Positions 1 through 64,000 of a DNA stretch of 64,000 nt are shown here, one piece after another. How positions within the stretch are numbered: position 1 is the first letter of the stretch; each line of letters starts with the position of its first letter. Below the pieces are notes generated by a model. It had not been told where the DNA came from, did not search any database, and saw only the letters and a program-made list of their open reading frames with translations. Both the position numbers and the translations under genes were made by a program. This DNA is from a virus: IMG/VR virus record IMGVR_UViG_3300018080_008375, positions 1 through 64,000 of that record; one strand, written 5' to 3'.

Positions 1-86
1 CCGCCAGGACAGACATGCTGGCAGTTTGCGGTTTTCGTGCCGATACACCTTGGCAGGGTTAGGCGGATCAGATAGAAGGAGAGCGG
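1..86 (+). other. Window edge, leader of first gene
   Basis: No gene is seen here. CCGCC at 1-5 can pair with GGCGG at 62-66, so this may be the 3' part of a structured RNA like those between tRNAs further on. AAGGAG at 77-82 serves as ribosome binding site for the gene at 87. Confidence 0.3.
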
Positions 87-542
87 ATGTACCGGGATGA
101 TCTGGAAGCGGCGCATTGCCGGATAGAGAAGCTGGAAGAAGAAAAAGGTGTTTTGGAGGTGGAGGTTAAAAAGCTCAGGGGTGGAGCAAAGCCCAAAGGT
201 CCAGGCAAAACGGTTATGCTGCTTTTGCTGGGTTTTGCGCTTGGTTTGATTTCTTCGATGATTGTATGGCGCATAAACACCGAAAGGGTCGCAAGGATCA
301 AAAGAAGCGTTGCGGCAGCCAAGCTGTTCAGCAAAAAGAAAGACTGTAGGGCAAAGGTATGCCGAGAATTATGCGCCAGTACAAGAGTGTGGGACTATGG
401 GGCTTTTGGAGACATGTACGAATCCAAGGTCCAATACGAGAGCGATGTTGCCGTCGAATGCTTGTGTCGTGGCAGGGATGTTGAGAAAACTGTCAATGTG
501 TTTCCGAAAGACATGGAGCATTGCGAGTGGATAAGGAACTAA
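87..542 (+). CDS. Small membrane protein with N-terminal coiled coil
   Basis: Function unknown. The 151-residue product has a charged helix (about residues 5-31) likely to form a coiled coil, a glycine/proline/lysine linker, one clear membrane segment (about 42-61), and a C-terminal domain with several cysteines (CRAKVCRELC, then ECLC) that could form disulfides if it faces the periplasm. A good AAGGAG site lies 6 nt before the ATG. Its end overlaps the extreme alternative starts of the next gene. It could be an inner-membrane or spanin-like protein, but no family is recognised. Confidence 0.7.
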   Translation: MYRDDLEAAHCRIEKLEEEKGVLEVEVKKLRGGAKPKGPGKTVMLLLLGFALGLISSMIVWRINTERVARIKRSVAAAKLFSKKKDCRAKVCRELCASTRVWDYGAFGDMYESKVQYESDVAVECLCRGRDVEKTVNVFPKDMEHCEWIRN

Positions 543-550
543 TCTCAAAC

Positions 551-1372
551 ATGGGAAGGAAGATGAAGGTAGATTTTACAAAGCGCAGCCGGGAGGACAC
601 GGCGCGCCTGGCTGCGAGGTACTGGGGCGGGTTCATCCGGAAGCACGTGTCCGGATTCGAAGTGGTGGATGGGGCGAAGCTGGAAAACCCGATGGGCGAG
701 GCGTTCTGCGGGTTCGTGGTTGAAAGCATGATCCGGAGGATAGCCGACGATCTGACTCCGGAGTTCGCGGACAGGTTCGAGCATGAACTGGCATCTGTCA
801 TCCTGAACGGGGCGGACGTCGAAGCGCACGATGGCGGGACGTTCCATCTCTGCGGGATATCCTAGGACGAACGGGGCGATTCGTTCCACTTCCACACGCA
901 CGTTGACTACCACCCCGATCGGTACCTCTTGACGGCTGTCGAGCGCGCGTGGCGGGGCGATGAAAAGAAGTTCGGGCTGGTCGGGAATGCTTTTCCGTAC
1001 AAGACGAGCATGAACATAGAGGGGAGCGGGGATCTGACGCGCGTAATGATTCGAGAAGGGTACAGCGCCGGGTCAATGATCCTCCTGGAAGTTTGGGAGG
1101 ACGGCGTTCTCGATACGAAAGTGCCCGAGTTCTCAAAGAACTCTCAGTGGCTGTGGGACCGCGGATATACGTATGTCAGCCATTTCGAGTGCCCGGATTT
1201 GGGCAACAACGGCTATTACAGCGACGGCGTCACATGGATCAGGGCTGGCCACATAAGCCTGTTGCAGCACAACAGGGCACATGAGGATTTCGTGTTGGAA
1301 ATCGAAGACGCTGAGAGTTGGCAGGGAGTAAATTGGGAGCAGGTTCGCGAAGACATTCTTGGGGACCATTAG
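551..1372 (+). pseudogene. Unknown protein interrupted by an in-frame TAG
   Basis: One reading frame runs from the ATG at 551 to the stop at 1372 and is broken only by a TAG at 863-865. Both halves look coding: the first ends FHLCGIS, and the codons after the stop continue DERGDSFHFHTHVDYHP without a gap. The downstream half has no ATG or ribosome binding site nearby (first possible start is a TTG at 929), so separate translation is unlikely. Either a nonsense mutation or sequencing error has split a protein of about 273 residues, or the TAG is read through. TAG is a normal stop elsewhere in the window. Family unknown. Confidence 0.55.
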
Positions 1373-1377
1373 TTCAG

Positions 1378-2202
1378 ATGAAAGAGTTTACGGGTCATCC
1401 AAATGTGTCCAAAGATGAGGCGATTCGTCTTCGAATCGAAGAACGCAGACCTGTATCAGAGATAGTGAAAATTCTTGGAAAACCAAAGAGCACGGTTTAT
1501 CAGTGGCTCAAGGATTACCCCCTATCCGAAACTGAATTGCTTACACGGAAAATTGATGCCGCTAAAAAGCAAGTTCGCGGCCCTAGGAAACTGAAAGGTA
1601 ATCCTTCCAAGTTCTACGCAGCGGTGGAGTTTTCAGATTTAGGGCGCAATAGGAAGGCTAAAGTTGCTGAGGCAGCTGTTTTGTTTAGGCTAGTTCTTCA
1701 TGGTTTTGATGTGTATGGGCGCGTTTTTGACGGTCAGAAAGCGGATTGGGTGGTTGAAGGACAGAAAGTCCAAGTTCGGTTTGCGCGTTGGTGTAAGTAT
1801 GGAACTCCGATTGTTAGTTTGCGATGCGGCGGTGGTTCCAGAAATCATAGGGGAAAGCGGCGTTTTGAGGATGGGGAGTTCGATGTGTTGGTGGGTTATG
1901 ATCTATATACAGATACAGCTTTTGTGTGGAGATGGGATGAACTCACACATTTACAGACGGCTGTTTCAGCTTCAGAGGAAGCAGCTGAAGCATGGCATAA
2001 GTTGAGACCCATTAGCCTAGTGAAAGATGCCAATACCACATGTGGCTCGCAAGAAAGGAAAGGCAATGCCGCTATACAAGGTGAAGCTGAAACGGTGCGT
2101 GACGCAGTTTGCGCACGTGACGGTAAGGGCGCACGACAAAGGTCAGGCTATGCTGGTGAACCAGAAGCTCCTGTTTGCTGTACCAACAAAGTGGAGCCAT
2201 GA
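1378..2202 (+). CDS. HTH plus PD-(D/E)XK homing-type endonuclease
   Basis: Probable selfish DNA endonuclease. Residues 1-50 form a helix-turn-helix (EIVKILGKPKSTVYQW). The core AKVAEAAVLFRLVLHGFDV, then ADWVV and KVQVRF, matches the intron-associated PD-(D/E)XK family (PDDEXK_5), in which D and QxK/R bind metal. The usual lysine is replaced by arginine here (QVRF), so activity is uncertain. Base composition is more AT-rich than the neighbours, as expected for a mobile gene. The last 45 codons overlap the next gene and look like read-on beyond the original end. No strong ribosome binding site precedes the ATG. Confidence 0.65.
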   Translation: MKEFTGHPNVSKDEAIRLRIEERRPVSEIVKILGKPKSTVYQWLKDYPLSETELLTRKIDAAKKQVRGPRKLKGNPSKFYAAVEFSDLGRNRKAKVAEAAVLFRLVLHGFDVYGRVFDGQKADWVVEGQKVQVRFARWCKYGTPIVSLRCGGGSRNHRGKRRFEDGEFDVLVGYDLYTDTAFVWRWDELTHLQTAVSASEEAAEAWHKLRPISLVKDANTTCGSQERKGNAAIQGEAETVRDAVCARDGKGARQRSGYAGEPEAPVCCTNKVEP

Positions 2203-2425
2203 GAAGGTTGACGAACCGTACGTGTCGGAAGTTTCAGATGCCGACGATACCGACGGCGTTGATGCGGACCTGGTGATGTGCGGGCCGATGAAGAAGTTTA
2301 AGATAGAATTCAGGCAGGGGCTCAGCGGCGGGCGCAAGGCCGCTATTGAGGTGGAGGCGGAAAGTCTACAGCACGCCCATGAAATTGCCAACAACATGAA
2401 CATAATCAGGGTGCGTGAAATATAA
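2066..2425 (+). CDS. Small protein, DpnD/PcfM-like repeat paralog 1
   Basis: Unknown 119-residue protein. The ATG at 2066 is chosen because GAAAGGAAAGG lies just upstream, whereas an in-frame start at 2027 has none. It opens with PLYKVKLKR and contains a second module KKFKIEFRQG followed by IEVEAESLQHAHEIANN. The same two modules recur in the gene at 2604, so the two are paralogs. The pattern of a short beta strand pair followed by EAES..A..IA resembles the DpnD/PcfM-like family, whose role is unknown. The upstream endonuclease frame overlaps its start. Confidence 0.7.
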   Translation: MPLYKVKLKRCVTQFAHVTVRAHDKGQAMLVNQKLLFAVPTKWSHEKVDEPYVSEVSDADDTDGVDADLVMCGPMKKFKIEFRQGLSGGRKAAIEVEAESLQHAHEIANNMNIIRVREI

Positions 2426-2434
2426 GGGGCGCGG

Positions 2435-2623
2435 ATGAACGATTTGAAGCCCGAGGAGCTGGTCGAGCTTTGTGACCACTTCTACAAGAGCGGGTCGAAG
2501 CCGGAAGCCCTGGGGGCGTTCCTGGGCAGGCTCATGAGCATTCCGGGCGGCTGGCAATGCATCGGCGGGGCTGCTGATTTTCTGAGGAAGAAAGGAAAGA
2601 AAGATGCCAAAGTTCAAGGTTAA
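2435..2623 (+). CDS. Small acidic helical protein
   Basis: A 62-residue product beginning MNDLKPEELVELCDHFYKSG and ending in a lysine-rich tail (FLRKKGKKDAK). No family is recognised. It starts 9 nt after the previous stop behind a GGGGCG stretch and overlaps the next gene by 20 nt; the purine-rich end of its frame doubles as that gene's ribosome binding site. Predicted to be cytoplasmic and helical. Confidence 0.6.
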   Translation: MNDLKPEELVELCDHFYKSGSKPEALGAFLGRLMSIPGGWQCIGGAADFLRKKGKKDAKVQG

Positions 2624-3140
2624 GCTGACCAGACCCCGGAAGGAAGAAGCCGAGGTGGTGGTGGAGGCCCATGACAAGAACATGGCGCGCCAGCACGCCC
2701 TCCGGCAGATGCGCGAAGACAAGGTTGAGCCGGAGTGGAAGCCGTGCGACGAGGCAGTCGGAGGGTGTGGTTCAGTGGTCAACATCTCGTCGGTGAGGAA
2801 GAGCGACGAGGCGGGGGAGCCGGACGTGAAGGTTCCGCACCTGCCGCCGAAGGAGTTCGTGATCAGGGTAGGGTACAAGGAATACTACGAGTGCGAGGCC
2901 AACATTCTGGTGAAAGCCGAGAACATCGAAGAGGCGTGGTTGATCGCCAACAGCCTGGAGTACGAGGATCTGGACCGGTACGATTATGATGAGGTCAGGA
3001 GCGAACCGAGCGACTGCGAAGTCTATAATGTCGATCCGCTGCACAAGGACGAGGAAGACGACAAGCTGCAGCCGCTGAAGCCTGGGAAGTGGCAGAAGAC
3101 TTTTGAAAAACTAAGGAAGCGACTGGGAAAGAGGAAGTAA
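2604..3140 (+). CDS. Small protein, DpnD/PcfM-like repeat paralog 2
   Basis: Unknown 178-residue protein related to the gene at 2066. It begins PKFKVKLTR followed by EVVVEAHDKNMARQHA, and has a second module EFVIRVGYKEYY with ILVKAENIEEAWLIANSL, so each paralog holds two copies of a strand-strand-helix unit. The C-terminus is long, acidic, then very basic (KLRKRLGKRK). Strong start: GAAAGGAAAGAAAG directly before ATG 2604. The small gene at 2435 overlaps its start, suggesting coupled translation. Function unknown. Confidence 0.7.
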   Translation: MPKFKVKLTRPRKEEAEVVVEAHDKNMARQHALRQMREDKVEPEWKPCDEAVGGCGSVVNISSVRKSDEAGEPDVKVPHLPPKEFVIRVGYKEYYECEANILVKAENIEEAWLIANSLEYEDLDRYDYDEVRSEPSDCEVYNVDPLHKDEEDDKLQPLKPGKWQKTFEKLRKRLGKRK

Positions 3141-3181
3141 TGACAAAATGATTTTTTGTTTTTTGGAGCGGGAGTGAAAAA

Positions 3182-3253
3182 GGTCCTGTCGTCTAGCGGC
3201 TAGGATACAAGGTCCTCAACCTTGAGACGGGAGTTCGATTCTCCCCAGGGTCA
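3182..3253 (+). tRNA. tRNA-Glu(CTC)
   Basis: Full cloverleaf: acceptor GGTCCTG/CAGGGTC with discriminator A, D-arm GTCT...AGGA, anticodon stem CAAGG/CCTTG, T-arm GGGAG-TTCGATT-CTCCC. The anticodon loop is TCCTCAA, which places CTC at 34-36 but C, not the near-universal T, at position 33. CCA is not encoded. Confidence 0.85.
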
Positions 3254-3330
3254 CAATAAAAACGGCTATCTATCAGTATTCTACCATTATGTTGCGTCAC
3301 ATTAAACGGTGGTTCGACGGAGGTAGAATA

Positions 3331-3996
3331 ATGAGAAAAAAGTGGACCGATAATCAGCTGGTCAAAGCAGTAGCTTCTGGATGCTGTATGGCCGACGTAC
3401 TTAGGGCTCTTAATATAGTACGGTCCGGAAATACAATGCGTCTTGTACGCAAGCACATTGACAGGCTTGGTTTAAAAACATGTCATTGGGTTCGACCAAG
3501 AAGAAAGGCTGTAAGAATATCCGACGTTCCCATAGCCGATATGTTTGTGATAAACAGCGAGTTTTCCAAGGAATCGATACGCAGGCGGGTTAAAAAGGAA
3601 AATTTGCTCCCATACGAATGCTTTGAATGCGAGTTAATAGAATGGCGCGGAAGCAAAATATCGCTCCAGTTGGATCATATTAATGGCAACAGGCGCGACA
3701 ACAGGCTGCAGAACCTTAGATGGTTATGTCCGAATTGTCATAGTCTGACGCCGACATGGGGAACTAAGTCAAGAAAGAAGGAAGATAAATATTGTGTCGA
3801 CTGCGGTTGTAAAATATCGCATAGGTCGACACGATGTCGCATTTGCGCCAATAGGTGTTTTCCAAATCAGACGAAGATAGAGTGGCCTCCTACTAGTGAG
3901 CTCGTCAGGATGGTCAAGGAAACATCATTTGTTGCCGTCGCACGCAAGCTGGGCGTATCAGATAACGCTGTTAGGAAGAGAATAAAGAATCACTAG
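3331..3996 (+). CDS. HNH homing endonuclease, free-standing
   Basis: Selfish endonuclease, 221 residues. The N-terminus (KWTDNQLVKAVASG, then VRKHIDRLGLKTCHW) is the DNA-binding module common to free-standing phage HNH enzymes. The catalytic region is LQLDHINGNRRDNRLQNLRW followed by LCPNCHSLT, giving the H-N-H residues and half of a zinc site; more CxxC pairs follow (CVDCG, CRICAN). A C-terminal helix-turn-helix (VAVARKLGVSDNAVRKR) is shared with the paralog at 38197. The start was chosen for GGAGG 7 nt upstream. It lies between tRNA-Glu and tRNA-Lys, and its stop shares one base with tRNA-Lys. Confidence 0.9.
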   Translation: MRKKWTDNQLVKAVASGCCMADVLRALNIVRSGNTMRLVRKHIDRLGLKTCHWVRPRRKAVRISDVPIADMFVINSEFSKESIRRRVKKENLLPYECFECELIEWRGSKISLQLDHINGNRRDNRLQNLRWLCPNCHSLTPTWGTKSRKKEDKYCVDCGCKISHRSTRCRICANRCFPNQTKIEWPPTSELVRMVKETSFVAVARKLGVSDNAVRKRIKNH

Positions 3997-4067
3997 GGTC
4001 CGTAGTGTCAATGTAGCATCCCGGCCTCTTAAGCCGGTGGGTGGAAGTTCAAGTCTTCCCGGGCCCA
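3996..4067 (+). tRNA. tRNA-Lys(CTT)
   Basis: Acceptor GGGTCCG/CGGGCCC, discriminator A, anticodon stem CCGGC/GCCGG with canonical loop CTCTTAA, T-arm GGAAG-TTCAAGT-CTTCC. Its first base is the last base of the preceding stop codon and the next start codon lies two bases after its end. Confidence 0.92.
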
Positions 4068-4068
4068 C

Positions 4069-4314
4069 ATGGAAAGACGATTCGTATGCCCGAACTGCAA
4101 GTGCGTCGTCCAGCCTCCCGTGGCGGAGTTCTCGGGGTGGGTGGCGAGAAGGGGCGGAATGAACTCCAAGCATGTTTTCGAGGTGTATCCGGACCCGTCA
4201 GGTCAGTTCTTTTCCATATGCTGGGATTATGGAGAAGACAGGCGCGGGTGGGGCGACACGCCGGAAGCCGCAGCCATGAGCCTCAAGCTCGGTCTGGAAG
4301 AAGGGCGGTTTTGA
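4069..4314 (+). CDS. Small zinc-ribbon protein
   Basis: 81 residues with an N-terminal CPNCKC that suggests half of a zinc ribbon, followed by HVFEVYPDPSGQFFSICWDYG and GDTPEAAAMSLKLGL, a pattern seen in small HicB-like or DUF1508-like beta sheets. Family not certain. The ATG sits one base after tRNA-Lys, leaving no room for a ribosome binding site of its own once the tRNA is cut out; a leaderless mRNA may result. Followed at once by the gene at 4316. Confidence 0.6.
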   Translation: MERRFVCPNCKCVVQPPVAEFSGWVARRGGMNSKHVFEVYPDPSGQFFSICWDYGEDRRGWGDTPEAAAMSLKLGLEEGRF

Positions 4315-4315
4315 C

Positions 4316-4522
4316 ATGATGGCAAAAAAGAGCAAGGACTTTCTGAAGCACTGGTTCAATGTCGGGAAGGACAGCGGAAAGAGCACGATGTTCCTGGTGC
4401 GGTCCACCCTGACCGGGAACGTCATGGCCTTCTACGACGACGAGCCGGGCGGGAGCTTTGAGACAATCGGCAGGTACGACCTGTCCAAGCCGTTCGGAAA
4501 GCAAGATGGGAAGGCGATCTGA
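4316..4522 (+). CDS. Small protein, paralog of the gene at 5745
   Basis: 68 residues, unknown. It shares an order of motifs with the product at 5745: a WFN.G start, a MFLV or MLLV strand followed by R, then T, VM and Y, and a final YDL..F segment with a QDGK or QSDSWK tail. The two are therefore probably duplicated genes flanking the tRNA-Gln/HNH/tRNA-Asn block. Starts at tandem ATGs (4316, 4319) just after the previous stop with AAGAAGGG upstream, and overlaps the next gene by 17 nt. Confidence 0.65.
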   Translation: MMAKKSKDFLKHWFNVGKDSGKSTMFLVRSTLTGNVMAFYDDEPGGSFETIGRYDLSKPFGKQDGKAI

Positions 4523-5027
4523 CCGCGACAGGCGCGCCATGAGGGATGCCATGGGGCACTCTTTCAGGCGCAAGAGGCACGCATCCAAAAGGCTGAAGGA
4601 GAGGGCGGGTCCGTCCGTGGACTTCGACGCCTTCCGCAAGATGGTGCTGGACGACCGGGAGTTCGAGTTCGTGGTCAAGGCTGGCGGTGGATCCGATCTA
4701 TGCTACGCCGAATACGAGGGCAAGGACGTCTACTTCATCATGAAGCACGGGAGCGGCGGCAGGAGCAGGGAGATAGCGACCGTGCTGACAAAGGCGATGG
4801 CGACCGAAAGCTTCCCTAAGGCGTTTGTACACATAACGCATCCCCATCTTGAGATGCTGAAGCGCGCAAGGGAGACGGCGGGGAGAAACAGGCGGCTGGA
4901 GAGCCTGAACAGCAACCTTCTGGAAGAGAAAAAGGATCTGCAGCGCAAAATAAGCCAAATGGCAAACGAGCGCCACCGCCTGAAAGAGCTGATAGACGGC
5001 ATAAGGGTGTGGTTTAGTTTGAAATAG
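4506..5027 (+). CDS. Unknown protein with C-terminal coiled coil
   Basis: 173 residues. The N-terminus is very basic (GRRSDRDRRAMRD, then RRKRHASKRLKERAG), the middle has a beta-rich stretch (EFEFVVKAGGGSDL), and residues from about 115 on form a long charged helix (RRLESLNSNLLEEKKDLQRK) likely to be a coiled coil. A nucleic-acid-binding role is only a guess from the charge. ATG 4506 is preceded by GGAAAG; the gene overlaps its upstream neighbour and ends one base before tRNA-Gln. Confidence 0.6.
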   Translation: MGRRSDRDRRAMRDAMGHSFRRKRHASKRLKERAGPSVDFDAFRKMVLDDREFEFVVKAGGGSDLCYAEYEGKDVYFIMKHGSGGRSREIATVLTKAMATESFPKAFVHITHPHLEMLKRARETAGRNRRLESLNSNLLEEKKDLQRKISQMANERHRLKELIDGIRVWFSLK

Positions 5028-5102
5028 TCGGGTGTAGCTCAATCGGAAGAGCGGCGGGCTCTGACCCCGCGTCTGTTGGAAGTTCGAACCCTCCCACCCG
5101 AG
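5028..5102 (+). tRNA. tRNA-Gln(CTG)
   Basis: Acceptor TCGGGTG/CACCCGA with discriminator G, D-arm GCTC...GAGC, anticodon stem GCGGG/CCCGC with loop CTCTGAC. The variable region is slightly long (7 nt) and the T-stem has one A-C mismatch. It begins at the base after the preceding stop codon. The 3' end of an opposite-strand HNH gene runs antisense through it. Confidence 0.85.
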
Positions 5103-5603
5103 CTTGTGATGCTGGTCATGCCATCGTGTATCTCGGCATGGCAGTTTGCGCATACTAGGGCGCATTTTTTGAGTTCTTTCTCAACTCTCGCCCATGATAG
5201 TGTTGATCCGCTACTGATGCGGAATTTTTTGGATGTCGGATCCAAGTGGTGAAAAACAAGTGCTTTTGCGCACCGTTTGTACCCGCATACTATACACTTG
5301 CCGCCTTTGTGTTTTATTGCCTTGAGTTTTTGACGGCGGCGGAACGAGGCAACTGCTTTTTTATTGCTGCTCGGTTTTTTTTTTGCTGTGCTTTCGTGCG
5401 CGCGACGATGTAAGACATGCTTTGGAGCAGTATGTTAAACTTGAGGAATATGGTTTTCCGCATAGTTTACAGGTGTTTTCCGGTTTTCGTTTGGGCGATT
5501 TTCTGTTATTGTATGATGCGGCGCATGACCTTGAGCAGAATTTCGGATTGTGCGTTTTTCGCCCGCAAGTAAGACATTTCGTCATAATAATCTCCTTTGT
5601 CAT
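5039..5603 (-). pseudogene. HNH endonuclease broken by a frameshift in an A10 tract
   Basis: Opposite-strand selfish endonuclease. The first 70 or so codons give paired zinc fingers (CLTCGRK...CSRSC and CKLCGKP...CSKAC). At a run of ten A (plus-strand T run 5375-5384) the frame stops soon after (5361), but the other frame continues without a break as CIVCGYKRC, FHHLDPTSKKF and LVCANCHAEIHDG, the HNH core. One A fewer would restore a single protein of about 187 residues. It may be a pseudogene, a slippage-dependent gene or a homopolymer read error. Its last codons run antisense through tRNA-Gln, which suggests the original 3' end was changed. Confidence 0.7.
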
Positions 5604-5617
5604 AACATATCAGGAAT

Positions 5618-5740
5618 TCCAGGGTAGTTCAAGGGTAGAACGGGCGGCTGTGGGCATTTCTGCGGCTCAGATAATAGGGCAGGTCGGCACTGCCAATGCT
5701 ACTAACCGCCAAGTTGGGGGTTCGAGTCCTCCCCCTGGAG
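5618..5740 (+). tRNA. tRNA-Asn(GTT) with 51-nt insertion in the anticodon loop
   Basis: The outer parts are those of a bacterial tRNA-Asn: TCCAGGG/CCCTGGA acceptor (U1-A72), discriminator G, D-arm GTTC-AAGGGTA-GAAC, T-arm GGGGG-TTCGAGT-CCTCC, anticodon stem GGCGG (5643-5647) with CCGCC (5706-5710). The loop is 58 nt instead of 7. Removing 5652-5702 leaves CTGTTAA, the standard Asn loop, with the break between positions 35 and 36. The insert can form a hairpin GGCAG/CTGCC, and its ends can pair (GCATT with AATGC). It is too short for a known group I or group II intron. Confidence 0.75.
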
Positions 5741-5744
5741 CAAA

Positions 5745-5987
5745 ATGACGACGACAGAGCAGGCTCTCGAATGGTTCAATGAGGGCGAGGAAAAGGGCAT
5801 GGACTGGATGCTCCTGGTGCGCAACGCGCAGACATGCCATGTCATGCCGGTGTACGTGTCGCCTAACAGGAGCCTAGACAGGGAGCTGCCGAAATGGCGG
5901 AAGATCTACAGGGTGATTGCCGTGTATGATTTGAATCGAGGGTTCAGCAGGCAGTCCGATTCATGGAAGACGGACATTTGGCTGTAG
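5745..5987 (+). CDS. Small protein, paralog of the gene at 4316
   Basis: 80 residues, unknown. Shares WFN.G, MLLVRN, T..VM..Y and YDLN..F with the product at 4316, in the same order. The start lies four bases after tRNA-Asn, so no normal leader is available after tRNA excision. Ends 27 nt before tRNA-Pro. Predicted soluble. Confidence 0.62.
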   Translation: MTTTEQALEWFNEGEEKGMDWMLLVRNAQTCHVMPVYVSPNRSLDRELPKWRKIYRVIAVYDLNRGFSRQSDSWKTDIWL

Positions 5988-6014
5988 AAACGAAAGTGAG
6001 AAAGAAGCAAAAGG

Positions 6015-6087
6015 CGGGGAGTAGGGCATTGGATGACCCGCTCGGTTCGGGACCGAGACCAAGCTGGTTCGATTCCAGTCTCCCCGA
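6015..6087 (+). tRNA. tRNA-Pro(CGG)
   Basis: Acceptor CGGGGAG/CTCCCCG, discriminator A, anticodon stem CTCGG/CCGAG with loop TTCGGGA, T-arm GCTGG-TTCGATT-CCAGT. One of three proline tRNAs in the window. Confidence 0.92.
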
Positions 6088-6104
6088 CGGGAAAGGGAAG
6101 AAAG

Positions 6105-6437
6105 ATGGACATAGACAAGGATCTTGAAAACGCCTGTATCGTTGTTGCCGGCATCAACGAGCAAATGCGCGTTATCATGGAAGGCATTAGCAGCAAGGCT
6201 GAAGGCACGATTTTTGGCACGACGCTCCATATAGAGCATGTTCCTGGAAGCTACACGACCATCATGGCCGGCGACGAGGTAATGTGGGACTCCGAGGACG
6301 AGAACGACGAGGGCGACAGTTCGTACGAGGCGATGCGCACGCATATCGAAAAGCGGATGCGCGAGCTGCTGGCCGCCGTAAGGACCATGAATGCTGCGTT
6401 CAGGGGAAGGCAGAGAGAGCGGGCGGTGCTGCCATGA
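6105..6437 (+). CDS. Unknown small acidic protein
   Basis: 110 residues beginning MDIDKDLENACIVVAGINEQ. It holds an acidic patch (WDSEDENDEGDSS) and a basic C-terminal helix (HIEKRMRELLAAVRTM). AAAGGGAAGAAAG directly before the ATG supports this start over an upstream in-frame one inside the tRNA. First of three genes coupled by ATGA overlaps. No family recognised. Confidence 0.65.
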   Translation: MDIDKDLENACIVVAGINEQMRVIMEGISSKAEGTIFGTTLHIEHVPGSYTTIMAGDEVMWDSEDENDEGDSSYEAMRTHIEKRMRELLAAVRTMNAAFRGRQRERAVLP

Positions 6438-6514
6438 GGCGTCTTCTGTGGATAGCCATGATTGGAATCGGCCTGTGGGCATCGATGCGGGCATGCGCGG
6501 AGATCGTGATATGA
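6434..6514 (+). CDS. Tiny membrane or exported peptide
   Basis: 26 codons: a short basic start (MRRLLW) and a hydrophobic segment (IAMIGIGLWASM) then ACAEIVI, which could be a membrane helix or a signal sequence with cleavage after ACA. It is linked on both sides by ATGA overlaps (6434 with the gene before, 6511 with the gene after), which supports it despite its size. Function unknown. Confidence 0.5.
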   Translation: MRRLLWIAMIGIGLWASMRACAEIVI

Positions 6515-6768
6515 GTTCCACCGCTGGATTCCTGATGACGCCAAGGGACTTGGAGAACGAGTTCAACAAGGTCAAGGACCTTCTGCTTGCGCATTTGAAA
6601 GAAGAAGGATATGTTTCCGGCGAGGATGCGGAAGACCTCATGCTCACGAGGCAGGTTCTTCTGAAAAAGCCCAGTCTTATTTCGGGACTATACAACCACA
6701 TACTTGGAAAGACTGCGGATACTCGTAGGTTCATGATTGTCAAGGGGCGAGGGCAAGAAAGAGAATAA
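6511..6768 (+). CDS. Unknown small protein
   Basis: 85 residues starting MSSTAGFLMTPRDLENEFNK; mostly helical, with LLAHLKEEGYVSGEDAEDLM and a C-terminal basic stretch. It overlaps the preceding mini-gene by ATGA and ends 10 nt before the kinase-like gene. No recognisable domain. Confidence 0.6.
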   Translation: MSSTAGFLMTPRDLENEFNKVKDLLLAHLKEEGYVSGEDAEDLMLTRQVLLKKPSLISGLYNHILGKTADTRRFMIVKGRGQERE

Positions 6769-6778
6769 AGAATAAGCC

Positions 6779-7387
6779 ATGCCCGTCACCGAGGAGTTTG
6801 TGAACAAGCATCGCGATGTTTTGGAGCGGCTCTCCGATCGCCAGATAGGTCGCCTGATCGGAAAGGGGTGCTGGGGGTCCGTGTTTGAGACGGATTCTCG
6901 CAGCCTGGTTGTGAAAATCACGAAGGACTGGGAAGAGGTTCGTGCGGCAAAAATTGTTGATGATCTGAGATCTTCAGGCATATTGCTCCCAGGTCTGGTC
7001 GATATCTGCGTTGCCCACAAGCTCGACGGCATAGACGACGACGGCGAGGACGTGTACGTGATCGTGCGCGAAAGGGTGAATATGCTGCCGCCGTTTGACG
7101 AGCGCCAGAAGCTGCCGCTCGAAGAGCGGCTGGTGTACGAGGACCTTGACGAGGATCTTTATGTCCTGGATGAGCGGCAGGCGTACTGCGGAGACGACGC
7201 ACTGAACGCCATGGCTTCCCTGTATTCCAGGGCTCCGCATCTGGCGGCGACCATCCTGGAGCTTGAGTCGCGCGGGCACAGGCTGGCGGACATGGACATC
7301 TCGAATGTTGGCATTGCGAGCAATAGCAGGTTCGGCGCGCCGGAGGGCAGCTTCGTAATGTTCGACATGTCGTTTTCATCCGGTTAA
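6779..7387 (+). CDS. Small protein-kinase-like protein
   Basis: 202 residues with the order of motifs of a minimal protein kinase fold: a glycine-rich loop IGKGCWGSVFET (about 27-38), a VVKIT strand with the ATP-binding lysine (about 46), LADMDISNVG in the place of the catalytic HRD...N loop, and FDMSFS where DFG is expected. The lobes are short and the DFG glycine is missing, so it may be a weak kinase or a pseudokinase. Phages use such proteins to modify host enzymes, but no target can be inferred. ATG at 6779 follows AGAATAAAG. Confidence 0.55.
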   Translation: MPVTEEFVNKHRDVLERLSDRQIGRLIGKGCWGSVFETDSRSLVVKITKDWEEVRAAKIVDDLRSSGILLPGLVDICVAHKLDGIDDDGEDVYVIVRERVNMLPPFDERQKLPLEERLVYEDLDEDLYVLDERQAYCGDDALNAMASLYSRAPHLAATILELESRGHRLADMDISNVGIASNSRFGAPEGSFVMFDMSFSSG

Positions 7388-7391
7388 TCAT

Positions 7392-7466
7392 GGCCTCGAA
7401 GGCGAAGTGGACGAGCCACCAGCCTTTCAAGCTGGCGAATAGCGGGTTCGAGTCCCGTCGAGGTCA
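7392..7466 (+). tRNA. tRNA-Glu(TTC)
   Basis: Acceptor GGCCTCG/CGAGGTC, discriminator A, anticodon stem CCAGC/GCTGG with loop CTTTCAA, T-arm GCGGG-TTCGAGT-CCCGT. Begins 5 nt after the kinase-like gene ends. Confidence 0.92.
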
Positions 7467-7479
7467 CAAAGGAAATTGC

Positions 7480-7554
7480 GGAGCCTTGGTGTAATCCGGT
7501 AGCATTTGGCGGACTGAAAATCCGCTGGTCCCGGTTCAAATCCGGGGGGCTCCA
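7480..7554 (+). tRNA. tRNA-Phe(GAA)
   Basis: Acceptor GGAGCCT/GGGCTCC, discriminator A, anticodon stem GCGGA/TCCGC with loop CTGAAAA, T-arm CCCGG-TTCAAAT-CCGGG. The D-arm TGGTGTAATCCGGTAGCA is regular. Confidence 0.93.
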
Positions 7555-7573
7555 CGAAAGGTGCGAAGCAAGA

Positions 7574-7738
7574 ATGGAAAAAGAAGAGTCGGCGTATTTC
7601 GACGAACTTAAGCGACATATTCTGGATATTGAGTACAAGAAAGGCGATGTCTTGAGTTTCATGATGGGGCGTGCGCGTTTTTATTTCATGGCTCCAGGTT
7701 GTTTTTCGGCGATACGGATCATCCTGTCGCAGGGGTAG
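7574..7738 (+). CDS. Small unknown protein
   Basis: 54 codons from the ATG at 7574: MEKEESAYFDELKRHILDIE, then a more hydrophobic basic C-terminus (FMMGRARFYFMAPG). GAAAGGTG lies 9-16 nt upstream. It fills the space between tRNA-Phe and the gene at 7751, has no overlap with another good frame, and looks coding by composition. Function unknown. Confidence 0.5.
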   Translation: MEKEESAYFDELKRHILDIEYKKGDVLSFMMGRARFYFMAPGCFSAIRIILSQG

Positions 7739-7750
7739 ACTCGGTGTAAG

Positions 7751-7972
7751 ATGGACGAACAGGTTATCGAACTGATAGAGAAGATCGGTAGGCTGAAGCT
7801 GTTGGTGGAGAGGATCCCGGACCGAGGTCACTCCATGACCTGTCCGGCGGACGACGATACGGGACATCCGTGCCCGTGTAAGTGCGGCGCTGACAGGTTC
7901 AACAACGCCGTGGAGGATGTCAAGCTGGAGCTTGGCATAGACCGCATGTCGAAACTGTTCAAGAAGAAATAG
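7751..7972 (+). CDS. Small cysteine-containing protein
   Basis: 73 residues: an N-terminal helix (EQVIELIEKIGRLKLLVE), then HSMTCPADDDTGHPCPCKCG, whose four cysteines and two histidines could hold zinc, then a basic end (MSKLFKKK). The pattern H..C..H.C.C.C is shared by small phage proteins of unknown function. Its stop codon shares one base with tRNA-Val. Confidence 0.62.
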   Translation: MDEQVIELIEKIGRLKLLVERIPDRGHSMTCPADDDTGHPCPCKCGADRFNNAVEDVKLELGIDRMSKLFKKK

Positions 7973-8043
7973 GGCGGTTAACTCAGTGGAAGAGTTGTGC
8001 CTTTACACGGCATTGGTCGGGGGTTCAAATCCCTCACCGCCCA
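7972..8043 (+). tRNA. tRNA-Val(TAC)
   Basis: Acceptor GGGCGGT/ACCGCCC, discriminator A, D-arm ACTC...GAGT, anticodon stem GTGCC/GGCAT with loop TTTACAC, T-arm with TTCAAAT loop. First base is the last base of the upstream stop codon. Confidence 0.92.
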
Positions 8044-8195
8044 CGGGGTAGCCCGGTCTGTGCACAGCCGGGTCCAAGACGGTTGCCAGAGTAATTACAT
8101 ACCTCTGCTGCCTGGTAGGTGGTCCGTAAGCGGGCTGGGGCGACAAGCTGTTTTGATCAGCAGCCCGTAGCCGAAGTCAGGTCGGTCGTCGCTTT
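8044..8195 (+). ncRNA. Structured non-coding element A
   Basis: No gene fits here, but three strong hairpins follow one another: CCCGG-CTG/CAG-CCGGG (8052-8072), CAGAG/CTCTG with an 11-nt loop (8087-8107), and CGGGCTG/CAGCCCG (8131-8167) enclosing a smaller CTG/CAG stem. There is no T-arm, so it is not a tRNA. It ends at GCTTTTT (about 8188-8194), 22 nt before the M42 peptidase gene, so it could be a small RNA or a leader element for that gene. Confidence 0.45.
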
Positions 8196-8216
8196 TTAGA
8201 AAGAAAGGAAGCCTGG

Positions 8217-9326
8217 ATGTGCGAAGAATCTCTGGAGTTTCTCAGGGCGCTGATCAACACGCCGAGCCCTTCGGGGTTTGAGCAGAAGACCGCCGGAGTA
8301 TGGAGAAAGTACACCAAGGAGTATGCCCATGGCGTCAATGGCGATCCGCTCGGCAACTCCATAGCCGTTCTGGCGGGCACGCAGAAGAGGCAGACCAGCG
8401 AGCCGGACGCGCTGGTCAAGTTCGCATCCAACGGACCGGACATCATGCTGTGCGCCCATTTGGACGAAGTCGGCCTGATGATCCACCATGTTGATGAGGA
8501 CGGGTTTCTGTATGTGTCCCAGATTGGCGGTCTGGACCCGGCGGTTCTGCCTGGGCAGCGCATTTCTGTCCAGAACAGGCGCGGTCCGGTGCCGGGAGTC
8601 GTCAGCCGCCCGGCTACGCATCTGATGAAGGACGAGGACCAGGACGAGACGACCAAGATCCACAACCTGATAGTGGACATCGGAGCCGTCGATAAGGACG
8701 ACGCGCTGCAGCTGGTCGATATCGGCGATCCGATCGTGCTTGACCTCCGGTACGCGGAGATGGGGGGCGGGCTGATCGTAGGGCGCGGGCTGGACGACAG
8801 GGTCGGCGCATGGTGCGTCGCAGAAGCTTTGAGGGTCCTGGCCAACAGCAAGATGTTTTCGGCAAGGCTGTTCGCCGTGGCCAGTACCGGCGAGGAGAAC
8901 GGCGCCTATGGCGCCACGGCAGTGACCGACCGGATAAAGCCGCAGGCAGCATTGGCCATTGATCTGACGCACGCTACGGACACTCCTGAGGTCTCCAAGG
9001 AAAAGCACGGGGACATCAAGCTGGGCGAAGGCCCGGTGATGGCGATCGGCTCGATCACGAACCCGATCGTGAACGATCTGCTGGTCAAGGCCGCCGAGGA
9101 CAACCGCATTCCGCTACAACGCGAGGCGGCTCCGAGGTGGACCGGGACTGACGGCGATGCGATCAATATGGGCGGCGGCGGAGTCGCCACCGGGCTCGTG
9201 TCGATTCCGGCGCGCTACATGCATACGCCGGTCGAAGTCGTCAGCAAGGACGATCTTGAAAACACGGTGAAGCTGCTAGTCGCATGGTGCGAGCTTGTCA
9301 GCCCCGGCATGAGCTTTGACGTATGA
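8217..9326 (+). CDS. M42-family metallo-aminopeptidase
   Basis: Probable two-metal cytosolic aminopeptidase of family M42 (glutamyl aminopeptidase/FrvX group), 369 residues, the usual length. Expected ligands and catalytic residues are in order: H81 in CAHLDEVG, D193 in GRGLDDRVG, the EE pair 226-227 in STGEENG, D249 in AIDLTH and H336 in YMHTPVEV. AAAGGAAG lies 8 nt before ATG. Such a peptidase is rare in phages; it might recycle peptides late in infection or release amino acids for virion synthesis. The next gene overlaps by ATGA. Confidence 0.9.
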   Translation: MCEESLEFLRALINTPSPSGFEQKTAGVWRKYTKEYAHGVNGDPLGNSIAVLAGTQKRQTSEPDALVKFASNGPDIMLCAHLDEVGLMIHHVDEDGFLYVSQIGGLDPAVLPGQRISVQNRRGPVPGVVSRPATHLMKDEDQDETTKIHNLIVDIGAVDKDDALQLVDIGDPIVLDLRYAEMGGGLIVGRGLDDRVGAWCVAEALRVLANSKMFSARLFAVASTGEENGAYGATAVTDRIKPQAALAIDLTHATDTPEVSKEKHGDIKLGEGPVMAIGSITNPIVNDLLVKAAEDNRIPLQREAAPRWTGTDGDAINMGGGGVATGLVSIPARYMHTPVEVVSKDDLENTVKLLVAWCELVSPGMSFDV

Positions 9327-9517
9327 CGCCGGTCAAGTGTAGCCGCTGTGGCAAGGAGATGTCAAAGCCACTGTACCGGAAGATCTACTACCGCACGCGC
9401 GAATGGAGGCGCGGAAGGTTCGGCCGGCAGGAGTACAAGGCCGTTGTCAAAGAGCGCAGGATGGCGTTCTGTAGCAAGGAATGCTCAAGTGACGAACAAA
9501 TGAGCAGGGAAGGATAA
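9323..9517 (+). CDS. Small treble-clef zinc-finger protein
   Basis: 64 residues with CSRCGKE near the N-terminus and FCSKEC near the C-terminus, an arrangement that fits one treble-clef zinc site, with a strongly basic middle (YRTREWRRGRFGRQ). Coupled to the peptidase gene by ATGA. Role unknown. Confidence 0.65.
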   Translation: MTPVKCSRCGKEMSKPLYRKIYYRTREWRRGRFGRQEYKAVVKERRMAFCSKECSSDEQMSREG

Positions 9518-9519
9518 AG

Positions 9520-9834
9520 ATGGCCAAGCCTGGAGACCGCATCGGTGCCATATCCCACTCGGATGGCGACACGCTTCACCTGTACGGATACGGGGAGTAT
9601 CTGGGCGAGTTCTTCCCGCCAAAGGGAACGCAGGGTCCGTTCGGCATCGACGCCTCGGAGGTCGGCTGCGAGAATCCGTGCATGCGCCTAGACAGCGGAA
9701 GGATCATCTGGGGATGCCAGTGCTGGTGGGGCTCCGAGGACAGCGTCAGAGAGAGGGCGGCGAAGTTCGACAAGGTTGTCGAGGATGAGCCGCCCGACAA
9801 CCCGGCGGTTCTTGAGTGCGACAGTTGCGGGTAG
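9520..9834 (+). CDS. Unknown beta-rich small protein
   Basis: 104 residues: MAKPGDRIGAISHSDGDTLH, then YGYGEYLGEFFP and a run of aromatic and cysteine residues (IIWGCQCWWGSE) and a final CDSCG. The GYGEY/GDF/CQCWW pattern is typical of a small conserved phage protein that I recognise only as hypothetical. Starts two bases after the previous stop behind AGGGAAGGATAAAG. Confidence 0.65.
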   Translation: MAKPGDRIGAISHSDGDTLHLYGYGEYLGEFFPPKGTQGPFGIDASEVGCENPCMRLDSGRIIWGCQCWWGSEDSVRERAAKFDKVVEDEPPDNPAVLECDSCG

Positions 9835-9852
9835 AGACCTGTACAATGGAAC

Positions 9853-9960
9853 ATGCTGAAGCCGGAGAACAAGGCTGGCGACCAGTGTCCATTCTGTTTT
9901 CTCGCTGACTACGATTGCGACGGTATTCTGCGCGACGTGGCACAGGGCGACAAAGGTTGA
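9853..9960 (+). CDS. Tiny cysteine-containing protein
   Basis: 35 codons, MLKPENKAGDQCPFCFLADY, with a single CPFC knuckle. It lies in a gap otherwise without a gene and its TGA overlaps a possible TTG start of the next gene. Small size makes it uncertain. Confidence 0.35.
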   Translation: MLKPENKAGDQCPFCFLADYDCDGILRDVAQGDKG

Positions 9961-10160
9961 TCCCGTCGATTCCGCTGATGGGTCGGTCGGAGCTGCGCAG
10001 CCTGATTGAAGCCGGCGACGTCTCTGCGCTGATGGTCTACATCGACTATCTTGAGGGGGTTGTCAGGGATTTCAACAAGTGCGCAAGGCAGATAGCCGGC
10101 GATGTGGAGCACTACGAGCGGTATGGTCTGCCCGCAGAACTGAAAGGGGAACGGGAATGA
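9957..10160 (+). CDS. Small unknown helical protein
   Basis: About 60-67 residues; core RSELRSLIEAGDVSALMVY and DYLEGVVRDFNKCARQIAGD. Start uncertain: the TTG at 9957 overlaps the previous stop (TTGA) and the ATG at 9978 has no clear ribosome binding site. It is joined to the next gene by ATGA at 10157. No family recognised. Confidence 0.55.
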   Translation: MIPSIPLMGRSELRSLIEAGDVSALMVYIDYLEGVVRDFNKCARQIAGDVEHYERYGLPAELKGERE

Positions 10161-10657
10161 ACTGCCAGAGATGCGACTCGTCCAGGATCGCCGACATGTC
10201 GGCAAAATGCTCCGACCTGTGCTTTGTGCGGGTGGGCGACTGCGACAAGGACGGATATGTCCCGGACGACATGGGCGTTGGCGGCAGCGACTACGTTGAG
10301 ATGAAGTGGTGCCTTGAATGCGGCCAGATCCAGGGCAAGTGGCCTCTGGACAAGTGCTCTATCGAGCTGCTGGAAGGAGTCAAAATGCGAAAAATGACGA
10401 AGCCGCAGAGAGAGACCCTAGTGGCGCTGGCTGACCTGAGCCCTGGTAGAACCAGACCTTGGTTAAATACGGTTGCCGTTGTATCCCAGAGGTGTAAGGA
10501 TAAGGATTATATCGGTAACAGGGGCCTTGGTCAGATGATGTGTTGGTTAGGGGTACATATTGAGACTCTTGTAGTCGATGGGTTTGTCGAAAAAAAGGGT
10601 TTCAGTCTGTTCAGAATCACCAACAGCGGCAAGAAGGCGGCGAAGAATGAAGGGTAA
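10157..10657 (+). CDS. Zinc ribbon fused to winged-helix-like domain
   Basis: 166 residues. The N-terminal half is a zinc ribbon (CQRCDSS ... CLECGQ), and from about residue 76 a second domain (MRKMTKPQRETLVALADL ... LVVDGFVEKKGFSLFRIT) has the helix-turn-helix plus beta hairpin order of a winged helix, with the hairpin before a lysine-rich end. It could bind DNA or RNA. The start overlaps the previous stop by ATGA. No named family. Confidence 0.6.
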   Translation: MNCQRCDSSRIADMSAKCSDLCFVRVGDCDKDGYVPDDMGVGGSDYVEMKWCLECGQIQGKWPLDKCSIELLEGVKMRKMTKPQRETLVALADLSPGRTRPWLNTVAVVSQRCKDKDYIGNRGLGQMMCWLGVHIETLVVDGFVEKKGFSLFRITNSGKKAAKNEG

Positions 10658-10964
10658 TCCCGTATTCCGGCTGCCGGAGGGCATGCCGCGGCACAGCGTG
10701 GTCCACAACATTCTCGACCTCACAGATGACGGAAGGCGCGTGGGTCTCCACGAGCTGACGGACGGCATGAGGCTGCTGATTCTGGGAGTTATGGGCTGGG
10801 TTGATGCGCGGGTCATACCACATGAGAAGGACGGCTGTGCCGCTGCGGATGATGGCGGAAGCATTTGGTTTTTAGACTATTGCCAAGAGCGCTGCTGCTG
10901 GATATGTTACGGTGGCATCAACAAGAAAGCGCTTGGAAGGATGTCTGATGAGCAGCGGGATTGA
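10647..10964 (+). CDS. Unknown small protein
   Basis: 105 residues, MKGNPVFRLPEGMPRHSVVH onward, with LTDGMRLLILGVMGWVDARV and a cysteine-rich strand YCQERCCWICYGG. It overlaps the previous gene by 11 nt with GAAGGCGGCGAAG as a possible ribosome binding site. No domain recognised. Confidence 0.55.
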   Translation: MKGNPVFRLPEGMPRHSVVHNILDLTDDGRRVGLHELTDGMRLLILGVMGWVDARVIPHEKDGCAAADDGGSIWFLDYCQERCCWICYGGINKKALGRMSDEQRD

Positions 10965-11022
10965 CGACAGGCAGGCGACGTTCGCGGATCAAAAGCTGCT
11001 ACCCGATTTTGAGGTCGAATGA
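10948..11022 (+). CDS. Possible 24-residue peptide
   Basis: Short frame MSSGIDDRQATFADQKLLPD starting at ATG 10948 within the end of the previous gene and preceded by GGAAGG. It closes the block just before a terminator. Support is weak because of its size. Confidence 0.3.
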   Translation: MSSGIDDRQATFADQKLLPDFEVE

Positions 11023-11053
11023 TATCTGGACGGCAGGCGCGCAAGGTGGATGG

Positions 11054-11079
11054 TTGACCAGACCTGGTCAAAGTTTTTT
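11054..11079 (+). terminator. Rho-independent terminator
   Basis: Stem TTGACCA/TGGTCAA (7 bp) with loop GACC, followed within two bases by six T. It ends the block of genes from 8217 on and lies 43 nt before tRNA-Arg. Confidence 0.7.
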
Positions 11080-11121
11080 GGAATCTCCATAGGTTTGAAA
11101 AAGACTTTTAGCAATACTTCT

Positions 11122-11196
11122 GGCCCTGTAGCTCAGCCCGAACAGAGCAGACGGTTCCTACCCGTCAGGTCGTAGGTTTAAATCCTACCAGGGTCA
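11122..11196 (+). tRNA. tRNA-Arg(CCT)
   Basis: Acceptor GGCCCTG/CAGGGTC, discriminator A, D-arm GCTC...GAGC, anticodon stem GACGG/CCGTC with loop TTCCTAC, T-arm GTAGG-TTTAAAT-CCTAC. Confidence 0.92.
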
Positions 11197-11231
11197 CTTC
11201 AGGCGGATTTTTTATACGGCGCTGTTGATTG

Positions 11232-11305
11232 AGGGGCGAGGCCATGGCGGCCGGCGTGGCTCCAAACTACGCGATTCGAAGCGGGTTCGATTCCTGCCGC
11301 CCCTG
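11232..11305 (+). tRNA. tRNA-Trp(CCA)
   Basis: Acceptor AGGGGCG/CGCCCCT with discriminator G, the same acceptor as E. coli tRNA-Trp, anticodon stem CGTGG/CTACG with loop CTCCAAA, T-arm GCGGG-TTCGATT-CCTGC. Confidence 0.92.
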
Positions 11306-11307
11306 CC

Positions 11308-11401
11308 GCTTCCGCCGCCGGATGCCTTCCACGAGGTCCTGGCAAGCGCGCATGTGGTTATCCGCCGGTAGCGGTTCGAATCCGCCCCTGGCGGCGGAAG
11401 C
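11308..11401 (+). ncRNA. tRNA-like element with 12-bp closing stem
   Basis: GCTTCCGCCGCC at 11308-11319 pairs perfectly with GGCGGCGGAAGC at 11390-11401. Inside is a standard T-arm (GCGG-TTCGAAT-CCGC) and a CTGGC/GCCGG stem whose loop has 20 nt instead of 7. It follows tRNA-Trp directly. It could be a decayed tRNA, a tRNA with an inserted loop, or a separate tRNA-like RNA; no anticodon can be assigned. Confidence 0.5.
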
Positions 11402-11415
11402 ATTTAGGAGGACAT

Positions 11416-11622
11416 GTGGAATTTTTATTGCTGAAGTTCGCAGATGTTACAATACACACACAAACAGGAAAAGTGGATCCTAAAGATATGTGCGCTTATC
11501 ATAAGGCAGATGTGGTAATGTTTGTGGATGATACGAATGGTCATGAAACTTATGTGCTGAAAAATAAACATGGCCAATGTGGCAAAGTTGTCCCTGTTGC
11601 TGGGCGATATAAATCGTGGTGA
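11416..11622 (+). CDS. Small unknown protein (GTG start)
   Basis: 68 residues, VEFLLLKFADVTIHTQTGKV onward, ending LKNKHGQCGKVVPVAGRYKS; predicted beta-rich and soluble. The GTG at 11416 follows AGGAGG by 6 nt; an overlapping ATG at 11414 leads to an immediate stop in another frame. More AT-rich than its neighbours. Function unknown. Confidence 0.6.
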   Translation: MEFLLLKFADVTIHTQTGKVDPKDMCAYHKADVVMFVDDTNGHETYVLKNKHGQCGKVVPVAGRYKSW

Positions 11623-11626
11623 AAAT

Positions 11627-11725
11627 ATGATAGTTGAAATGCCGGGCGGTATGGTTATGCTGGTAATTATGGGCGTTGTGCTCATGGTTGCCATGCTGGT
11701 GTTCGACAATCTCGGAAGGAAGTAG
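11627..11725 (+). CDS. Single-span membrane mini-protein
   Basis: 32 codons from ATG 11627: MIVEMPGGMVMLVIMGVVLM then VAMLVFDNLGRK. Almost the whole chain is one membrane helix with a basic end. It lies in a gap between two well-placed genes, preceded by GTGGTGAAA. Function unknown; such mini-proteins may regulate membrane processes. Confidence 0.5.
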   Translation: MIVEMPGGMVMLVIMGVVLMVAMLVFDNLGRK

Positions 11726-11733
11726 GTTTTGTT

Positions 11734-12294
11734 ATGACTTATGCTGCTGGATGTCCGAGCTGCGGCTGTGAAGTGGACCAGGTGACTATGAGCTGTACAG
11801 GTTGTTGCTGGAAGGAGTCTTTCATAGCCTCGGCGGCCGGCGGTCTTTCCGCGGTGCCACCCGAAGAGAAAAGGCAAGTCAGGGTGGGCGCATCTGTCAT
11901 CGTGTGGGGGATGAGCGATTACGGGGTGACGGGCAAGATCCTGATTGGCAAGCGAAAGGGGTCTCATGGTGCCGGTCTATGGTCTTTGCCTGGCGGGAAG
12001 ATGGAGCACGGCGAGGAGCCGGCAAAAGCAGCCGCCAGGGAGCTGCTCGAGGAGACGGGTCTCCAGACCGAGACGAGAAGGTTTCTTCCGCATCCGTTCA
12101 ACTCGTTTGTGGATGAGCGCGGTCAGCACTGGATTACCCTGATGTTTCAGTGCTGGCTACCGGATGGTGTTGAACCAATGTTAATGGAACCCGAGAAGTG
12201 CGGGGGCTGGCAATGGGTTCACACGTCGCACTTGAGGGATTTCCCTCTTTTCCAGCCGCTAGAGATGCTGGCGCGCGCAAGAGCGTGGATATAG
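11734..12294 (+). CDS. Nudix hydrolase with N-terminal zinc ribbon
   Basis: 186 residues. Residues 1-24 form a zinc ribbon (CPSCGCE ... CTGCCW). From about 48 a Nudix domain follows with a complete Nudix box: GG then E near MEHGEEPAKAAARELLEETGL (G-x5-E-x7-REUxEExGU). The fold and length resemble MTH1/NUDT15-like enzymes that hydrolyse damaged or unwanted nucleoside triphosphates or capped nucleotides. It is one of three Nudix proteins in the window and lies 6 nt before tRNA-Arg(ACG). Confidence 0.88.
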   Translation: MTYAAGCPSCGCEVDQVTMSCTGCCWKESFIASAAGGLSAVPPEEKRQVRVGASVIVWGMSDYGVTGKILIGKRKGSHGAGLWSLPGGKMEHGEEPAKAAARELLEETGLQTETRRFLPHPFNSFVDERGQHWITLMFQCWLPDGVEPMLMEPEKCGGWQWVHTSHLRDFPLFQPLEMLARARAWI

Positions 12295-12300
12295 ACATAG

Positions 12301-12380
12301 ACCCCCGTAGTCGGTCTCGGCTACGGACCGAGCAGCCGTAATAGGAGCTGAAAATGCAGGTTCGAGTCCTGCCGGGGGTG
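12301..12380 (+). tRNA. Aberrant tRNA, anticodon arm as Arg(ACG), no D-arm
   Basis: Acceptor ACCCCCG/CGGGGGT (discriminator G) and T-arm GCAGG-TTCGAGT-CCTGC are regular. CTCGG/CCGAG with loop CTACGGA forms a typical Arg(ACG) anticodon arm, but only 8 nt separate it from the acceptor, too few for a D-arm, while the variable region has 23 nt with a CAGC/GCTG hairpin. An alternative pairing TCGGTC/GACCGA would make a D-arm but leaves no proper anticodon loop. Functional state uncertain. Confidence 0.6.
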
Positions 12381-12393
12381 CTAAAGGTTGGGC

Positions 12394-12873
12394 ATGTTTC
12401 TGAATCAGAAAAGCATTCCGTACATGTGCTGCCAGATGATCACGGCGATCAACGCCAGGATTTTTCTGGGCGGGGAGCCTGAAATTGATCCGCGGTATGA
12501 CGAGGACGACCTTATTCGTCCGCCCGATTTCGGATCATGGATGTTCGAGAACCTGGTGGACATAACCAAGTGCCGGTACGGATCATGCCTGTGCGTTGAG
12601 AGGGCGTGGAGGCATCTGCGCCTGGCAGGTCAAGCCGGACCATGGTGGAGCCTTGAGTGGATCAGGCACAGGCTGGTGGAGGGTCGGCCGGTGGCGGTCA
12701 GCGGTCTGCATCCGAAAGTGGGGGGACACAGCGCTCTGGCCGTCGGCGCCGACTGGGACAGGCTGCTGCTGGTGAACTGGAACGAGGGCGAAGAGACGAC
12801 TTGGCTGCCTCACAAAAGCTTGAATGCCCGGTGGAATTACGGTCCATTTGCGGCGTTTTCGAGGCTGGATTGA
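12394..12873 (+). CDS. Papain-like (C39-type) cysteine peptidase homolog
   Basis: 159 residues with the order of a papain-fold enzyme: an N-terminal CCQMITA helix start carrying the candidate nucleophile, GGHSALAVGAD with the catalytic histidine, and LLVNWN with the third residue, as in C39-like peptidases and BtrH-like acyltransferases. It may cleave a peptide or transfer an acyl group. ATG 12394 is preferred over TTG 12388 because of AAAGG spacing. It is followed by the aminotransferase gene 21 nt later. Confidence 0.55.
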   Translation: MFLNQKSIPYMCCQMITAINARIFLGGEPEIDPRYDEDDLIRPPDFGSWMFENLVDITKCRYGSCLCVERAWRHLRLAGQAGPWWSLEWIRHRLVEGRPVAVSGLHPKVGGHSALAVGADWDRLLLVNWNEGEETTWLPHKSLNARWNYGPFAAFSRLD

Positions 12874-12893
12874 AACGGAAACGGAAGTGGAAG

Positions 12894-14054
12894 ATGGATG
12901 TTGAAAAGCTGAAGGAAGCGGGAATCGTATCGATACGCGACGAGCTGCTCAGGCAGCAGGCAGAGGGCAGGACGATAGCAAGGACGGAGTCTGGCGACCC
13001 CTCGTTTGATCCTCCGTTGGCGGTCAGCGCCGCGATAGCCAAGGCGCTATTCACCGGCAAGACGCACTATACGGCGGGAGCCGGCATACCGGAGCTGAGG
13101 CGCGCGGCTGCCATGAAGGTGGTCAATGAGAACTTCATCCACGGCATCAACATGGATAATGTCCTGGTAACTAATGGCGCGATGCACGGCTTGTACATAG
13201 CCTTTCAGGCCATGTTTATTTCTCCAAACAAAGGGGCGGTAGCTGTTCCGACGCCGACTTGGACGGAGACGGAAGACAATATTAGGCTTGCCGGCGGTCA
13301 GATTGCGCATTTTGATTTTCCGATCGACGACATGGAAAAGTTCGAGAGCGATGTGCGCAGGTGGAGGGGCGTTTCCAATCTGAAGGCTGTTGTGCTGAAC
13401 ACGCCTCACAACCCCACCGGGCACGTCATGTCGACGGAGCAGCTGATGCTCGTAGCCAGGCTGTGCGACGAGCTGGACCTGTGGCTCGTGAGCGACGAAG
13501 CATACGAGCACCTGACGTACAACAGGGAGCATGTGAGCCCCGCCAGGTTCATGCAGTCGGACAATCATGTCACGCTGTTTTCGTGTTCCAAGTCGTATGC
13601 CATGAGCGGGCTTCGCGTGGGTTATCTGGTTACCCCGCACAAGCCTCTCATGCGCAGGCTGCGCTATCTGACGCGCTGTACGATCAATGGCGTGAACTCA
13701 ATCGCCCAGTACGGTGCCGCGGAGGCGCTGCTGAGGACGGACCAGCAGTACAGAACCAAGATGGTCCTGGAATACAAGAAAAGGCGGAACATTTTGTATT
13801 CCGCGCTACAGAAGTGTAGTTTCCTGGAGCCGGCGGTCGAGCCCGAGGGCGCATTCTACATATGGGCTAGGATCAAGGACTTCGATCCGGACAAGGATTC
13901 CGGATGGGACACCACCGTCAGGCTTCTTGAGTCGGGCGTTGGCAGCGCGCCGGGCGAGGTGTTCGGTCCCGGCGGCAAGGGTTTCGTTAGGTTCGCATTC
14001 TCGTGCGCGACCGATCATGTGGAGAGAGCCGCCGAAAAACTGGCGGTCATGTAG
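12894..14054 (+). CDS. PLP-dependent class I/II aminotransferase
   Basis: 386 residues, the full length for aspartate-aminotransferase-like fold type I enzymes. Visible motifs: N173 in PHNPTG, D201 in VSDEAYE, the PLP lysine K233 in CSKSYAMSGLRVGY and the C-terminal FVRFAFS arginine that binds the substrate carboxylate. Closest in style to archaeal/bacterial AspC or MalY-type enzymes; the amino acid substrate cannot be told. Such a gene is unusual for a phage and may tune amino-acid or cofactor supply. Start supported by GGAAGTGGAAG before ATG. Confidence 0.9.
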   Translation: MDVEKLKEAGIVSIRDELLRQQAEGRTIARTESGDPSFDPPLAVSAAIAKALFTGKTHYTAGAGIPELRRAAAMKVVNENFIHGINMDNVLVTNGAMHGLYIAFQAMFISPNKGAVAVPTPTWTETEDNIRLAGGQIAHFDFPIDDMEKFESDVRRWRGVSNLKAVVLNTPHNPTGHVMSTEQLMLVARLCDELDLWLVSDEAYEHLTYNREHVSPARFMQSDNHVTLFSCSKSYAMSGLRVGYLVTPHKPLMRRLRYLTRCTINGVNSIAQYGAAEALLRTDQQYRTKMVLEYKKRRNILYSALQKCSFLEPAVEPEGAFYIWARIKDFDPDKDSGWDTTVRLLESGVGSAPGEVFGPGGKGFVRFAFSCATDHVERAAEKLAVM

Positions 14055-14066
14055 GAGGAAAAGAAA

Positions 14067-14306
14067 ATGGAGAGGCGCGTCAGCTGGCTGTGGTGCGAGA
14101 TGTGCGGGCGCTACGCGATGCCCGGATGCGGAGATGATGGCAACTGCTGCCATTCTCGCATGTGGCTGCTATCAGGAACTTCAAAAGAGTTTTCGGAATG
14201 GATGAGCAGGAAAGTGGCAAAGGACAGGGCGCAGCTGGCCAGGTGTTGTGCTCATGGGCAGTTTGCCCATGGTGAGTGTCCTAAGTGTTTTGAATATCGA
14301 AAATAA
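14067..14306 (+). CDS. Small cysteine-rich protein
   Basis: 79 residues with CEMCGRY, GCGDDGNCCH, RCCAHG and ECPKCFEY, enough cysteines and histidines for two zinc sites. GGAGGAAAAG lies just before the ATG. Follows the aminotransferase by 12 nt. One of many small zinc-ribbon-like proteins here; function unknown. Confidence 0.62.
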   Translation: MERRVSWLWCEMCGRYAMPGCGDDGNCCHSRMWLLSGTSKEFSEWMSRKVAKDRAQLARCCAHGQFAHGECPKCFEYRK

Positions 14307-14325
14307 AGTGCGAAGTTTCGCACAA

Positions 14326-14397
14326 TCCTCCGTGAGCTAATGGCTAGGCTGCCGGGCTTTGAACTCGGCTGTGTAGGTTCGAATCCTACCGGAGGAG
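14326..14397 (+). tRNA. tRNA-Gln(TTG)
   Basis: Acceptor TCCTCCG/CGGAGGA, discriminator G, anticodon stem CCGGG/CTCGG with loop CTTTGAA, T-arm GTAGG-TTCGAAT-CCTAC. Confidence 0.92.
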
Positions 14398-14399
14398 CT

Positions 14400-14573
14400 G
14401 GAACGCAGCGGCCGAAGGCCGCACTGCCGAGCAGCAGGGTGGGAAAATGCTCCATTGATTCTGCCCGAACGACGCCAAGGCGTGGAGCAACCGCGCATAT
14501 GCCAAGAGCGGGCGACGCTCCGTGCGGTCTGGCAAGCCGCAAGGAGCCCGTAGGCAGTTGCCAAATGCGTTCC
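14400..14573 (+). ncRNA. Structured non-coding element B
   Basis: A 174-nt element closed by a perfect 8-bp stem, GGAACGCA (14400-14407) with TGCGTTCC (14566-14573). Inside are GCGGCC-GAA-GGCCGC (14408-14422), ACTGCC/GGCAGT (14423-14428 with 14553-14558), TGCTCCA/TGGAGCA (14448-14454 with 14483-14489) enclosing ACGCC/GGCGT, and GAGCG-GGCGA-CGCTC (14506-14520). It fits tightly between tRNA-Gln and tRNA-Pro, so it is probably cut out with them. Not a tRNA and not a recognised family. Confidence 0.6.
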
Positions 14574-14578
14574 TTTAT

Positions 14579-14650
14579 CTGGGTGTAGCTCAGGGGGAGA
14601 GCGCTGCGCTGGGGGCGCAGAGGCCGCAGGTTCAAAACCTGCCACCCAGA
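14579..14650 (+). tRNA. tRNA-Pro(GGG)
   Basis: Acceptor CTGGGTG/CACCCAG, discriminator A, D-arm GCTC-AGGGGGA-GAGC, anticodon stem CTGCG/CGCAG with loop CTGGGGG, T-arm with TTCAAAA loop. The next start codon is one base after its end. Confidence 0.9.
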
Positions 14651-14651
14651 C

Positions 14652-14828
14652 ATGGACAGAAAGAGGCTGGAGAAGCACATCAGACTGTGCCGCAGGAACC
14701 TGCTCAGCGGGAAGGTCAAATGCTGCTTGACATGCCCGTTCGAAGAGGAAATCCTCTCGGTGTATCCGGAGCTGAAAGAGCTGTTTGACGAGAAGCGGAA
14801 GCAGCAGCGGAAGAAGGCGAAGAAATGA
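14652..14828 (+). CDS. Small basic protein with cysteines
   Basis: 58 codons, MDRKRLEKHIRLCRRNLLSG, then CCLTCPFEEEI and a lysine-rich tail (KRKQQRKKAKK). The charge suggests nucleic-acid or ribosome binding, which is only inference. It begins one base after tRNA-Pro and ends in an ATGA overlap with the next gene, which supports it. Confidence 0.6.
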   Translation: MDRKRLEKHIRLCRRNLLSGKVKCCLTCPFEEEILSVYPELKELFDEKRKQQRKKAKK

Positions 14829-15187
14829 GCGAAGAGGTTCCGAGGCAGTACACGGCGGAAGAGGTCAGGGAGCAGTTTTTTCAGTACCTGCATACCATGA
14901 TACGGTACTGGTCGAGCATAGGCGAAAGGAACGTCGAGGAGAAGATGAGCGGCTTCGTGCACAGCCTGCTGACGACATTCGACGGATGCTCCGGAGGAAT
15001 GCCGGGCTTCCTGGTCTGCCCGTCATGCCATCCGGACGACCCGGAATACCACAGGGAGAACGGCGAGAATTGGTATCCCGCCAACGAGAATGCCGAGATG
15101 GAGTGCGAGATCAGCGAAGGCCAGATGCTGCACGATGCCTGGGGAGCCTGGTGCAGAAGGCGGAACCTGTACGGCTACAAGGGGTGA
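14825..15187 (+). CDS. Unknown small protein
   Basis: 120 residues starting MSEEVPRQYTAEEVREQFFQ. It contains LLTTFDGCSGGMPGFLVCPS and HPDDPEYHRENGENWYPANE, a sequence style seen in conserved hypothetical phage proteins. AAGAAGGCGAAG precedes the start inside the overlapping upstream gene. No biochemical role can be inferred. Confidence 0.65.
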   Translation: MSEEVPRQYTAEEVREQFFQYLHTMIRYWSSIGERNVEEKMSGFVHSLLTTFDGCSGGMPGFLVCPSCHPDDPEYHRENGENWYPANENAEMECEISEGQMLHDAWGAWCRRRNLYGYKG

Positions 15188-15190
15188 AGA

Positions 15191-15691
15191 ATGAAAAGAG
15201 CAAGCCACTATCCCGCCTGCTTCGACGAATACAGCACGCAGCGGCTCCCGCTTCTGGAGTTCATGGCCGCCCTGGACGGCGCATGGCGGTCGGCGCAGCT
15301 GAGGAAAGGTTTTGAGTACGAGGAGGTTGACCACCCCTCCAGAGACAGCCTTAGGGTCAAGCTGGTCAGGCACGACCGCGACCGCAGGTATTCGGAGAAG
15401 ATCACGTACGTGATTCCGGACAAGCAGGACGTGGATGCGGAAAGCGGCGACATGACCTGGTCGCTCAGGTCCCACCGGCATTACAAGGTTGTCGATGCGG
15501 CCGTGGACAGCCAGGATCTCCTGGCCATTCAGGTTGGGGAGGCGATCGAGACGAGGCTTCGCGCAGTGAAGGTCGAGGGATACGGCCAGCTGTGGACCGT
15601 TGACAAGAAGGCGCACGACGTTCTGGCAAAAGCTTCCGAATCCATAAGGCGGGGCAGAGAGGTGGTAGCCAGCATGCTTGAGGAGGAATGA
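15191..15691 (+). CDS. Unknown protein
   Basis: 166 residues, MKRASHYPACFDEYSTQRLP onward, mixed alpha/beta, with a beta-rich middle (HYKVVDAAVDSQDLLAIQVG) and a final helix (RRGREVVASMLEEE). The end carries GAGGAGG, which is the ribosome binding site of the next gene. No family recognised. Confidence 0.62.
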   Translation: MKRASHYPACFDEYSTQRLPLLEFMAALDGAWRSAQLRKGFEYEEVDHPSRDSLRVKLVRHDRDRRYSEKITYVIPDKQDVDAESGDMTWSLRSHRHYKVVDAAVDSQDLLAIQVGEAIETRLRAVKVEGYGQLWTVDKKAHDVLAKASESIRRGREVVASMLEEE

Positions 15692-16215
15692 TGGGAGTTT
15701 CCATAACCGGCTACAGCCATCTTGAGCTTGCCATGGAAACCGGCGAGGAGCTGCCGGACGAAGAGCAGTTCCAGGAGGCGGACAGGAACGGGTGGCTGTT
15801 TGCAATGAACGACCAGTGCTTCGCCGCCCGGATGGACGGCTGGAAGAGCGGGTTCTACAGGACCACCAGGAAAACAAAGGAAGTCTGGGTCTGTTCAGTG
15901 TCGTACGGCACATACGGCGGATGGCGGGACGACCTGGGCAGAATGGTCGGAGCCTCTGCTTTCGGCTTTCATGGGGATTGCGAGGGCGGGCCGTTCGCAG
16001 AACTCATCTGCTTCTCCGACTGCGAGGGGGCGATAGGGCCGGATACGAGCAAGAAGCTGTACAAGGATTTCAAAAAGCACGCTGCGCAGGTCAGGAAGTT
16101 CGCCAAGATGCACCCGGACGACGAATGGTATGGCGGCTGGTATCTGAGCCTGTACAACGGCTTCAGGCGGGCATTCAAGGTCGCGTCAAAGAGCGGTCTT
16201 GTGCTGTTTCATTGA
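15691..16215 (+). CDS. Unknown protein
   Basis: 174 residues, GVSITGYSHLELAMETGEEL onward. Contains SYGTYGGWRDDLGRMVGASA and ELICFSDCEGAIGPDTSKKL, a run typical of a conserved phage hypothetical that measures or binds a small ligand, but no family is known to me. Tandem ATGs at 15688 and 15691 follow GAGGAGG; spacing favours 15691. Confidence 0.65.
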   Translation: MGVSITGYSHLELAMETGEELPDEEQFQEADRNGWLFAMNDQCFAARMDGWKSGFYRTTRKTKEVWVCSVSYGTYGGWRDDLGRMVGASAFGFHGDCEGGPFAELICFSDCEGAIGPDTSKKLYKDFKKHAAQVRKFAKMHPDDEWYGGWYLSLYNGFRRAFKVASKSGLVLFH

Positions 16216-16231
16216 CAAGAAAGTGTAGATA

Positions 16232-16546
16232 ATGCCGACCAAGAAATTTGGCGTTAATCACCCTGGGGCAGAAGCCGTTGGCGCGTTCCTTCTATTTATT
16301 GCCGCTTTGATGATCCTGACCCTGTTCGGTTTTTCCAGCAATGGGGGTGGGAATAAAGCGACCCGCATAGAGCTTCACAACCCGTACTACTTTGGTGTGC
16401 GCGCTGAGGTCAAGTGTGACTGGAATAAGAAAAGCAGGTATTACGGGTTTTATAAGAAGATCCTCGTGCCAGGCAGGGGAAAATATGTCTTGGAGGTTCC
16501 CAAGACATGCTCCAAGTGCGAGGTTTGGCCGAAAGTGGTGTGGTGA
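16232..16546 (+). CDS. Membrane protein, single span
   Basis: 104 residues with one membrane segment near residues 13-33 (AEAVGAFLLFIAALMILTLF) followed by an outside beta-rich domain with a Cys pair (CSKC). Topology suggests anchoring in the inner membrane. Preceded by AAGAAAG and ends in an overlap with the next gene (TGATG). Function unknown. Confidence 0.6.
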   Translation: MPTKKFGVNHPGAEAVGAFLLFIAALMILTLFGFSSNGGGNKATRIELHNPYYFGVRAEVKCDWNKKSRYYGFYKKILVPGRGKYVLEVPKTCSKCEVWPKVVW

Positions 16547-16992
16547 TGAGGCTGATCATAAGAAGATGTAACCATTGCGGAGCGAAATACACATATCAGG
16601 CGAGTGGTCGCCCAGCTGGCAAATACCGCGGAGATGGCGAGTACTGCGGAGACTGCAAGGATGTGATCGACATCACGCTGCGCAGCATCCCAAAGCGGGT
16701 CGAGAAGGTGTGGGTGGAGACCGACGAAGTTTCCGGCGCGGATCTTCTTGAGGAGCAGGAGCGCCAGGCGCGCAGATGCATGGCTGGCGGAAGGGTGTTC
16801 GGAACACCGGTCTTGGCCGGCACATACAGGCTGGAAGGCAACAAGGTTGTTGATTACCAAGACGGCACCATGGTGAAGCACAATGGCAAGGAATATGAGG
16901 TAAGATGGTGGGAGAGCCAGCCGGACGATTTCAAGGTGCGCGTGACCACGGCTAAAAATGTTAAGACGGGAGAAATTGAAGGATTGTGGTAG
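16546..16992 (+). CDS. Zinc-ribbon protein
   Basis: 148 residues. The N-terminus has RRCNHCGAKYTY and GEYCGDCKDV, a complete two-CxxC zinc ribbon, followed by a helical linker and a C-terminal beta domain (VLAGTYRLEGNKVVDYQDG). The start overlaps the previous gene's stop (GTGATGAG). It ends two bases before tRNA-Ala(TGC). Function unknown. Confidence 0.62.
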   Translation: MRLIIRRCNHCGAKYTYQASGRPAGKYRGDGEYCGDCKDVIDITLRSIPKRVEKVWVETDEVSGADLLEEQERQARRCMAGGRVFGTPVLAGTYRLEGNKVVDYQDGTMVKHNGKEYEVRWWESQPDDFKVRVTTAKNVKTGEIEGLW

Positions 16993-16993
16993 C

Positions 16994-17065
16994 GGGCTGG
17001 TAGTTTAACTGGGAAAATACGGCCCTTGCACGGCCGAGTCCGGGGTTCGACTCCCCGCCGGTCCA
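16994..17065 (+). tRNA. tRNA-Ala(TGC)
   Basis: Acceptor GGGCTGG/CCGGTCC with the G3-U70 pair that specifies alanine, discriminator A, anticodon stem CGGCC/GGCCG with loop CTTGCAC, T-arm CGGGG-TTCGACT-CCCCG. Confidence 0.93.
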
Positions 17066-17079
17066 AACAGAGGTGTAAA

Positions 17080-17388
17080 ATGAAGAAAATCAGACCGCCA
17101 GTCAGGCTGAAGAAATGGCGCACGGTGTACATAAAAGAGGAGGTTACCCCGTACATGGCGCCGGAGACGATTCCGATTAGGCTGAGCGGCGAGGCTTACG
17201 GGCATTACAGGTTCGAGGACGGGCATGTGATAACGACCTCCTCGGTCGTGGAGCTGGATCTTGACAGGCGGGTTGCCAGGACGCGGTCCGGCAGCACGTA
17301 CATCCTTGAAGATCCTGAGCCGGAATTTGTTGAATGGATGAGGAAGACTGGCCAGCAGACATCGTTCAACAAGCTGTTTCCGAACTGA
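17080..17388 (+). CDS. Small basic unknown protein
   Basis: 102 residues: basic N-terminus (KKIRPPVRLKKWRTVYIKEE), then a beta-rich part (GHYRFEDGHVITTSSVVELD) and a helical end. AGAGGTG precedes the ATG, which lies 14 nt after tRNA-Ala. Linked by TGATG to the next gene. No family recognised. Confidence 0.6.
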   Translation: MKKIRPPVRLKKWRTVYIKEEVTPYMAPETIPIRLSGEAYGHYRFEDGHVITTSSVVELDLDRRVARTRSGSTYILEDPEPEFVEWMRKTGQQTSFNKLFPN

Positions 17389-17885
17389 TGAGTCTTGAGA
17401 TAATAGCCAACCCTATCACGGGCAAGATTCCGGTTGTAATGACGACAAGGCTGGATGCCGCGCAAGTGGTGAGGGACGGGATCATAATCGGATATGCGCG
17501 GTACATCCTTCTGGAGCGCCATCGCGGTGCTGAGGGCGTAAGCGGCGAGATGGCGCAGCTGGTTCTGCATGCCGAGGTCCTTGACGGCTGCGCAATGGAC
17601 ATACTGTACAATATGGGCGAGTTCGGCATCAGGGACCGCGAGAGCGGCAAGGAGTTCGAAAACCTGATGCTGATGCCGGCTCCGGGCATGCTGCTTTGCC
17701 ATGGGATCTGTATAATCGCGGAGCGGGTTAAATTCGTCACCCTGCTGGATGCGCGGCCCAAAAGGCCGCCGGACCCGTGGAGAATGGCGGAGTCCATCCA
17801 GGAGGCCGTCGAAACCCTAAAGACGAGTGCGGGCGATCCTGCTTCTGCAAAGGCGCTGAAAATTCTGGAGAACGTATTGAAATGA
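17388..17885 (+). CDS. Unknown protein
   Basis: 165 residues, MSLEIIANPITGKIPVVMTT onward; hydrophobic strands (VVRDGIIIGYARYILLE) and a helical C-terminus rich in alanine and lysine. Start at 17388 overlaps the previous stop; an upstream in-frame start inside the previous gene is less likely. Function unknown. Confidence 0.6.
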   Translation: MSLEIIANPITGKIPVVMTTRLDAAQVVRDGIIIGYARYILLERHRGAEGVSGEMAQLVLHAEVLDGCAMDILYNMGEFGIRDRESGKEFENLMLMPAPGMLLCHGICIIAERVKFVTLLDARPKRPPDPWRMAESIQEAVETLKTSAGDPASAKALKILENVLK

Positions 17886-18145
17886 TAGACATAGCACAGG
17901 AAGATATCAAAGCGGTCACAGCGGCGGTGTTCAGGCATGTTCAGGGCTCGCTGAAGAGCCTGCCGGACAAGGTTGTTGGTCACAAGCTGTACGCCGAGGG
18001 GCTGATACAGGCTCTGGTCAACCTGGCGTGTCAGGTTGCGGTATCGGCGAATGTCAAGAAGCAGAACTTCTTCGACGGGGCGGCCGACATATGGAACGGC
18101 GTCGAGAAACAGAGGCGCAGCCCAAAAACAACCCTGCTGAATTGA
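17882..18145 (+). CDS. Small helical protein
   Basis: 87 residues: MIDIAQEDIKAVTAAVFRHV, LIQALVNLACQVAVSANVKK, ending basic. Predicted all-helical. ATGA overlap with the preceding gene. No family known. Confidence 0.58.
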   Translation: MIDIAQEDIKAVTAAVFRHVQGSLKSLPDKVVGHKLYAEGLIQALVNLACQVAVSANVKKQNFFDGAADIWNGVEKQRRSPKTTLLN

Positions 18146-18153
18146 GGAAAATC

Positions 18154-18363
18154 ATGGGGCTGACCAGGAAAGAAGAGGCCGAAGAGGCAGCAAAGAACGC
18201 CAAGCAAGGCGAAGGATACCTTGAGGCCGCCAGGAAGGGGCTGGAGAAGGTGGGCGATCGAGAAGGGAAGAAGCTGGCGGACGACGCCGTGGACGCTGTC
18301 AGGAAGGTCCGCAGGCATATCAGGAAGAGGCAGGAGAGGGATGAAGAAGGCCGAAAAGCTTAA
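18154..18363 (+). CDS. Small charged helical protein
   Basis: 69 residues, GLTRKEEAEEAAKNAKQGEG and a final block of arginines and lysines (VRKVRRHIRKRQERDEEGRK). Looks like one long helix, possibly binding nucleic acid. TGAGGAAAATC precedes the ATG; the last 23 nt overlap the next gene. Confidence 0.55.
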   Translation: MGLTRKEEAEEAAKNAKQGEGYLEAARKGLEKVGDREGKKLADDAVDAVRKVRRHIRKRQERDEEGRKA

Positions 18364-18709
18364 GCTCAAGCGGGAATATCTGGCGGAGCAGAAGCGCAAG
18401 GAGACGGAGCCTCTGATAGATTGCCTGTCATGCAGGTGGCATAGCTGCGGCTGGCGCGAGATCCCAGGGGCGCCGTTGTGCCCGTACTACTACGACCACA
18501 CGTGCTCGAAGATGGGGCGCGTCATCTGCACTCAGACCGTCGGAGAAACCGGTCCGTCATGTATAAACGCCCCGGCGGACTGCCCGGTGCGGTTGGAAAG
18601 CAAGGAAGCTGAGGAGTTGAAGAAAAAGCGCATCAAGTTGGCAAAGAAGCAGCTGGAAAAGCTGAAGATGTACGAACCCGAGGTGAAAGACTGGAAGGAT
18701 GTGAAATGA
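18341..18709 (+). CDS. Cysteine-rich zinc-binding-like protein
   Basis: 122 residues. Between basic helices at both ends lies CLSCRWHSCGWREI, CPYYYDHTC and later C residues (VICTQT, PSCINAPADCP), fit for one or two metal sites. The ATG follows AGAGGGATGAAG inside the previous gene. Ends with an ATGA overlap to the next gene. Function unknown. Confidence 0.58.
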   Translation: MKKAEKLKLKREYLAEQKRKETEPLIDCLSCRWHSCGWREIPGAPLCPYYYDHTCSKMGRVICTQTVGETGPSCINAPADCPVRLESKEAEELKKKRIKLAKKQLEKLKMYEPEVKDWKDVK

Positions 18710-18970
18710 CGACATGGCTGGAAAAGCGGACCAAGGAGGCCCTGGTCAAAAACCAGAAAGGCCTGCGCGAGCGATCCGGATCCTACATCACCGGCGACCG
18801 CCTCGTATCCTTCCTGTACCAGCTCATGCGCGACCACGTGCCGCCGGGGGGTTGTGGAAAAGTGCGTGAACGACAGCCTGACGGTGCCGGCGCACCTCAC
18901 GAACGGCTGGCTGGGGAAATACTCCGAGGACATGGCGAAGAGGCTATGCGTGGCTGAGGGAGAGAAATAA
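18706..18970 (+). pseudogene. Small protein broken by a frameshift in a G6 run
   Basis: The frame starts MTTWLEKRTKEALVKNQKGL and is coherent up to MRDHVPPG. At the G run 18846-18851 the natural continuation lies in the other frame: VVEKCVNDSLTVPAHLTNGW, then LGKYSEDMAKRLC, stopping at TAA 18968-18970, which overlaps the next ATG exactly (TAATG). With five G the protein would be 87 residues. Without correction the chain ends in arginine/glycine-rich nonsense. Either a true frameshift or a homopolymer read error. Confidence 0.65.
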
Positions 18971-19506
18971 TGACGGAAGATGATCTTTTCCGACCGGTGC
19001 GCAACTTCCCCGAGGAAGAGGAAAGAGTCGGAACGGGACCCATATGTTTCGGAGACGACTGGCCTGGGACTTTCATACGCGGTGATGAAAGCCATTCCTT
19101 CGCAAAGGTTCTGAAAGAAGTGATCTCGGTGCTTGAGGAGCGCACGGATACATGGTCCAAAGGGTCTTCTTTCGGATACTATGTGTGGTATTTGAGGTGG
19201 GCGATGGAGCTGCTGCTTAGGAGTCATTCTCAAGATCGTCTGGACAGGGCGCGCCTGATTGCGCGCGAAATGCGTAATATCGGACTTCCCAAGGAGTTCA
19301 AAAAGTTATCAGAGGACCTGACATATTCCGTCATGGACAAGGGGGATATAACGAACTCGCTTGAGGCCAGGATCTTACGCCTGAGCGTCGTTAGGAATCC
19401 TCATGAGAATTTTCAGCTTGAGCGCGACGACGATCTTCGCCTGCTACAGAGAATATGGGGTGTTGAGCCGCGCGAGGAAGAGTGGTACCAAATAAGTTCC
19501 GGATAG
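18970..19506 (+). CDS. Unknown helical protein
   Basis: 178 residues: MTEDDLFRPVRNFPEEEERV, FAKVLKEVISVLEERTDTWS, WYLRWAMELLLRSHSQDRLD. Mostly helical, soluble, no recognisable domain. Starts in a TAATG overlap with the corrected frame of the previous gene. Confidence 0.6.
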   Translation: MTEDDLFRPVRNFPEEEERVGTGPICFGDDWPGTFIRGDESHSFAKVLKEVISVLEERTDTWSKGSSFGYYVWYLRWAMELLLRSHSQDRLDRARLIAREMRNIGLPKEFKKLSEDLTYSVMDKGDITNSLEARILRLSVVRNPHENFQLERDDDLRLLQRIWGVEPREEEWYQISSG

Positions 19507-19514
19507 GAGGCGTG

Positions 19515-19703
19515 ATGCCAAGGAGCATGATATGCGGCGTGCGCGTGGACCATGTAGAAGTGAAGCTGCCGTGCTATCTCGTAGTTGACGAACATGGCTT
19601 CACTTCCGTTTACGACACGGAAGATGCCGTCGACCGAGCCGTCCAAGGATGTAACGAGGCGGAAGAAACCGTCAATGTGCTGTATTTGAGCGAGGAAGAA
19701 TAG
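19515..19703 (+). CDS. Small unknown protein
   Basis: 62 residues, PRSMICGVRVDHVEVKLPCY, a small beta-rich domain with an acidic end. GGATAGGAGG lies 4-13 nt before the ATG, which decides this start. Ends 6 nt before tRNA-Val. No family known. Confidence 0.6.
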   Translation: MPRSMICGVRVDHVEVKLPCYLVVDEHGFTSVYDTEDAVDRAVQGCNEAEETVNVLYLSEEE

Positions 19704-19709
19704 AAGAAC

Positions 19710-19781
19710 GGGCCGTTAGTTCAGAGGGAGAACACTACCTCGACGCGGTAGGGGTCGCAGGTTCAAATCCTGCACGGCCCA
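19710..19781 (+). tRNA. tRNA-Val(GAC)
   Basis: Acceptor GGGCCGT/ACGGCCC, discriminator A, D-arm GTTC...GAAC, anticodon stem CTACC/GGTAG, T-arm GCAGG-TTCAAAT-CCTGC. The anticodon loop TCGACGC has C at position 33 instead of T. Confidence 0.85.
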
Positions 19782-19956
19782 CGATGCGGGGCGCGCGTTT
19801 GCGCGCCGCCGCAGCCTTCGGGCAAAATGCCGCCCTCCCGGAGGGCTCGCGCGCTGCCAGTGAGGTCGAACCGTGGTTTTTGAGCATTCGCATACCATGG
19901 ATCGTCACGACGGCGCGCTAGCAGGACCAAGCGGATGCTCGGGCGGCAATGATAAT
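19782..19956 (+). ncRNA. Structured non-coding element C
   Basis: 175 nt between tRNA-Val and tRNA-Ala with no credible gene. Hairpins include GGCGCGC-GTTT-GCGCGCC (19790-19807), a GCCCTC.../GAGGGC stem near 19832-19846, and GAGCAT (19882-19887) pairing with ATGCTC (19935-19940). Very GC-rich and folded; it probably leaves the transcript when the flanking tRNAs are processed. Family unknown. Confidence 0.5.
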
Positions 19957-20027
19957 GGGGCCGTGGTGAAACGGGATCACACGACTTTCGCACGGTCGAA
20001 TTGCGAGTTCGATTCTCGCCGGCTCCA
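19957..20027 (+). tRNA. tRNA-Ala(CGC)
   Basis: Acceptor GGGGCCG/CGGCTCC with G3-U70, discriminator A, anticodon stem CGACT/GGTCG with loop TTCGCAC, T-arm GCGAG-TTCGATT-CTCGC. Confidence 0.9.
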
Positions 20028-20029
20028 CC

Positions 20030-20176
20030 TGGACCGTAGCCTAATGACGACTGCCGAACGTCAGTCGGGGCATACACCGGCTGCCTAGTAGCTGAGCGTC
20101 ACCTCCGGGGCACCGGGGGCTTGAGAGGGCGACTTCTCTACGAAGGAAGATGCGGGTGCGAATCCCGCCGGTCCAG
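20030..20176 (+). ncRNA. Long tRNA-like element (147 nt)
   Basis: The ends are tRNA-like: TGGACCG (20030-20036) pairs with CGGTCCA (20169-20175), directly after a T-arm GCGGG-TGCGAAT-CCCGC. Between them lie about 110 nt instead of about 45, with stems such as CGACTG/CAGTCG and GAGAG/TTCTC. No anticodon arm can be assigned with confidence. It may be a tRNA carrying an insertion or a tRNA-like RNA. Confidence 0.45.
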
Positions 20177-20178
20177 CA

Positions 20179-20240
20179 GGTTCTTGTGACCGGGTAGGTC
20201 TAGGGCAAGCCCAAGCGGTTCGACTCCGCAGATGGAACCA
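20179..20240 (+). ncRNA. Short tRNA-like element without anticodon loop (62 nt)
   Basis: GGTTC/GAACC closing stem with a 3' A, then GACC-GGGTA-GGTC, then GGG-CAAG-CCC where an anticodon arm should be, then a T-arm GCGG-TTCGACT-CCGC. The middle arm has only a four-base loop, so it cannot decode. Either a shrunken tRNA relic or a non-decoding tRNA mimic. Confidence 0.45.
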
Positions 20241-20338
20241 GGCTTCGGCAGGCAAAGTCGACTTGACTGCCGAAGCCGCCTAATCTGCTCCTACAGGGGC
20301 TTTGTCCGGTACCGGGCACCCTCTGGGGCGGATTTTTT
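20241..20338 (+). other. Strong hairpin and T-rich spacer before tRNA-Ala
   Basis: GGCTTCGGCAG (20241-20251) pairs with CTGCCGAAGCC (20267-20277), 11 perfect base pairs with a short inner palindrome AGTCGACT. A weaker GC-rich fold and six T (20333-20338 region) follow just before tRNA-Ala. It may act as processing signal or weak terminator. No gene is present from 20028 to 20338 apart from the tRNA-like elements. Confidence 0.45.
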
Positions 20339-20412
20339 GGGGACGTAGTTCAGCTGGGATGAACGTTGCGCTGGCAGCGCAAAGGTCGCGGGTTCGAACC
20401 CCGCCGTCTCCA
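20339..20412 (+). tRNA. tRNA-Ala(GGC)
   Basis: Acceptor GGGGACG/CGTCTCC with G3-U70, discriminator A, D-arm GTTC...GAAC, anticodon stem TTGCG/CGCAA with loop CTGGCAG, T-arm GCGGG-TTCGAAC-CCCGC. Confidence 0.93.
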
Positions 20413-20413
20413 C

Positions 20414-20487
20414 GGTATCCCTGGTGTAGTGGTTCTGCACGCTAGGTTGTGGCCCTGGAGGTCTCGGTTCGATCCCGTGGGGATACC
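20414..20487 (+). tRNA. tRNA-His(GTG) with encoded G-1
   Basis: The gene encodes G at -1 (20414) opposite C73 (20487), then acceptor GTATCCC/GGGATAC, anticodon stem CTAGG/CCTGG with loop TTGTGGC. One T-T mismatch in the T-stem. G-1:C73 is the histidine identity signal. The phage also encodes Thg1 (43046), which can add or repair this base. Confidence 0.88.
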
Positions 20488-20625
20488 CTAGGGCGGCAGA
20501 TCACCGTCCCTTGATCGTCGCTGGCTCTAGGATCGGCTACGGAGATGGGTGGTATCATGCCGATGGGCTTAGCTATAACTACCCTGTAATGGCAGCGGCA
20601 ACGGCCGCGAGCGTCGGTCATAAAT
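20488..20625 (+). ncRNA. Structured non-coding element D
   Basis: 138 nt between tRNA-His and tRNA-Ser with no gene. Stems: GGGCGG/CCGTCC with a 7-nt loop (20491-20509), GGGTGG with CTACCC (20547-20552 with 20579-20584), and GCGGC-AACG-GCCGC (20595-20608). Probably a folded RNA released with the flanking tRNAs. Family unknown. Confidence 0.42.
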
Positions 20626-20710
20626 GGAAGGGCAACCCGATGGGTGACGGGGCTTGTTTCGAAAATAAGTGACCTTAACCGGCTTGGGGGTTCGACTCCC
20701 CCTCCTTCCG
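20626..20710 (+). tRNA. tRNA-Ser(CGA)
   Basis: Type II tRNA with long variable arm: acceptor GGAAGGG/TCCTTCC, discriminator G, anticodon stem CTTGT/ATAAG with loop TTCGAAA, T-arm GGGGG-TTCGACT-CCCCC. Confidence 0.9.
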
Positions 20711-20782
20711 CGGGCGGCTACAGCGCTGGTGGGACAGCGTGATGGGCGGTCGCAAGCGAGTAGTTCCCACCTATCGTTTGCG
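20711..20782 (+). other. Folded spacer after tRNA-Ser
   Basis: No gene. Hairpins CGCT/AGCG and GCAAGCGA (20752-20759) with TCGTTTGC (20774-20781) precede a terminator-like structure. It may be part of one small RNA ending at about 20822. Confidence 0.35.
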
Positions 20783-20822
20783 GCTTGCCTCGACTGGATC
20801 ATACCCGCCGAGGCACGCTTTT
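20783..20822 (+). terminator. Probable rho-independent terminator
   Basis: TGCCTCG (20786-20792) pairs with CGAGGCA (20809-20815), extended by GC/GC after one mismatch, and is followed by TTTT and AATTTT. It closes the tRNA/RNA cluster before the protein genes at 20841. Confidence 0.5.
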
Positions 20823-20840
20823 AATTTTCTGGAGGGCAGA

Positions 20841-21428
20841 ATGAGAGAAACCTGTAATCACAGCTATGGTCATAGATGTACCGTGAGGGATTGCGATGGT
20901 TTAGGACATTGGGGTTTTCAGAATCATTATTTCTGCCGCAAACACTATCAGAGGCTGCTTGGGTGCGAACTTCCGGACTGCCCGAGATGCGGCAATGCCG
21001 ATGGCGTACATTGCCGATCGAAAAGCGACGGCAAGTGGGAGTGCAAGCGCTGCGGGTTTAAGTTTCAGAAGCCAGACCTAAGGAGCATGAAAGAGGAAGA
21101 TTTGGAAGAATTTGCCGACTGCGACGAGGTCAAGGAAGTCATCTGGGACATGAGGGAGAAACGCGAAGCCATGATGCGTCGCATAGACGAAAACGGGCTT
21201 CTCAGCCTTACCATGAAAGACATGAAGCGCGGCACGAAGTTTGAGAGCGCGACGCTTAATGATATAGGCTGTAGCCACAAGCCGGGCCATGCCGCAAAGC
21301 ATGTCGTCCTGTTCGATGGCAACAGGATGAAGATCCTGAAGTCATCGGGGCTTCACAAGGAAGAGGATAAGCACGGATGCAGGCGCTGCCAAAGCCAGGA
21401 CGACTGGAAGTTCGGTCCGGGAGACTGA
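20841..21428 (+). CDS. Multi-zinc-ribbon protein
   Basis: 195 residues. Cys/His pairs appear along the N-terminal half (RCTVRDCDG, FCRKHY, DCPRCGN, ECKRCGFKF), enough for two or three zinc sites; the CPRC..CKRC part is a classic transposase/TFIIS-like ribbon. The rest is a charged helix (DLEEFADCDEVKEVIWDMRE) and a HGCRRC end. Probably binds nucleic acid; exact role unknown. CTGGAGGG precedes the ATG. Confidence 0.62.
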   Translation: MRETCNHSYGHRCTVRDCDGLGHWGFQNHYFCRKHYQRLLGCELPDCPRCGNADGVHCRSKSDGKWECKRCGFKFQKPDLRSMKEEDLEEFADCDEVKEVIWDMREKREAMMRRIDENGLLSLTMKDMKRGTKFESATLNDIGCSHKPGHAAKHVVLFDGNRMKILKSSGLHKEEDKHGCRRCQSQDDWKFGPGD

Positions 21429-21432
21429 TAAG

Positions 21433-21714
21433 ATGCAGATCAGGAAGACCATAGATGTTCCAGCCACGACGAGAGAGGTTGTTGAGTTTACTGTCTGCGA
21501 CCTGTGCGGTCGCAAGGAGCCTGGCGACGGCTGGAGCAAATGCTACGATGTGGAGGATGTTGAGGTTTCGTACGAGAGTGGGAGTAGATATCCCGACGGG
21601 AATTTTACGGAGACCATTTCCTACGACATCTGTCCCGACTGTTTCAAAAACAAGCTGATGCCGTGGCTGGAGAGCCAGGGGGCGAAGCACAGGAAGAAGG
21701 ATAATATTTGGTAG
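21433..21714 (+). CDS. Small zinc-ribbon protein
   Basis: 93 residues. Motif VCDLCGRKE and later ICPDCFKN give a two-CxxC zinc site around a beta sheet (VEVSYESGSRYPDGNF). Resembles small phage proteins of unknown function with a central ...YDICPDCF end. Starts 4 nt after the previous gene and ends 8 nt before tRNA-Asp. Confidence 0.65.
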   Translation: MQIRKTIDVPATTREVVEFTVCDLCGRKEPGDGWSKCYDVEDVEVSYESGSRYPDGNFTETISYDICPDCFKNKLMPWLESQGAKHRKKDNIW

Positions 21715-21722
21715 AGTGTTCA

Positions 21723-21797
21723 GGGGGCGCGGTCCAGTCAGGAGTGGACGCTGGCCTGTCAAGCCAGAGACCGCGGGTTCAAATCCCGCCGTCCCCG
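21723..21797 (+). tRNA. tRNA-Asp(GTC)
   Basis: Acceptor GGGGGCG/CGTCCCC, discriminator G, D-arm GTCC...GGAC, anticodon stem CTGGC/GCCAG with loop CTGTCAA, T-arm GCGGG-TTCAAAT-CCCGC. Confidence 0.93.
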
Positions 21798-22045
21798 CCA
21801 GGGTGTTTGGCTCAGGGATCCATGAGCCAGGCATAAAACATGCGGATGGATACAGCAAGCAACTCCGGCCAGGTCTTAGCCGGAACTCTGCCGACAGATG
21901 CCTGCGGATATCCGGGGACCTGAGGATTCCATGGGTCGCAACGATTCTGCATGCCCTGCTCTGCGCGCCTGGGTCTATGCAGCCTATGAGGGTCTTTGGG
22001 GAGCATTTGCGTTTCTCGAAGTGATTCCTATGGCGCGCAGTGTTT
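21798..22045 (+). ncRNA. Structured non-coding element E
   Basis: 248 nt between tRNA-Asp and tRNA-Ser without a convincing gene. Hairpins TGGCTCA/TGAGCCA (21808-21829) and TCCGGC/GCCGGA (21864-21884) are strong, and other GC-rich pairings are possible. No T-arm. It is another candidate folded RNA of the tRNA region. Confidence 0.4.
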
Positions 22046-22129
22046 GGAGGGTGAACAGGAAATGGCTCCTGGCCCGGCTGCTAACCGGTGCGCACTTAAC
22101 GGTGTGGGATTCGAGTTCTCCGCCCTCCG
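22046..22129 (+). tRNA. tRNA-Ser(GCT)
   Basis: Type II: acceptor GGAGGGT/GCCCTCC, discriminator G, anticodon stem with CCGG/CCGG and loop CTGCTAA, long variable arm, T-loop TTCGAGT. Closely related in sequence to tRNA-Ser(GGA) at 22525. Confidence 0.88.
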
Positions 22130-22141
22130 CAAGGAGATGCC

Positions 22142-22324
22142 ATGTACGAACACAAAGTGATAGAAACGGTAGCCAAAGCGGATGATATAGAGGCTACAAT
22201 AAAGGAGCACAAGACGTCAGACGAGTGGCATGTTACAGGATTCCAGATCTATCAGGATACGGCAACCGCCATCATCATTCTTGAGCACATGTTTTCTCAT
22301 CGTGACGAAGAAGAATGGACATGA
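22142..22324 (+). CDS. Small protein, DUF-like ferredoxin-type sheet
   Basis: 60 residues: MYEHKVIETVAKADDIEATI, KTSDEWHVTGFQIYQDTATA, IIILEHM. The strand-helix-strand order ending in IIILEH is common in small phage proteins of unknown role. AAGGAG is 4 nt before the ATG. Coupled by ATGA to the next gene. Confidence 0.62.
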   Translation: MYEHKVIETVAKADDIEATIKEHKTSDEWHVTGFQIYQDTATAIIILEHMFSHRDEEEWT

Positions 22325-22533
22325 TAGTTGTTTCCTGGGTGCAATGGGAAAAGGAACTGAAAAGAATCCTGGTGGAGGAATACAGCTACGACAGGAGCGC
22401 AGTGTACAGGGCCGACTGGTCCTGTATGAGAATGTATTTTGATGCCGGCGACTCTCCGGCGGACGCCATATTCAACGACATAAATGGCGGCATGGAGATC
22501 AGGCATGAGAAAAATAAGCGTAATGGAGGGTAA
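22321..22533 (+). CDS. Small unknown protein
   Basis: 70 residues, MIVVSWVQWEKELKRILVEE onward, ending HEKNKRNGG. ATG 22321 (ATGA overlap) is preferred to the earlier in-frame ATG 22315. Contains FDAGDSPADAIFNDI, a DUF-like fragment. Its last codons lie inside tRNA-Ser(GGA). Confidence 0.58.
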   Translation: MIVVSWVQWEKELKRILVEEYSYDRSAVYRADWSCMRMYFDAGDSPADAIFNDINGGMEIRHEKNKRNGG

Positions 22534-22609
22534 ACAGGAATGGGTTTCCTGGCCCGGTTGGAAGCCGGTGCGTGCTTAGCGGCATGGGATTCGAGTTCTC
22601 TGCCCTCCG
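22525..22609 (+). tRNA. tRNA-Ser(GGA)
   Basis: Type II: acceptor GGAGGGT/GCCCTCC, discriminator G, loop TTGGAAG on a CCGG/CCGG stem, long variable arm. Its start overlaps the upstream gene by 9 nt. Confidence 0.87.
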
Positions 22610-22627
22610 CGCAAAACCGCGCAAACA

Positions 22628-22643
22628 GCGCGCAAAAGCGCGC
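22628..22643 (+). repeat. GCGCGC-AAAA-GCGCGC hairpin
   Basis: A short perfect hairpin within three repeats of CGCGCAAA (22610-22643), between tRNA-Ser and the methyltransferase gene. Could stabilise the 5' end of the downstream mRNA after tRNA removal. Confidence 0.4.
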
Positions 22644-22698
22644 CTATAACTACACAGAATCAGACATGTTCTTTTGCGCGCAGCAAAGAAAGGACCGC

Positions 22699-23403
22699 AT
22701 GGAAGAGACCAGGGATGTTCTGTCGCATCGGATTCCCGAACTGTCGGAGACAATGTCTCCAGACGAGGCGAAGATTCTCATAGAGTACAACGGCAGGGAC
22801 GCAGCGCGCGACACGACATGGGCGCGCATTGCGCAGAGGTTCATGGGCAGGCGCCCGAAGCGCGTTCTGGACATAGGGGGAGGTCCGGCGTCGGTGGGGG
22901 TGCAGTTTGCGCTGACGTTCCCGGAGACCGAGGTCGTGTCCGTGGACGCATGCCCGATGATGACCGGCGCCGCCAGGTCGCTCGTAAGCGCGATGGGCGT
23001 CTCCGACAGGGTCCGCCCGGTCCTGGCAAAGCTGCCGCGCGAAAAGTTCGGCAGCAGGTTCAACAGCTTCGACCTAGTGTTTTCCCGCTCCGTGCTGCAT
23101 CATTTCAGAAGCGCCCCGGGCTTCTGGAGGACCGTAAGGAAATACCTCATGCCGGGCGGGAAATTCCTGGTGTACGACATGGCAAGACCGGCTACGAGGG
23201 CGGCGGCGTGGCAGCTTGTCGGCGCAAACTTCGCCGGAGACGACTGTCCGGAATCATTCAGGAATTCCTACTTCCGCTCGTTCCTGGCCGCATACAGGAC
23301 ATACGAGGTGTCGGACCAGCTCGAAAGATGCGGGCTGGACAGCGGAACAAGGATCATGAAAACAGGGACTTCGCACATGCTGATAGCTGGCGGGGTCGGC
23401 TAA
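22699..23403 (+). CDS. Class I SAM-dependent methyltransferase
   Basis: 234 residues. Motif I (VLDIGGGPASVG) and the acidic residue ending strand 2 (VVSVDACPMM) bind SAM; FDLVFSRSVLHHF is motif IV/V of the Methyltransf_11/25 group, and MPGGKFLVYDMAR follows as in UbiE-like enzymes. The substrate may be a small molecule, lipid or sugar rather than DNA, since no base-flipping motif (NPPY) is present. ATG 22699 is chosen for AAAGGA upstream. Confidence 0.8.
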   Translation: MEETRDVLSHRIPELSETMSPDEAKILIEYNGRDAARDTTWARIAQRFMGRRPKRVLDIGGGPASVGVQFALTFPETEVVSVDACPMMTGAARSLVSAMGVSDRVRPVLAKLPREKFGSRFNSFDLVFSRSVLHHFRSAPGFWRTVRKYLMPGGKFLVYDMARPATRAAAWQLVGANFAGDDCPESFRNSYFRSFLAAYRTYEVSDQLERCGLDSGTRIMKTGTSHMLIAGGVG

Positions 23404-23442
23404 GCGTCTAAAATCTATCAATTTTAGCATATCCATATGTGT

Positions 23443-23513
23443 GCGTGCGTCGTATAATGGTAGTATGCGACCTTGCCATGGTCGAGATACGGGTTCAATT
23501 CCCGTCGCACGCT
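23443..23513 (+). tRNA. tRNA-Gly(GCC)
   Basis: Acceptor GCGTGCG/CGCACGC, discriminator T as usual for glycine, anticodon stem CGACC/GGTCG with loop TTGCCAT, T-arm CGGG-TTCAATT-CCCG. Confidence 0.93.
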
Positions 23514-23517
23514 CTCT

Positions 23518-23590
23518 GCGCCTATGGTGTTTAACGGCAGCATACCAGACTTCCAATCTGGTGGTGAGGGTTCGAATCCCTCTGGGCGCT
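23518..23590 (+). tRNA. tRNA-Gly(TCC)
   Basis: Acceptor GCGCCTA/TGGGCGC, discriminator T, anticodon stem CCAGA/TCTGG with loop CTTCCAA, T-arm GAGGG-TTCGAAT-CCCTC. Five bases after tRNA-Gly(GCC). Confidence 0.93.
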
Positions 23591-23625
23591 CCTGTGGACC
23601 TGTCCGGTCCGAAGGAGGTGTTCCG

Positions 23626-24168
23626 ATGTCATACAAAGGTGTAATCATAGAATGTGTCAGGGAAGTGTTTCATGGTCTCAAGGCCGACAAGCAGTCCGTA
23701 AGCCATAACGACATGTACCGTGGTCTGTGCAGTATGATCGAGTGGACCAGGCAGTTCAAAAGGCAGCCCGGTGCGATACAGCTTTCCAAAGTGATGAGCG
23801 ACATGGAGTGGGCCAAAGAATACTCCACCGTGAAGTTCGGTTTGCCGAGGCAGAGCGGTCATACGGGCATGATCAGCAGGCTGCTGGATCTGGGCCGCAT
23901 GAACGGCGGGGGAGAAAATCCGTTTCTCGAACGCGCAGTGGTGATGTTTCCGAACGTAGACATGGCCATCGCCGCCGAGTTCTCGCCCGGATGGAGCTGG
24001 GTCGGGACGGCCAACATGAAGAGCCGCGACAAGTTCCGCGGTCAGGTTGTCAAGGCCGTGGTTGTCGACGCTGCTCCAGTGTTGTCGAAGAAGGAGACCA
24101 ACAAGATATATCGGATGTTTGCTGAAATGTCCAAGGATCCTGAGTTTGTGTTTGTGTTTCTCGGATAG
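23626..24168 (+). CDS. Unknown protein
   Basis: 180 residues, MSYKGVIIECVREVFHGLKA onward, alpha/beta, with AEFSPGWSWVGTANMKSRDK and a basic, helical C-terminus (SKKETNKIYRMFAEMSK). A strong AAGGAGGTG lies 6 nt before the ATG, the best ribosome binding site in this part, so expression may be high. No family recognised. Confidence 0.65.
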   Translation: MSYKGVIIECVREVFHGLKADKQSVSHNDMYRGLCSMIEWTRQFKRQPGAIQLSKVMSDMEWAKEYSTVKFGLPRQSGHTGMISRLLDLGRMNGGGENPFLERAVVMFPNVDMAIAAEFSPGWSWVGTANMKSRDKFRGQVVKAVVVDAAPVLSKKETNKIYRMFAEMSKDPEFVFVFLG

Positions 24169-24194
24169 GAATTTTTCTCTGGAGGTGTCCCGCC

Positions 24195-24719
24195 ATGACT
24201 GGATGGGAGACCGCGCTGCTGCTGTTGGTGGTCGCGCTCGTTGCCGGGGCAGGCGTTTTCCTGCTCGTCAGGCACCTGAAGCGAAAGAAGGAAGAGAAAG
24301 AGAAATACGACCTTGTCACCAAGCACGGCATAAAGGTGATGAGGAGCCCTATGATGTCGGGTCTTGCCTCCGCCGAAATCGAAGAGTGGACGGAAGATGC
24401 CATGTCCTTCTGGGTCGAGAAAAAGGGCTGGAGCCGCGAGAAGATGCTCAAGGCAATTGCCAAGGTGCGCGTCGAGATGTTTGACGAGAAGTATATCGAG
24501 CATGATGGCATCAAGTACAACGGCACGTTTTGGCCGACATCGTTCCTGATGGAGATCACGACGAAGCCGAAGTTCGAGGGCAAGCGCACGCCGATACAGC
24601 GGGTGTGGTCGCTGTTCAGGCACGAGCTCAGCCATGTCATCGTCGGCCAGGTCGGCGGAATAAAGTACGACAATGACACGCACCATGCCCTGTTCAGGGA
24701 GATGGGTCTGGGGGCGTAG
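24195..24719 (+). CDS. Membrane-anchored zincin-like metalloprotease
   Basis: 174 residues. Residues 6-26 (ALLLLVVALVAGAGVFLLVR) form one membrane helix followed by a basic stretch, so the rest is probably cytoplasmic. Near the C-terminus is HELSHVI (HExxH zinc-protease motif) followed by HHALF, a possible third ligand. Small size and lack of other features prevent family assignment; it resembles phage zincin-like proteins. CTGGAGGTG precedes the ATG. Confidence 0.6.
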   Translation: MTGWETALLLLVVALVAGAGVFLLVRHLKRKKEEKEKYDLVTKHGIKVMRSPMMSGLASAEIEEWTEDAMSFWVEKKGWSREKMLKAIAKVRVEMFDEKYIEHDGIKYNGTFWPTSFLMEITTKPKFEGKRTPIQRVWSLFRHELSHVIVGQVGGIKYDNDTHHALFREMGLGA

Positions 24720-24767
24720 TTGGTCAGGCTTCTATGGATGTAGAATAACAAGCGGAGGAGAAAGGGG

Positions 24768-26411
24768 ATGAGCATCTCCGATACAATACGCAGCAAGATG
24801 AAAGCCAAGGCCGAACGCGCTCTGGGAAACCTCCCGTACAGGATCCATGAGGAGCGGCGCGGCATTTCAATTCAAGGTCGCCTAGCCAGCGAGTTTGTGG
24901 GCGTGACCGATTGCAAAGAACTCGGAAAAACAGTCAATGAGATTTTGCAGAAAGAGCGTTTGCTTGAAGAAATTGTCAGATCCGCAGAGAAGAATGACGA
25001 TTTTCGCATATCCCTGTCCCCGACCGAAGCCCGCGTCATATCCGTGCATGGAGGGGCTGAAATAGTATTTTCCCGCGGCTTTGTGTGGTTTCCAGACAAT
25101 CGGTCCCAGGAAGTGACGCCGAGCTGGATGGCGGACATGGCGGATGCGATAAAGGGCGGGGGGCATGAACCGGAACCGGAACCTGAACCGGAGCGCGGCA
25201 GCTTTTCTGCAGAGGAACTGCATGAGGCTGCCAGGTTTCTGTGCGACCATGGCAGTGCGTCTTTGCCGGACAGCGTTCGCCAGGAGGACATCCGGCCTTT
25301 CCTGGATCATCTCCTTCCGGAAGACAAGGTTGTTAGGGAAGTTCAACATCAAGGCGGAAGGGTGTTTTTGGAAGTTGTCCCAAGGTTTCCTCCAGATACA
25401 GCATATGATAAGGAGGTTGATGGGACATGGGTGCATGTGAACAACAGGCTGACGATTGGATGGCTGAAAAAACACGGATTGAAAGAATACATTAGGCAGT
25501 TTTATGGTTTTCGCGATGTATGCGTGACCCAGCCTGTTGATGCCCAGGTAACGACAGCCAGGGTTCCCATAGCTTTTTTGCTTAGGGGCAAGGTTGAATA
25601 CCTGTTCGATTATGATGTCCATTCTTCCCGCGATCCTTGGACTGGCAGGAATTTCATGCCTCCCGGCGCTCCTTTGTCTGAAGGAAAATCGGAAGGATGG
25701 CTGAACCCCTCCATGTCCAAAATCATTGCCGTTATAACGCCCCACGACTGGGTTGCCGAGCAGGCGGAAAGCTTGGGATTCAAAGTGTACAGGAATCTGG
25801 AGTCTTTTGACTCTCATTGGAAGACAAGGGCTTCTTTGGTGCTTGAAACCTTGGGAACGGACAGGCCGGACTTTGGCGAAAGTTTTGAAACTTTCAGGGT
25901 GGAACCGCGGCGCCCATTGTTTGGAAGAGACAGGAGAAGGAGGGGGAGTTTTCTGCGCCACCTCCCAAGGCTGACTGAATGGATGGAGGAGCATGGAATA
26001 CAGCTTCCGGCTCTTGACATGCTCAATCCAGACTACGGCATCATCATGGCTGTTCCTGACAGCGCGCCCGACCCGCTTGGCGATCCCGCTCTTAAAGAGG
26101 ATAGGAAAAAGGTTCGCATTGTTCCTGCTCGTTTGCCAACCATTAACGAATATTTTCTCAAGGGTCAGCTTTCTTCCAAAGATGTTGCAATGGTGCGGGC
26201 GAAAGGGGAGCCCATCAGGAATGATGGCAGAAAGGTACTGACGACGCCCAAGGGATACAAAATACTCTGTAGCTTGCGACCGTCATGGTGCGGGCGCTCG
26301 CCTGTTGAGAGAGTGGCATCTTTGGCACAGTTCATGGACAATGCGGGAATGTACGAGATTGCGAATGCGATCGATAGGCTTGTTGATGCCATGGCAGAAG
26401 CCCAGGCATAG
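24768..26411 (+). CDS. Large unknown protein with EP repeat
   Basis: 547 residues, the longest unidentified product here. An N-terminal domain (residues 1-130) is followed by a proline/glutamate linker (EPEPEPEPE), then a larger alpha/beta part with DVHSSRDPWTGRNFMPPG, MSKIIAVITPHDWVAEQAES and a helical end. Such EP linkers are common in virion or secreted phage proteins. Base composition is slightly more AT-rich than flanking genes. GCGGAGGAGAAAGG precedes the ATG. Function unknown; it is a good target for structure prediction. Confidence 0.7.
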   Translation: MSISDTIRSKMKAKAERALGNLPYRIHEERRGISIQGRLASEFVGVTDCKELGKTVNEILQKERLLEEIVRSAEKNDDFRISLSPTEARVISVHGGAEIVFSRGFVWFPDNRSQEVTPSWMADMADAIKGGGHEPEPEPEPERGSFSAEELHEAARFLCDHGSASLPDSVRQEDIRPFLDHLLPEDKVVREVQHQGGRVFLEVVPRFPPDTAYDKEVDGTWVHVNNRLTIGWLKKHGLKEYIRQFYGFRDVCVTQPVDAQVTTARVPIAFLLRGKVEYLFDYDVHSSRDPWTGRNFMPPGAPLSEGKSEGWLNPSMSKIIAVITPHDWVAEQAESLGFKVYRNLESFDSHWKTRASLVLETLGTDRPDFGESFETFRVEPRRPLFGRDRRRRGSFLRHLPRLTEWMEEHGIQLPALDMLNPDYGIIMAVPDSAPDPLGDPALKEDRKKVRIVPARLPTINEYFLKGQLSSKDVAMVRAKGEPIRNDGRKVLTTPKGYKILCSLRPSWCGRSPVERVASLAQFMDNAGMYEIANAIDRLVDAMAEAQA

Positions 26412-26503
26412 CCTCGGCGATGCGATAGCCAGGCGGTCTCTCGTGCCCGGCGAGGGGTACATCCACGGCAAGAAGTCCCGAAGCGGAGAAAGGATGCGCA
26501 GAC

Positions 26504-26797
26504 ATGAATGTGTTTCGATGGCTGGTTGAGAGAATCAGGGGCGGCAGAGTCGAAAGCGACGAGCAGGACAAGCTCGAGCAAGTCTTTTCCGACGCGATGA
26601 AATATAGGCTGGCGAACAGAAAAGTGGCATCGAACAAAGCTCTCGTCAGGTTCCTTGAAAGCGAGTTTGTGTCGCCGTCTTTCGTCCCGGAGCTTGTCAG
26701 AATGATAGGCGAGGATGGTTTGACATTCTCTGAGCGCGAGCTTATAACGCGCGTGACGGACCGTATCGCCCGCGCTTGGAAAACTGAGCCACGGTAG
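26504..26797 (+). CDS. Small helical protein
   Basis: 97 residues: MNVFRWLVERIRGGRVESDE, DKLEQVFSDAMKYRLANRKV, helical and charged. AGAAAGGATG precedes it. Its last ten bases, including the stop TAG, belong to tRNA-Leu(TAG), so the two genes overlap. Function unknown. Confidence 0.58.
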   Translation: MNVFRWLVERIRGGRVESDEQDKLEQVFSDAMKYRLANRKVASNKALVRFLESEFVSPSFVPELVRMIGEDGLTFSERELITRVTDRIARAWKTEPR

Positions 26798-26862
26798 CCC
26801 AATCGGCAGGAGGCACGGGTCTTAGGCACCTGACAGTGTGAGTTCGAATCTCACCCGTGGTA
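26788..26862 (+). tRNA. tRNA-Leu(TAG), short variable arm
   Basis: Acceptor GCCACGG/CCGTGGT, discriminator A, anticodon stem CGGGT/ACCTG with loop CTTAGGC, T-arm GTGAG-TTCGAAT-CTCAC. The variable region has about 5 nt, not the long arm normal for bacterial leucine tRNAs. Overlaps the end of the preceding gene. Confidence 0.8.
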
Positions 26863-26865
26863 TAC

Positions 26866-26942
26866 GCCGCCGTAGCCCAATTTGGTAGAGGCGCTAGTTT
26901 CAAAAACTAGGACTGATGAAGGTTCGAATCCTTCCGGCGGCA
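26866..26942 (+). tRNA. tRNA-Leu(CAA), short variable arm
   Basis: Acceptor GCCGCCG/CGGCGGC, discriminator A, D-arm GCCC...GGCG, anticodon stem CTAGT/ACTAG with loop TTCAAAA, T-arm GAAGG-TTCGAAT-CCTTC. The variable region is about 7 nt. Three bases after tRNA-Leu(TAG). Confidence 0.82.
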
Positions 26943-26952
26943 TAGGAGCAAC

Positions 26953-27387
26953 ATGTCTGAAATTCGCAAGTTCCCTTTGCTTTCAGAAAGAGGCTGGCGC
27001 GGCTATCCCCATCGGACCGTCCCTTGGGCTCCCAGATGGATTCCGTGGCCCATTGTCGAGGCGGCGTGGAGGGAATATGACAGGTGCGGTCATGGCAGCC
27101 AGAGCCTTGAGAGGGTTGCCGAGCGCGGCGGCTTCAGCATTGGCGAAATAGACGCGCTGCTTGCCGGCGGCGGGCGGTACAAGCTGCTGGGTCGGCCGGG
27201 ACAGATGGAGCAGTTCGCGGACGAGGAGCACGAGGCGGTTCGGACAGGAGGAGAGGAGCCCTGCCCGGTGTGCGGCCTGGAGTTTTGGCGGCATCCGCCA
27301 TGTCCGTTGTATCTGAGCTATATCGGCGAGCCGAACGGTCTGCCGTATTTGCGTCGCTGCTGCGACGGAAGGTTGCTGAAGCTATGA
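26953..27387 (+). CDS. Unknown protein with zinc-binding C-terminus
   Basis: 144 residues. A helical first half (YDRCGHGSQSLERVAERGGF ending in a turn that resembles a helix-turn-helix, SIGEIDALLAGG) is followed by EEPCPVCGLEF and RRCCDGRLL, a likely zinc site. It may bind DNA, but the match is loose. AGGAGCAAC precedes ATG. Confidence 0.58.
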   Translation: MSEIRKFPLLSERGWRGYPHRTVPWAPRWIPWPIVEAAWREYDRCGHGSQSLERVAERGGFSIGEIDALLAGGGRYKLLGRPGQMEQFADEEHEAVRTGGEEPCPVCGLEFWRHPPCPLYLSYIGEPNGLPYLRRCCDGRLLKL

Positions 27388-27440
27388 GAGATGGAGATTA
27401 TGGAGGGCTTTGCAACGAAAATGTGAACATGTCGATTTGG

Positions 27441-27512
27441 GGCGGTAGGGGGGACTGGTGTCCCCGAGCGGCTCATATCCGCTTTAAACCAGTTCAATTC
27501 TGGATACCGCCA
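27441..27512 (+). tRNA. tRNA-Met or tRNA-Ile2 (CAT)
   Basis: Acceptor GGCGGTA/TACCGCC, discriminator A, D-arm GGGG-ACTGGTGT-CCCC, anticodon stem AGCGG/CCGCT with loop CTCATAT. The G1-C72 pair rules out an initiator. If a tRNA-Ile lysidine synthase modifies C34 it would read ATA; the sequence alone cannot settle this. Confidence 0.8.
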
Positions 27513-27528
27513 CGAAAGGAAGTTTACC

Positions 27529-27837
27529 ATGCTGAATGAGAAAGTGACGATTGACGACGCAATCGGGTTCCTGAACTCGCTCGTCGAAGTGGATGCGGAT
27601 GCTGTCACGAGGCTTGTAGATGCTCGCGTACAGTGTAACCAGGAAATGGCCGACCACGAGTCTGTCCAGGTCCAGGCATACGACGGAGACGAAAATTACA
27701 GCGTTGGCATACTTGGTGTGCTTAACGGTCTTTTTGGAACATTTGATTGTGGACCCGCGGAAGGATGGGGTCCGATAACCGCCCTTTTCAACGAGGACGG
27801 ATCCGTAAAGGAGTTCGTCCTGACAGAAAACGGGTAG
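27529..27837 (+). CDS. Small unknown protein
   Basis: 102 residues: MLNEKVTIDDAIGFLNSLVE with a conserved-hypothetical style (VQVQAYDGDENYSVGILGVL, GPITALF). Predicted soluble alpha/beta. AAGGAAG lies 9-15 nt upstream. Function unknown. Confidence 0.62.
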   Translation: MLNEKVTIDDAIGFLNSLVEVDADAVTRLVDARVQCNQEMADHESVQVQAYDGDENYSVGILGVLNGLFGTFDCGPAEGWGPITALFNEDGSVKEFVLTENG

Positions 27838-27853
27838 ACGAAAGGAGCATGGT

Positions 27854-28318
27854 TTGAAGTCAGTATATCTTTGCGGACCTATCACGGGGCTTTCCTACAA
27901 GGGAACGACGGACTGGCGGAAGTATGTGGCCAGGCATCTTGCGGCGGACATCGTTCCACTGTCGCCCATGCGCGGCAAGGCGTACCTGAAGAAGGAAAAG
28001 GACATAGCGCATTCGTACGACAAGTCGCCGCTGAGCACCGCCAAGGCAATCACTACGCGCGACAGAAACGACGTCATGAACTGCGATGTCATGCTTGTCA
28101 ATTTCCTTGGCGCGAAAGTCGTCTCCGTGGGATCAGTGGTGGAGTTCGGATGGGCTGACGCTTTCCGCAAGCCCGTTGTGCTGGTTTCGGAGAAGGACAA
28201 TATTCACAGGCACCCCATCACGGACGAGATTGTCGGATTCCATGTGGACAATCTCGATGAGGGTATCAAGATCGTCAACTGCATTATGAGCGACGAGTTC
28301 GCCAAGAAGAGCCAATAA
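27854..28318 (+). CDS. Nucleoside 2-deoxyribosyltransferase-like protein
   Basis: 154 residues. The Rossmann-like start KSVYLCGPITG, the TRDRNDVMNCDVMLVNF strand with aspartates, and SVGSVVEFGWA (the S-x-G-x...E segment holding the usual catalytic glutamate) match the nucleoside deoxyribosyltransferase/DUF4406 superfamily. It may hydrolyse or transfer the base of deoxynucleosides or nucleotides. Translation starts at TTG 27854, 6 nt after AAAGGAG; the ATG just before it runs into a stop. A second, distinct family member is at 33729. Confidence 0.72.
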   Translation: MKSVYLCGPITGLSYKGTTDWRKYVARHLAADIVPLSPMRGKAYLKKEKDIAHSYDKSPLSTAKAITTRDRNDVMNCDVMLVNFLGAKVVSVGSVVEFGWADAFRKPVVLVSEKDNIHRHPITDEIVGFHVDNLDEGIKIVNCIMSDEFAKKSQ

Positions 28319-28357
28319 GGGAAGAATCCGGAACGGTCCGGAAGAAAGAGGAAGAAA

Positions 28358-28807
28358 ATGGAAATTGTGAAAGACGCAAGCAACAAGGAGAGGCAGCCCA
28401 TTTTTGCGCACTTCGTCATTCGCAAGCAGCCTGATCTGGCGCTTCCGAACGATCGCGACAGATCTGTGGTTGGAAATGCGACGGTGGCTATGGTGGACGA
28501 CGGCATCGGCACGCACTACGGCGTGTCATTCTGCTCGCCGTCCGACCAGTTTTGCAGGAAGGTCGGGAGAAGCCAGGCTGTGAAGCGGCTCAGGGTCCAC
28601 ATGCTGCGCCTGGCGAACGGGCTGGATAAGTCGAAGTTTGCCGGAACCTTTGACAACAGGCTGGAGGCCGACGATGTAAAATCCAGACTTTCTGGATGCA
28701 ACTCAGCCCTTGCTTCAATTCTTAACAGGGACGAGCGCCCGAGCTGGTTGCCTGAGAGGTTTACATGCGATTTCCGCGGAAGAAATCGTGGCGGAAAGGC
28801 GAAATGA
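28358..28807 (+). CDS. Unknown protein
   Basis: 149 residues starting MEIVKDASNKERQPIFAHFV; contains GNATVAMVDDGIGTHYGVSF and SQAVKRLRVHMLRLANG, then a basic end. Conserved-hypothetical style, no family recognised. AGAGGAAGAAA precedes the ATG; the end overlaps the next gene by ATGA. Confidence 0.62.
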   Translation: MEIVKDASNKERQPIFAHFVIRKQPDLALPNDRDRSVVGNATVAMVDDGIGTHYGVSFCSPSDQFCRKVGRSQAVKRLRVHMLRLANGLDKSKFAGTFDNRLEADDVKSRLSGCNSALASILNRDERPSWLPERFTCDFRGRNRGGKAK

Positions 28808-29040
28808 GCCTGTCCGAAAAGCTGGGCCTGGACCCCGCCGTATACGGTCATTTGCCATATTTCCGGAAGAAAGATCAGGCTAAGCGGAATAAGATGGGCG
28901 GTCAGGTATGCGGTGACTGCTACGAGGCGTTAGTCATGGACAGTGACGAAGCCGCAGGGCTTGAGCCGGTTCCGACTGGCGATCCGGACTTGAGGTTTCC
29001 CGGCTGCGAGTGCGAAGTGCCGTGGCCAGACGATTGCTAG
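28804..29040 (+). CDS. Small cysteine-containing protein
   Basis: 78 residues: MSLSEKLGLDPAVYGHLPYF with CGDCYE and GCECEVPWPDDC, likely a small zinc site. ATGA overlap with the gene before. It ends 4 nt before folded RNA element F. Confidence 0.58.
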   Translation: MSLSEKLGLDPAVYGHLPYFRKKDQAKRNKMGGQVCGDCYEALVMDSDEAAGLEPVPTGDPDLRFPGCECEVPWPDDC

Positions 29041-29044
29041 AATA

Positions 29045-29267
29045 GCGCAGCAAACGTGGCGGGATCCATTCCGCCGTCGAGAGAGCGAAATAACGCCAGT
29101 TCGTGGAGCACAGGCGAACTTGCCTATGCCGCCAAAAGGAGATTTGACTGCCTCCCTAGCACGAAGGTTAGGCGGCATTGGATCAAGTCCATACCCTTCG
29201 AGGACAGCCGATGGCTGTGAAGCGGGCACCGAATAGCGTTGTCGGGGGTAGAGTCCCGATGCTGCGC
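29045..29267 (+). ncRNA. Structured non-coding element F with tRNA-like top
   Basis: 223 nt closed by a perfect 8-bp stem GCGCAGCA (29045-29052) with TGCTGCGC (29260-29267). The 3' strand directly follows a 5-bp arm TCGGG/CCCGA with an 8-nt loop, like the acceptor/T-arm stack of tRNA or tmRNA. Inside are GGCGG/CCGCC, AGGC/GCCT, TGCCGCC/GGCGGCA enclosing GGAG/CTCC, and ACAGCC-GAT-GGCTGT. It lies 27 nt before tRNA-Leu(GAG). No known RNA family is recognised. Confidence 0.58.
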
Positions 29268-29293
29268 ACATTCACAGCATGGAAGACAGAGCT

Positions 29294-29367
29294 GCTGCGG
29301 TAGCCCAACCGGCAGAGGCACTAGCCCGAGGCGCTAGCCAGTGAGGGTTCGAATCCCTCCCGCAGCA
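29294..29367 (+). tRNA. tRNA-Leu(GAG), short variable arm and C33
   Basis: Acceptor GCTGCGG/CCGCAGC, discriminator A, anticodon stem CTAGC/GCTAG with loop CCGAGGC (C at 33), T-arm GAGGG-TTCGAAT-CCCTC. The variable region is short, as in the other leucine tRNAs of this phage. Confidence 0.8.
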
Positions 29368-29396
29368 CACCAGATCAAAGTAAGGCTGTGTACAAG

Positions 29397-29978
29397 ATGA
29401 GCAAGAAGAAGGCAAGCAGCAAGAGGGAGAGGTTTCGGAATATATATGCGCTGATGCTGAAAACCGGATACATCGAGAGTGCAAGCAACCATATGTTTGT
29501 CGCGTTCAATCCGAAAGGTTTCAAGTCCGTCAATGATGCGCTGGCAGACTTGGCGGAGATGTTCCAAAGGGCGATCCTGGCGGAGTGGCAGTATATCAAG
29601 AGGATATGCTGCGAAAAGGCTCCAGAAGGGTCTTCATACTGCCCGACATGCGGCAGGAGGATCTGGGAGGGCCTGATGCAAGTTGATGAGGAGACTTTTA
29701 CGAGCAAGGTATTGAACTTTGTAGGCGGCGTCATAGACGGTACGCACGATACATGGCAGGAACTTCACGACGGCGGATGGGAAATCGGCTGGAACGCGCT
29801 TAAGAGAATCGGGAAGAAGTCCGTGGTGGCAATTGGTGAAAATTCCGAAAAGTACATGTATCATGCCATGACCGGCGATTTCTCCAAGAACAAACCTGAA
29901 GGCATATGCTACAATCCGTATAGACCGTCCTCCAAAATGTGGTGCGAGATACACGGCAGGAAGGTTAGGCTGTACTGA
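29397..29978 (+). CDS. Unknown protein with zinc knuckle
   Basis: 193 residues. Basic N-terminus (SKKKASSKRERFRN), then FNPKGFKSVNDALADLAEMF, a CCEKAPEGSSYCPTCGRR zinc ribbon about residues 72-89, and a C-terminal alpha/beta part. Start uncertain between ATG 29397 and GTG 29388. Family unknown. Confidence 0.6.
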   Translation: MSKKKASSKRERFRNIYALMLKTGYIESASNHMFVAFNPKGFKSVNDALADLAEMFQRAILAEWQYIKRICCEKAPEGSSYCPTCGRRIWEGLMQVDEETFTSKVLNFVGGVIDGTHDTWQELHDGGWEIGWNALKRIGKKSVVAIGENSEKYMYHAMTGDFSKNKPEGICYNPYRPSSKMWCEIHGRKVRLY

Positions 29979-29997
29979 GGGGCTACAGAATATGAGA

Positions 29998-30118
29998 AAA
30001 TATTTTGTAATAACCTTATGACGGCGCCTTGTAATTTCGGATGTTTGCCGCGGATATTTCGGAATATTGCGAATAATCTGGTAAAATGCGGTCGTTTACG
30101 AGCAAATATTTTGTAATA
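29998..30118 (+). repeat. AT-rich spacer with 15-bp direct repeat
   Basis: AAATATTTTGTAATA occurs at 29998-30012 and again at 30104-30118 in a 150-nt AT-rich gap without a gene, just before two tRNA-Thr genes. Possible roles: binding site pair for a regulator, a promoter element, or the ends of a deleted insertion. No function can be shown from sequence. Confidence 0.5.
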
Positions 30119-30129
30119 CGGGTGCGTTG

Positions 30130-30200
30130 GCCCCTGTAGTTCAACGGCAGAATATCTCACTTGTAATGAGAAGATCTCGGTTCAAATCCGAGCGGGGGCT
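30130..30200 (+). tRNA. tRNA-Thr(TGT)
   Basis: Acceptor GCCCCTG/CGGGGGC, discriminator T, D-arm GTTC...GAAT, anticodon stem TCTCA/TGAGA with loop CTTGTAA, T-arm CTCGG-TTCAAAT-CCGAG. Confidence 0.92.
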
Positions 30201-30205
30201 TGGCT

Positions 30206-30277
30206 GCCGGCTGAGGCGGGGTGGTCCCGCACTCCCTTCGTACGGGGGCTCTTGAGGTTCGATTCCTCCTGCCGGCT
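30206..30277 (+). tRNA. tRNA-Thr(CGT)
   Basis: Acceptor GCCGGCT/TGCCGGC with a T-T at position 7/66, discriminator T, D-stem GCGGG/CCCGC, anticodon stem CTCCC/GGGGG with loop TTCGTAC, T-loop TTCGATT. Ends 2 nt before the stop of a convergent minus-strand gene. Confidence 0.85.
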
Positions 30278-30278
30278 T

Positions 30279-31124
30279 TTATGCGCGTGTGAATCTCGGG
30301 CAATTGAGACACATTTGTGGAAATTGTTTGGTTTGAAACAATCTTTTTCTAAAGTCCACATATGGCTCTGAATTCCAGATGTCCAGCGTTTTCGAATCGA
30401 AGATGTTTCCGAAAGACTGCTTTGCGTTGTAGTCGAAGCAGCATGGCAGCACATCGCCATTGATGAAGATGATCATTCTAAGCCTTGCTTCGCAGGTTCT
30501 TACCGCTTCGTAGATTTGGTCGGCGTTGCGGCAGACGGGTCTTTGGTATTCCGGAAGCGTCGTTTGCTGTAGGTTGTTTGCGAAGAACAGGGCTTTCGTA
30601 ATTTTGGGCATAATGCCTAGCTCCCGGCAGAGCGATGCGAAGTCCGCAAGCTGGTGCTCGTTGTGTTTGAACACTGTGAACTGCCCGTAGATTTTTGTGG
30701 AGACATTGTACTTCTGTAGCAGTTCGATGTTGGACAGGACTTTATTGTAGTCTCCGGACCGCCTGGCAACTTGGTACATTTCGGGCGTTGTGGCATCAAG
30801 CGGAACCGCCAAGGAATCTAGTTTGGTTTCCATAAGGGCTTTGGGGTCGGGGATCCTGTTGGCATTTGTCGACAGGTGGACTTTTGAGAACTGCTTGGTG
30901 TAGGCAATGATGTCTATGATGTCCGGATTCAGGAGCGGTTCGCCCCATACGAACGGCGCGACAAGCCTGGCGTATGGTCGTATTTTTTCCGCTACTGCAA
31001 CATACCGGTCGAACGGCATGAATGCGTTTTTCCTGGTTATGAGATTTGCGCCCACCGGGCATTCGGGGCAGGACAGGTTACAGACCGACGATGTTTCCAC
31101 ATAGAAGATGAACGGGTTAGCCAT
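30279..31124 (-). CDS. Radical SAM/SPASM enzyme
   Basis: 281 residues. CNLSCPEC at 15-22 is the CX3CX2C site for the SAM-binding [4Fe-4S] cluster. The middle has the TIM-barrel strands (LVAPFVWGEPLLNPD is the GGE-like motif; VHLSTNANRI follows). The C-terminus has the SPASM-type LPCCFDYNAK, FGNIFDSKTLDIWN and MCLNCPRF for auxiliary clusters. Such enzymes modify peptides or sugars. On the minus strand, overlapping the sulfotransferase gene by 8 nt, and lower in GC than its surroundings, so probably acquired as a pair. Confidence 0.88.
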   Translation of the reverse strand: MANPFIFYVETSSVCNLSCPECPVGANLITRKNAFMPFDRYVAVAEKIRPYARLVAPFVWGEPLLNPDIIDIIAYTKQFSKVHLSTNANRIPDPKALMETKLDSLAVPLDATTPEMYQVARRSGDYNKVLSNIELLQKYNVSTKIYGQFTVFKHNEHQLADFASLCRELGIMPKITKALFFANNLQQTTLPEYQRPVCRNADQIYEAVRTCEARLRMIIFINGDVLPCCFDYNAKQSFGNIFDSKTLDIWNSEPYVDFRKRLFQTKQFPQMCLNCPRFTRA

Positions 31125-31938
31125 ATTTTAGGCGCCTCCTTGTTGGCCATGTGATTGTGAGAATCAGATTTTTCTTCTGTTTGCTTAGCCTTTCCCAAGG
31201 CGGAATGGGTCTTTTCACTCGAACGGGTGTTTTGTTGTGTTTTATGTTTACGAGCTTTATTACATCTTCGAATGAAGGAAGTTCCAGGTCCAGGAATTTG
31301 AACAGTTCTTCAAGTCTTGCCCCGCGGATCATTTCTTCGAACTTGTAGATAAATACTTTTTCTTTGGGGATTGAGTCGAGCTGGCGGAGTGCTTCGTCGT
31401 TTACCAGCTTCCAGGACCATGCGCATTTTTGAAGCTTAGTCATTTTGCCCCACTGTTGCTCCGTCGGTTCATTTTCCAGTCGTTCGCAAATGTTTGTTTC
31501 AGCATCTTTTGTTATGACGCTTTTAGGCAGCATCCAGAACGGCACTTTTTTGATGCGCAAGAATATTTGTTCGTCGTATGTTCCGGAATTGAACATGGAC
31601 ACAATTTGTCTCATAGGATTTCTGGTCAGGTAGACAAACTTGGCGTCTGGATAGTGCTTGTGGAGAGCTGAGGCAAAAAATGTAAGGATTCCGTTAATTT
31701 CCCCAAATCTATATCCGTCGTTCAAGGTTTTGCTGATCATATGGCGTCTCTCTTCATACGCCACATTGTCGGATTCCAGACCAGCGTAGACGGAGCGGTA
31801 CTTGTCGAACAGGGAAAACCTGGAATATCCGTCGCGCCGCTCGTGTTGACAGTCTACATCATTTGGAAGGTTCAGGAGTTTTGCTAGAAGATGCGTGCCT
31901 CCATAACCATGTCCGATGCCAAAAAAGATGTTGCTCAT
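31117..31938 (-). CDS. Sulfotransferase-family protein
   Basis: 273 residues. The P-loop-like start GIGHGYGGTHLLAKLLN binds the 5'-phosphosulfate of PAPS, and VYLTRNPMRQIVSMF is the 3'-phosphate-binding motif (R..N..........S). A FIYKFEEM segment and a C-terminal RPIPPWERLSKQ complete the fold. It probably transfers sulfate to a carbohydrate or lipid, for example on the host surface. First gene of the minus-strand pair; its promoter region is shared with the divergent gene at 32036. Confidence 0.82.
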   Translation of the reverse strand: MSNIFFGIGHGYGGTHLLAKLLNLPNDVDCQHERRDGYSRFSLFDKYRSVYAGLESDNVAYEERRHMISKTLNDGYRFGEINGILTFFASALHKHYPDAKFVYLTRNPMRQIVSMFNSGTYDEQIFLRIKKVPFWMLPKSVITKDAETNICERLENEPTEQQWGKMTKLQKCAWSWKLVNDEALRQLDSIPKEKVFIYKFEEMIRGARLEELFKFLDLELPSFEDVIKLVNIKHNKTPVRVKRPIPPWERLSKQKKNLILTITWPTRRRLKYG

Positions 31939-32035
31939 ATACAGACACCATCCGAGAGCTTGTTGTGGACCACTGATTTTTCCTCCTATAAAGATGCGTG
32001 ATTATTAGTATAACGATTTTTCAAAGGAGGCTGTT
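31939..32035 (+). promoter_or_regulatory. Divergent intergenic region with shared motif CGTGATTATT
   Basis: The 97-nt region between the minus-strand sulfotransferase and the plus-strand gene at 32036 must start transcription in at least one direction. It contains CGTGATTATT (31997-32006) followed by AGTATAAC, a plausible -10 box. The same ten bases occur in the only other divergent gap (43006-43015). AAAGGAGG is the ribosome binding site for 32036. Confidence 0.45.
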
Positions 32036-32314
32036 ATGAAGCGTGGTGAAATCAGATATCTTGAATGCGCATGCACATCGTCCGAGCATGTGGTTAGGGT
32101 TTGTATAGAGGACGACGAGTTTTATCCTATGTTTATCAGTGTTCAGCTTTCCGGAGGGTCGTTTTTCAGGCGCTTATGGGAGGCCGTAAGGCATTTGTTA
32201 GGATATGATTGCAAATACGGTCACTGGGATGAAGTGCTGCTGAACAGGGACGGCATTCGCCGCCTACAGCTTCTGTGCCGGAAAGCCCTTGAAAATGAGC
32301 ATATAGGCTCTTGA
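32036..32314 (+). CDS. Conserved hypothetical phage protein
   Basis: 92 residues. IRYLECACTSSEHVVRVCIE, YPMFISVQLSGGSFFRRLWE and LGYDCKYGHWDEVLLNRDGI form a small beta-rich domain that I recognise as widespread in phages but without a known role. AAAGGAGG gives a strong start. It opens the plus-strand block after the divergent promoter. Confidence 0.72.
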   Translation: MKRGEIRYLECACTSSEHVVRVCIEDDEFYPMFISVQLSGGSFFRRLWEAVRHLLGYDCKYGHWDEVLLNRDGIRRLQLLCRKALENEHIGS

Positions 32315-32362
32315 CAGGGCTTGCTTTCTGGGATAATTTGTTTCAAAGGAAATTTGAAAGAC

Positions 32363-33013
32363 ATGAAACCAGACATTTCTACAATCAAGAAACTTCGCGC
32401 CCAGACGGGCGCCGGATATGCCGACTGTAGGGCGGCGCTGAGGGATTCCGGCGGCAACATAGAAGCCGCGGAGAAGGCGCTTGAGGCGGTCGGACTGTTG
32501 AAGGTGAAAGAAAAATTCGGACGGGAGGCAAGCGCGGGCGCTGTTCATGCGTATGTACACGCCGGTGACCGGATCGCGGCAATGGTCGAACTGCGGTGCG
32601 AAACCGATTTTGCCGCCAGGACCGAGGAGTTCAAGGTTGCCGCACATGACATCGCCATGCAGGTTGCGGCGATGAAGCACAAATGGGTGACCGAAGGCGA
32701 CATTCCGCTTGAAGCGCTTGTATACGACGAGAAGGACCCTGTTGGAAAGTGCCTTCTGACGCAGCCGTTTATCAAGGACCAGAGCAGGCTGGTCGGCGAC
32801 ATGCTGGCGGACCTGTCCGCGAAGCTGGGAGAGAACTGTCGCATTGAGCGGGCATGCCGATGGGAAGTGGGAGAAGATCCGGATGAGGGGGAGGCTGATC
32901 AGAACGACGGTCCGCAGGGGGACCTGCGCGCCAGAATGAAGGTCTGGGCGATGTTGTTTATAGCTGTTTCACTGTTTGTTTTGGGAGTTGCCGTCGGAGG
33001 TGCGCTATGCTGA
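32363..33013 (+). CDS. tsf: Elongation factor Ts with C-terminal membrane helix
   Basis: EF-Ts homolog, 216 residues. The UBA-like N-terminus (KLRAQTGAGYADCRAALRDS) is followed by the core with CETDFAARTEEF; D82-F83 match the residues that push into EF-Tu to release GDP. PFIKD and KLGENCRIERACRWEVGE complete the family. It lacks the C-terminal module of E. coli Tsf and instead ends, after an acidic linker, in a hydrophobic helix (about 194-214). If made as one chain, this EF-Ts is anchored in the membrane. An internal ATG at 32936 could also make the helix alone. Confidence 0.9.
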   Translation: MKPDISTIKKLRAQTGAGYADCRAALRDSGGNIEAAEKALEAVGLLKVKEKFGREASAGAVHAYVHAGDRIAAMVELRCETDFAARTEEFKVAAHDIAMQVAAMKHKWVTEGDIPLEALVYDEKDPVGKCLLTQPFIKDQSRLVGDMLADLSAKLGENCRIERACRWEVGEDPDEGEADQNDGPQGDLRARMKVWAMLFIAVSLFVLGVAVGGALC

Positions 33014-33402
33014 AGTTTTTCGGAAACATTGTGCTGGCAGCCGTAATAGCGATTGCCGCTTTTGTTGTGTGTGCCGGCTTCCTGGTGGCGTCAGGTATTG
33101 TTTCAGACTGGCTCGATGCCACTCAATCCAGCGCTGCTTTGGCGGACAGGCTTTCCAAAACCGATGCGTCCAGATGGACCAGAGTAAAGAACGGAAAGGG
33201 CTTCTTGCTGCGCAGGCACCACATCATGCTGTGGTGCTCGTTTCCGTATTTCGGGTCGTTGACACCGGAAGATATCGGCATGGCTCCAGCGGAGCGGTGG
33301 AAGCTGTACAAGCTGTGCGGGAGGCTCGACAGGCAGCTCGCGCCCCTGCCCAAGTTCGATCCTGCTGCTAACATGCTTAAAAATATAGACCGAGGCCCCT
33401 GA
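33007..33402 (+). CDS. Membrane protein, single span
   Basis: 131 residues. One membrane helix at about residues 5-31 (NIVLAAVIAIAAFVVCAGFL), then a soluble domain with WTRVKNGKGFLLRRHHIMLW and a basic end. Overlaps the EF-Ts gene by 7 nt, so the two membrane proteins may be made together. Its stop codon lies inside tRNA-Thr(GGT). No family. Confidence 0.6.
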   Translation: MLKFFGNIVLAAVIAIAAFVVCAGFLVASGIVSDWLDATQSSAALADRLSKTDASRWTRVKNGKGFLLRRHHIMLWCSFPYFGSLTPEDIGMAPAERWKLYKLCGRLDRQLAPLPKFDPAANMLKNIDRGP

Positions 33403-33467
33403 GGTCCACATGGCTGGGATGCTGCCTTGGTACGGCAGAGGGACAGATTCGATTCCTGTCGGGGGCT
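33395..33467 (+). tRNA. tRNA-Thr(GGT)
   Basis: Acceptor GCCCCTG/CGGGGGC, discriminator T, anticodon stem CTGCC/GGCAG with loop TTGGTAC; one A-C mismatch in the T-stem. Overlaps the preceding gene by 8 nt, and the next start codon lies 4 nt after its end. Confidence 0.9.
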
Positions 33468-33471
33468 CGTG

Positions 33472-33732
33472 ATGGCTAGGAACAAATTTTACACGCAATG
33501 TCGCCTTCGGCGACCGGTGAAGGGCAGATCAGGGCATTTTCAGGAGATGGTATCGTGGATTCCGTCCGACAAGGCCCAGGTCGGCAAAACGGTGAGACTG
33601 AAGGAGTGGCCGGGCGATACCGAATGGTCCGAAGGGTGGGAAGTTCTTGAATCCTGGAGCAAGCTCGCAGGGGACAGGGCTGAGGCAGCTGCTGTGGATT
33701 ATCTTCACCAGAGGGAGCAGAGTGACGCATGA
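33472..33732 (+). CDS. Small unknown protein
   Basis: 86 residues. ARNKFYTQCRLRRPVKGRSG, then MVSWIPSDKAQVGKTVRLKE, a beta-rich fold with a basic start. Begins just after tRNA-Thr and is coupled by ATGA to the next gene. A conserved phage hypothetical by style; no role known. Confidence 0.6.
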   Translation: MARNKFYTQCRLRRPVKGRSGHFQEMVSWIPSDKAQVGKTVRLKEWPGDTEWSEGWEVLESWSKLAGDRAEAAAVDYLHQREQSDA

Positions 33733-34211
33733 ATACGGTGTTCTATCCGGAAAATCCGGTCGACGGAGAACTCAAGTCGCTGTTTCTCGCCGGACCCACC
33801 GAGAGGGGAAATGCCGGGTCGAAAATTACGGCGTGGAGAAAGTCGGCAATCAGCTATTTGCAGGTTAGCGGCTTTGCCGGAAATGTGTTCGTTCCCGAAT
33901 TCCGACCCGGAGCAAACATGAGAGGGATGTGCCCGGGATCCGCTGACCAGAGGGACTGGGAAGGGGATTTTCTGGAGGCGGCGGACTGTATAGTCTTCTG
34001 GGTGCCTCGTAACCTTGGCAACATGCCAGGCTTCACCACAAATATTGAATGGGGAATGTGGTGCGATTCCGGCAAGGCGGTGTTGGGATATCCGCCGTAC
34101 GCTCCGAAAATGAGCCATATGAGGCATTATGCCGATCAGCTTGGCGTTCCCGTGGCGCATACGCTTGGCGAGACCCTTGATTGTGCTATGCTTGTGATCA
34201 GCGGTCTGTAG
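33729..34211 (+). CDS. Nucleoside 2-deoxyribosyltransferase-like protein 2
   Basis: 160 residues of the Nuc_deoxyrib_tr2-type family: SLFLAGPTERG at the start, WEGDFLEAADCIVFWVPRNL in the middle, and MPGFTTNIEWGMWCDSGKAV carrying the likely catalytic glutamate (E in NIEWG), then GYPPYAPKMSHMR. Such proteins cleave or exchange nucleobases. It may act on nucleotides together with the nucleoside hydrolase at 34973. ATGA overlap with the previous gene. Confidence 0.75.
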   Translation: MNTVFYPENPVDGELKSLFLAGPTERGNAGSKITAWRKSAISYLQVSGFAGNVFVPEFRPGANMRGMCPGSADQRDWEGDFLEAADCIVFWVPRNLGNMPGFTTNIEWGMWCDSGKAVLGYPPYAPKMSHMRHYADQLGVPVAHTLGETLDCAMLVISGL

Positions 34212-34233
34212 AAACAGGAAGGAAGGAAAAAGA

Positions 34234-34605
34234 ATGAATAAAGAATTCGTGATCATGACCGTATTGTCATTTGTGGCGCTGGCTGCATGCGTTACATCTG
34301 CTGTGATCGGTTTTATACAGCCTAGCTATTTGATGGCTGGGCTGGGATGGTGTGTTTCTGCCATGTGGGTTCTGCTGTCTTGGACCGGAGGTCCGCTGCT
34401 GAATCACCTGGTTGAAAGGCAGGAGAGGGTTCTGGCCGAAAGGCTGCGGGAACTATTCACTGACGGAAATCCCGTTTCAATGGACAACGATCCTGTGGAG
34501 ATGGGCGATGTCAATGCGCCTGTCAGAAGGATCGGCATGACGGTCGACGAGGCGGTGGAGAATGCGCACAAGTTGATCAAAAAGAACGGCAAGGACAAGA
34601 ATTAG
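34234..34605 (+). CDS. Two-span membrane protein
   Basis: 123 residues with two membrane helices (about 5-27 and 32-53; hydrophobic segments FVIMTVLSFVALAACVTSAV and YLMAGLGWCVSAMWVLLSW) and a charged cytoplasmic tail with VERQERVLAERLRELF and DEAVENAHKLIKK. AGGAAGGAAAAAG precedes the ATG. Ends 9 nt before the tmRNA. Function unknown. Confidence 0.62.
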   Translation: MNKEFVIMTVLSFVALAACVTSAVIGFIQPSYLMAGLGWCVSAMWVLLSWTGGPLLNHLVERQERVLAERLRELFTDGNPVSMDNDPVEMGDVNAPVRRIGMTVDEAVENAHKLIKKNGKDKN

Positions 34606-34614
34606 CATATTTTT

Positions 34615-34960
34615 GGGGGTGAATTTGGTTTCGACGTGTACGATTGCGGCATAGGCTGCAGGCAGGAGGGTCGCTGGGACCTCCCTAATCCAACAGCGAA
34701 AAGCAAACGCGAACGAACAGTTTGCAATGGCCGCATAGGCCCGCCGGAGATGCTGCCCAGCCTGTCGGCGGCTTCTCCGGTGCGATGATGGCGGGCTAGC
34801 TGACGGAGGATCGTAGCCTCTCCAGAAGCGAAGCAACAGGCTGCGGACATCCCGGACAGAACCTGCCGGTGGGTGCTGCCTGGATGTATAAAACATCGGA
34901 CAAGCCTGTAGACGCCATGCCAAGGCGTGTGCGGACGGGGTTTCGATACCCCCACCTCCA
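34615..34960 (+). ncRNA. ssrA: Transfer-messenger RNA (tmRNA)
   Basis: 346-nt tmRNA. The tRNA-like ends pair (GGGGGTG with CACCTCC, G3-U70 alanine identity, 3' A) and share the hallmark GAATTTGGTTTCGACG near the 5' end and a T-arm GGGG-TTTCGAT-ACCCC near the 3' end. The reading frame starts at GCA 34703 and stops at TAG 34736-34738, giving the tag ANANEQFAMAA, which keeps the A-N-x-N-E...A-x-A-A pattern of bacterial tags. It rescues stalled ribosomes by trans-translation and marks the products for proteases. No SmpB gene is seen in the window. Confidence 0.97.
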
Positions 34961-34972
34961 CAAGTGATTGAT

Positions 34973-35863
34973 ATGACAGAAAAAACAAAAATAGTCTGGG
35001 ACATGGAAACCGGCGATCCGGACGACTATCTGACCCTGCTGCTCCTGTGCGGGCATCCGCGCGTGGACCTGAGGGCAGTCACCATCACGCCCGGAACGCC
35101 GCAGCAGGTCGGGCTCGTTAGGCATGCCCTGAAAGAGTTCAGCCTGGACATTCCTGTCGGGGCATACAACATCGGGCACGAGAAGCAGTGCGTGTCCAAA
35201 TGGCACTACAGGGCGTACGGGAACATTTCGGAATCTCTCGATGCCGAAGAGGGGTGGGTAGTTCTGACGCAGGCGCTGGGTCCGGATGTGACGCTGCTGA
35301 CCGGAGCTCCCCTGAAGAACCTTGGAAAGGCGCTATGGAATGATGCGCTGCCGGTCACCGGCAGGTGGGTAGCCCAGGGCGGCTTTGCCGGCGATGGCGT
35401 GGTTCCTGGCGAGTGGCAGCTGGAGAAGTTCAGGGGCATGGACGCCTGTCCGACCTACAACTTCAACGGCGATCCGAGAAGCGCCTCGGCGGCACTGACA
35501 TGCCAGAACATTAAACAGATTCGCTTGGTGTCGAAGAATGTGTGCCATGGCGTGGCGTACGACCGCAAAGTACACGAGCGTGTGGCGGCGGTCAAGAACA
35601 GGAGCCTGTCCATGAGCCTGATTCACAGGGGCATGGACCTGTATCTAAAGAAGCGCCCGCAGGGCAAGCTGTTCCACGATCCGCTCGCCGCGTGCTGCGC
35701 CATAGACCCGGAGATAGGCAGGTGGTCCGAGCCGGTAGCCATGTTCAGGCGCAAGGGCAAGTGGGGTGCCAGGCTCGTATCCAAAGACAACCCGTATCAG
35801 AAATGCAGGATAATCATGCGTTATGACCATGAGCGGTTTCTGGGCGTTCTGACGGAAGTGTAG
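34973..35863 (+). CDS. Inosine/uridine-type nucleoside hydrolase
   Basis: 296 residues. METGDPDDYLTLLLLCGH matches the metal-binding DxDxxxDD start (with E in the second place), ITPGTPQQ follows, VTLLTGAPLKNLGKAL and GGFAGDGVVPGE are the next family blocks, and FHDPLAACCAI carries the conserved H-D that binds the ribose and metal. It should split nucleosides into base and ribose, or act on a related N-ribosyl bond. ATG 34973 follows the tmRNA by 12 nt; a GTG at 34964 is an alternative. Confidence 0.82.
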   Translation: MTEKTKIVWDMETGDPDDYLTLLLLCGHPRVDLRAVTITPGTPQQVGLVRHALKEFSLDIPVGAYNIGHEKQCVSKWHYRAYGNISESLDAEEGWVVLTQALGPDVTLLTGAPLKNLGKALWNDALPVTGRWVAQGGFAGDGVVPGEWQLEKFRGMDACPTYNFNGDPRSASAALTCQNIKQIRLVSKNVCHGVAYDRKVHERVAAVKNRSLSMSLIHRGMDLYLKKRPQGKLFHDPLAACCAIDPEIGRWSEPVAMFRRKGKWGARLVSKDNPYQKCRIIMRYDHERFLGVLTEV

Positions 35864-35875
35864 AAAGGAAAGCGA

Positions 35876-36439
35876 ATGAAGTATATGCTTGCAGTGGACC
35901 TGGAGACTACCGGGCTGAATCCGAGGCATCATGAGATCACGCAGATAGGCGCGATCCTGCTGGACAGGGAGTTGAAGGAACTCGGCGAGTTCGAGACGCT
36001 TGTTAAGATCGACTATCCGGAGCGCGGGCTTGAGGGCGGCTTTGATGTGTTCAAATACACCGGTATTACGCAGGACAGTCTCAAAGACGCTCCGACGCTG
36101 AAGAAGTCCCTGCGCGCCATGGAGGTGTTCGTTAGGTCCAAGATCGGCGGGTTTAGCCTGGAAAGCGTGGCGGTGTTCGGCCAGAACCCGCGCTTCGATG
36201 TCGGCTTCCTGGAGGAGGCGTACAGGAGCCTCGGATGGAAGTTTCCGTTCGATTTCCATGTCATCGGCCTTGAGAGTGCGTATGTGTTCTATAGCCTCAA
36301 GAAGAACGGAACGCTGCCGGTCGGTCTCCGCCTGAAGGACATCTGTAAGAAGGCGGGAATCAAGAATGCGCAGGAGCACAATGCCATAGCAGACATTCGT
36401 GCTACAGTCGATTCGCTCAGGGCGCTTTTGGAAAAGTAG
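35876..36439 (+). CDS. DnaQ-like 3'-5' exonuclease
   Basis: 187 residues with all DEDDh motifs: VDLETTG (Exo I), FGQNPRFDVGFL (Exo II), and QEHNAIADIRAT (Exo III, histidine and aspartate). Length and sequence resemble oligoribonuclease/RNase T-like or stand-alone epsilon-like exonucleases. It could degrade RNA ends, for example trim tRNAs, or proofread DNA. AAAGGAAAGCG precedes the ATG. Confidence 0.88.
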   Translation: MKYMLAVDLETTGLNPRHHEITQIGAILLDRELKELGEFETLVKIDYPERGLEGGFDVFKYTGITQDSLKDAPTLKKSLRAMEVFVRSKIGGFSLESVAVFGQNPRFDVGFLEEAYRSLGWKFPFDFHVIGLESAYVFYSLKKNGTLPVGLRLKDICKKAGIKNAQEHNAIADIRATVDSLRALLEK

Positions 36440-36474
36440 GGTGCTGAAATTGGGGTGATGAAAGGAGTTGTTCC

Positions 36475-36900
36475 ATGGAAGTTTTTTTGCTTATCGTTGT
36501 CGTAGCGATTGCTTTGCTGCTGATGTTTCTGCCGCATTCCGGCAAGAAGAAGTGGGCCGAGTCGCATAGGAGGGGGTTGGAGGAACAATATGCTCCCTGG
36601 TCGGCACCACAGGAAGAAAAGGAGCCGGAGGACCTACGGGCAGACTCCGATTTGGAGCCGTCAGAAGGTTTCTGTAACGGTACGCGCGTCGTCGCGCAGG
36701 CAGTGTTTCGAGTTGCCAAGACGACCCGTGGATGGGCTTTGTTCGACGGAAAGAAGACTATCCTCACGCGCAAGAAGAAGCGTGATGCCGTGGCTGAGGC
36801 AAGAAGCGTTGCCAATGCGCGTCAACCGTCACGGCTGGAGATCTACAAGGCGGACGGAGAGTGCCAGGTGTCGCACGAATACGGAAAGAGCAAGGGGTAG
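36475..36900 (+). CDS. Membrane-anchored DUF2188-like protein
   Basis: 141 residues. N-terminal membrane helix (VFLLIVVVAIALLLMFLPHS), then a charged linker and a small domain VAKTTRGWALFDGKKTILTR, KKKRDAVAEARSVANARQPS, LEIYKADGECQ with a final YG. That domain matches the DUF2188 pattern of unknown role. AAAGGAG lies 8 nt before the start. Confidence 0.65.
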   Translation: MEVFLLIVVVAIALLLMFLPHSGKKKWAESHRRGLEEQYAPWSAPQEEKEPEDLRADSDLEPSEGFCNGTRVVAQAVFRVAKTTRGWALFDGKKTILTRKKKRDAVAEARSVANARQPSRLEIYKADGECQVSHEYGKSKG

Positions 36901-37004
36901 CGCAAGTGCTGGGGCTGGCAGGTGCGCAATGCTAATGGTTTTGTGTTTTTGTGCGCGTGGTTTTGAGTTTCTCGACCACGGCTTTTATCTAGGAGGTTGT
37001 TTCA

Positions 37005-37244
37005 ATGTCACAGAGCATTACATGGGACGACACGGCTGTCGGATGGGTTTACAACACCGGCATGTGGGGCGATTTGCTGAACGAAATGCTCGATGACGAA
37101 GACGAGGAGAGCGGGAAACCTTCTGAAGAAGCCGAGCCTGAAAACAACGGCAACCGCGAACTGTGCTGGTGGTGCGGAAGGCGCACTGAAGTGCGCGCTT
37201 TGTTCACCGGAACATGCCGCATTTGCTCGTCGTGTAACAAATAA
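37005..37244 (+). CDS. Small zinc-ribbon protein
   Basis: 79 residues. Acidic middle (DDEDEESGKPSEEAEPE) and a C-terminal zinc ribbon CWWCGRR ... CRICSSC. TAGGAGGTTG precedes the ATG by 6 nt. The stop codon directly abuts tRNA-Leu(TAA). The 104-nt spacer before it contains no supported gene. Confidence 0.65.
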   Translation: MSQSITWDDTAVGWVYNTGMWGDLLNEMLDDEDEESGKPSEEAEPENNGNRELCWWCGRRTEVRALFTGTCRICSSCNK

Positions 37245-37318
37245 GGCTCCGTGTGCTAACTGGCATAGCATCTCGATTTAAAATCGAGCGTTTGGGGGTT
37301 CGAATCCCTCCGGGGCCA
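37245..37318 (+). tRNA. tRNA-Leu(TAA), short variable arm
   Basis: Acceptor GGCTCCG/CGGGGCC, discriminator A, anticodon stem CTCGA/TCGAG with loop TTTAAAA, T-arm GGGGG-TTCGAAT-CCCTC; the variable region has 5 nt. Starts at the base after the upstream stop codon. Confidence 0.82.
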
Positions 37319-37329
37319 TCGGAGGAAAG

Positions 37330-37587
37330 ATGGACGAAAACAGAATGGGAAATTACAACCGGGAGAAGAGTAGCCCGAGCGCCAAACAGTTGCTGCGGCA
37401 GCTGAGAGAGATGAAAACGCTGTTCAGGCGCGAGAGGGACACGGTGCGCAAGAACATCGCCCTGCTGACGGCGAACATGGGAGAGTTCGCCGTCGCCATT
37501 GACGCCGCCCTGGAAAAGACCAAAGGCAGCCTGGAAGAGCTGCGGGCGTACAGGAAGGCGATGGAGCGGAGGTCGGACAGGAAATGA
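37330..37587 (+). CDS. Small coiled-coil protein
   Basis: 85 residues. PSAKQLLRQLREMKTLFRRE and LEKTKGSLEELRAYRKAMER are long charged helices. GGAGGAAAG is a good ribosome binding site. No family; may be an oligomerising or nucleic-acid-binding protein. Confidence 0.58.
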   Translation: MDENRMGNYNREKSSPSAKQLLRQLREMKTLFRRERDTVRKNIALLTANMGEFAVAIDAALEKTKGSLEELRAYRKAMERRSDRK

Positions 37588-37624
37588 CTTGGGACTACCA
37601 GCACTGGAACTAGGGAGATGCGAT

Positions 37625-38128
37625 ATGGAGCGGACACTGCTCTTGAGCCAATCGTACGAGCCGATTGCGACCATATCCTGGCAGAGGGCCATATGCCTGC
37701 TGATGCTGGGCAAGGTGGAGATAGTCGAGGAGTACGACCGCAGCGTGCGCTCCGTGTCGGTGGTTTTCAAGATGCCGGCCGTCGTGCGCCTGGTGAATGC
37801 TTTCAGGCGCCACAAGAAGGGCGTCAAGTTCAGCAAGCAGAATGTTTTTGCGCGGGACAGGTGGAAATGCCAGTATTGCGGCATCAAGAAACCAGCAACT
37901 GAACTCACATATGACCATGTTGTTCCAAGGTCTCGAGGTGGCAAGACATGCTGGGAGAACATTGTCACGTCGTGCTCGGAATGTAATTCCAAGAAGGGCA
38001 ACAGGACTCCGCAGCAGGCCGGAATGAGGCTGAAGAGGGTTCCGGTCAGGCCTGACTGGGTGCCCGTGTTCGCCGTGCAGGTGAGCCGCGACATGCCCGA
38101 TGCGTGGCGCAACTACTGCTGGAGTTAG
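37625..38128 (+). CDS. HNH endonuclease of the widespread bacterial type
   Basis: 167 residues. The N-terminal YEPIATISWQRAICLLMLGK and FARDRWKCQYCG, then LTYDHVVPRSRGGKTCWENI and CSECNSKKGNRTPQQAGMRL match a very common HNH protein found in many bacteria and phages, unlike the free-standing homing types in this window. H, N and H are all present, with two zinc CxxC pairs. Possible roles in DNA packaging or host DNA attack; not proven. ATG chosen after GGGAG. Confidence 0.85.
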   Translation: MERTLLLSQSYEPIATISWQRAICLLMLGKVEIVEEYDRSVRSVSVVFKMPAVVRLVNAFRRHKKGVKFSKQNVFARDRWKCQYCGIKKPATELTYDHVVPRSRGGKTCWENIVTSCSECNSKKGNRTPQQAGMRLKRVPVRPDWVPVFAVQVSRDMPDAWRNYCWS

Positions 38129-38196
38129 TTTTTTACTAGCATTTTCTACCAATATTCCTGTATGTACACACATATGGAATATTGGAGGTTCGAATC

Positions 38197-38931
38197 GTGA
38201 AGGGTCAAACCAAGTATGAAAAGGAAATTGTAGAAAATGCTGTTCAAAACGCGCGATCTTTAAGAGAAGCCATTGAGAATCTTGGTCTAAAACCCAACAA
38301 TGGCAACTACAGGTTTATTTCTGCAAAAGTAAGGCTGTACGGCATATCCATAGAGCATTTTGTAAGACACGCAACGCGTGGGTGTACGGCACACAATAGC
38401 CAAGCAATAAGGAATGTTCGAAACCAGTTGCGATGGACGGATGATGAGTTGTTCAGAAAATCGTCTGTATATGTTTCTGGTTCGAGACTGAGAAAACGTT
38501 TGTTGGAAAAGGGGTGGGAATACAAGTGTGCCATATGCGGGCATGATCCCATATGGAACGGGAAAAAGCTTACTTTACAAGTAGATCATATCAACGGAGA
38601 TAGCATTGATAACAGGTTGGAAAATCTGAGGTTTTTGTGTCCGAACTGCCATTCCCAAACGGCAACTTTCGGGAACAACAAAAATCGTGCTACAAAGCCT
38701 GAGAAAACCTGTAACATATGTGGTCGACCTGTCCATTACAAAAACAAAAGCGGACGGTGTCGAGGCTGTAGCAACAGACTTAGTGGTTGTCAGCGGCGTG
38801 GGCAAAACACAAAAATAAAATGGCCGCCGCACGCACGGCTTTTGAAAATGGTCGAAAAAACTTCATTTTCGGCTGTCGGAAGAAAGCTTGGTGTTTCTGA
38901 TAATGCAGTTCGCAAGCATCTTAAAATATGA
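38197..38931 (+). CDS. HNH homing endonuclease, free-standing
   Basis: 244 residues, paralog of the enzyme at 3331. DNA-binding start (REAIENLGLKPNNGNYRFIS), CAICGHDP, the HNH core LQVDHINGDSIDNRLENLRF followed by LCPNCHSQT, then zinc pairs CNICG and CRGCSN, and the shared C-terminal helix-turn-helix VGRKLGVSDNAVRKH. GTG 38197 is chosen, 8 nt after GGAGG. AT-rich relative to neighbours. It ends 2 nt before tRNA-Pro(TGG), repeating the tRNA association of the others. Confidence 0.9.
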   Translation: MKGQTKYEKEIVENAVQNARSLREAIENLGLKPNNGNYRFISAKVRLYGISIEHFVRHATRGCTAHNSQAIRNVRNQLRWTDDELFRKSSVYVSGSRLRKRLLEKGWEYKCAICGHDPIWNGKKLTLQVDHINGDSIDNRLENLRFLCPNCHSQTATFGNNKNRATKPEKTCNICGRPVHYKNKSGRCRGCSNRLSGCQRRGQNTKIKWPPHARLLKMVEKTSFSAVGRKLGVSDNAVRKHLKI

Positions 38932-38933
38932 GA

Positions 38934-39007
<74 letters not shown>

Positions 39008-39124
39008 CAGATAGGGTCCTGGCGCGGACCCTGGCGCAGTTTGCGTACATGGCTTTTTGCGGAGCTAGCCTGCCGGGGCGTTGTACCGGATCGTTTCATC
39101 CGCCCATGCTTTCATACGCGCCAT
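39008..39124 (+). other. Folded spacer between tRNA-Pro and tRNA-Ser
   Basis: No gene is supported in these 117 nt. AGGGTCC-TGGCGC-GGACCCT (39013-39032 region) forms a strong hairpin, followed by further GC-rich sequence. It may be another small RNA like elements B to F or only a processing spacer. Confidence 0.35.
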
Positions 39125-39205
39125 GGAGGGTGCCGCCAAGGTGGCAACGCCGGCTTGAACCCGGTGGGGGCTTGGTCGCTCGGGGTTCGATTCCTCCACC
39201 CTCCG
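39125..39205 (+). tRNA. tRNA-Ser(TGA)
   Basis: Type II: acceptor GGAGGGT/ACCCTCC, discriminator G, anticodon stem GCCGG/CCGGT with loop CTTGAAC, long variable arm, T-arm CGGGG-TTCGATT. Confidence 0.87.
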
Positions 39206-39220
39206 CCCGAGGAGAAAGAC

Positions 39221-39397
39221 ATGAAGGAAGCCAGATGCCCCGTGTGCGGGAGAACATGGGAGCTGTCCGTCCGCTCCAAAGACGACAAGCTCCCCCAATG
39301 CGGGTGTTTTGACCTGATGTCGGGCGTATGCTGGACATGCTGTCTCCTACACAGCATGTCATGTCCCGCAGAGGCATCCGAAAGGGAAGAACAATGA
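39221..39397 (+). CDS. Small zinc-binding protein
   Basis: 58 codons: KEARCPVCGRTWELSVRSKD, QCGCFDLMSGVCWTCC, with four or more zinc-type cysteine pairs. GAGGAGAAAG precedes the ATG; the stop overlaps the next gene by ATGA. Confidence 0.6.
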   Translation: MKEARCPVCGRTWELSVRSKDDKLPQCGCFDLMSGVCWTCCLLHSMSCPAEASEREEQ

Positions 39398-39939
39398 GTT
39401 CCGTAGTTCGCCTGGTTCTTGACGGACCGGCAAAGCCGGACAGCGGTGTTGATATTCTTCTGGAGGCTTTCAGGCGCTGGCCGAGGGACCTGGAATCCGA
39501 CTACATGCTAGTCTACATGATCACTCCCGGCGGCTTTATGGAGTTTCCCCTGCCAGACTCGTGGAGCGGTTGCTGCGGCTGCCACGACCTGAACATCTTC
39601 AGTCCGAGAGCGAAGGCGAACAGGAAGCCTGGGTCGCCCAGAAGCAGGCGGGCGATAGAGATGAAGTCCAAGGTGTCATGGAAGGAGCCGGACGTTGTGC
39701 TGCACCACCCCCACGCCACGGACACGCCCATGGCATGGCAGCTCGGATGGTCGGGGCTGGTGAAAGAATTCGAGCCCGTTGTGTGCGCTTCTGCCATAGG
39801 ATACTACTCGTACGAGCATTCGACTCCCAGGTGCACGCTCAAGAGCGTGCTCGACGGAACGCATCCGGGGACCGAGGTGTGCGACATCGTGATCGACACG
39901 TCTCCATACCGGTCCAGACCCGGAATGTACATGAGATAG
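39394..39939 (+). CDS. Unknown protein
   Basis: 181 residues. MSSVVRLVLDGPAKPDSGVD, YMLVYMITPGGFMEFPLPDS and a C-terminal part with histidines (VVLHHPHATDTPMAWQLGWS). A conserved-hypothetical style with no family I can name. Linked to the preceding gene by ATGA. Confidence 0.62.
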   Translation: MSSVVRLVLDGPAKPDSGVDILLEAFRRWPRDLESDYMLVYMITPGGFMEFPLPDSWSGCCGCHDLNIFSPRAKANRKPGSPRSRRAIEMKSKVSWKEPDVVLHHPHATDTPMAWQLGWSGLVKEFEPVVCASAIGYYSYEHSTPRCTLKSVLDGTHPGTEVCDIVIDTSPYRSRPGMYMR

Positions 39940-39949
39940 CGGAGCCCAG

Positions 39950-40609
39950 ATGAGAGATCCGGAGAGAATACCAGTAATATTGAGCAGGATCGAGGAGATC
40001 TGGAAGAAGAATCCGGACATGCGCCTCGGACAGCTGCTTTCAAACCCGTTTGTAGATCTAACGCCGCTGTTCTATTCGGAGGACGATGCCTTGGTGGGAC
40101 GGCTTGAGGACCTGTATGTCCGCGGAAAGCAGCTGGAGAAAAGCCACAGGTGGTGGATGGAAAGGATTCGCACTCCGAAGATAGGGGCGGCCGGCATTGT
40201 CGAAAGCAACCGCGGAAACCTGCTTGTGATAGAGCGCGGAAATCCCCCGCTCGGTTTCGCATTTCCAGGAGGATTCGTGGATATGGGCGAGACGGTTGCC
40301 GAGGCAGCCAGGCGCGAGGTTTTGGAGGAAACCGGCATCAGGACACTTCCTGCCTGCGCCGGCCTGTTGCGCTTGTCATCAAGGCCTTCCGACCATCCCG
40401 CGGATCATTTTGTTACTGTGTTCATGGTGATGTATGCTTTGGGCGAAAGCGATCCGCAAGCTGGAGACGATGCCTTGGACGCATGGTGGATGAGCCCTGA
40501 CAACTGCATGTCGTCGATAGGGGAGTTTGCGCCTGTGTACGGAGATGCTCTGAGGATGTATATGGGCTGGACTAAAAGCGGTCGTCCGAGGCTTCCAGAG
40601 GCGGCATAG
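39950..40609 (+). CDS. DUF1040-Nudix fusion protein
   Basis: 219 residues in two parts. Residues 1-50 (RIPVILSRIEEIWKKNPDMR, LGQLLSN) match DUF1040, a small domain of unknown function found in phages. From about 75 a Nudix domain begins, with GGFVDMGETVAEAARREVLE as the Nudix box. The substrate is unknown, perhaps ADP-ribose or a nucleoside triphosphate. The fusion suggests DUF1040 guides the hydrolase. Confidence 0.85.
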   Translation: MRDPERIPVILSRIEEIWKKNPDMRLGQLLSNPFVDLTPLFYSEDDALVGRLEDLYVRGKQLEKSHRWWMERIRTPKIGAAGIVESNRGNLLVIERGNPPLGFAFPGGFVDMGETVAEAARREVLEETGIRTLPACAGLLRLSSRPSDHPADHFVTVFMVMYALGESDPQAGDDALDAWWMSPDNCMSSIGEFAPVYGDALRMYMGWTKSGRPRLPEAA

Positions 40610-40617
40610 GAGGATAC

Positions 40618-41076
40618 ATGGGAAACAAGCCGTGGTACGGAGACTGGCACCTGCTGTACGAGCTTAGCAACAGCGGGGGACCGTATCCCTCCCCGCCCGC
40701 GCCGGGCGCCAAGGCGGTCCCGTTCGGATTCGAGGTTCCGAAGCATCCGTGGCCCGAGTGGCTGGACGGCAACTACAAGGTCCTGTCCAACCCGGCGTAC
40801 AGGTCGTCGTACGACAGCAGCTCAGCGAGCGGCTCGATCGGAATATACAGCTTCGAGATCCGGGTGGTCCTCAAGGACGGCGTGAGCGAGGAAGCGGCCG
40901 TCGAGCGCCTGTACGCGTCGGGATGCGACGACGCACTGTTTGCCGTGTGCGACGGGGGCGTCAGGCTCGATTTCGACAGGGAAGCCGATTCTTTAAGCGA
41001 GGCGCTGGATTCGGCCTGCGCCGATATCATGAAATCCGGCGTTGCGCTGATGTGCGGCAGCAAAAAGATACGATAG
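40618..41076 (+). CDS. Unknown protein
   Basis: 152 residues. Proline-rich aromatic N-terminus (GGPYPSPPAPGAK), then a C-terminal alpha/beta domain FEIRVVLKDGVSEEAAVERL, CDDALFAVCDGGVRLDFDRE. The final part resembles a small domain seen in several phage hypotheticals. TAGGAGG precedes ATG. Confidence 0.62.
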   Translation: MGNKPWYGDWHLLYELSNSGGPYPSPPAPGAKAVPFGFEVPKHPWPEWLDGNYKVLSNPAYRSSYDSSSASGSIGIYSFEIRVVLKDGVSEEAAVERLYASGCDDALFAVCDGGVRLDFDREADSLSEALDSACADIMKSGVALMCGSKKIR

Positions 41077-41087
41077 GAGGTTTCAAA

Positions 41088-41811
41088 ATGACAAACACAA
41101 GGAGGTCTCTTTGACAAGGCTCTTGTCGAGATAAGGGCCGCAGAAGGTGGAGACGACGCGAAGCTGCTTGTCTCGGACCTGTTCCAAGTCTACATGAAGT
41201 GGTGCCGCCGCCGCGGCTTCGAGGCTGACATGTCGTTCAGCGCCGAGGCTGGAGGCGGTTTTTCTTTGGTTGAATTCGTGGTGTCCGGAGACGGCGCGCG
41301 CGATGCGTTCATGAACGAAGCCGGAGGCCACAGGTTCCAGAGGGTGCCGCCAACAGAAAAGCGAGGAAGGAGACAGACATCCACGGTGACGGTGGCAGTC
41401 CTGCCGATAGCGTCCGAGACAGAAATGAGAATAGACCAGTCAGAGTTGTCATGGGAGGTGAAGCGCGGGAATGGAGCCGGAGGCCAGCATCGCAATGTTA
41501 CCGAAAGCGCCGTTAGGGTGACGCATGTTTCTACAGGCATTTCAGCCACATGCCAAGACGAGCGGTCCCAGCACCGCAACAAGAAGAGGGCGCTTGAGAT
41601 ACTGCGCGCCAGGCTTTTTGACAAGGTGGAATCGGAATCCGCAGCTGAGGAAAATGCCAGGAGAAAGAAGCAGGTTGGGTCAGGAATGCGCGGGGACAAG
41701 ATCAGGACCTACCGCTACCAGGACGGAAGGGCGGTGGATCACAGGACTGGCAGGAAGGTGAGGCTGGAAGATGTTTTGTCTGGAAACCTGGATGTTTTTC
41801 GAAAGGGCTAG
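41088..41811 (+). CDS. Short class I release factor with RF2-like +1 frameshift site
   Basis: Translation termination factor, 240 residues by a +1 shift. The ATG at 41088 (AGGAGG upstream) opens MTNTRRSL then UGA at 41112-41114. Bases AGGAGG-TCT-CTT-TGA-C copy the bacterial prfB frameshift site (Shine-Dalgarno-like AGGGGG, 3-nt spacer, CUU UGA C); slipping to UUU GAC continues DKALVEIRAAEGGDDAKLLV to the end. Codon recognition uses PPT (about 87-89), close to PAT/PVT of RF1, and GAGGQHRN carries the catalytic GGQ. Domain 1 of RF1/RF2 is missing. RF1-like reading of UAA/UAG is expected. Confidence 0.9.
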
Positions 41812-42971
41812 TTGTCCACTTTTTTGCCGGATCTCCACTGATAGCATGACCAGTACTTCGCCTTTGTCTTGTCTTTGGCGGATTCGCTGTCGCATTTGTG
41901 CCGAGAACGGAAATTTCTCCTGCGTTCCGGGTCGTCGCGCCTGATTTCCATTTCCGGGTCGCCAAACTGTATTTTGCGCACCTTCTTGGTTTTCGGGTCC
42001 TTTACAAAGACATGAAACTTTTTCTTGTTTCCTGGCGGGTTGCGAACCGGGTCGTTCAGCTTGATCTTTTTTCCTTGGTATTCGGCAGCCGACACATGTA
42101 GGCTGCTCTTTTTGGGTTTGGAGAATTCCTGGATCTTCCTGAACGATGCCTCGAATTCTTTTTCCATATCGATGATGGCTTGTTTTTTGTCGGTAATTTC
42201 TTGTTCAAGTTCTTCCCATCTGGGAGAGAGCCTGGAGCGTATCTCCTGGATCTCTTTGGCGCGCGGGTTTTTTCTCTCTATGCGCAGCATGCGCGCGTAT
42301 TCGGGACGCATTTTTTCCCTTTCGATGTTGAGCGTTTTCAGCTCCTGCCTGGCTCTTGGAATCATCTCCTCGCTAAGCTGGCGGGCGGCGTCTATTTCGC
42401 GCTCGAGCCTTGACCCCTTGGCCATTTTGGCGATGTCGGATATTTTCCAGGCGGCGTAGTGAAGCTCGTTGTCGAATGCGTGGAACGGCTTGAGGCCTTT
42501 TGACATGACATAGTTTATGAACGACTCCTTGTCCGTGAAGCCTAGGAGGCGCGTGGCGGCATAGGTGGTCGTGTATATCTTTTCTCCATTTCGGGTGTTG
42601 CGCTGGACAAAATCGCGCAGGCGCCCTGACACAGAGCGCGGAAGCTCTGAGAGGGGCATCTTGTACAGCTCCTCTTCCACGAGTTTGACCTCGTGAGGGG
42701 ACAGCGGTTCGCCTCGGTTCATTTTCTCTTTTAATTCCGCAGCTCTCCTGGCACATTTTGGACATTGCGACATATTGGGCGGAATTTCTTTTCCGCATAT
42801 GCGGCATGATGGTCTTTTTTCAGGTTTTTTTTCTTTGCGTTTTGTTTTGTGTGCGGACATCGGTCTGTCCGGGCAGTTTGGGCAGGTTGAAAGGTTTGCG
42901 GAAAACTTTCCGCCGCATTTCGGGCAGATGCGCCATCTGCCGGCTCGTTTGAACATGGGGCGTGTTGTCAT
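41808..42971 (-). CDS. Zinc-ribbon and coiled-coil protein with DUF5872-like C-terminus
   Basis: 387 residues on the minus strand. Two zinc ribbons at the N-terminus (CPKCGGKF...CPNC; CRICGKE...CPKC), a MerR-like helix-turn-helix (YAATRLLGFTDKESFINYVM), a long coiled coil, and a C-terminal domain with GDPEMEIRRDDPERRRNFRS, RHKCD and KAKYWSCYQW that recurs in phage proteins (DUF5872-like). It probably binds DNA; role unknown. Convergent with the release factor, sharing only CTAG. Own promoter lies in the gap at 42972-43045. Confidence 0.62.
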   Translation of the reverse strand: MTTRPMFKRAGRWRICPKCGGKFSANLSTCPNCPDRPMSAHKTKRKEKKPEKRPSCRICGKEIPPNMSQCPKCARRAAELKEKMNRGEPLSPHEVKLVEEELYKMPLSELPRSVSGRLRDFVQRNTRNGEKIYTTTYAATRLLGFTDKESFINYVMSKGLKPFHAFDNELHYAAWKISDIAKMAKGSRLEREIDAARQLSEEMIPRARQELKTLNIEREKMRPEYARMLRIERKNPRAKEIQEIRSRLSPRWEELEQEITDKKQAIIDMEKEFEASFRKIQEFSKPKKSSLHVSAAEYQGKKIKLNDPVRNPPGNKKKFHVFVKDPKTKKVRKIQFGDPEMEIRRDDPERRRNFRSRHKCDSESAKDKTKAKYWSCYQWRSGKKVDN

Positions 42972-43045
42972 GTCGCACTCCTACTGATGGTCAGTTATAT
43001 CTATTCGTGATTATTGATAGAATTTTGCCTAACAAGGATGGGACA
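42972..43045 (+). promoter_or_regulatory. Divergent intergenic region with shared motif CGTGATTATT
   Basis: This 74-nt AT-rich gap separates the minus-strand zinc-ribbon gene from thg1. CGTGATTATT at 43006-43015 is identical to the copy at 31997 in the other divergent gap and is followed by GATAGAATTTT, a possible -10. Probably a promoter or a regulator site used in both places. Confidence 0.45.
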
Positions 43046-43813
43046 ATGCTGTTCAAAGAGTTTGATGCGCGGATGCGCGTATACGAGACGGCGCACGACC
43101 AATGTGTTCTTCCTGGGGTATACATGGTTGCACGCCTTGATGGAAGGTGTTTTACGCGCCTTACAAAGGTACAAAGGTTTGAGAGGCCGTTTGACGTCGA
43201 TTTTCGCGACCATATGGTCGCCGTTGCGTGCCACTTGATGCGCTGTGGATTCAACGCAACATACGCTTACATACAGAGCGACGAAATTTCGCTGCTATTT
43301 GATTTGGCAGAAAACACTTTCGGTCGCAAGCTGCGCAAGTTAAATTCCGTGCTGGCAGGGGAGGCAAGCGCTAAGTTCACAAAATGCCTCGGCGGAGGGG
43401 ACATGGGAGTGTTCGATTGCCGCATTTCCCAGCTGCCGCGCACAGGCGATGTGGTTGATTACTTTCGCTGGAGGCAGGAGGACGCTTATCGCAATGCGCT
43501 ACATGGTCACTGCTATTGGATGCTTCGCGGCGATGGCAGGAGTGCTTCCGAAGCTACGAGCTTGTTAAGCGGCAGTTCGTCCTCCGACAAGCAAGAGCTG
43601 CTGTTTTCCAATGGGACGAACTTCAACGGCATTCCATTGTGGCATAAGCGCGGAACTGGGATATATTGGGAAACATACAAGAAGAAAGCTGCCAATCCAG
43701 TTACCGGCGACAAAGTGGATGTCGAGCGCAGGCGCATTAGAGTTGATTTTGAGTTGCCGATACATGATGAATATGCGTTGTTCGTGCGCCGTCTGATCGG
43801 CGTTTTGACATGA
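43046..43813 (+). CDS. tRNA-His guanylyltransferase/Thg1-like protein
   Basis: 255 residues of the Thg1 family, which adds nucleotides in 3'-to-5' direction to tRNA 5' ends. KEFDARMRVYE, MVARLDGRCFTRLT with D32, IQSDEISLLF with D79/E80 (metal ligands of the polymerase-like palm), NSVLAGEASAKF and FNGIPLWHKRGTGIYWE are all present. Bacterial Thg1-like proteins mainly repair truncated tRNA 5' ends. It sits in a phage whose tRNAs are processed from dense transcripts, and tRNA-His already has an encoded G-1, so repair is likely. Confidence 0.92.
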   Translation: MLFKEFDARMRVYETAHDQCVLPGVYMVARLDGRCFTRLTKVQRFERPFDVDFRDHMVAVACHLMRCGFNATYAYIQSDEISLLFDLAENTFGRKLRKLNSVLAGEASAKFTKCLGGGDMGVFDCRISQLPRTGDVVDYFRWRQEDAYRNALHGHCYWMLRGDGRSASEATSLLSGSSSSDKQELLFSNGTNFNGIPLWHKRGTGIYWETYKKKAANPVTGDKVDVERRRIRVDFELPIHDEYALFVRRLIGVLT

Positions 43814-43831
43814 AGGAGGGTTAGGGGATTG

Positions 43832-44365
43832 ATGGAAGTTCACTGGATAGCCGCTATTTCCGCCATCTTGCCCATGGCGTTTCTGCAGAGCGTCATACAC
43901 CAGCTGTCGCACGGACTGGCAATGCGGATTGGATGGAAGTGGGGGTTTAAAATACATCCGCTCCCATCCAAGGGGGCGTCTGGCGTTGTATGGCCGCATG
44001 TGACATACAGGATGTGTAGTAAATCGTGCGATCTGGACATGTTCGGAAAGGCTATCGCATCTATTGCGCCAAAAATAGCGAATGTCGTCTTGGTCATGGC
44101 ATCTGGCATTGCCATAACTCAGTTGCTTAATCCAACGCTTCTGACCCTTCTGCTCATGTTCGCCTTGGCGAACACAGTCGACTTCATGTCTGCGTTGTCA
44201 ATATTTCGCAAAAGCGGCACTTCGGACATATGGAGGTTTTCCAACTACACCGGAATCGAAACCAGTCATGTAAGATGGTTCGTGGCTGCAATTTCATTTT
44301 TGCTGCTGCTGCTAGTTGTCGTGTCTTTTTTCGGTCGGGTGCTTCCACAGACGGGAATATTATGA
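43832..44365 (+). CDS. Multi-span membrane protein with HQxxH motif
   Basis: 177 residues with about three to four membrane helices. HQLSHGLAMRIGW recalls the HExxH of site-2 (M50) proteases with Q in place of the catalytic E, and VDFMSALSIF may be a second site. If related, it is probably inactive as a protease or binds metal. ATG 43832 follows GGAGGG; TTG 43829 is an alternative. Ends in ATGA overlap with the ADP-ribosylglycohydrolase gene. Confidence 0.5.
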   Translation: MEVHWIAAISAILPMAFLQSVIHQLSHGLAMRIGWKWGFKIHPLPSKGASGVVWPHVTYRMCSKSCDLDMFGKAIASIAPKIANVVLVMASGIAITQLLNPTLLTLLLMFALANTVDFMSALSIFRKSGTSDIWRFSNYTGIETSHVRWFVAAISFLLLLLVVVSFFGRVLPQTGIL

Positions 44366-45471
44366 ATCGCATCATTAGGTCGAGAGTGCGCGGCGCCATT
44401 GTCGGAACGGCGATAGGCGATGCGCTCGGGATGCCCGCGGAGGGCATGACGCCACAAGCCATAGCCCAGATGTACGGTCGCCTTCGTTCTTTTGCGAATC
44501 CTAAAGGGGGGACCTGGGCGCATACACATCATCAGCTTGGGCGAGGGCAGTGGACGGACGACACGCAGCTTATGCTCGCCATTGGCGAATCGCTTTTGGC
44601 AAAGAAGCATGTCGATTTCCGGGACATCGCGGACAGGCATATATCCGCGATGGCGGAAAAGCGCGGATGGGGCGGATCGACGGTCACCGGCGTTTCCAAG
44701 ATACGCGCCGGAGTGAATTGGTGGAACTCCGCCAAGCCGGAAGGCGCAGGCAACGGAACGCCCATGAAGATTGCGGCTGTCGGAGCGGTTGCCGGATTAG
44801 GTTTCCTCAAGCCGTTTGACATGGCGTCGACGGTGATCAACATTTCTCGCATGACGCACGGCGACCCGCGGTCTGCGATAGCCGGCATCATCCAGGCTGA
44901 AGCCATCGCCATTGCAATCAAGGGAGGACCAGCGGCCCTCCGCTTGTATCTTGCCCAAGCCGATCAGAGAGCCGAAAGCTGGGAGCGCTGCGTCGGCTCG
45001 CAGGCTCCGCTTCTCAGCGCCAATATGTCTGCCGGTCAGAGTATCATCATGCGCGGCGGCGATCTTGAAAACCTTAGGTCCGCGCTGCGAGCCGGATGCT
45101 TCGTGGTGCAGTCGTTCCCATTCACAATTTCGGCCGTTCTCCTGATGTTCGACCTGCCGCCCGACGAATGCCTGTCCAGGATCGTCGAGCAGGGGGGCGA
45201 TACCGACACTACCGGCGCCATGGCTGGCGCGGTGCTTGGGGCGGCGCATGGCATGGCGTCGTTCCCGGCGCGGCTCAGGCGCGGACTTGAGGGCTATAAA
45301 AGGCTTATTGCTCTTGCTGACGGACTGTGCGCGATGACGGACATGTCGGAGCGTCCATGCGTAAGCGGGAAGTCGTTTTCCAGACCAAAGATTTCCTTTT
45401 CGCGCGGCAACGAAAAGCCAAAGACCTGCCAGCCTTTGGCTGACCTGGCGTTGTCAGCGGAGGGGATGTGA
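44362..45471 (+). CDS. ADP-ribosylglycohydrolase (DraG-like)
   Basis: 369 residues of the ARH/DraG family that removes ADP-ribose from proteins, nucleic acids or small molecules. Motifs: GDALGMPAEG, WTDDTQLML (TDDT metal ligands), GNGTPMKIA, MTHGDPRSA, and QGGDTDTTGAMAG near the C-terminus (second metal site). Several phages and hosts use ADP-ribosylation in conflict, so it may undo host ADP-ribosylation, or regulate the phage's own. ATGA-coupled to the membrane protein before it. Confidence 0.92.
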   Translation: MNRIIRSRVRGAIVGTAIGDALGMPAEGMTPQAIAQMYGRLRSFANPKGGTWAHTHHQLGRGQWTDDTQLMLAIGESLLAKKHVDFRDIADRHISAMAEKRGWGGSTVTGVSKIRAGVNWWNSAKPEGAGNGTPMKIAAVGAVAGLGFLKPFDMASTVINISRMTHGDPRSAIAGIIQAEAIAIAIKGGPAALRLYLAQADQRAESWERCVGSQAPLLSANMSAGQSIIMRGGDLENLRSALRAGCFVVQSFPFTISAVLLMFDLPPDECLSRIVEQGGDTDTTGAMAGAVLGAAHGMASFPARLRRGLEGYKRLIALADGLCAMTDMSERPCVSGKSFSRPKISFSRGNEKPKTCQPLADLALSAEGM

Positions 45472-46274
45472 TGTACCATTACGATCTTCAGCTCAAGCGC
45501 GGCGGCAATCTCGTATGTATGGAATGGTCGCGCGAAAATGAAAGGTACGAAGAGCGCATCCTGGATAGCGAGGAGATTCCGTTTCACCTCACGAGCACAT
45601 TGTGCACCGAGCGTGGGGCGACATTGCGCGACATCCTGCGCGTGACCGGAAGGCACCCTGAAATTTTTGCCGCAGTGACCGACTGTCCGGCGTTACAGAT
45701 GTTCGTGGACGAGGCTTTCGAGGACAGGGGCGAGGACGAGTGCTGCTGCGGCAGCCTGATGGCGCTGGAGCTGGGATGGGTTGCGTTGGCGGACGCTGAG
45801 AACGGGGAGATCGTGCTTTACGAGCATATGAATTTTCAAGGAAGGGCGCACGACGGAGACGCCATAGGTTTGGAATTTTCGCATGTCGGCGACCTGGCCG
45901 ATGTGCCGATAGAGATAGACGACACCATGATGGTTCGGGAGGGCAGCAATGCCGAAAACATACTGTTTTCGGCAAGAAGGCCAATGACGCTCGAAGAGGT
46001 TGCCAGAGGCATCGTGGGCGAGCTGGCGTTTTTCGGAACGCCGGAAAACAGGGCGAAAGAGGCGGAAGGCTTGAAAAGAGCGGTTGAGGAGGTTGACTCG
46101 GGCTCCGCCAAGCTATATAGTTTGGAAGAGGTAATGAGCAGGATTGAGGCAAGGGCTGATGGGGAAAAGCGTAAGTTTCCGTGCCGCAAGTGCGGGAAAG
46201 ATTCGCGCTGCGCTTGCTTCGGCAAGCCTGCCGACATTTGCCACGAATGCTTTACAAAAATGGAGGAAGACTGA
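45471..46274 (+). CDS. Unknown protein with C-terminal zinc ribbon
   Basis: 267 residues: YHYDLQLKRGGNLVCMEWSR, GSLMALELGWVALADAENGE, then a C-terminal CRKCGKDSRCACFG and CHECFTKMEED that bind zinc. The middle has no family I recognise. The start overlaps the previous stop (TGATG). Confidence 0.62.
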   Translation: MYHYDLQLKRGGNLVCMEWSRENERYEERILDSEEIPFHLTSTLCTERGATLRDILRVTGRHPEIFAAVTDCPALQMFVDEAFEDRGEDECCCGSLMALELGWVALADAENGEIVLYEHMNFQGRAHDGDAIGLEFSHVGDLADVPIEIDDTMMVREGSNAENILFSARRPMTLEEVARGIVGELAFFGTPENRAKEAEGLKRAVEEVDSGSAKLYSLEEVMSRIEARADGEKRKFPCRKCGKDSRCACFGKPADICHECFTKMEED

Positions 46275-46756
46275 TGAGCAACAAGGAAAAGACAGAAGGG
46301 TTGGGAATCAAAGAAACTTTCGATGTACTGCTGGTGGACGCCATCAAAGCGAACGACACGAAGACAAAAAATTTTATTAGGCAGATGCGCGCCAAGGTGT
46401 CCGAGCACTGCCTGGCAAACAACCTTCCGCGAGACTCGGCTGACCAGGATATCTGGCTCAAGGTCATGAGCGTTTACAAAAAGTCTATCGCAAAGGCGTT
46501 GGAACTGATGGAACGCCGCGGGGCGGGAGACAGCGAACTGGCTGAAGAGTACAAGTTCGAGGTGGATTTCTGTAACAAGTACCTGCCCAGGCCGCTCGGC
46601 TATGACGAAGTGCTTGGGCTTGTCAAGCAGGCTGTGTCAGATATCGGTCCAAACGCAAAGGTTGGTCAGGTTGTGGGCGTTGTGGTGAATGGTTCCGTAC
46701 CTGGCACCGTAGATGCTGTTCTGGCAAAAAGGGCGGCAACGGAAATTCTAGGCTGA
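46274..46756 (+). CDS. YqeY/GatB-domain protein
   Basis: 160 residues matching the YqeY family, the stand-alone version of the tRNA-binding C-terminal domain of the GatB amidotransferase: DVLLVDAIKANDTKTKNFIR, MSVYKKSIAKALELMERRGA, FCNKYLPRPLGYDEVLGLVK, VVGVVVNGSVPGTVDAVLAK. It lacks the catalytic part, so it likely binds tRNA without amidation. TGATG overlap with the previous gene. Confidence 0.85.
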   Translation: MSNKEKTEGLGIKETFDVLLVDAIKANDTKTKNFIRQMRAKVSEHCLANNLPRDSADQDIWLKVMSVYKKSIAKALELMERRGAGDSELAEEYKFEVDFCNKYLPRPLGYDEVLGLVKQAVSDIGPNAKVGQVVGVVVNGSVPGTVDAVLAKRAATEILG

Positions 46757-47226
46757 TGGGCGACGAGCTTACTCGTAAAGAAGCGAAGAGGGTAAGGGCT
46801 TTCCGCAAGGAGCTTGAGCACTGGAAAGAGATCCTTATGATGGATCCTCTTTGGGACATACGCTTATCGGTCGTCAGCGACGACAGTAAAGCGTTCAGCA
46901 AGTCGGCCGTCGAGCGAAGTGGCAAAAAATTCATTAAGAGATCGTTCTGCGATTTATCCAAGACGGAATACTATTCCGGCGACATAGGGCTAGCCAGAAG
47001 TGCGCTGTCCGTTCCGGAATCCGAAGCCGAGCATATGAGGCGTGACACGATGTCGCACGAGATGATCCACTTCCTGACCGCAGACTATCATCGGGCAGCC
47101 CTGGCGGCCGCTGGAGGCGACCAGAGGGTGATAAACGAGCTGGCATACAGGTACGAACAGCTGGTTGTGCGCATTGCCGCGATAGTCTGTGCCTTGGATG
47201 CCGAAATACGCGACGAGGGCAAGTAA
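46756..47226 (+). CDS. Zincin-like putative metallopeptidase
   Basis: 156 residues. Contains SHEMIHFLTADYH, an HExxH zinc-protease signature with D/H ligands nearby, after WDIRLSVVSDD. Similar small phage proteins with HExxH occur in large phages; some are ImmA/SprT-like. Helical ends otherwise. Follows YqeY directly. Protease activity unproven. Confidence 0.6.
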   Translation: MGDELTRKEAKRVRAFRKELEHWKEILMMDPLWDIRLSVVSDDSKAFSKSAVERSGKKFIKRSFCDLSKTEYYSGDIGLARSALSVPESEAEHMRRDTMSHEMIHFLTADYHRAALAAAGGDQRVINELAYRYEQLVVRIAAIVCALDAEIRDEGK

Positions 47227-47900
47227 TGGACGACCATCCGATATATAGTTTGCGCCAGGCGTGCTATGACTGTCGCGACTGTCCGCTGGGAAACCGTCTT
47301 GTGAATGGCTTGGATCCGCATGTGTTCGCGGGCGGAAACATACATGCCAGCATAATGTTCGTGGGCGAGGCTCCGGGAGCGGAGGAGGTCAGGCAGAAAA
47401 GACCTTTGGTGGGGCGGTCCGGATGGTTTTATGAGAACCACATACTTGCCGGAGCAGGTTTGTTCAGACGCAGTGTATATACCACCAATGCTGTGTTATG
47501 TCGACCCGACGAGAAAAACCGCACGCCGAATTCGTCGGAAATAGACGCATGCCGCAGGCATTTGGACGCCCAGGTGCTATTTGTGAGACCCAAGCTGATT
47601 GTGACTCTCGGTAACGCGCCGCTGTACGCCCTGTGCGGAATAGGCGGCATAACCAAGTATCGCGGAAAGCTCCGCAACTCGAACCCATGGTCTGACGGAA
47701 GCATTACCAAGGTGTTTCCGATGTTCCATCCGGCATACTGCCTGAGGGGGAGCGGTCTGAAGGAGACCAAGGAGGACTACGAGGCGCTGGGCAGGATGGC
47801 GCTGGAGTTCGAGCAAAGCATAGCCGGCAAAGAGGACGTCAGGTGCGTGCAGGAGTTGTACCGGGTCGCAGAGGAAGGCAAAGGCAATGGGAGAGCATGA
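47226..47900 (+). CDS. Uracil-DNA glycosylase, family 4/5
   Basis: 224 residues. Fe-S uracil-DNA glycosylase: CYDCRDCPLG provides the first cluster cysteines, VGEAPGAEE and PLVGRSGWF the uracil-binding loop, YTTNAVLCRPDEKNRTP, then LGNAPLYALCGIGGITKYRG and FPMFHPAYCLR with the HP motif. It removes uracil from DNA, protecting a GC-rich genome or acting with ThyX and dUTP-related enzymes. The next gene overlaps by 14 nt. Confidence 0.9.
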   Translation: MDDHPIYSLRQACYDCRDCPLGNRLVNGLDPHVFAGGNIHASIMFVGEAPGAEEVRQKRPLVGRSGWFYENHILAGAGLFRRSVYTTNAVLCRPDEKNRTPNSSEIDACRRHLDAQVLFVRPKLIVTLGNAPLYALCGIGGITKYRGKLRNSNPWSDGSITKVFPMFHPAYCLRGSGLKETKEDYEALGRMALEFEQSIAGKEDVRCVQELYRVAEEGKGNGRA

Positions 47901-48303
47901 TCAAAAAAGCGGAAAATTTGTTGTAAAGGTTTCTGGTGACAAACAAAAGTTTGCTACAGGGGCGCAGCGCGACCGGCAAGAAGGCAAGGGAAGGTATGAC
48001 TTGGTGAGCATATTTGCTTTGAGAGAAATTGCGCATGTTTATGAAGCCGGAAGCCTTGCGTATGGCGAGCGCAATTGGGAAAAGGGCATGAATCTCAGCA
48101 GATTTTTGGACAGCGCACTTCGTCACACTTTTCAGGTGATAGAGGGCAAGCGGGATGAAAATCATGCTGCGCAAGCCGCCTGGAATCTCATGGCTTTTAT
48201 TCATACGCGCGAAATGATAAGCCGCGGCATTCTTCCAAAGAGCTTGGACGACCTTCCGGACTATATGCCAAAATCTGTAGACGAGGATGAAGGGTGCGGA
48301 TGA
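47887..48303 (+). CDS. dATP/dGTP diphosphohydrolase-domain protein
   Basis: 138 residues. FATGAQRDRQEGKGRYDLVS, HVYEAGSLAYGERNWEKGM, LSRFLDSALRHTFQVIEGKR and DENHAAQAAWNLMA match the phage dATP/dGTP diphosphohydrolase N-terminal domain, which trims deoxynucleotide pools. It is one more member of the nucleotide-pool group with UDG and the MazG-like protein. Overlaps UDG. Confidence 0.8.
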   Translation: MGEHDQKSGKFVVKVSGDKQKFATGAQRDRQEGKGRYDLVSIFALREIAHVYEAGSLAYGERNWEKGMNLSRFLDSALRHTFQVIEGKRDENHAAQAAWNLMAFIHTREMISRGILPKSLDDLPDYMPKSVDEDEGCG

Positions 48304-48455
48304 TGTATGTTTTCTTTATACTTGTGGTGGCCTATGTATACGCATGTGCTCTTGCTACAATGTGGTTTTATGACAAGCGGTGGTGGGGAAAAAGTAAAAG
48401 GGGTAGAGCCAGGCTTAGGCTTTGTGTCCATTTGTTTTCGCCATCTCTTCCATGA
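48300..48455 (+). CDS. Single-span membrane mini-protein
   Basis: 50-51 codons. MYVFFILVVAYVYACALATM is one membrane helix, then WFYDKRWWGKSKRGRARLRL, a basic tail. It starts in the ATGA overlap of the previous gene, which supports it over the longer alternative frame at 48307. Function unknown. Confidence 0.5.
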   Translation: MMYVFFILVVAYVYACALATMWFYDKRWWGKSKRGRARLRLCVHLFSPSLP

Positions 48456-48512
48456 TTTTTCTATTTTGCTGGCTCAAAAGGAATATTTCCGACGCTTTCG
48501 GTAAAGAATGAC

Positions 48513-48902
48513 ATGGGATATGTTCAGTACATCATAGTCCGCAAGGACCTGGTTACGGAGATGGGAATTGGAAAGACGGCCGCCCAGGTAGCCCATGCGT
48601 CGTTGGGCGCGATCCTGGACAAGGGGAAGCTGGTTGACGACCCCGCAGTGCGCGGGTGGCTGACCGGAGCTTTCACCAAACTGGTGGTGTACGCCAAGAC
48701 CAGGCAGAAGCTCTTGAATCTTATAGGGAAATGCCGTGAAGCAGAACTCCGTGTTAAGCCGATTTACGATGCGTGCCGCACCAAGTTGGAACCGGAGGAG
48801 CCTGACGGCACCACGCTGACTTGCGTGGGGCTGTCTCCAGTGCGCGCCGATGAGGTGCCAAAGTTTCTCAAAAAGCTCAGGTTACTGGATGGTGAAAAAT
48901 GA
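48513..48902 (+). CDS. Peptidyl-tRNA hydrolase 2 (Pth2-type)
   Basis: 129 residues. YIIVRKDLVTEMGIGKTAAQVAHASLGA (VRKDL, GK.AAQ.AHA) and LVVYAKTRQKLLNLIGKC, IYDACRTKLEPEEPDGTTL and CVGLSPVRADEVP are the Pth2 family pattern, normally found in archaea and eukaryotes. It recycles tRNAs from peptidyl-tRNAs that drop off the ribosome. The next gene overlaps by ATGA. Confidence 0.88.
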   Translation: MGYVQYIIVRKDLVTEMGIGKTAAQVAHASLGAILDKGKLVDDPAVRGWLTGAFTKLVVYAKTRQKLLNLIGKCREAELRVKPIYDACRTKLEPEEPDGTTLTCVGLSPVRADEVPKFLKKLRLLDGEK

Positions 48903-49564
48903 ATGACAGCGAAAGACCAAGGTGGGACGACACATTTTTGAACATTGCGAGGGAGATTGCCAGGAGGTCCAAGGACCCGTCCACCAAAGTTGGATGCGTC
49001 ATTGTCGGTCCGGACAATGAGGTCCGCTCAGTCGGGTACAACTGTTTTCCCAGAGGCATTCGCGACAGTGAGTCAAGGCTTAACGACAGAAGGGAAAAGC
49101 TCCTCTTTGTTGAGCATTCCGAAAGAAACGCCGTGTACAATGCTGCTAGGGCGGGCATTTCTCTAAAGGGCTGTAGGATATACCTTCCTTGGCTTCCGTG
49201 TTCCGACTGTGCCAGGGCTATAATACAGTCCGGAATAGTAGAGGTTGTTACTGACAATCCCAATGTGCCAGCCAGGTGGCGCAGGGATTTTGCCGTATCG
49301 CTGACGATGTTACATGAGGCTGGCGTGCTGATCAGACGGCCCGGAGGCCGGCCTGTAAATATCTGCGCAGTTATGGGGCGAGCATGGGTAGGCAAAACTA
49401 TAAAAACGCGCGATGGAGAAAAGCGTACGATCAAGTATGTTTATTTTAACGCTAGTGGCGAGATTATTGTGTCGTTCAAAGAAGTTGCCCTGCTTGAAAC
49501 AGCCAGGTCTTTCGCCGACGTCGAGCGGCGCATTGTCGAACCGGAGGCGGCTATTGTCCCTTGA
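48899..49564 (+). CDS. Deoxycytidylate (dCMP) deaminase
   Basis: 221 residues. Zinc and catalytic residues are clear: H73 and E75 in VEHSERNAVY, C101 and C104 in WLPCSDCARA. The RSKDPSTKVGCVIV start is the family hallmark. About 70 extra C-terminal residues (from about 150) are not part of the usual domain. It supplies dUMP for ThyX. Coupled to pth2 by ATGA. Confidence 0.92.
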   Translation: MNDSERPRWDDTFLNIAREIARRSKDPSTKVGCVIVGPDNEVRSVGYNCFPRGIRDSESRLNDRREKLLFVEHSERNAVYNAARAGISLKGCRIYLPWLPCSDCARAIIQSGIVEVVTDNPNVPARWRRDFAVSLTMLHEAGVLIRRPGGRPVNICAVMGRAWVGKTIKTRDGEKRTIKYVYFNASGEIIVSFKEVALLETARSFADVERRIVEPEAAIVP

Positions 49565-49580
49565 AAAGGGTGTGAGATGA

Positions 49581-49931
49581 ATGCGCGTTGTTTTGTGTCT
49601 CGGATGCTGGGGAGCTGTTCATGGCGACGGATTCGTCATGTGCCCCGGCGTTTCCAATGAAATATTGGATATAACTGGCGGAACAAAGAGGAATGCGGAT
49701 ATAGTTGACCATCTGGACTCGCATTACGGTTTGTTCGACAAGCCGCTGCTCAACAATGTGCACACTGCTCTGTTCGGGCTGAAGGAGAAGTTCAGCACGG
49801 CGTCCAGCCCGCTGTTCGGAGAAAAAGAGTTCCGAAGGCTGGAGCGGTTCTGCGTGGCGCATGCAAAATGCGGCCTGTTCCTGCGGCTTGAGATGAAAGG
49901 AAACGGGGATGAAGAAGGTCCTGGTGGTTGA
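49581..49931 (+). CDS. Unknown small protein
   Basis: 116 residues. RVVLCLGCWGAVHGDGFVMC, DIVDHLDSHYGLFDKPLLNN, ending in a basic then acidic tail. Soluble alpha/beta by appearance; no family. The end overlaps the HAD gene by 23 nt. Confidence 0.6.
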   Translation: MRVVLCLGCWGAVHGDGFVMCPGVSNEILDITGGTKRNADIVDHLDSHYGLFDKPLLNNVHTALFGLKEKFSTASSPLFGEKEFRRLERFCVAHAKCGLFLRLEMKGNGDEEGPGG

Positions 49932-50403
49932 TATTGACGGAACCATGGTTGACAACGATCACAAGGTCAGGGAGTTGTCGGACAGGTTCGGAAAAGGTCC
50001 GAACCATTGGGATGAGAAAATGTGCGACGAGTTCTTCTCCGAGTGGTTCTATCCGTTTGCCGGCGCTTTGCTTCTGCCACAGACGGCGAAGCGGATGGGG
50101 GCGGAGTTTGTCTTTCTGACAGGAAGGTCCGAATGCTACAGGGGGCAGACGGAGCAGATGCTCGACAACGATTTTAAACTCGACTGCGACCGGACCCCCC
50201 TGTTCATGAGGTCCGACGGAGACCGGCGGCCGAGCCATGTCGCCAAGACGGAGCTTGCCGAGCGGACCGTGGTGCCGATATACAGGGACAGCGTGCTCGT
50301 GTTCCTGGACGACGACGAAGCGTGCCTTGGGGAGTACAACAAATACGGGGTCGCCCTGAAGGCACCAAGATGCTGGGACGCCTTGGCATTCTGGACGGAC
50401 TGA
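49909..50403 (+). CDS. HAD-superfamily phosphatase
   Basis: 164 residues. VVDIDGTMVD is HAD motif I (DxDGT), FLTGRS is motif II and LVFLDDDEACLGEY is motif IV with acidic metal ligands. Resembles small phage phosphatases such as the 3'-phosphatase part of polynucleotide kinase or deoxynucleotidases. GGAAACGGGGATG precedes it inside the previous gene. Confidence 0.82.
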   Translation: MKKVLVVDIDGTMVDNDHKVRELSDRFGKGPNHWDEKMCDEFFSEWFYPFAGALLLPQTAKRMGAEFVFLTGRSECYRGQTEQMLDNDFKLDCDRTPLFMRSDGDRRPSHVAKTELAERTVVPIYRDSVLVFLDDDEACLGEYNKYGVALKAPRCWDALAFWTD

Positions 50404-50413
50404 GAGGGAGCAG

Positions 50414-50767
50414 ATGCAGTCAAAGCTGACAGACAGAAACATAGATGTCAAAAACATCACAAAAGCCGTTGTAAAGGAGCTGGGACTGCTTGCCGCCCAG
50501 CAGGACGGCAGCCTTACGCTGATCAACAAGCTGCAAGCCATGTCCTCGGATGGTCTTGAGCATCTGGACAGCCGCGAAGCTGTCATGCAGCTGACGCATG
50601 CTGTCGGCAACCTGTCGTTTGACACCCTTGGCAACAGGGTTAGCGAGCGAATGATCGCTCCGGTGGCCATATGGCTGCTAAGGCTGTGCTCGGCCAACAG
50701 CATCAGGTTCGAGAATGTCCTGAAGGTTACGAGGGATTGCCTGGGGAGCAAAAAAGTGTCGACCTGA
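50414..50767 (+). CDS. Unknown helical protein
   Basis: 117 residues: SKLTDRNIDVKNITKAVVKE, GLLAAQQDGSLTLINKLQAM. All-helical pattern, no cofactor motifs. GAGGGAGCAG precedes the ATG. Function unknown. Confidence 0.58.
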   Translation: MQSKLTDRNIDVKNITKAVVKELGLLAAQQDGSLTLINKLQAMSSDGLEHLDSREAVMQLTHAVGNLSFDTLGNRVSERMIAPVAIWLLRLCSANSIRFENVLKVTRDCLGSKKVST

Positions 50768-50794
50768 GCGTCCCGGCACAATGGTAATGGGTAC

Positions 50795-50860
50795 GGCCTC
50801 CTGGAGCCGGACCAGGGAATAACCCGGATTTGTGGTTGACGCGTAGCTGTCCGGGAGGCC
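50795..50860 (+). other. Long GC-rich hairpin
   Basis: GGCCTC (50795-50800) and CCGGAC (50807-50812) pair with GTCCGGGAGGCC (50849-50860) as one stem with a side bulge, in a 104-nt gap with no gene. It may be a small RNA or a control element for the gene at 50872. Confidence 0.4.
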
Positions 50861-50871
50861 CATCCAAAAAC

Positions 50872-51105
50872 ATGAACAAACACGCCGACTTCCTGATTGC
50901 CTTGGCGGACGCCCTCGACGAGGAGGGCGAATTCGAAAAGGCCGACATAATCGACAAGGATTTCGAGGAGTTTTTGAAGCTTCTCGAAAGCGGCGAGCTT
51001 GTGTTCGACGAGCAGTTCTCCGGAGGCGCAAGGGACCCGAGGGGTCCCTATAGTTCCTGGGGGCGTACCGACACGCCAGTCTTCGGAATATCCGGACCGC
51101 AGTAG
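50872..51105 (+). CDS. Small acidic protein
   Basis: 77 residues. NKHADFLIALADALDEEGEF, EKADIIDKDFEEFLKLLESG. A phage hypothetical pattern with acidic helix and a final ARDPRGPYS segment. No function known. Confidence 0.6.
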   Translation: MNKHADFLIALADALDEEGEFEKADIIDKDFEEFLKLLESGELVFDEQFSGGARDPRGPYSSWGRTDTPVFGISGPQ

Positions 51106-51147
51106 AAAGACCATCCCGCCTTCATGGCGGTCCGTGAAAGACAACCA

Positions 51148-51918
51148 ATGAAAATTTGTGCAATAGACGAAGTGGGCTGTGCTTCCCTATCTGGGCCGGT
51201 ATTCGTCTGCGCTGTCATAGTAGACAGTTGCGTGAAGCCCGTCCCTGGTATCGCTGATTCCAAGCAGCTTACAAAGAAGAAGCGTGAAGTCCTATTCCCA
51301 GCTATTGAAGAAGCTGTGGACGACTTCGCGTACGGAGCGGCAGGTCCGAGAAAGATTGAGGAGCTGAACATCCACCACGCCAAGCTCCTGGCCATGAGGC
51401 AGGCCGTCGAGAAGCTTCTTGCGCGCGGTCACCATCCGAAGCGCACCATAGTCGATGGCGGCTTCACGGTGCCGGGACTGCCCCTCTACATCAACCAGGA
51501 AGCCGTACCGAAAGCCGACAGGGACTTTTGGGAGGTTTCTGCCGCATCAATATTGGCCAAGGTCACGCGCGACCGCCTGATGGCCAACCTCGCTTCCCGC
51601 CCTGGTCTGGGGCATTACGATTGGGAGAACAACGCCGGATACTACACCGCCAAGCACCGGGACGGCATCGTTCTTCACGGACTCACCGCATACCACAGAA
51701 AAACATTCGACATGGTGAAATACTGCGCGTTTCTGCGCGCGGAATACAAGGAATGCCTTGAAAAAGGCGACCCCGAGGAATACTTTGAGGAGGAGTCCCG
51801 CAGGATCGAGCGTTTCGGAAGCGGTCCGTACTGCGGCTACAGGGCCTGGAAGCGCGGGGAGTTCAACACCTGGAAGCCGGTAATGGCAGGGAGCGAAGAC
51901 AATGAAGAAGAAATCTAG
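51148..51918 (+). CDS. rnhB: Ribonuclease HII
   Basis: 256 residues. AIDEVGCASLSGP (usually DEVGRGxxxGP), DSKQLTKKKREVL, TIVDGG, and DRDFWEVSAASILAKVTRDR contain the metal-binding acidic residues and the family core. It removes RNA from RNA-DNA hybrids, for example primers. About 30 C-terminal extra residues are charged. Overlaps the S41 protease gene by 17 nt. Seen in few phages. Confidence 0.92.
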   Translation: MKICAIDEVGCASLSGPVFVCAVIVDSCVKPVPGIADSKQLTKKKREVLFPAIEEAVDDFAYGAAGPRKIEELNIHHAKLLAMRQAVEKLLARGHHPKRTIVDGGFTVPGLPLYINQEAVPKADRDFWEVSAASILAKVTRDRLMANLASRPGLGHYDWENNAGYYTAKHRDGIVLHGLTAYHRKTFDMVKYCAFLRAEYKECLEKGDPEEYFEEESRRIERFGSGPYCGYRAWKRGEFNTWKPVMAGSEDNEEEI

Positions 51919-53032
51919 TATTGTTGCGGCTCTTTTGGTCGCGCTTTTTCTGGCGTCTTGCGCCGTCGTTGTCCGCATGGGCGTCTGGGACGAGTACGAG
52001 CGACAGGCAGCCGCCAACCCCGAGATGACATGTACGCCCAGCATGTTTGGCGAGGCGTGGCACAGGCTGAAATCAGACCACCTGACCAAGATGACGGACG
52101 CTCAGCTCATGAGGGGTGCCATGGGCGGTCTTGAGAGGGCGGCGGAGAAGTCGGTGGAGATGACTGACCGAGCCCTGTACAATCCGTCCGCCAACGCGTT
52201 TCTCGATATTCTGCGTGTCATCAGCTTTGAGGCGTCGACATACGAGGCGCTGTGCTATTCTTCGATCAGGGGGATGCTGAAAGCCGCCCAGGACAGGTAC
52301 TCTTATCTGGTGGAGGCCAGGCTGGGCAGGCAGTGGCTTGAAGACTCGCTCGGTGGCAAATGGATCGCCGGCAAGACCGAGCGGTCCATTCCATCCTGTA
52401 GCATGAAGCATGGCGTGCCGTACTGCTGGATACCCGCTTTCGGCGCAGGAATGGCGGACATGCTGGCAGACAGAATGCGCAGCACTTTCGGCGTGTGGCC
52501 GGGAGCCATCATAATCGACCTGCGGTCCAACGGCGGCGGCTTCATAGAGTCGGCGGCGGCGGTGGCGAGCAGGTTCTGGCTAGGCAGGAAAACCTCCGCG
52601 TACCTTGTCGGTCGCAAGGTGACAAGGGCTACGAACGGCGGGGTCATCGCGGTGAGCGGAAAGTATCGCAGGCCGCTCCTCAGAAGTTCGCGCACGGTCG
52701 TGCTGGTGGACGGGAACACCATGTCAGCAGCCGAGATGCTTGCTGCCGCGCTCAGGGCGTACGGCATGGCGACTCTGGTTGGGCGGACCACCGGCGGCAA
52801 GGGGGAAATCCAGACCCCCGAGTTTATCGAGGGGGCCGTGATGGTACATACGACGATGCGCTTTCTGGACCCCCTCTACAACGAGGTTGGGGGCACGGGC
52901 GTCCGGCCGCACGTGCGGTCCGTTCTGAGGCTGGGCGACCTTCAGTTCTACGGGCATGACAGTCAGTTGGCTGAGGCAGCCAAGATACTCAGTGATGGAC
53001 ATCAAGATAATCTCGAACGGCAAGGAGCATGA
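51902..53032 (+). CDS. S41 (C-terminal-processing) serine protease, lipoprotein
   Basis: 376 residues. The N-terminus is a lipoprotein signal (KKKSSIVAALLVALFLASC, cysteine 20). The catalytic domain has IIDLRSNGGGF, VDGNTMSAAEML with nucleophile S275 and TTGGKGEIQTPEF with general base K300; no clear PDZ domain is seen. Such proteases trim proteins in the periplasm, or cut virion or signal proteins in some phages. Rare in phages. Encoded just after RNase HII, with overlap. Confidence 0.85.
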   Translation: MKKKSSIVAALLVALFLASCAVVVRMGVWDEYERQAAANPEMTCTPSMFGEAWHRLKSDHLTKMTDAQLMRGAMGGLERAAEKSVEMTDRALYNPSANAFLDILRVISFEASTYEALCYSSIRGMLKAAQDRYSYLVEARLGRQWLEDSLGGKWIAGKTERSIPSCSMKHGVPYCWIPAFGAGMADMLADRMRSTFGVWPGAIIIDLRSNGGGFIESAAAVASRFWLGRKTSAYLVGRKVTRATNGGVIAVSGKYRRPLLRSSRTVVLVDGNTMSAAEMLAAALRAYGMATLVGRTTGGKGEIQTPEFIEGAVMVHTTMRFLDPLYNEVGGTGVRPHVRSVLRLGDLQFYGHDSQLAEAAKILSDGHQDNLERQGA

Positions 53033-53288
53033 GGCAAAAGCCGTTCCGGTGTCTGACCTGGAAAATCAGATGGTGGTGATCAGAGCCAGGTCGGCGGAGG
53101 ACGCAGAAAAGATACAGGAGGCGCTGGAAGACATTGAGGTGCTGAACAGCTGCAACAATGTCAGTTTTCTGATCCTGGATGGAAAAATCGAGATCGAAAC
53201 CGTCCGTCCGACGGACTTCAGGTCAATCCCGAAGCCGGTCTTGCGCAAAAGGCTGTCCAGGGCATGGCAGGTGTTGAAAGGATATTGA
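52995..53288 (+). CDS. Small unknown protein
   Basis: 97 residues. MDIKIISNGKEHEAKAVPVS, ARSAEDAEKIQEALEDIEVL, with a final RLSRAWQVLKG. Soluble alpha/beta. The start lies in the end of the S41 gene. No family. Confidence 0.58.
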   Translation: MDIKIISNGKEHEAKAVPVSDLENQMVVIRARSAEDAEKIQEALEDIEVLNSCNNVSFLILDGKIEIETVRPTDFRSIPKPVLRKRLSRAWQVLKGY

Positions 53289-53289
53289 A

Positions 53290-54240
53290 ATGGTCGGAAT
53301 CAAGATAGTCGAGCCGCACGCTGAAATCATCACCCCGCGTTTTTGGCCCGATTGGAAGCAGGGAAGCCTGCGCATGATCGAGGAGTGCGGAAGGGTCAGC
53401 CACAAATCCGAGGGGCGCATCAAGGCAGACTCGGCAGAGCCGTTCATCGACAAGGTGGCGCTAGGCATGGGGCACGAATCAATTATTGAGCATGCGAACT
53501 TCACCGTGTGCTTTGTAGGTTCGAGATCCATGAGCCACCAGCTTGTTAGGCACAGGCTGGCCGCTTATACCCAGGCCTCACAAAGGTATTGCGATTATTC
53601 GTCCGAAAAGAAGTTTAATGATATCCTCCAAGTAATCATGCCGCCCACCATCCTTGGATCGAAGATCCTGTGGGGCAAAACCGTGACGGTAAATGGCGAT
53701 AACCTGGTCATCTCTGGGAATGATGGCAAGGACGCTCCTCTTCTTTCCTATTTGTCCGAAAGGTTTTCGGATGAGTGGGCGCGCGGTGGGTATGACTGGT
53801 GCCACGATCAGATTAGATCATACCAGTCGTACAGGCGCGAGCGCGTTCGTGGAGTTCCGTCCGAAGATGCCCGGTCGCACCTGACGAACGCCTGCAAAAC
53901 CGAGGTATACACGACCTACAACCTGCGCACCTGGAGGCATGTTCTGGAGATTCGCACGGACAGCCACGCCCAGTGGGAGATTCGCATGATCATGAACCAG
54001 GCGCTTGATTTCTTCATGGAGCATGTTCCGTTCATGTTCGACGACATCGGCAAGCGCGTAACCTTCAGGCCCAAGGAGTTGAGGGTGCTACAGGATCTTT
54101 TCAACTCGTGCTATATCCAGCTGTCCGGCAAAAGCCACAAGGATCTGGGGCTTTCCAAGACGGAATTCAAAACTTTGGAAAAGAAGATCTCCAAGGCGGT
54201 TGTGGCAGCCGGAGAATGTCGCTGGCCGGGACCGTTTTAG
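53290..54240 (+). CDS. thyX: Flavin-dependent thymidylate synthase
   Basis: 316 residues, the usual size. The ThyX signature RHRLAAYTQASQRY spans residues 87-100 (normally RHRxxSxxxxSxRY; here A replaces the first serine). GHESIIEHANFTVCF and the C-terminal helices match. It makes dTMP from dUMP with flavin. Fits with dCMP deaminase and the other nucleotide genes. Starts one base after the previous stop. Confidence 0.92.
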   Translation: MVGIKIVEPHAEIITPRFWPDWKQGSLRMIEECGRVSHKSEGRIKADSAEPFIDKVALGMGHESIIEHANFTVCFVGSRSMSHQLVRHRLAAYTQASQRYCDYSSEKKFNDILQVIMPPTILGSKILWGKTVTVNGDNLVISGNDGKDAPLLSYLSERFSDEWARGGYDWCHDQIRSYQSYRRERVRGVPSEDARSHLTNACKTEVYTTYNLRTWRHVLEIRTDSHAQWEIRMIMNQALDFFMEHVPFMFDDIGKRVTFRPKELRVLQDLFNSCYIQLSGKSHKDLGLSKTEFKTLEKKISKAVVAAGECRWPGPF

Positions 54241-54250
54241 GAAGCGCTGG

Positions 54251-54859
54251 ATGATTAAGATCTACACCTTGGATGGTCCTCTGAATGTTGACAGGACCGA
54301 CGAGCTCATAAAGATGCTTGAGAGCGTGCGTTTCCATCCTGAGATGGGAAAGTCACTGGACCATGCCCTCTCCGTACAGAGGGTGGTGTTCTACCTGAAG
54401 AATCCGGCCATGTGGTGGCGCGACCAAGGGGTCGGAATACTGGAGCGCAGGCTTGCCGGCGCAAGGAACCATGTGGGCGATCTTCTTGAGCACGAGGACA
54501 TGAGGGACAGCATATTCTACGGGCGGCTCCGGAATGCGCTAAAAGCGACCGCCGACCTGCTGCGGAATCCCGCCCCCAGGGCATGGGACACGTCCTCGGA
54601 CAGCGATGTGCTGAGATGCCCGCTATGCCTCGCGAGAGTGCCGGGCTGTAACCCTTGGAGGACGGACAAGGACACCGTCGAACCCATGAACGCCTTCGCC
54701 GTTCATGCGGACAGCATCTACAGCTGCGGCGTCGCTTACCAGTGTCCCGGATGCCATGCCATGCATTCGGCGGTCAACATGGATGGCAAGCCGCCGGCAA
54801 AGACCTACAAGCCGGGCGAGAAGCGCGACGAGGTTGTGCTGATGCCAGTGGAAGGGTGA
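54251..54859 (+). CDS. Unknown protein with zinc site
   Basis: 202 residues. MIKIYTLDGPLNVDRTDELI; a helical middle (DLLEHEDMRDSIFYGRLRNA); and a zinc ribbon near LRCPLCLARVPGC and QCPGCHAM. No family recognised. Starts 10 nt after ThyX. Confidence 0.6.
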   Translation: MIKIYTLDGPLNVDRTDELIKMLESVRFHPEMGKSLDHALSVQRVVFYLKNPAMWWRDQGVGILERRLAGARNHVGDLLEHEDMRDSIFYGRLRNALKATADLLRNPAPRAWDTSSDSDVLRCPLCLARVPGCNPWRTDKDTVEPMNAFAVHADSIYSCGVAYQCPGCHAMHSAVNMDGKPPAKTYKPGEKRDEVVLMPVEG

Positions 54860-54862
54860 ATT

Positions 54863-55471
54863 ATGGCACGCGAAAAACACACGAAATGCGACAGGTGCGA
54901 CAGGTGCGGGTTCGGCCTGGAGGACGGTCGGTCCGTACAGTGGTTCAGTAAGGACGGCTCGCTGATAGAGACGGTGTGCGAGGAGTGCGATTCGGACGAG
55001 AGGAAGCTGGAGTACCGCAAGACCGGTCGCATCACCAGCAGGCTGCATTTGGACGCCGTCGTAAGGCGCGGCATAACCAGGGAAAACTGCCGCATCGACA
55101 GGACTTACCAGGCTGTGCTGGACGACATGGAGAAGGTTGGGGAGGTCGCCAAAGGCTTCAACAAGAATGTGTGGCTGTCCGGCCTGCGGAAAAGGTACAT
55201 GGATGCCAAGGAGAACGGGCACAGCGCCAAGGCGGGCACCACGAAGTTCATGGTGTTCTGTATGGCTGGCAGGATACTGCTGACATTCGAGCGCGAGGGA
55301 GGGGACTACCTGACGCTCATAACGTCCGACGAGGAGCCGCCGCGCGGTCTGGGGGTGCAGGGCATCGGATGCCGCGAGTATGTTGCCAGGGACATGATTT
55401 GTGATGTGTCCGTGGCATGGGAGGTTGGAAAGTTGGATTTTAAGCCTGATTCTGAGGTCAGTCTTATCTGA
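54863..55471 (+). CDS. Unknown protein with N-terminal zinc ribbon
   Basis: 202 residues. CDRCDRCGFG and CEECDSDE at the N-terminus are a zinc ribbon; the C-terminal half (MVFCMAGRILLTFEREGGDY, LTLITSDEEPP) is a small mixed domain. GGGTGAATTATG precedes start. Overlaps the S24-like gene by one base. Confidence 0.6.
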   Translation: MAREKHTKCDRCDRCGFGLEDGRSVQWFSKDGSLIETVCEECDSDERKLEYRKTGRITSRLHLDAVVRRGITRENCRIDRTYQAVLDDMEKVGEVAKGFNKNVWLSGLRKRYMDAKENGHSAKAGTTKFMVFCMAGRILLTFEREGGDYLTLITSDEEPPRGLGVQGIGCREYVARDMICDVSVAWEVGKLDFKPDSEVSLI

Positions 55472-55785
55472 TGGGCAAATCCTGGGCGGATGCCGCCATT
55501 GATAAACTGGCTGGCGGCGAATCGGCGGATATCAGGCCGCATGGTAATTCCATGAAGGGAAAGGTCGAGAGCGGGCAGCAGGTAACGGTATCCCCGTGCG
55601 ACGAGAGCGGGCTGGCTGCCGGCGACATGGTGCTCGTGCGCGTGAAGGGGCGCGTGTACCTTCATCTTGTCAAAGCCGTTCGCGAAGGCAAGGACGGAAA
55701 AAGGAGGTTTCAGATAGGCAACAATTGCGGTGGTATAAACGGCTGGGTTGGAGCCAAGGCGATCTACGGAAAAATGGAGGGATGA
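55471..55785 (+). CDS. S24/S26 peptidase-like (LexA-like C-terminal) protein
   Basis: 104 residues. HGNSMKGKVESGQQVTV and LAAGDMVLVRVKGRVYLHLV have the Ser and Lys region of LexA/signal-peptidase-type folds (G-x-S-M and K). No DNA-binding domain is fused, so it may be a stand-alone self-cleaving or inactive regulator. Its end overlaps the tRNA at 55776. Confidence 0.62.
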   Translation: MGKSWADAAIDKLAGGESADIRPHGNSMKGKVESGQQVTVSPCDESGLAAGDMVLVRVKGRVYLHLVKAVREGKDGKRRFQIGNNCGGINGWVGAKAIYGKMEG

Positions 55786-55859
55786 TCCATAGGGGTTGGT
55801 GCCGGATACGGTCCGGGAGCCGCTGCGGCGGTTCAGGGGTTCGATTCCCCTTCCCTCCG
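55776..55859 (+). tRNA. Type II tRNA with anticodon ACG
   Basis: Acceptor GGAGGGA/TCCCTCC and discriminator G match the phage's serine tRNAs, as does a long variable arm (GCCGC/GGCGG) and T-arm AGGGG-TTCGATT-CCCCT. But the anticodon loop, on a CCGG/CCGG stem, reads ATACGGT, giving ACG, which decodes the arginine codon CGT. Overlaps the end of the S24-like gene by 10 nt. Confidence 0.75.
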
Positions 55860-55906
55860 CCAATCGGGTCATGATGGTCCGAAAAATGGCCCAAAAGGAA
55901 ACAATA

Positions 55907-56221
55907 ATGCCGTACACGGAAAGGATCAAGAAGATAGCTCGGGCGGCGTACCACGGTCTTATTGACAAGGAGTGCGGTCCCGAATGGCTCATCGAATGCA
56001 TGACCGATCGTTATTGGGACGACATGGTACTTTGGAAAGAGAATGGCGTGGATCCCCCGCCTGACAGGCATGAGGCAATGGTGGCGATAGGATGCATGCT
56101 GCGCGACGGAAGGCTTGTCGCGGACGAGGAAGGAATGCTGTGGGCTCCGGCCTACTATCCCAACACTGTGGCGGATATCCGCAAGCGCAAGAGGCGCCCG
56201 AGGCGCAAATTTGAATGGTGA
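55907..56221 (+). CDS. Small unknown protein
   Basis: 104 residues starting PYTERIKKIARAAYHGLIDK, containing DRYWDDMVLWKENGVDPPPD and a basic tail (RKRKRRPRRK). ATG 55907 follows AAAGGAAA; earlier ATGs at 55871-55886 are less likely. No family. Confidence 0.58.
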   Translation: MPYTERIKKIARAAYHGLIDKECGPEWLIECMTDRYWDDMVLWKENGVDPPPDRHEAMVAIGCMLRDGRLVADEEGMLWAPAYYPNTVADIRKRKRRPRRKFEW

Positions 56222-56224
56222 TTC

Positions 56225-56755
56225 ATGGAATGGTTTACTTCTGATACGCATTTCGGTGCTCAGCGTACGCTGGAGCTGAGCAGGCGACCCTTCGATTCCG
56301 TGGCGTGCATGGACTGGACCATCGTGCGGAACTGGAACAGTATTGTGGGGCGCTCGGATACGGTCTATCATCTCGGAGATTTTGGCAACTGGTCCATGCT
56401 GGGCTATCTCAACGGCAACATTATCCTTCTTCCAGGAAATTATGACGAGCCGATAGACGTATACCGGTCCGGAGTCAGGACGATCAAGAGCGGTCATGTC
56501 CAGTGGTTCAACGACGTGCGGCTCAAGATGGTGCATGATCCGCTGTCGGCCAAAAAGAGTCTGCCGGAGCAGTCGACGATGGATGAGGACCCGTTCTATC
56601 TGTTCGGTCACATACACAAGCTGCAAATGGTGAAGGAGAACGGTCTCAACGTGGGCGTGGACTGTCACAACTTCTGCCCCATAGACTTGGATACGGTACT
56701 GTTTTATCGCAATGCCATCATCAATCATTACGACGAGAACGTGTTTTGCCCATGA
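56225..56755 (+). CDS. Calcineurin-like metallophosphoesterase
   Basis: 176 residues. SDTHFG, HLGDFGNW, LLPGNYD and FGHIHKLQ are the metallophosphoesterase motifs (D-x-H, GD, GN, GHxH). Small phage members may act on RNA or nucleotide phosphates. The next gene overlaps. Confidence 0.88.
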   Translation: MEWFTSDTHFGAQRTLELSRRPFDSVACMDWTIVRNWNSIVGRSDTVYHLGDFGNWSMLGYLNGNIILLPGNYDEPIDVYRSGVRTIKSGHVQWFNDVRLKMVHDPLSAKKSLPEQSTMDEDPFYLFGHIHKLQMVKENGLNVGVDCHNFCPIDLDTVLFYRNAIINHYDENVFCP

Positions 56756-57615
56756 GAAATGCGACAGTGAAGATCATGAAGTTTCTGGTTGTCCTGGCTG
56801 TGCTCCTGTATTCCGTGAGCGCATCGGCGGAATTCACGCCGTTCTTTTTCATACAGCTGTCGGATCCGCAGTTTGGATGCCACGGCAAATCCCTGGAGAA
56901 GGAGACGAGAAACGCCGAGCTGGTCGTCAAGGTCATGAACAAGCTCGGACCTAGGTTTGTCGTTATCACCGGCGACCTCGTCCACGCTTTTCCTGGCCAC
57001 AAAGGGAGGAAGGAGCAGGTCAGGCGCTTCTGGAAGGTGTTCTCCAAGCTTGAGCGCCCGCTGTACCTGGTGCCCGGCAACCACGATGTCGGAAACTATC
57101 CCACGGCGCGGAGCATAGCGCAGTACAAGCGCGAGTTCAGGACCAAGGACAGGTACGTTTTCACGGAGAGCGGCGTGAAGTTCATGGCGCTCAACTCAAG
57201 CCTCATATGGATGAACAGGGGCGCTGAGTCCAAGAGGCACGAGAGGTGGATGAAGAAGAACATCGACGATGTGCGGCTGGTATTCCAGCACCACCAATGG
57301 TTCATCTATAGTCCGCACGAAAAGAATGGGTATTTCAATCTGCCCAAAAGAAAGAGGTGTTGGCTGCGGGTTTTCGGCAATGCCGGCGTTGATGCCGTTC
57401 TGGCAGGTCATTTTCATCACAACATAGCACAGACCATTGACCATACATGGGTGATATCAACATCGTCTTTGTCGTGCCCTCTGAAGCGGCGCGGTCTGGA
57501 CAGCAAGAGGAGAGTGTACAAGCCCGGTTTCAGGGTTGTGACTGTGCGCCGTGACGGCATGGAGCACATGTTCTACGATCTGTGGAACTATCCGGAGGAA
57601 AGTGATTTCATATGA
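56752..57615 (+). CDS. Exported calcineurin-like phosphoesterase
   Basis: 287 residues. Hydrophobic signal (KFLVVLAVLLYSVSASAEF) with cleavage likely after ASA, then QLSDPQFGCHGK, TGDLVHAF, LVPGNHDVGN, FQHHQWF and GHFHHN, the full metallophosphoesterase set. Resembles secreted acid-phosphatase-like enzymes. Two adjacent phosphoesterases, one cytoplasmic and one exported, suggest different jobs. ATGA start. Confidence 0.85.
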   Translation: MRNATVKIMKFLVVLAVLLYSVSASAEFTPFFFIQLSDPQFGCHGKSLEKETRNAELVVKVMNKLGPRFVVITGDLVHAFPGHKGRKEQVRRFWKVFSKLERPLYLVPGNHDVGNYPTARSIAQYKREFRTKDRYVFTESGVKFMALNSSLIWMNRGAESKRHERWMKKNIDDVRLVFQHHQWFIYSPHEKNGYFNLPKRKRCWLRVFGNAGVDAVLAGHFHHNIAQTIDHTWVISTSSLSCPLKRRGLDSKRRVYKPGFRVVTVRRDGMEHMFYDLWNYPEESDFI

Positions 57616-58070
57616 GTGATATCAAGAGAATGTGCGTCGGATTTGCGTTTGACAAGGAAACGCACGATCGAGTCCTAATGATTAGGAAAAACAGACCAGA
57701 ATGGCAGAAGGGCAAGCTCAATGGAGTGGGCGGGCATATAGAGGATGGGGAGAAGGAGCATGATGCTATGGCGCGCGAGTTTATGGAGGAGACCGGCTTG
57801 TCCGTGCCCGCTGAAAATTGGCAGCTTTTTGTCACCATGGCGGGAAAAGGGTGGGTCCTGTACACCTTCTGTGCTGAAATCAGCTATAAGAATATGCTGG
57901 GTGCTAGGACGACGACAGACGAGGGGGTTGATGTGTGGCTTCTGGAAAGCCTTTTGTTGGGTGGAACAGCTCGGGAGTGTGTACCGAACTCGGCATGGTT
58001 ATTGCCTATGGCGCGCGACTTCCTGACTAACAAATACGGTCCCATGTATGCCAGGGTGTATTATGGATGA
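57612..58070 (+). CDS. MTH1-like Nudix hydrolase
   Basis: 152 residues. KRMCVGFAFDKETHDRVLMI with a Nudix box GGHIEDGEKEHDAMAREFME, EETGL, as in MutT/MTH1. It probably cleans oxidised or modified nucleoside triphosphates, or acts on a signal molecule. ATGA overlap both sides. Confidence 0.87.
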   Translation: MSDIKRMCVGFAFDKETHDRVLMIRKNRPEWQKGKLNGVGGHIEDGEKEHDAMAREFMEETGLSVPAENWQLFVTMAGKGWVLYTFCAEISYKNMLGARTTTDEGVDVWLLESLLLGGTARECVPNSAWLLPMARDFLTNKYGPMYARVYYG

Positions 58071-58341
58071 AAAAAAGATGCGAAAATGGAGCGAAATCAG
58101 GAAGTCGATAGCTGAGGCGGAACGGCAGGGGTTGTACGAGCTTTCTGAGCACGCCACATGTGACTTGGATATATGGGACCGGGAGTTCGTATGCTCCATA
58201 TGCGGAAAGCCCTTGGTTTCAGATAAGCACAATCCGTTCTGCTCCGAGAGATGCCGGATGGTGGACCTTTACAACTGGCTCAACGACGAATACTCCTTGC
58301 CTGTCGCAGAGCACAAGGAATGGAGCGGAGAGGATGTCTGA
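58063..58341 (+). CDS. YacG-like zinc protein
   Basis: 92 residues. After a helical N-terminus, FVCSICGKPLVSDK and NPFCSERCRMVDLYNWLNDE, YSLPVAEHKEWSGEDV closely match YacG, the zinc protein that binds GyrB and inhibits DNA gyrase in bacteria (C-x2-C, FCSxRC, DLxxW). Here it may block host gyrase while the phage uses its own GyrB-like subunit (62411). ATG overlaps the Nudix gene. Confidence 0.72.
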   Translation: MDEKKMRKWSEIRKSIAEAERQGLYELSEHATCDLDIWDREFVCSICGKPLVSDKHNPFCSERCRMVDLYNWLNDEYSLPVAEHKEWSGEDV

Positions 58342-58699
58342 CGCCAAATGTCCGGATTGCTGGAAAAGCGCGGTCGTCACCAGCACGGTTGACCGCCTGC
58401 AGAAGCAGCTCAAGCTTCTGGCGGACAGGGGATACGGCGACCGCGACCGCCTGTTCCGCAAAATGGTCGAGGAGTTCGGAGAATACGCGGAGGCAATAGA
58501 GTACTACAACGGATCCACCAGGAAAAAGAAGAAGCTAGGGGGCCTGGATCCGGTGGCGAAGCTGCGCGAGGAGGTGGCGGACATGCTGATGATCACCTTG
58601 GCGCTCGCCAAGGTTGAGGGCATGGACATCGTCAGGGCGTGCGACATGGCGGCGTCAAAGCTGGAGCAGCGGACGAAGGAGCACAATGAGCGCAAGTAG
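58334..58699 (+). CDS. MazG-like NTP pyrophosphohydrolase
   Basis: 121 residues. LFRKMVEEFGEYAEAIEYYN and KLREEVADMLMITLALAKVE (EExx...ExxD) match MazG, an all-helical enzyme that hydrolyses NTPs to NMPs, used by phages to control nucleotide or alarmone levels. A short zinc-like CPDC start precedes it. Overlaps the YacG-like gene. Confidence 0.85.
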   Translation: MSDAKCPDCWKSAVVTSTVDRLQKQLKLLADRGYGDRDRLFRKMVEEFGEYAEAIEYYNGSTRKKKKLGGLDPVAKLREEVADMLMITLALAKVEGMDIVRACDMAASKLEQRTKEHNERK

Positions 58700-59918
58700 C
58701 AAGAGGTTCGTCAGCCTGTTTTCGGGAGCCGGAGGCCTGGACCTGGGCTTCATGGCCGAGGGGTGGTCCCCGGTGATGATGGTTGACAACTGGGATCCTG
58801 CGGTGCGGACGCTGGAGGCCAACCATTCGAAGGCGCTCGTGGTGAACTGGGACCTGGCGACTGTGTCTGGGAGCCTGATCAAGGACGCCGCGGAGAGCCA
58901 GGGGGTCGGGTTTTACGAGGTCGATTGCGTAATGGGCGGGCCGCCGTGCCAGCCATTCTCCCGCCTCAACCAGAACCAGCTGTTCGATGGCGGGGAAAAC
59001 ACGGAAACGAACATGAACGATCCGAGGCGCAGCCTGTTCATGTCTTTCATCAGGATTGTCAGGCTGATCAAGCCGAAGTTCGTCGTGATGGAGAATGTGT
59101 TTGACCTCGCCAACCGAAGGCTGGGAGGAAGCGGGCCGGAGAAGGACCGCATGATCGTCGGAGTGATAGCCGAGCAGTTCGAAAACGCCGGATACAATGT
59201 CTCGTTCGGGGTTCTCATAGCCGCGCAGTACGACGTTCCCCAAATGCGCAAGAGGCTGGTTTTCATCGGTGCGCGCAAGAACCTTGGAGTGACGCCGTCA
59301 ATGCCGGAACCTGTGACGCTAAGGACATCGGTGGCGACGGAGTTTTCCAGAATACAGCCACATCACCCGAATCAGGACAGAAAAAAGCATACGAAAACAT
59401 GGGTTGAGCGGGCGCGGCATGTTCCGAAAGGCGGGTACTACAATGATCTGCCGCTTGAGCACAAGGTACTGAAGCCGGTCGACCTGGATTTTGTCGGCTC
59501 CTATGACGGTCAGGCGCGGCACTACGCTATCAGTCGCAAAGACGGGTCATGGGACGAGTTCAAGTGGGACCTCCGCAGGGAGATTGCCGTGTTCTCCGGC
59601 AGGTACGAGGGGTGGGAGCTGGGCATGGCGCAGCTTGAGTGCGACACGGATGGATGCCAGATATACCGGGTGATGCCGCGCATGGGGACGTACCTGCGGC
59701 GCATCAGGTGGGGTATTTCCCATACGGTCACGCGCAATCCCCTGATCCACCCCGACGAGCATCGGGAGATCACCGTGCGGGAGAAGGCAGCCATACAGAC
59801 GTTTCCACCTGAATACGAGTTCGTTGGCAAGCTCCAGGACCAGCATGTCCTGGTGGGAAATGCGGTTCCAGTCAACCTCGGGCGTTCGATTGCCAGGCAC
59901 GTGGGAGGGATGCTCTGA
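58686..59918 (+). CDS. DNA (cytosine-5-)-methyltransferase 1
   Basis: 410 residues. LFSGAGGLDLG (motif I), GGPPCQPFS with catalytic C88 (motif IV), VVMENVFDL (motif VI), VPQMRKRLVFIG (motif VIII) and VGNAVPVNLG (motif X) define a C5 methyltransferase. The variable target-recognition part lies between. It modifies phage DNA, either as part of a restriction-modification system or to evade host nucleases. Overlaps MazG-like. Confidence 0.93.
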   Translation: MSASSKRFVSLFSGAGGLDLGFMAEGWSPVMMVDNWDPAVRTLEANHSKALVVNWDLATVSGSLIKDAAESQGVGFYEVDCVMGGPPCQPFSRLNQNQLFDGGENTETNMNDPRRSLFMSFIRIVRLIKPKFVVMENVFDLANRRLGGSGPEKDRMIVGVIAEQFENAGYNVSFGVLIAAQYDVPQMRKRLVFIGARKNLGVTPSMPEPVTLRTSVATEFSRIQPHHPNQDRKKHTKTWVERARHVPKGGYYNDLPLEHKVLKPVDLDFVGSYDGQARHYAISRKDGSWDEFKWDLRREIAVFSGRYEGWELGMAQLECDTDGCQIYRVMPRMGTYLRRIRWGISHTVTRNPLIHPDEHREITVREKAAIQTFPPEYEFVGKLQDQHVLVGNAVPVNLGRSIARHVGGML

Positions 59919-60814
59919 TGTATGAAACGACAAACCTTCTTGTGCGGCTGTGTAACATAGCGGATGAGGGTCGCAGGATGCCGTCGGCCAACATGTCACT
60001 TCCCCTATTCAGAAGGGGAGAGAGTCTTGAAAAAGAACTGGGGAGATTGTCCGTCCGCCCGGAGCGTCCGGACTACGATCCGGTTGCCTACATATCCGAA
60101 AACTCCAGTCCAATAGACCTGATATGCTCCGGATCAGACGCGGAGGAGATGAAGGCTCTGCGTGGCAGCCCGAGAATGATAGCGTGGAACAGCAGCCATA
60201 TCGTCCCGATGGTTGGTCTGGACTACCCAAGCCTTACGAAGCGTGCGGCGGAGTCGTGCTCGGAATGGCCAAAGCCGTTTCTGATAAACTCTTTGGAAGG
60301 CGGGGTTCTGTGGTCCGTGTACGGGGAGACGTTTCTGGCCGCCTCCAGGTCGGACGCAGTGCCGGTGTCGATGGTGAAGAGGGCGCTGGAGAAGCTCATC
60401 AGGCAGCATGGACTGGAGGCTATCAGGCGCGAGATTGTTTCGAAATGCGGTGCTGGCGCATGGGAGTCCTACAGGAAAGACATTTTCCTGCTGCCGAAAA
60501 AGAATACCCTCGGGGAGCTTGCGCGCTTTTCCGCGGGCGGCAGCACCAGGGTGAGGATGCGCGCCATGACCGAGGAAGAGTCCATGTCCAGCAGGTTTGC
60601 CGGCAAGTTTAAAAAGATGTTCGGCATGAAGGGCGGATGGCTGGCATGCGCAATGGTTCCGGAAAGGATATATTCCATGTATCCGCAGAAGGACAAGGAG
60701 CGCCTAGTTTCCTATATCGACCGCAGGGGTGTGCGATTCAGGTGGTGTCGCATCAGGGGAAAGATACATGCGGCCATCGCCGTTTTGGGGAGTTGTAAAG
60801 GAGAGTGCGCATGA
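59918..60814 (+). CDS. Unknown protein between the two methyltransferases
   Basis: 298 residues. Helical and basic; no PD-(D/E)XK, HNH or GIY-YIG motif is clear, but its place between two methyltransferases and one base overlap with the first (TGATG) suggests it belongs to the system, perhaps a restriction enzyme or specificity factor. YRKDIFLLPKKN and GGWLACAMVPERIYSM are notable blocks. Function unknown. Confidence 0.6.
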   Translation: MYETTNLLVRLCNIADEGRRMPSANMSLPLFRRGESLEKELGRLSVRPERPDYDPVAYISENSSPIDLICSGSDAEEMKALRGSPRMIAWNSSHIVPMVGLDYPSLTKRAAESCSEWPKPFLINSLEGGVLWSVYGETFLAASRSDAVPVSMVKRALEKLIRQHGLEAIRREIVSKCGAGAWESYRKDIFLLPKKNTLGELARFSAGGSTRVRMRAMTEEESMSSRFAGKFKKMFGMKGGWLACAMVPERIYSMYPQKDKERLVSYIDRRGVRFRWCRIRGKIHAAIAVLGSCKGECA

Positions 60815-61796
60815 GGATAGTTTCCTTGTTTTCCGGATGCGGCGGTCTGGATTTGGGATTCAAGCGCGCCGGCTTCAAGATCGTCTGGGCAAACGAGTTC
60901 GACAGGTCGATCATACCCACCTTCAGGAAGCAGTTTTCGAAAACGGAACTCGATTCCAGGAGCATATCGGATATAGATATTTCCGACATTCCCGATGCTG
61001 ACGGGATAGTCGGAGGTCCTCCATGCCAGTCCTGGAGCGAGTTCGGGTCAAAGCGCGGCATCGACGACGATAGGGGAAAGCTGTTCCTGAGGTATGTAGA
61101 TATCATAGAAGAGAAGAGACCGAAATTTTTCCTGGCGGAGAACGTTTCCGGAATACTTGCCAAGAGGCATTACGATGCGCTGGACAGGATACTCGCCAGC
61201 CTGTCCTCGGAATACGAGGTTCGGATGGAACTTCTGAACGCCGCGGATTTCGGCGTGCCGCAGGACAGGGAGCGCGTCATTTTCATCGGATACAGGCGCG
61301 ACCTGAAAAGGGCGTTCGACTTCTCCGGAGTCAGGAGGACCAAGAGGACGACCCTGCGCGACGCCATCTGGGACCTGCGCAAGTCGGCTGTGCCGGCTGC
61401 CGTTGTCGGCGGGCGGAGGAATCGCGCAAACGCGTCGTTGGCGGTTCCCAATCACGAATACTTCAAGGGCACGTACTCGCCGCACTACATGTCGCGCAAC
61501 CGTGTGCGCGGATGGGACGAGCGCTCCTTCACGATCCAAGCGGGGGCGCGCCACGCCCCTATGCATCCGCAGGCCCCAAAGATGGTCAGCGTCGGAAAGG
61601 ACAAGTTTGCGTTCGACGGCGACGAATCGCTGTACCGCAGGCTTTCCGTGAGGGAATGCGCCAGGGTGCAGACGTTTCCGGACAGTTTTGTGTTTGTTTA
61701 CGATGATGTCGCATGCGGGTACAAGATGGTTGGGAATGCCGTCCCAGTTAGGATGGCCAAGGCTCTTGCGGGGGCGATAAAGAGGGATTTTTCCTG

Positions 61797-61797
<1 letters not shown>
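60811..61797 (+). CDS. DNA (cytosine-5-)-methyltransferase 2
   Basis: 328 residues. IVSLFSGCGGLDLGF (motif I), GGPPCQSWSEFG with C72 (motif IV), FFLAENVSGI (motif VI), VPQDRERVIFIG (motif VIII) and VGNAVPVRMA (motif X). A second enzyme distinct from the first. ATGA with the gene before, TGATG with the putative restriction gene after it, so co-expressed. Confidence 0.93.

Positions 61798-64000
<2,203 letters not shown>

What the first reader, a model, noticed from the sequence alone, without database searches (positions are those of the whole stretch)
32363..33013. EF-Ts fused to a C-terminal membrane helix
Seen: a complete EF-Ts core including the TDF motif, then an acidic linker and about 21 hydrophobic residues in the same frame, followed by another membrane protein gene that overlaps it. 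Known: EF-Ts works in the cytoplasm on EF-Tu. Inference: the phage may bring EF-Tu, or phage translation, to the membrane.
Basis: partly seen in the sequence, partly recalled or inferred. Interest (0 to 1): 0.72.

Follow-up and report, generated by a model that had tools for sequence, protein, structure and literature searches.

The report
Phage elongation factor with membrane tail
A large bacterial virus carries its own copy of EF-Ts, a helper of protein synthesis, and this copy ends in a stretch that should pin it to the cell membrane; none of 55 comparable viral or 25 bacterial copies examined has that, but a related virus has a different odd end at the same spot, so the anchor may be an accident rather than a new trick.

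Summary
One open frame (32363-33013, 216 aa) encodes an EF-Ts core (residues 1-171) that matches Thermus EF-Ts by sequence (E 5e-31) and by predicted fold (Z 19.0, 1.6 A over 122 residues). An acidic linker follows, then R-x-R-x-K, then 23 residues without a charge ending at the stop: the layout of a C-tail anchor with its N-terminus inside. No in-frame stop lies between core and tail, so ribosomes starting at 32363 must make the fusion; a restart at ATG 32936 could only add a second peptide. Hydrophobic ends this strong occur in 0.2% of non-coding frames of the contig. Of 55 stop-terminated EF-Ts genes from IMG/VR viral contigs and 25 bacterial ones, none has such a tail. The syntenic relative phage (340 kb contig, 46% identical EF-Ts) instead carries a C-terminal scrap of dephospho-CoA kinase at the same point (E 4e-7). 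The 3' end of this gene is therefore a place where foreign pieces get fused, which weakens but does not remove the idea of selected membrane anchoring. Phage EF-Ts itself is known; the tail-anchored form is a new variant. Membrane-localised nucleotide exchange on host EF-Tu is the leading reading; it is untested.

The parts
32363..33013 (+). phage EF-Ts gene, 216 aa, with C-terminal membrane tail
32363..32491 (+). N-terminal UBA-like (TS-N) three-helix domain, residues 1-43; R12 of the LRxxTGAG motif kept
   Evidence: weak sequence hits EF-Ts_N E 0.002 and UBA E 0.04, both under the curated cut-offs; helices 5-15, 19-28, 33-42 in the model; superposes on UBA domains, 40 residues at about 0.8 A
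32510..32875 (+). EF-Ts core, residues 50-171, Thermus-type single core without the 122-154 hairpin region
   Evidence: VIA-align Z 19.0, rmsd 1.6 A, 122 residues, to 1aip_H residues 49-196
32603..32611 (+). TDF motif (T81-D82-F83), the EF-Tu nucleotide-exchange motif; invariant in the 26-sequence viral alignment
32873..32923 (+). acidic linker, residues 171-187, predicted disordered
   Evidence: pLDDT about 55 for residues 171-190
32927..33010 (+). R-x-R-x-K then 23-residue uncharged hydrophobic segment (residues 189-216): predicted C-tail anchor, N-in/C-out
   Evidence: hydropathy 2.53; helix 186-212 in the model, pLDDT about 55-71
32936..32938 (+). in-frame internal ATG (M192): possible but poorly spaced second start
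33007..33402 (+). overlapping downstream gene, 131 aa, N-terminal membrane helix (residues 8-26), no family above threshold
32036..32314 (+). upstream gene of unknown function (PHROG 23381); also directly upstream of EF-Ts in the syntenic relative

Best explanation
The gene makes a phage EF-Ts that keeps the EF-Tu-facing parts (N-terminal domain, TDF loop, the conserved His, single core) and ends, after a flexible acidic linker, in a C-tail anchor. Shown by sequence and model: the intact core, the continuous frame, the strongly hydrophobic end with basic residues on its N-terminal side. Inferred: the tail inserts post-translationally into the host inner membrane with the EF-Ts domain in the cytoplasm, where it exchanges GDP for GTP on host EF-Tu, so that EF-Tu recycling is enriched beside membrane-bound ribosomes or a membrane-side site of phage protein synthesis. 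The anchor arose by an in-frame fusion at the 3' end of an ordinary phage EF-Ts gene in this lineage.
For: EF-Ts identity: Pfam 4e-15, Thermus EF-Ts 5e-31, fold Z 19.0 at 1.6 A; TDF and Y64/H66 invariant in 26 viral EF-Ts. Tail: hydropathy 2.53 over the last 19 residues, apparent insertion free energy about -1.5 on a simplified biological scale; helix 186-212 after a low-confidence linker; basic residues only on the N-terminal side. Beyond chance: 0.18% of non-gene frames. Coding in this frame over the whole tail. EF-Tu has to come from the host: no GTP_EFTU match in this contig or three related ones (all may be incomplete). Precedent for tail anchors acting on translation: E. coli YqjD, ElaB and YgaM bring ribosomes to the inner membrane (PMC10746276; PMC5525287). 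The window carries 31 tRNA genes and a tmRNA, so the phage invests in translation.
Against: One example only: none of 55 stop-terminated viral EF-Ts genes has the tail, including the closest (L015, L041, L029). The syntenic relative has a different fused scrap at the same point, which is what accidental fusion would look like. The membrane stretch itself has a near-neutral codon score. Tail helix confidence is modest, about 55-71. No experiment on location or activity. Close relatives may have been withheld by the search tools, so conservation of the tail could not be tested.
Confidence: 0.5

Rival explanations
1. Accidental accretion. The 3' end of EF-Ts in this phage family is a junction where insertions fuse foreign ends to a tolerant protein. 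Here it caught a membrane segment, in the sister phage a piece of dephospho-CoA kinase. EF-Ts works as usual and the tail has no selected role, even if it makes the protein stick to membranes.
For: Sister phage (L029/L075, syntenic over many genes) has a 45-aa EF-Ts extension matching the C-terminus of dephospho-CoA kinase 2if2, E 4e-7 (also NCBIfam E 0.03). Everything between EF-Ts and the next shared gene (exonuclease, 62% identical) differs between the two. All other short viral EF-Ts end at or a few residues after the core.
Against: The tail has the ordered layout of a tail anchor (linker, basic patch, uncharged helix, stop) and is not a random read-through (0.18%). A free hydrophobic end on an abundant cytosolic protein would usually be costly (inference).
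Confidence: 0.3
2. Sink for EF-Tu: the anchored EF-Ts holds host EF-Tu at the membrane, to slow host translation or to shield EF-Tu from host defences that act on it, rather than to speed recycling.
For: EF-Ts forms a tight complex with nucleotide-free EF-Tu, and EF-Tu is a target of Lit protease and Doc kinase (established knowledge, not tested here). The precedent YqjD brings ribosomes to the membrane and inhibits growth when overproduced.
Against: The phage carries 31 tRNA genes and a tmRNA and would itself suffer from loss of EF-Tu; nothing in the sequence points to inhibition.
Confidence: 0.1
3. Nested gene: ATG 32936 starts a separate 25-residue membrane peptide, coupled to the overlapping membrane gene at 33007, and the fusion is a by-product of the shared frame.
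For: AGGGGGA upstream pairs with the anti-Shine-Dalgarno at -8.9 kcal/mol, stronger than 76% of predicted gene starts.
Against: Spacing of 13 is rare: 6 of 105 strong starts in the contig are at 13 or more. The frame is the same and no stop precedes it, so the fusion would be made anyway.
Confidence: 0.06
4. Assembly or sequencing error that removed a stop or shifted the frame.
For: Single metagenomic contig; no second copy found.
Against: The tail has the codon bias of this frame overall, the stop overlaps the next gene's start in a normal coupling arrangement with a strong Shine-Dalgarno site, and hydrophobic tails are rare by chance.
Confidence: 0.04

Closest known systems
Thermus thermophilus EF-Ts (PDB 1aip, 1tfe)
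   Same: single-core architecture, N-terminal domain, TDF motif; E 5e-31 and Z 19.0 at 1.6 A over 122 residues
   Different: Thermus has a further region 122-154 and ends at 196, which aligns to residue 171 here; no membrane tail
EF-Ts of huge phages (Al-Shayeb et al. 2020, PMC7162821) and the IMG/VR set found here
   Same: phage-encoded EF-Ts in large phages; 41-46% identity to the closest
   Different: none of 55 with their own stop codon has a C-terminal membrane segment
Caulobacter phage Colossus gp247 (PMC3556154)
   Same: phage EF-Ts reduced in size
   Different: 98 aa, only subdomain N, no tail mentioned
[quoted passage not shown]
   Same: cytoplasmic domain acting on translation, held by a C-tail anchor
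   Different: YqjD and ElaB are DUF883 proteins, not elongation factors; compared by layout only, no sequence comparison run
Patescibacteria short EF-Ts (such as L098-L107, about 150-166 aa)
   Same: lack the same hairpin region as the window protein
   Different: end at the core; none of 25 bacterial EF-Ts examined has a membrane tail

Membership tests
EF-Ts (Pfam PF00889) | score above the family's curated cut-off | tested here: met
   56.4 bits against 27
EF-Ts (Pfam PF00889) | EF-Ts core fold | tested here: met
   Z 19.0, rmsd 1.6 A over 122 residues to Thermus EF-Ts; model pLDDT above 90 in most of the core
EF-Ts (Pfam PF00889) | TDF motif and N-terminal LRxxTGAG domain | tested here: met
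   T81-D82-F83; LRAQTGAG at residues 11-18
EF-Ts (Pfam PF00889) | binds EF-Tu and exchanges its nucleotide | not testable with these tools
   needs biochemistry
NCBIfam TIGR00116 (tsf equivalog) | score above the equivalog cut-off | tested here: not met
   93.0 bits against 104.05; the model is 293 positions and this protein is the short form. The sister phage's EF-Ts also falls short (96.8), L015 passes (115.6). Filed as an EF-Ts family member, not as this equivalog
C-tail anchored membrane proteins | single hydrophobic helix at the very C-terminus and none elsewhere | tested here: met
   only segment above 1.6 hydropathy is 198-216; no signal-like N-terminus
C-tail anchored membrane proteins | inserted in the membrane, N-terminus in the cytoplasm | not testable with these tools
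   R189, R191, K193 precede the helix and no charge follows it, which predicts this orientation
YqjD/ElaB (DUF883) | DUF883 domain | tested here: not met
   no DUF883 match among Pfam families at E up to 1; resemblance is of layout only

The most novel reading that the evidence does not exclude
A virus has turned a soluble translation factor into a membrane-resident one, so that EF-Tu recharging happens at the inner membrane, giving a localised elongation cycle for phage membrane-protein synthesis or for a membrane-side replication site.
Probability: 0.35. Interest if true: 0.8.

Novelty: new variant of a known kind. Interest (0 to 1): 0.5.

Why it matters
EF-Ts is treated as a freely diffusing factor. 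A tail-anchored version would be a natural test of whether the place of EF-Tu recycling matters, and would show a phage controlling where, not only how fast, translation runs. Even if the tail is accidental, the pair of sister phages with different pieces fused to the same gene shows how translation factors in large phages acquire new domains.

Tried and rejected
Searching viral contigs with the protein alone and with a two-sequence alignment found no relative; a motif DNA pattern worked instead. Apart from the uncultured huge phage LR756511, the hits in the phage collection were dismissed: four of the five read (OQ572403, MT835604, OR846595, MT838987) carry the bacterial rpsB-tsf arrangement and the fifth, a 4.6 kb fragment, looks bacterial too; the annotated Acinetobacter 'phage' record likewise has rpsB next to tsf, and the second Acinetobacter record and the Salmonella record were not read. 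Genome contigs gave only a Patescibacteria EF-Ts at 36%. Scans with the upstream gene and the exonuclease found no further EF-Ts at this locus. The tail alone matches no solved structure by sequence. No direct DNA repeat links the tail to the next gene's membrane segment. Frame-shifted homology between this tail and the sister's tail was looked for and not found. Literature searches listed no paper on a membrane-anchored EF-Ts, judged from titles and abstracts in an open-licence library only. Lipoprotein-type cleavage at the final Cys was considered and set aside: the -1 residue is Leu and nothing follows the Cys.

Full report
WHERE IT LIES. The window is the first 64 kb of a 99,821-base IMG/VR virus record. 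A home-made gene caller gave 139 genes, nearly all on the plus strand. The window holds 31 tRNA genes and a tmRNA, gyrase B, two cytosine methylases, RNase HII and an ADP-ribosylglycohydrolase. It looks like a piece of a large phage: many of its genes run in the same order as in a 340-kb virus contig (L075).

THE OBSERVATION. The frame 32363-33013 is open from ATG to TGA and gives 216 residues. Pfam EF_TS scores 56.4 bits against a cut-off of 27. The best solved relative is Thermus EF-Ts, E 5e-31, matched in two blocks: residues 5-122 to 4-121 and residues 130-170 to 155-195 of a 196-residue chain. So this is the short single-core type, it lacks about 33 residues of a region present in Thermus, and its core ends at residue 171. 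AlphaFold2 on a 26-sequence alignment gives most of the core at pLDDT above 90, a low-confidence linker and a helix 186-212. The core superposes on Thermus EF-Ts with Z 19.0 and 1.6 A over 122 residues, 50-171.

THE TAIL. Residues 171-187 carry 8 acidic residues; R189, R191 and K193 follow; 194-216 hold no charge and end at the stop. Hydropathy over the last 19 residues is 2.53. Only two other predicted genes of 139 end so hydrophobically, one a 51-residue protein, the other a protein with several hydrophobic segments. Non-gene frames of the same contig do this in 0.18% of cases. Codon scores favour the annotated frame through the tail as a whole, but the last 25 codons taken alone are nearly neutral.

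COULD THE HELIX BE A SEPARATE PEPTIDE? ATG 32936 is residue 192 of the same frame. It has a strong Shine-Dalgarno match, stronger than 76% of predicted starts, but at spacing 13; only 6 of 105 strong starts of this contig lie at 13 or more. In any case no stop lies between 32363 and 33011, so the fusion is made by every ribosome that starts at the first ATG and runs to the stop. The next gene begins at 33007 inside the EF-Ts stop (ATGcTGA) with a strong site GGAGGT; the last codons of the tail thus also serve as its likely ribosome-binding site.

RELATIVES. A degenerate DNA pattern for E-x-x-C-x-T-D-F-[VA]-A-x4-F found 58 stretches in viral contigs, one of them not EF-Ts (L019); a second pattern added three. 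Of the 60 EF-Ts frames 55 have their own stop, and none has a C-terminal membrane segment; many come from contigs over 200 kb. The closest are L015 and L041 (41% identity) and L029 (46%). Twenty-five EF-Ts from Patescibacteria have no such tail either.

THE TELLING COMPARISON. L029 lies in the syntenic 340-kb contig: the gene before EF-Ts is shared (42%), and so are the exonuclease after it (62%) and a run of later genes. Its EF-Ts also has an extension of about 45 residues, but that extension is a C-terminal scrap of dephospho-CoA kinase (2if2, E 4e-7). Between EF-Ts and the exonuclease the two phages share nothing detectable. So in this lineage the 3' end of EF-Ts is a junction at which different sequences have been fused. 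This is the main reason for not scoring the finding higher.

MECHANISM. Most likely (0.5) the protein is a working EF-Ts held at the inner membrane by a C-tail anchor, exchanging nucleotide on host EF-Tu there; no EF-Tu gene was found in this contig or three related ones. Tail-anchored proteins that bring ribosomes to the inner membrane are known in E. coli (YqjD, ElaB, YgaM; PMC10746276), so a membrane-side role in translation has precedent, but these are not elongation factors. The main rival (0.3) is accretion without a selected role. Smaller rivals are an EF-Tu sink (0.1), a nested peptide (0.06) and an assembly error (0.04).

WHAT IS KNOWN. Phage EF-Ts has been reported: elongation factors G, Tu and Ts in huge phages (PMC7162821) and a 98-residue EF-Ts in phage Colossus (PMC3556154). 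No membrane-anchored EF-Ts turned up in the papers listed by five searches, in a library limited to open licences and judged mainly from titles and abstracts. Verdict: a real feature, a new variant of a known kind, with an untested function.

LIMITS. Five of the viral EF-Ts frames run off their contig. The bacterial comparison covers 25 sequences from one phylum. EF-Ts contact residues (R12, TDF, the conserved His) are recalled from the literature on E. coli EF-Ts and were checked here only for presence. Membrane prediction rests on hydropathy and a simplified insertion scale, not on a dedicated topology program.

Noticed in passing
L029:2522-3187 (also L075): EF-Ts of a related 340-kb phage carries a C-terminal fragment of dephospho-CoA kinase (2if2, E 4e-7).
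   Followed up: yes
34615-34963: tmRNA gene with tag peptide ANEQFAMAA, 107.9 bits in Rfam, between a small membrane protein gene and a nucleoside hydrolase gene.
   Followed up: partly
30279-31938, minus strand: A radical SAM/SPASM gene and a sulfotransferase gene sit on the minus strand inside an almost wholly plus-strand array, just upstream of the EF-Ts region.
   Followed up: no
32363-36900: Four neighbouring genes (EF-Ts, 33007, 34234, 36475) have a predicted membrane helix, a higher share than in the rest of the contig.
   Followed up: no
60 loci among L012-L069 and L077-L079: EF-Ts is common in large viral contigs and comes in two forms: a short single-core form of about 150-220 aa and a full two-subdomain form of about 300 aa.
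   Followed up: partly
L073:4878-5288: Very small EF-Ts-like frame in a 298-kb viral contig, similar in size to Colossus gp247.
   Followed up: no
L006, L007, L008, L010, L011: Records labelled as phages (OQ572403, MT835604, OR846595, MT838987, CAKLQF020000002) hold the bacterial rpsB-tsf region and look like host chromosome.
   Followed up: partly
58686-59918, 60811-61797 and contig 74951-76132: Two C5-cytosine methylase genes (Pfam) in the window, and a third predicted gene in the contig that hits the same methylase-like regions of related contigs.
   Followed up: no

Follow-up and report, generated by a model that had tools for sequence, protein, structure and literature searches.

A prfB-like +1 frameshift site before a truncated RF1-type release factor gene in a phage, and stop-blocked relatives in phages and bacteria

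In prfB, the gene for release factor RF2, an in-frame stop codon is sensed by RF2 (PMC12421855). The window analyzed here, a 64,000-nucleotide stretch that forms part of a 99,821-base IMG/VR virus record carrying one RF-1 domain, contains a site of the same design at the start of a gene whose product resembles RF1, raising the question of what would unlock a factor of this type from behind a UGA codon and whether the arrangement extends beyond this phage. The original prediction was that a programmed +1 shift places a UAA/UAG-specific phage factor under the control of host RF2, being switched on when RF2 is low.

The shift site and the encoded protein

The leader reads ATG ACA AAC ACA AGG AGG TCT CTT and is followed by the stop TGA (41112-41114) and the base C. 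The features of the locus, all on the plus strand, are as follows.

41075..41080, + strand: AGGAGG, ribosome-binding site for the leader ORF, spaced 7 nt from the ATG at 41088 (sequence)
41088..41111, + strand: leader ORF encoding MTNTRRSL, terminated by TGA (sequence)
41100..41105, + strand: internal Shine-Dalgarno-like (SD-like) stimulator AGGAGG, 3 nt before CTT; SD-like sequence is also common in relatives
41109..41115, + strand: shift site CTT-TGA-C, slippery CTTT, stop at 41112-41114 (sequence, motif count)
41113..41811, + strand: bulk of the coding sequence, 232 codons in the +1 frame followed by TAG, for a truncated class I release factor of RF1 type
41116..41394, + strand: PCRF domain, C-terminal half only (Pfam, profile positions 101-194); release factor domain 1 absent
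41347..41355, + strand: codon-recognition tripeptide PPT, RF1 type (sequence, family alignment)
41416..41745, + strand: RF-1 domain, PF00472 (Pfam)
41479..41487, + strand: catalytic GGQ (sequence)

The locus combines all elements of a prfB-type +1 site, namely an SD-like element, a 3-nt spacing, CTT, an in-frame stop, a following C and a main ORF in the +1 frame, and its order and spacing are identical to those of Escherichia coli prfB (AGGRGG-N3-CTT-TGA-C). The original prediction had described this arrangement correctly except in one detail: it placed AGGAGG after eight codons, whereas the hexamer forms codons 5-6 of a leader with eight sense codons including the ATG. The +1 frame is open from GAC at 41113 through to TAG at 41809-41811, yielding a product of 240 aa with the leader included, and everything beyond the leader is encoded in this frame only, in agreement with the claim that it alone gives the full protein with GAGGQHRN. 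A better start codon within the second frame would have offered a simpler reading, but none that is usable was found: the +1 frame has no ATG, GTG or TTG upstream of 41194, and initiation at 41194 would, according to the structure model, cost domain 2 its first strand and most of its first helix. RGGRGGNNNCTTTGAC is present at a single place in the 64-kb window, against a chance expectation of 0.02; for a looser motif accepting any of the three stops, the expectation is 0.07 per strand. The recoding site is almost certainly functional. Further downstream, GGAGGCGGTTTTTCTTTGG at 41251-41269 lies near the internal shift position of relatives but is read in frame here (GGGFSL), and is possibly the remnant of a lost internal shift site.

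The protein consists of domains 2-4 of an RF1-type class I factor with domain 1 missing. Its NCBIfam HMM scores are highest for prfA (264-269 bits), followed by prfB (190 bits) and prfH (98 bits), all under the cut-offs: the two prfA models score 264.2 bits (cut-off 423.25) and 268.6 bits (cut-off 400) with alignments starting only at model position 106-114, and the PrfH model TIGR03072 scores 98.4 bits (cut-off 166.65). The best sequence matches among solved structures are RF1s, and an AlphaFold2 model (mean pLDDT 89.6) has ribosome-bound Thermus RF1 as its top PDB match (TM 0.91, 46% identity, without domain 1). Pfam, sequence and structure match bear out the PPT tripeptide, the RF1 likeness and the absent domain 1 that had been noted from the sequence. 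The reading residues of RF1 are kept, with PPT and the equivalents of Q181 and T194 all present; the latter two touch the third codon base in RF1. In the family alignment, PPT is found in 156 of 182 members and Q181 in 174 of 182, while the stacking His193 is replaced by Gln in the window protein and 64 of 182 relatives. SPF, the tripeptide of RF2, was not seen across the family, and PPT occupies the aligned position in the window. Going by PPT and the Q residue, the product should not read UGA and may be UAA/UAG-specific, as originally predicted.

The window also encodes 31 tRNAs and one tmRNA, the latter at 34615-34961 with the tag ANEQFAMAA. Near the release factor gene are genes for a Thg1-like tRNA-His guanylyltransferase (42962-43810, same strand, the next plus-strand gene), an ADP-ribosylglycohydrolase (44230-45468), a NUDIX protein (39950-40606) and a uracil-DNA glycosylase (47226-47897).

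Relatives in phages and bacteria

A close-relative scan with the single window protein gave no matches, and for this reason profiles were used. The first relatives came from six huge phages in GenBank, where LR745208 carries CGGAGGGGT-CTT-TGA-C within domain 2, the leader of LR756511 has a CTT-TAA-C site followed by a CTT-TGA-C site, and others have an in-frame TGA; a pattern scan for GGAGG..CTTTGACAARGC returned nine contigs. Profile scans over IMG/VR and 84,980 species genomes recovered several hundred loci, the phage loci being nearly all from metagenome assemblies, and frame-aware alignment followed by clustering at 90% identity reduced these to 199 truncated RF1-like genes or clusters. 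About 95% of the clusters (190 of 199) need recoding to get past a stop codon: 99 have an internal +1 shift (class A), 57 have one in-frame stop and 18 have two (class B; 75 of 199 clusters, mostly UGA at tryptophan positions), and 16 have a leader shift (class C). The last group includes the window. The nine clusters without recoding include L013, the nearest relative of the window (62-64% identity), indicating that recoding is not essential for using the gene. None of the 29 full-length RF1s from the same scan is recoded.

Internal shifts occur nearly always at one codon of domain 2, 31 codons past the EIRAAEGG motif, and CTT directly precedes the stop in 97 of 99 cases, typically in the layout CGG-AGG-NNN-CTT. 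The stops at these CTT sites are TGA (75), TAG (19) and TAA (3), and SD-like sequence lies upstream of CTT in 82 of the 97, compared with a rate of 13.2% at control positions within these genes; the two non-CTT exceptions, together with a few fragments, appear to be copies that are damaged or misaligned. The leader-shift sites precede domain 2, and six of the 16 clusters reach an ATG only via two successive +1 sites, as illustrated by the tandem leader of L166 (AGGGGGTGT-CTT-TAG, 34 nt, AGGGGGTGC-CTT-TAG). UAG is the stop in 24 of the 115 clusters with a +1 shift, and UAA occurs in some. Recoding stops stand in a weak termination context, the next base being U in only 4 of 211, in contrast to 96 of 199 at the same genes' own terminators (Fisher p 1e-31).

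In-frame stops recur at a small set of fixed positions, most commonly those that hold Trp in canonical RF1, and are mostly followed by A at the +4 position; the RF1-like genes L035 and L036 (3127 and 3151) combine an in-frame TGA with an in-frame TAG, each at a Trp position. Genome-wide reading of TGA as Trp in the class B phages was considered and ruled out, as UGA serves as an ordinary terminator in phages with in-frame-stop release factor genes, and Trp outside the release factor gene is TGG in 424 cases with a single TGA aligned to W (117 conserved segments, 47 class B contigs, 24,986 codons). With TGG encoding Trp elsewhere in these phages, readthrough would be specific to the release factor gene. 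Suppressor-like tRNAs with the anticodons tca and cta are present in several phages with recoded release factor genes (L117:19123-19297, L129:5664-5737, L281:3135-3207, L282, L293), and in L281, L282 and L293 they lie about 1 kb past the gene; since these few relatives carry them, readthrough there may be assisted.

Bacterial carriers include the Myxococcota Minicystis rosea, Nannocystis, Archangium and Pyxidicoccus, as well as Novimethylophilus, Jiella, Rhodovibrio, Variovorax and more; in some carriers the gene may belong to a prophage. Full-length prfA (RF1) and prfB (RF2) are also present in the carrier genomes checked, making the truncated gene a third release factor. In Novimethylophilus (L418:681-2924), a kinase-phosphatase-RNA ligase gene lies directly 5′ of the RF1-like gene in an arrangement reminiscent of the RtcB-PrfH pairing, and three copies of the truncated gene, none of them recoded, occur in the Myxococcales MAG nzgw250 (L344, L342, L343). 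A phylogenetic tree, leaving out two PrfH rows, resolved one clade each for RF1, RF2 and PrfH. The 12 RF1s form a single clade (SH-aLRT 100) with the truncated family outside, and the family itself is compatible with a single clade (AU p 0.997); placement in the RF2 group, which would have overturned the original prediction, was supported neither by the separate RF2 clade nor by the HMM scores. The mechanism (frameshift, readthrough or none) changes at least 17 times on the tree and the exact layout 24 times, both rough figures with many inner branches weak. The lock nevertheless outlives its own position, being kept or regained as its place and type change.

What the embedded stop may sense

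We propose that the full factor is translated only after a programmed +1 shift at CUU-UGA-C. Fast termination at the embedded stop would release a short peptide and leave the factor unmade, while slow termination would let the ribosome pause and then slip or, in relatives, read through, yielding the factor. Host RF2 would be the reader of the window's UGA, whereas the product should neither read it nor feed back on its own shift site, which would give control by host termination capacity without autoregulation. As a whole, this reading of a truncated, +1-gated RF1-type factor whose embedded stop is a termination sensor is our best explanation, with a probability of about 0.7; that slow termination at the stop is what switches the factor on is, taken separately, fairly probable. 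We infer that the shift occurs in cells and depends on RF2 at this site, and that the factor, once made, provides extra UAA/UAG release or rescues jammed ribosomes. Host RF2 is still the expected reader of the window's UGA, but the predicted RF2-specific logic misfits the family as a whole because UAG and UAA shift sites and many cases of in-frame readthrough occur. Sensing of slow termination in general fits the family better, being the common denominator of relatives that use UAG and UAA too. Counting against our best explanation are the nine clusters without recoding, the origin of almost all phage loci in metagenome assemblies, and the fact that the sequence gives no reason for an RF1-type factor to answer to UGA.

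With the same recoding, the product could instead be a rescue factor like PrfH that frees ribosomes when damage (cut rRNA or tRNA, or a jammed decoding center) has jammed them, with the stop sensing bad termination by damaged ribosomes so that any stop serves. The free identity of the stop (UGA, UAG or UAA) and the absence of domain 1, as in PrfH, point in this direction, as do the Thg1-like tRNA enzyme encoded next on the window's plus strand, the kinase-phosphatase-RNA ligase gene before the Novimethylophilus RF1-like gene, and the content of 39 related phage records, of which 15 have a tmRNA above the Rfam cut-off and 10 a type-1 RNA ligase (raw counts), the ligase being within about 1-1.5 kb of the release factor gene in two. 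However, RtcB, the partner of PrfH, is found in just 4 of the 39 and nowhere in the 99,821-base window record, and PxT, Q181 and GGQ are intact as in true codon-reading factors, unlike PrfH. We regard the rescue role as a serious candidate, albeit with odds somewhat below even.

Sensing would be dispensable if the stop merely held a factor that is toxic in excess at a constant low dose, and very low output would indeed be expected from the serial stops, of which there are 18 in-frame pairs and 6 tandem shift pairs. A weak start codon would be simpler, though, and the conserved prfB-type stimulator together with the avoidance of U after the stop favors an efficient bypass that depends on competition with termination, making a constant dose unlikely. 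Slightly less likely still is autoregulation as in prfB, whereby the product would limit its own supply by terminating at the embedded stop. At UAG or UAA sites this would be feasible for an RF1-type factor, UAG alone accounting for the 24 of 115 +1-shift clusters given above, but most sites, including that of the window, are UGA, which such a factor is not expected to read, and the RF2 motif was not seen in the family. A sequencing error, a pseudogene or an alternative genetic code is hardly credible. While the window is a single metagenome contig in which one inserted base would mimic a shift, the same codon, CTT and SD element recur in independent assemblies and in isolates (Minicystis, Nannocystis, Archangium, Pyxidicoccus), conservation of coding and catalytic residues extends to either side of the site, and UGA terminates in these phages and does not encode Trp in the class B phages tested.

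Returning to the termination sensor, the approximately 200 relatives in phages and bacteria, about 95% of them stop-blocked, suggest that a sensor of failing translation termination is widespread and has apparently gone undescribed. We lean toward the view that phages and bacteria share a third RF1-type class locked behind any stop or stops as an alarm for termination failure, its mechanism having switched between frameshift and readthrough many times. The family further points to a role for phages in monitoring or supporting termination in the host, and it offers many natural variants for testing the RF1/RF2 dependence of +1 shifting and readthrough. For annotation, gene callers will call many such genes broken or place their starts too late.

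Comparison with known release factor systems

Set against published systems, the family is a new form of recoding in a release factor of bacterial type: its RF1-type genes, in phages and in culturable bacteria, show frameshifting as well as readthrough, use each of the three stops and include tandem shifts. The prfB shift, likewise obligatory and early in the frame, shares the SD-like hexamer, 3-nt spacer, CUU, UGA and C with the window, yet its product is RF2, whereas that of the window is RF1-type and truncated, and the site in relatives can sit inside domain 2, be double or use UAG. Among 8,164 prfB shift genes, the stop was TGA in 98.6% and TAA in 1.4%, and never TAG, and across more than 12,000 genomes a convincing programmed shift was not found for prfA (Prince et al. 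2025; PMC12421855). In-frame UGA readthrough was reported for no RF2 gene, and a UAG/RF1 counterpart was unknown, at the time of the review by Atkins et al. 2016 (PMC5009743). Our search of open-licence literature found no phage RF1 frameshift, and the release-factor, recoding and stop-codon passages of the huge-phage paper list RF1, RF2 and tmRNA with no frameshift in release factor genes.

RF1 (prfA) is the closest family by score and shares PxT, the Q181/T194 equivalents, GGQ and the C-terminal GSGxRxDKxRTY region, while the window protein differs in lacking domain 1, reaching 264 of 423 bits, falling outside the RF1 clade and being stop-gated. PrfH/RFH (RtcB2-PrfH) resembles the family as a class I fold without domain 1, a third factor of bacteria and a possible link to RNA repair, but it forms a separate clade, lacks PxT and pairs with RtcB, and the literature examined mentions no frameshift in its gene. 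Another viral release factor gene with both recoding events is the class I gene of Mimivirus and Megavirus (R726/mg280), which combines UGA readthrough with a CUU-UAG-C or CUU-UAA-C +1 shift (Jeudy et al. 2012; PMC3521657). That gene is of the eukaryotic/archaeal eRF1 type and unrelated in sequence, whereas the family described here has the bacterial RF1 fold, three recoding layouts and a large membership.
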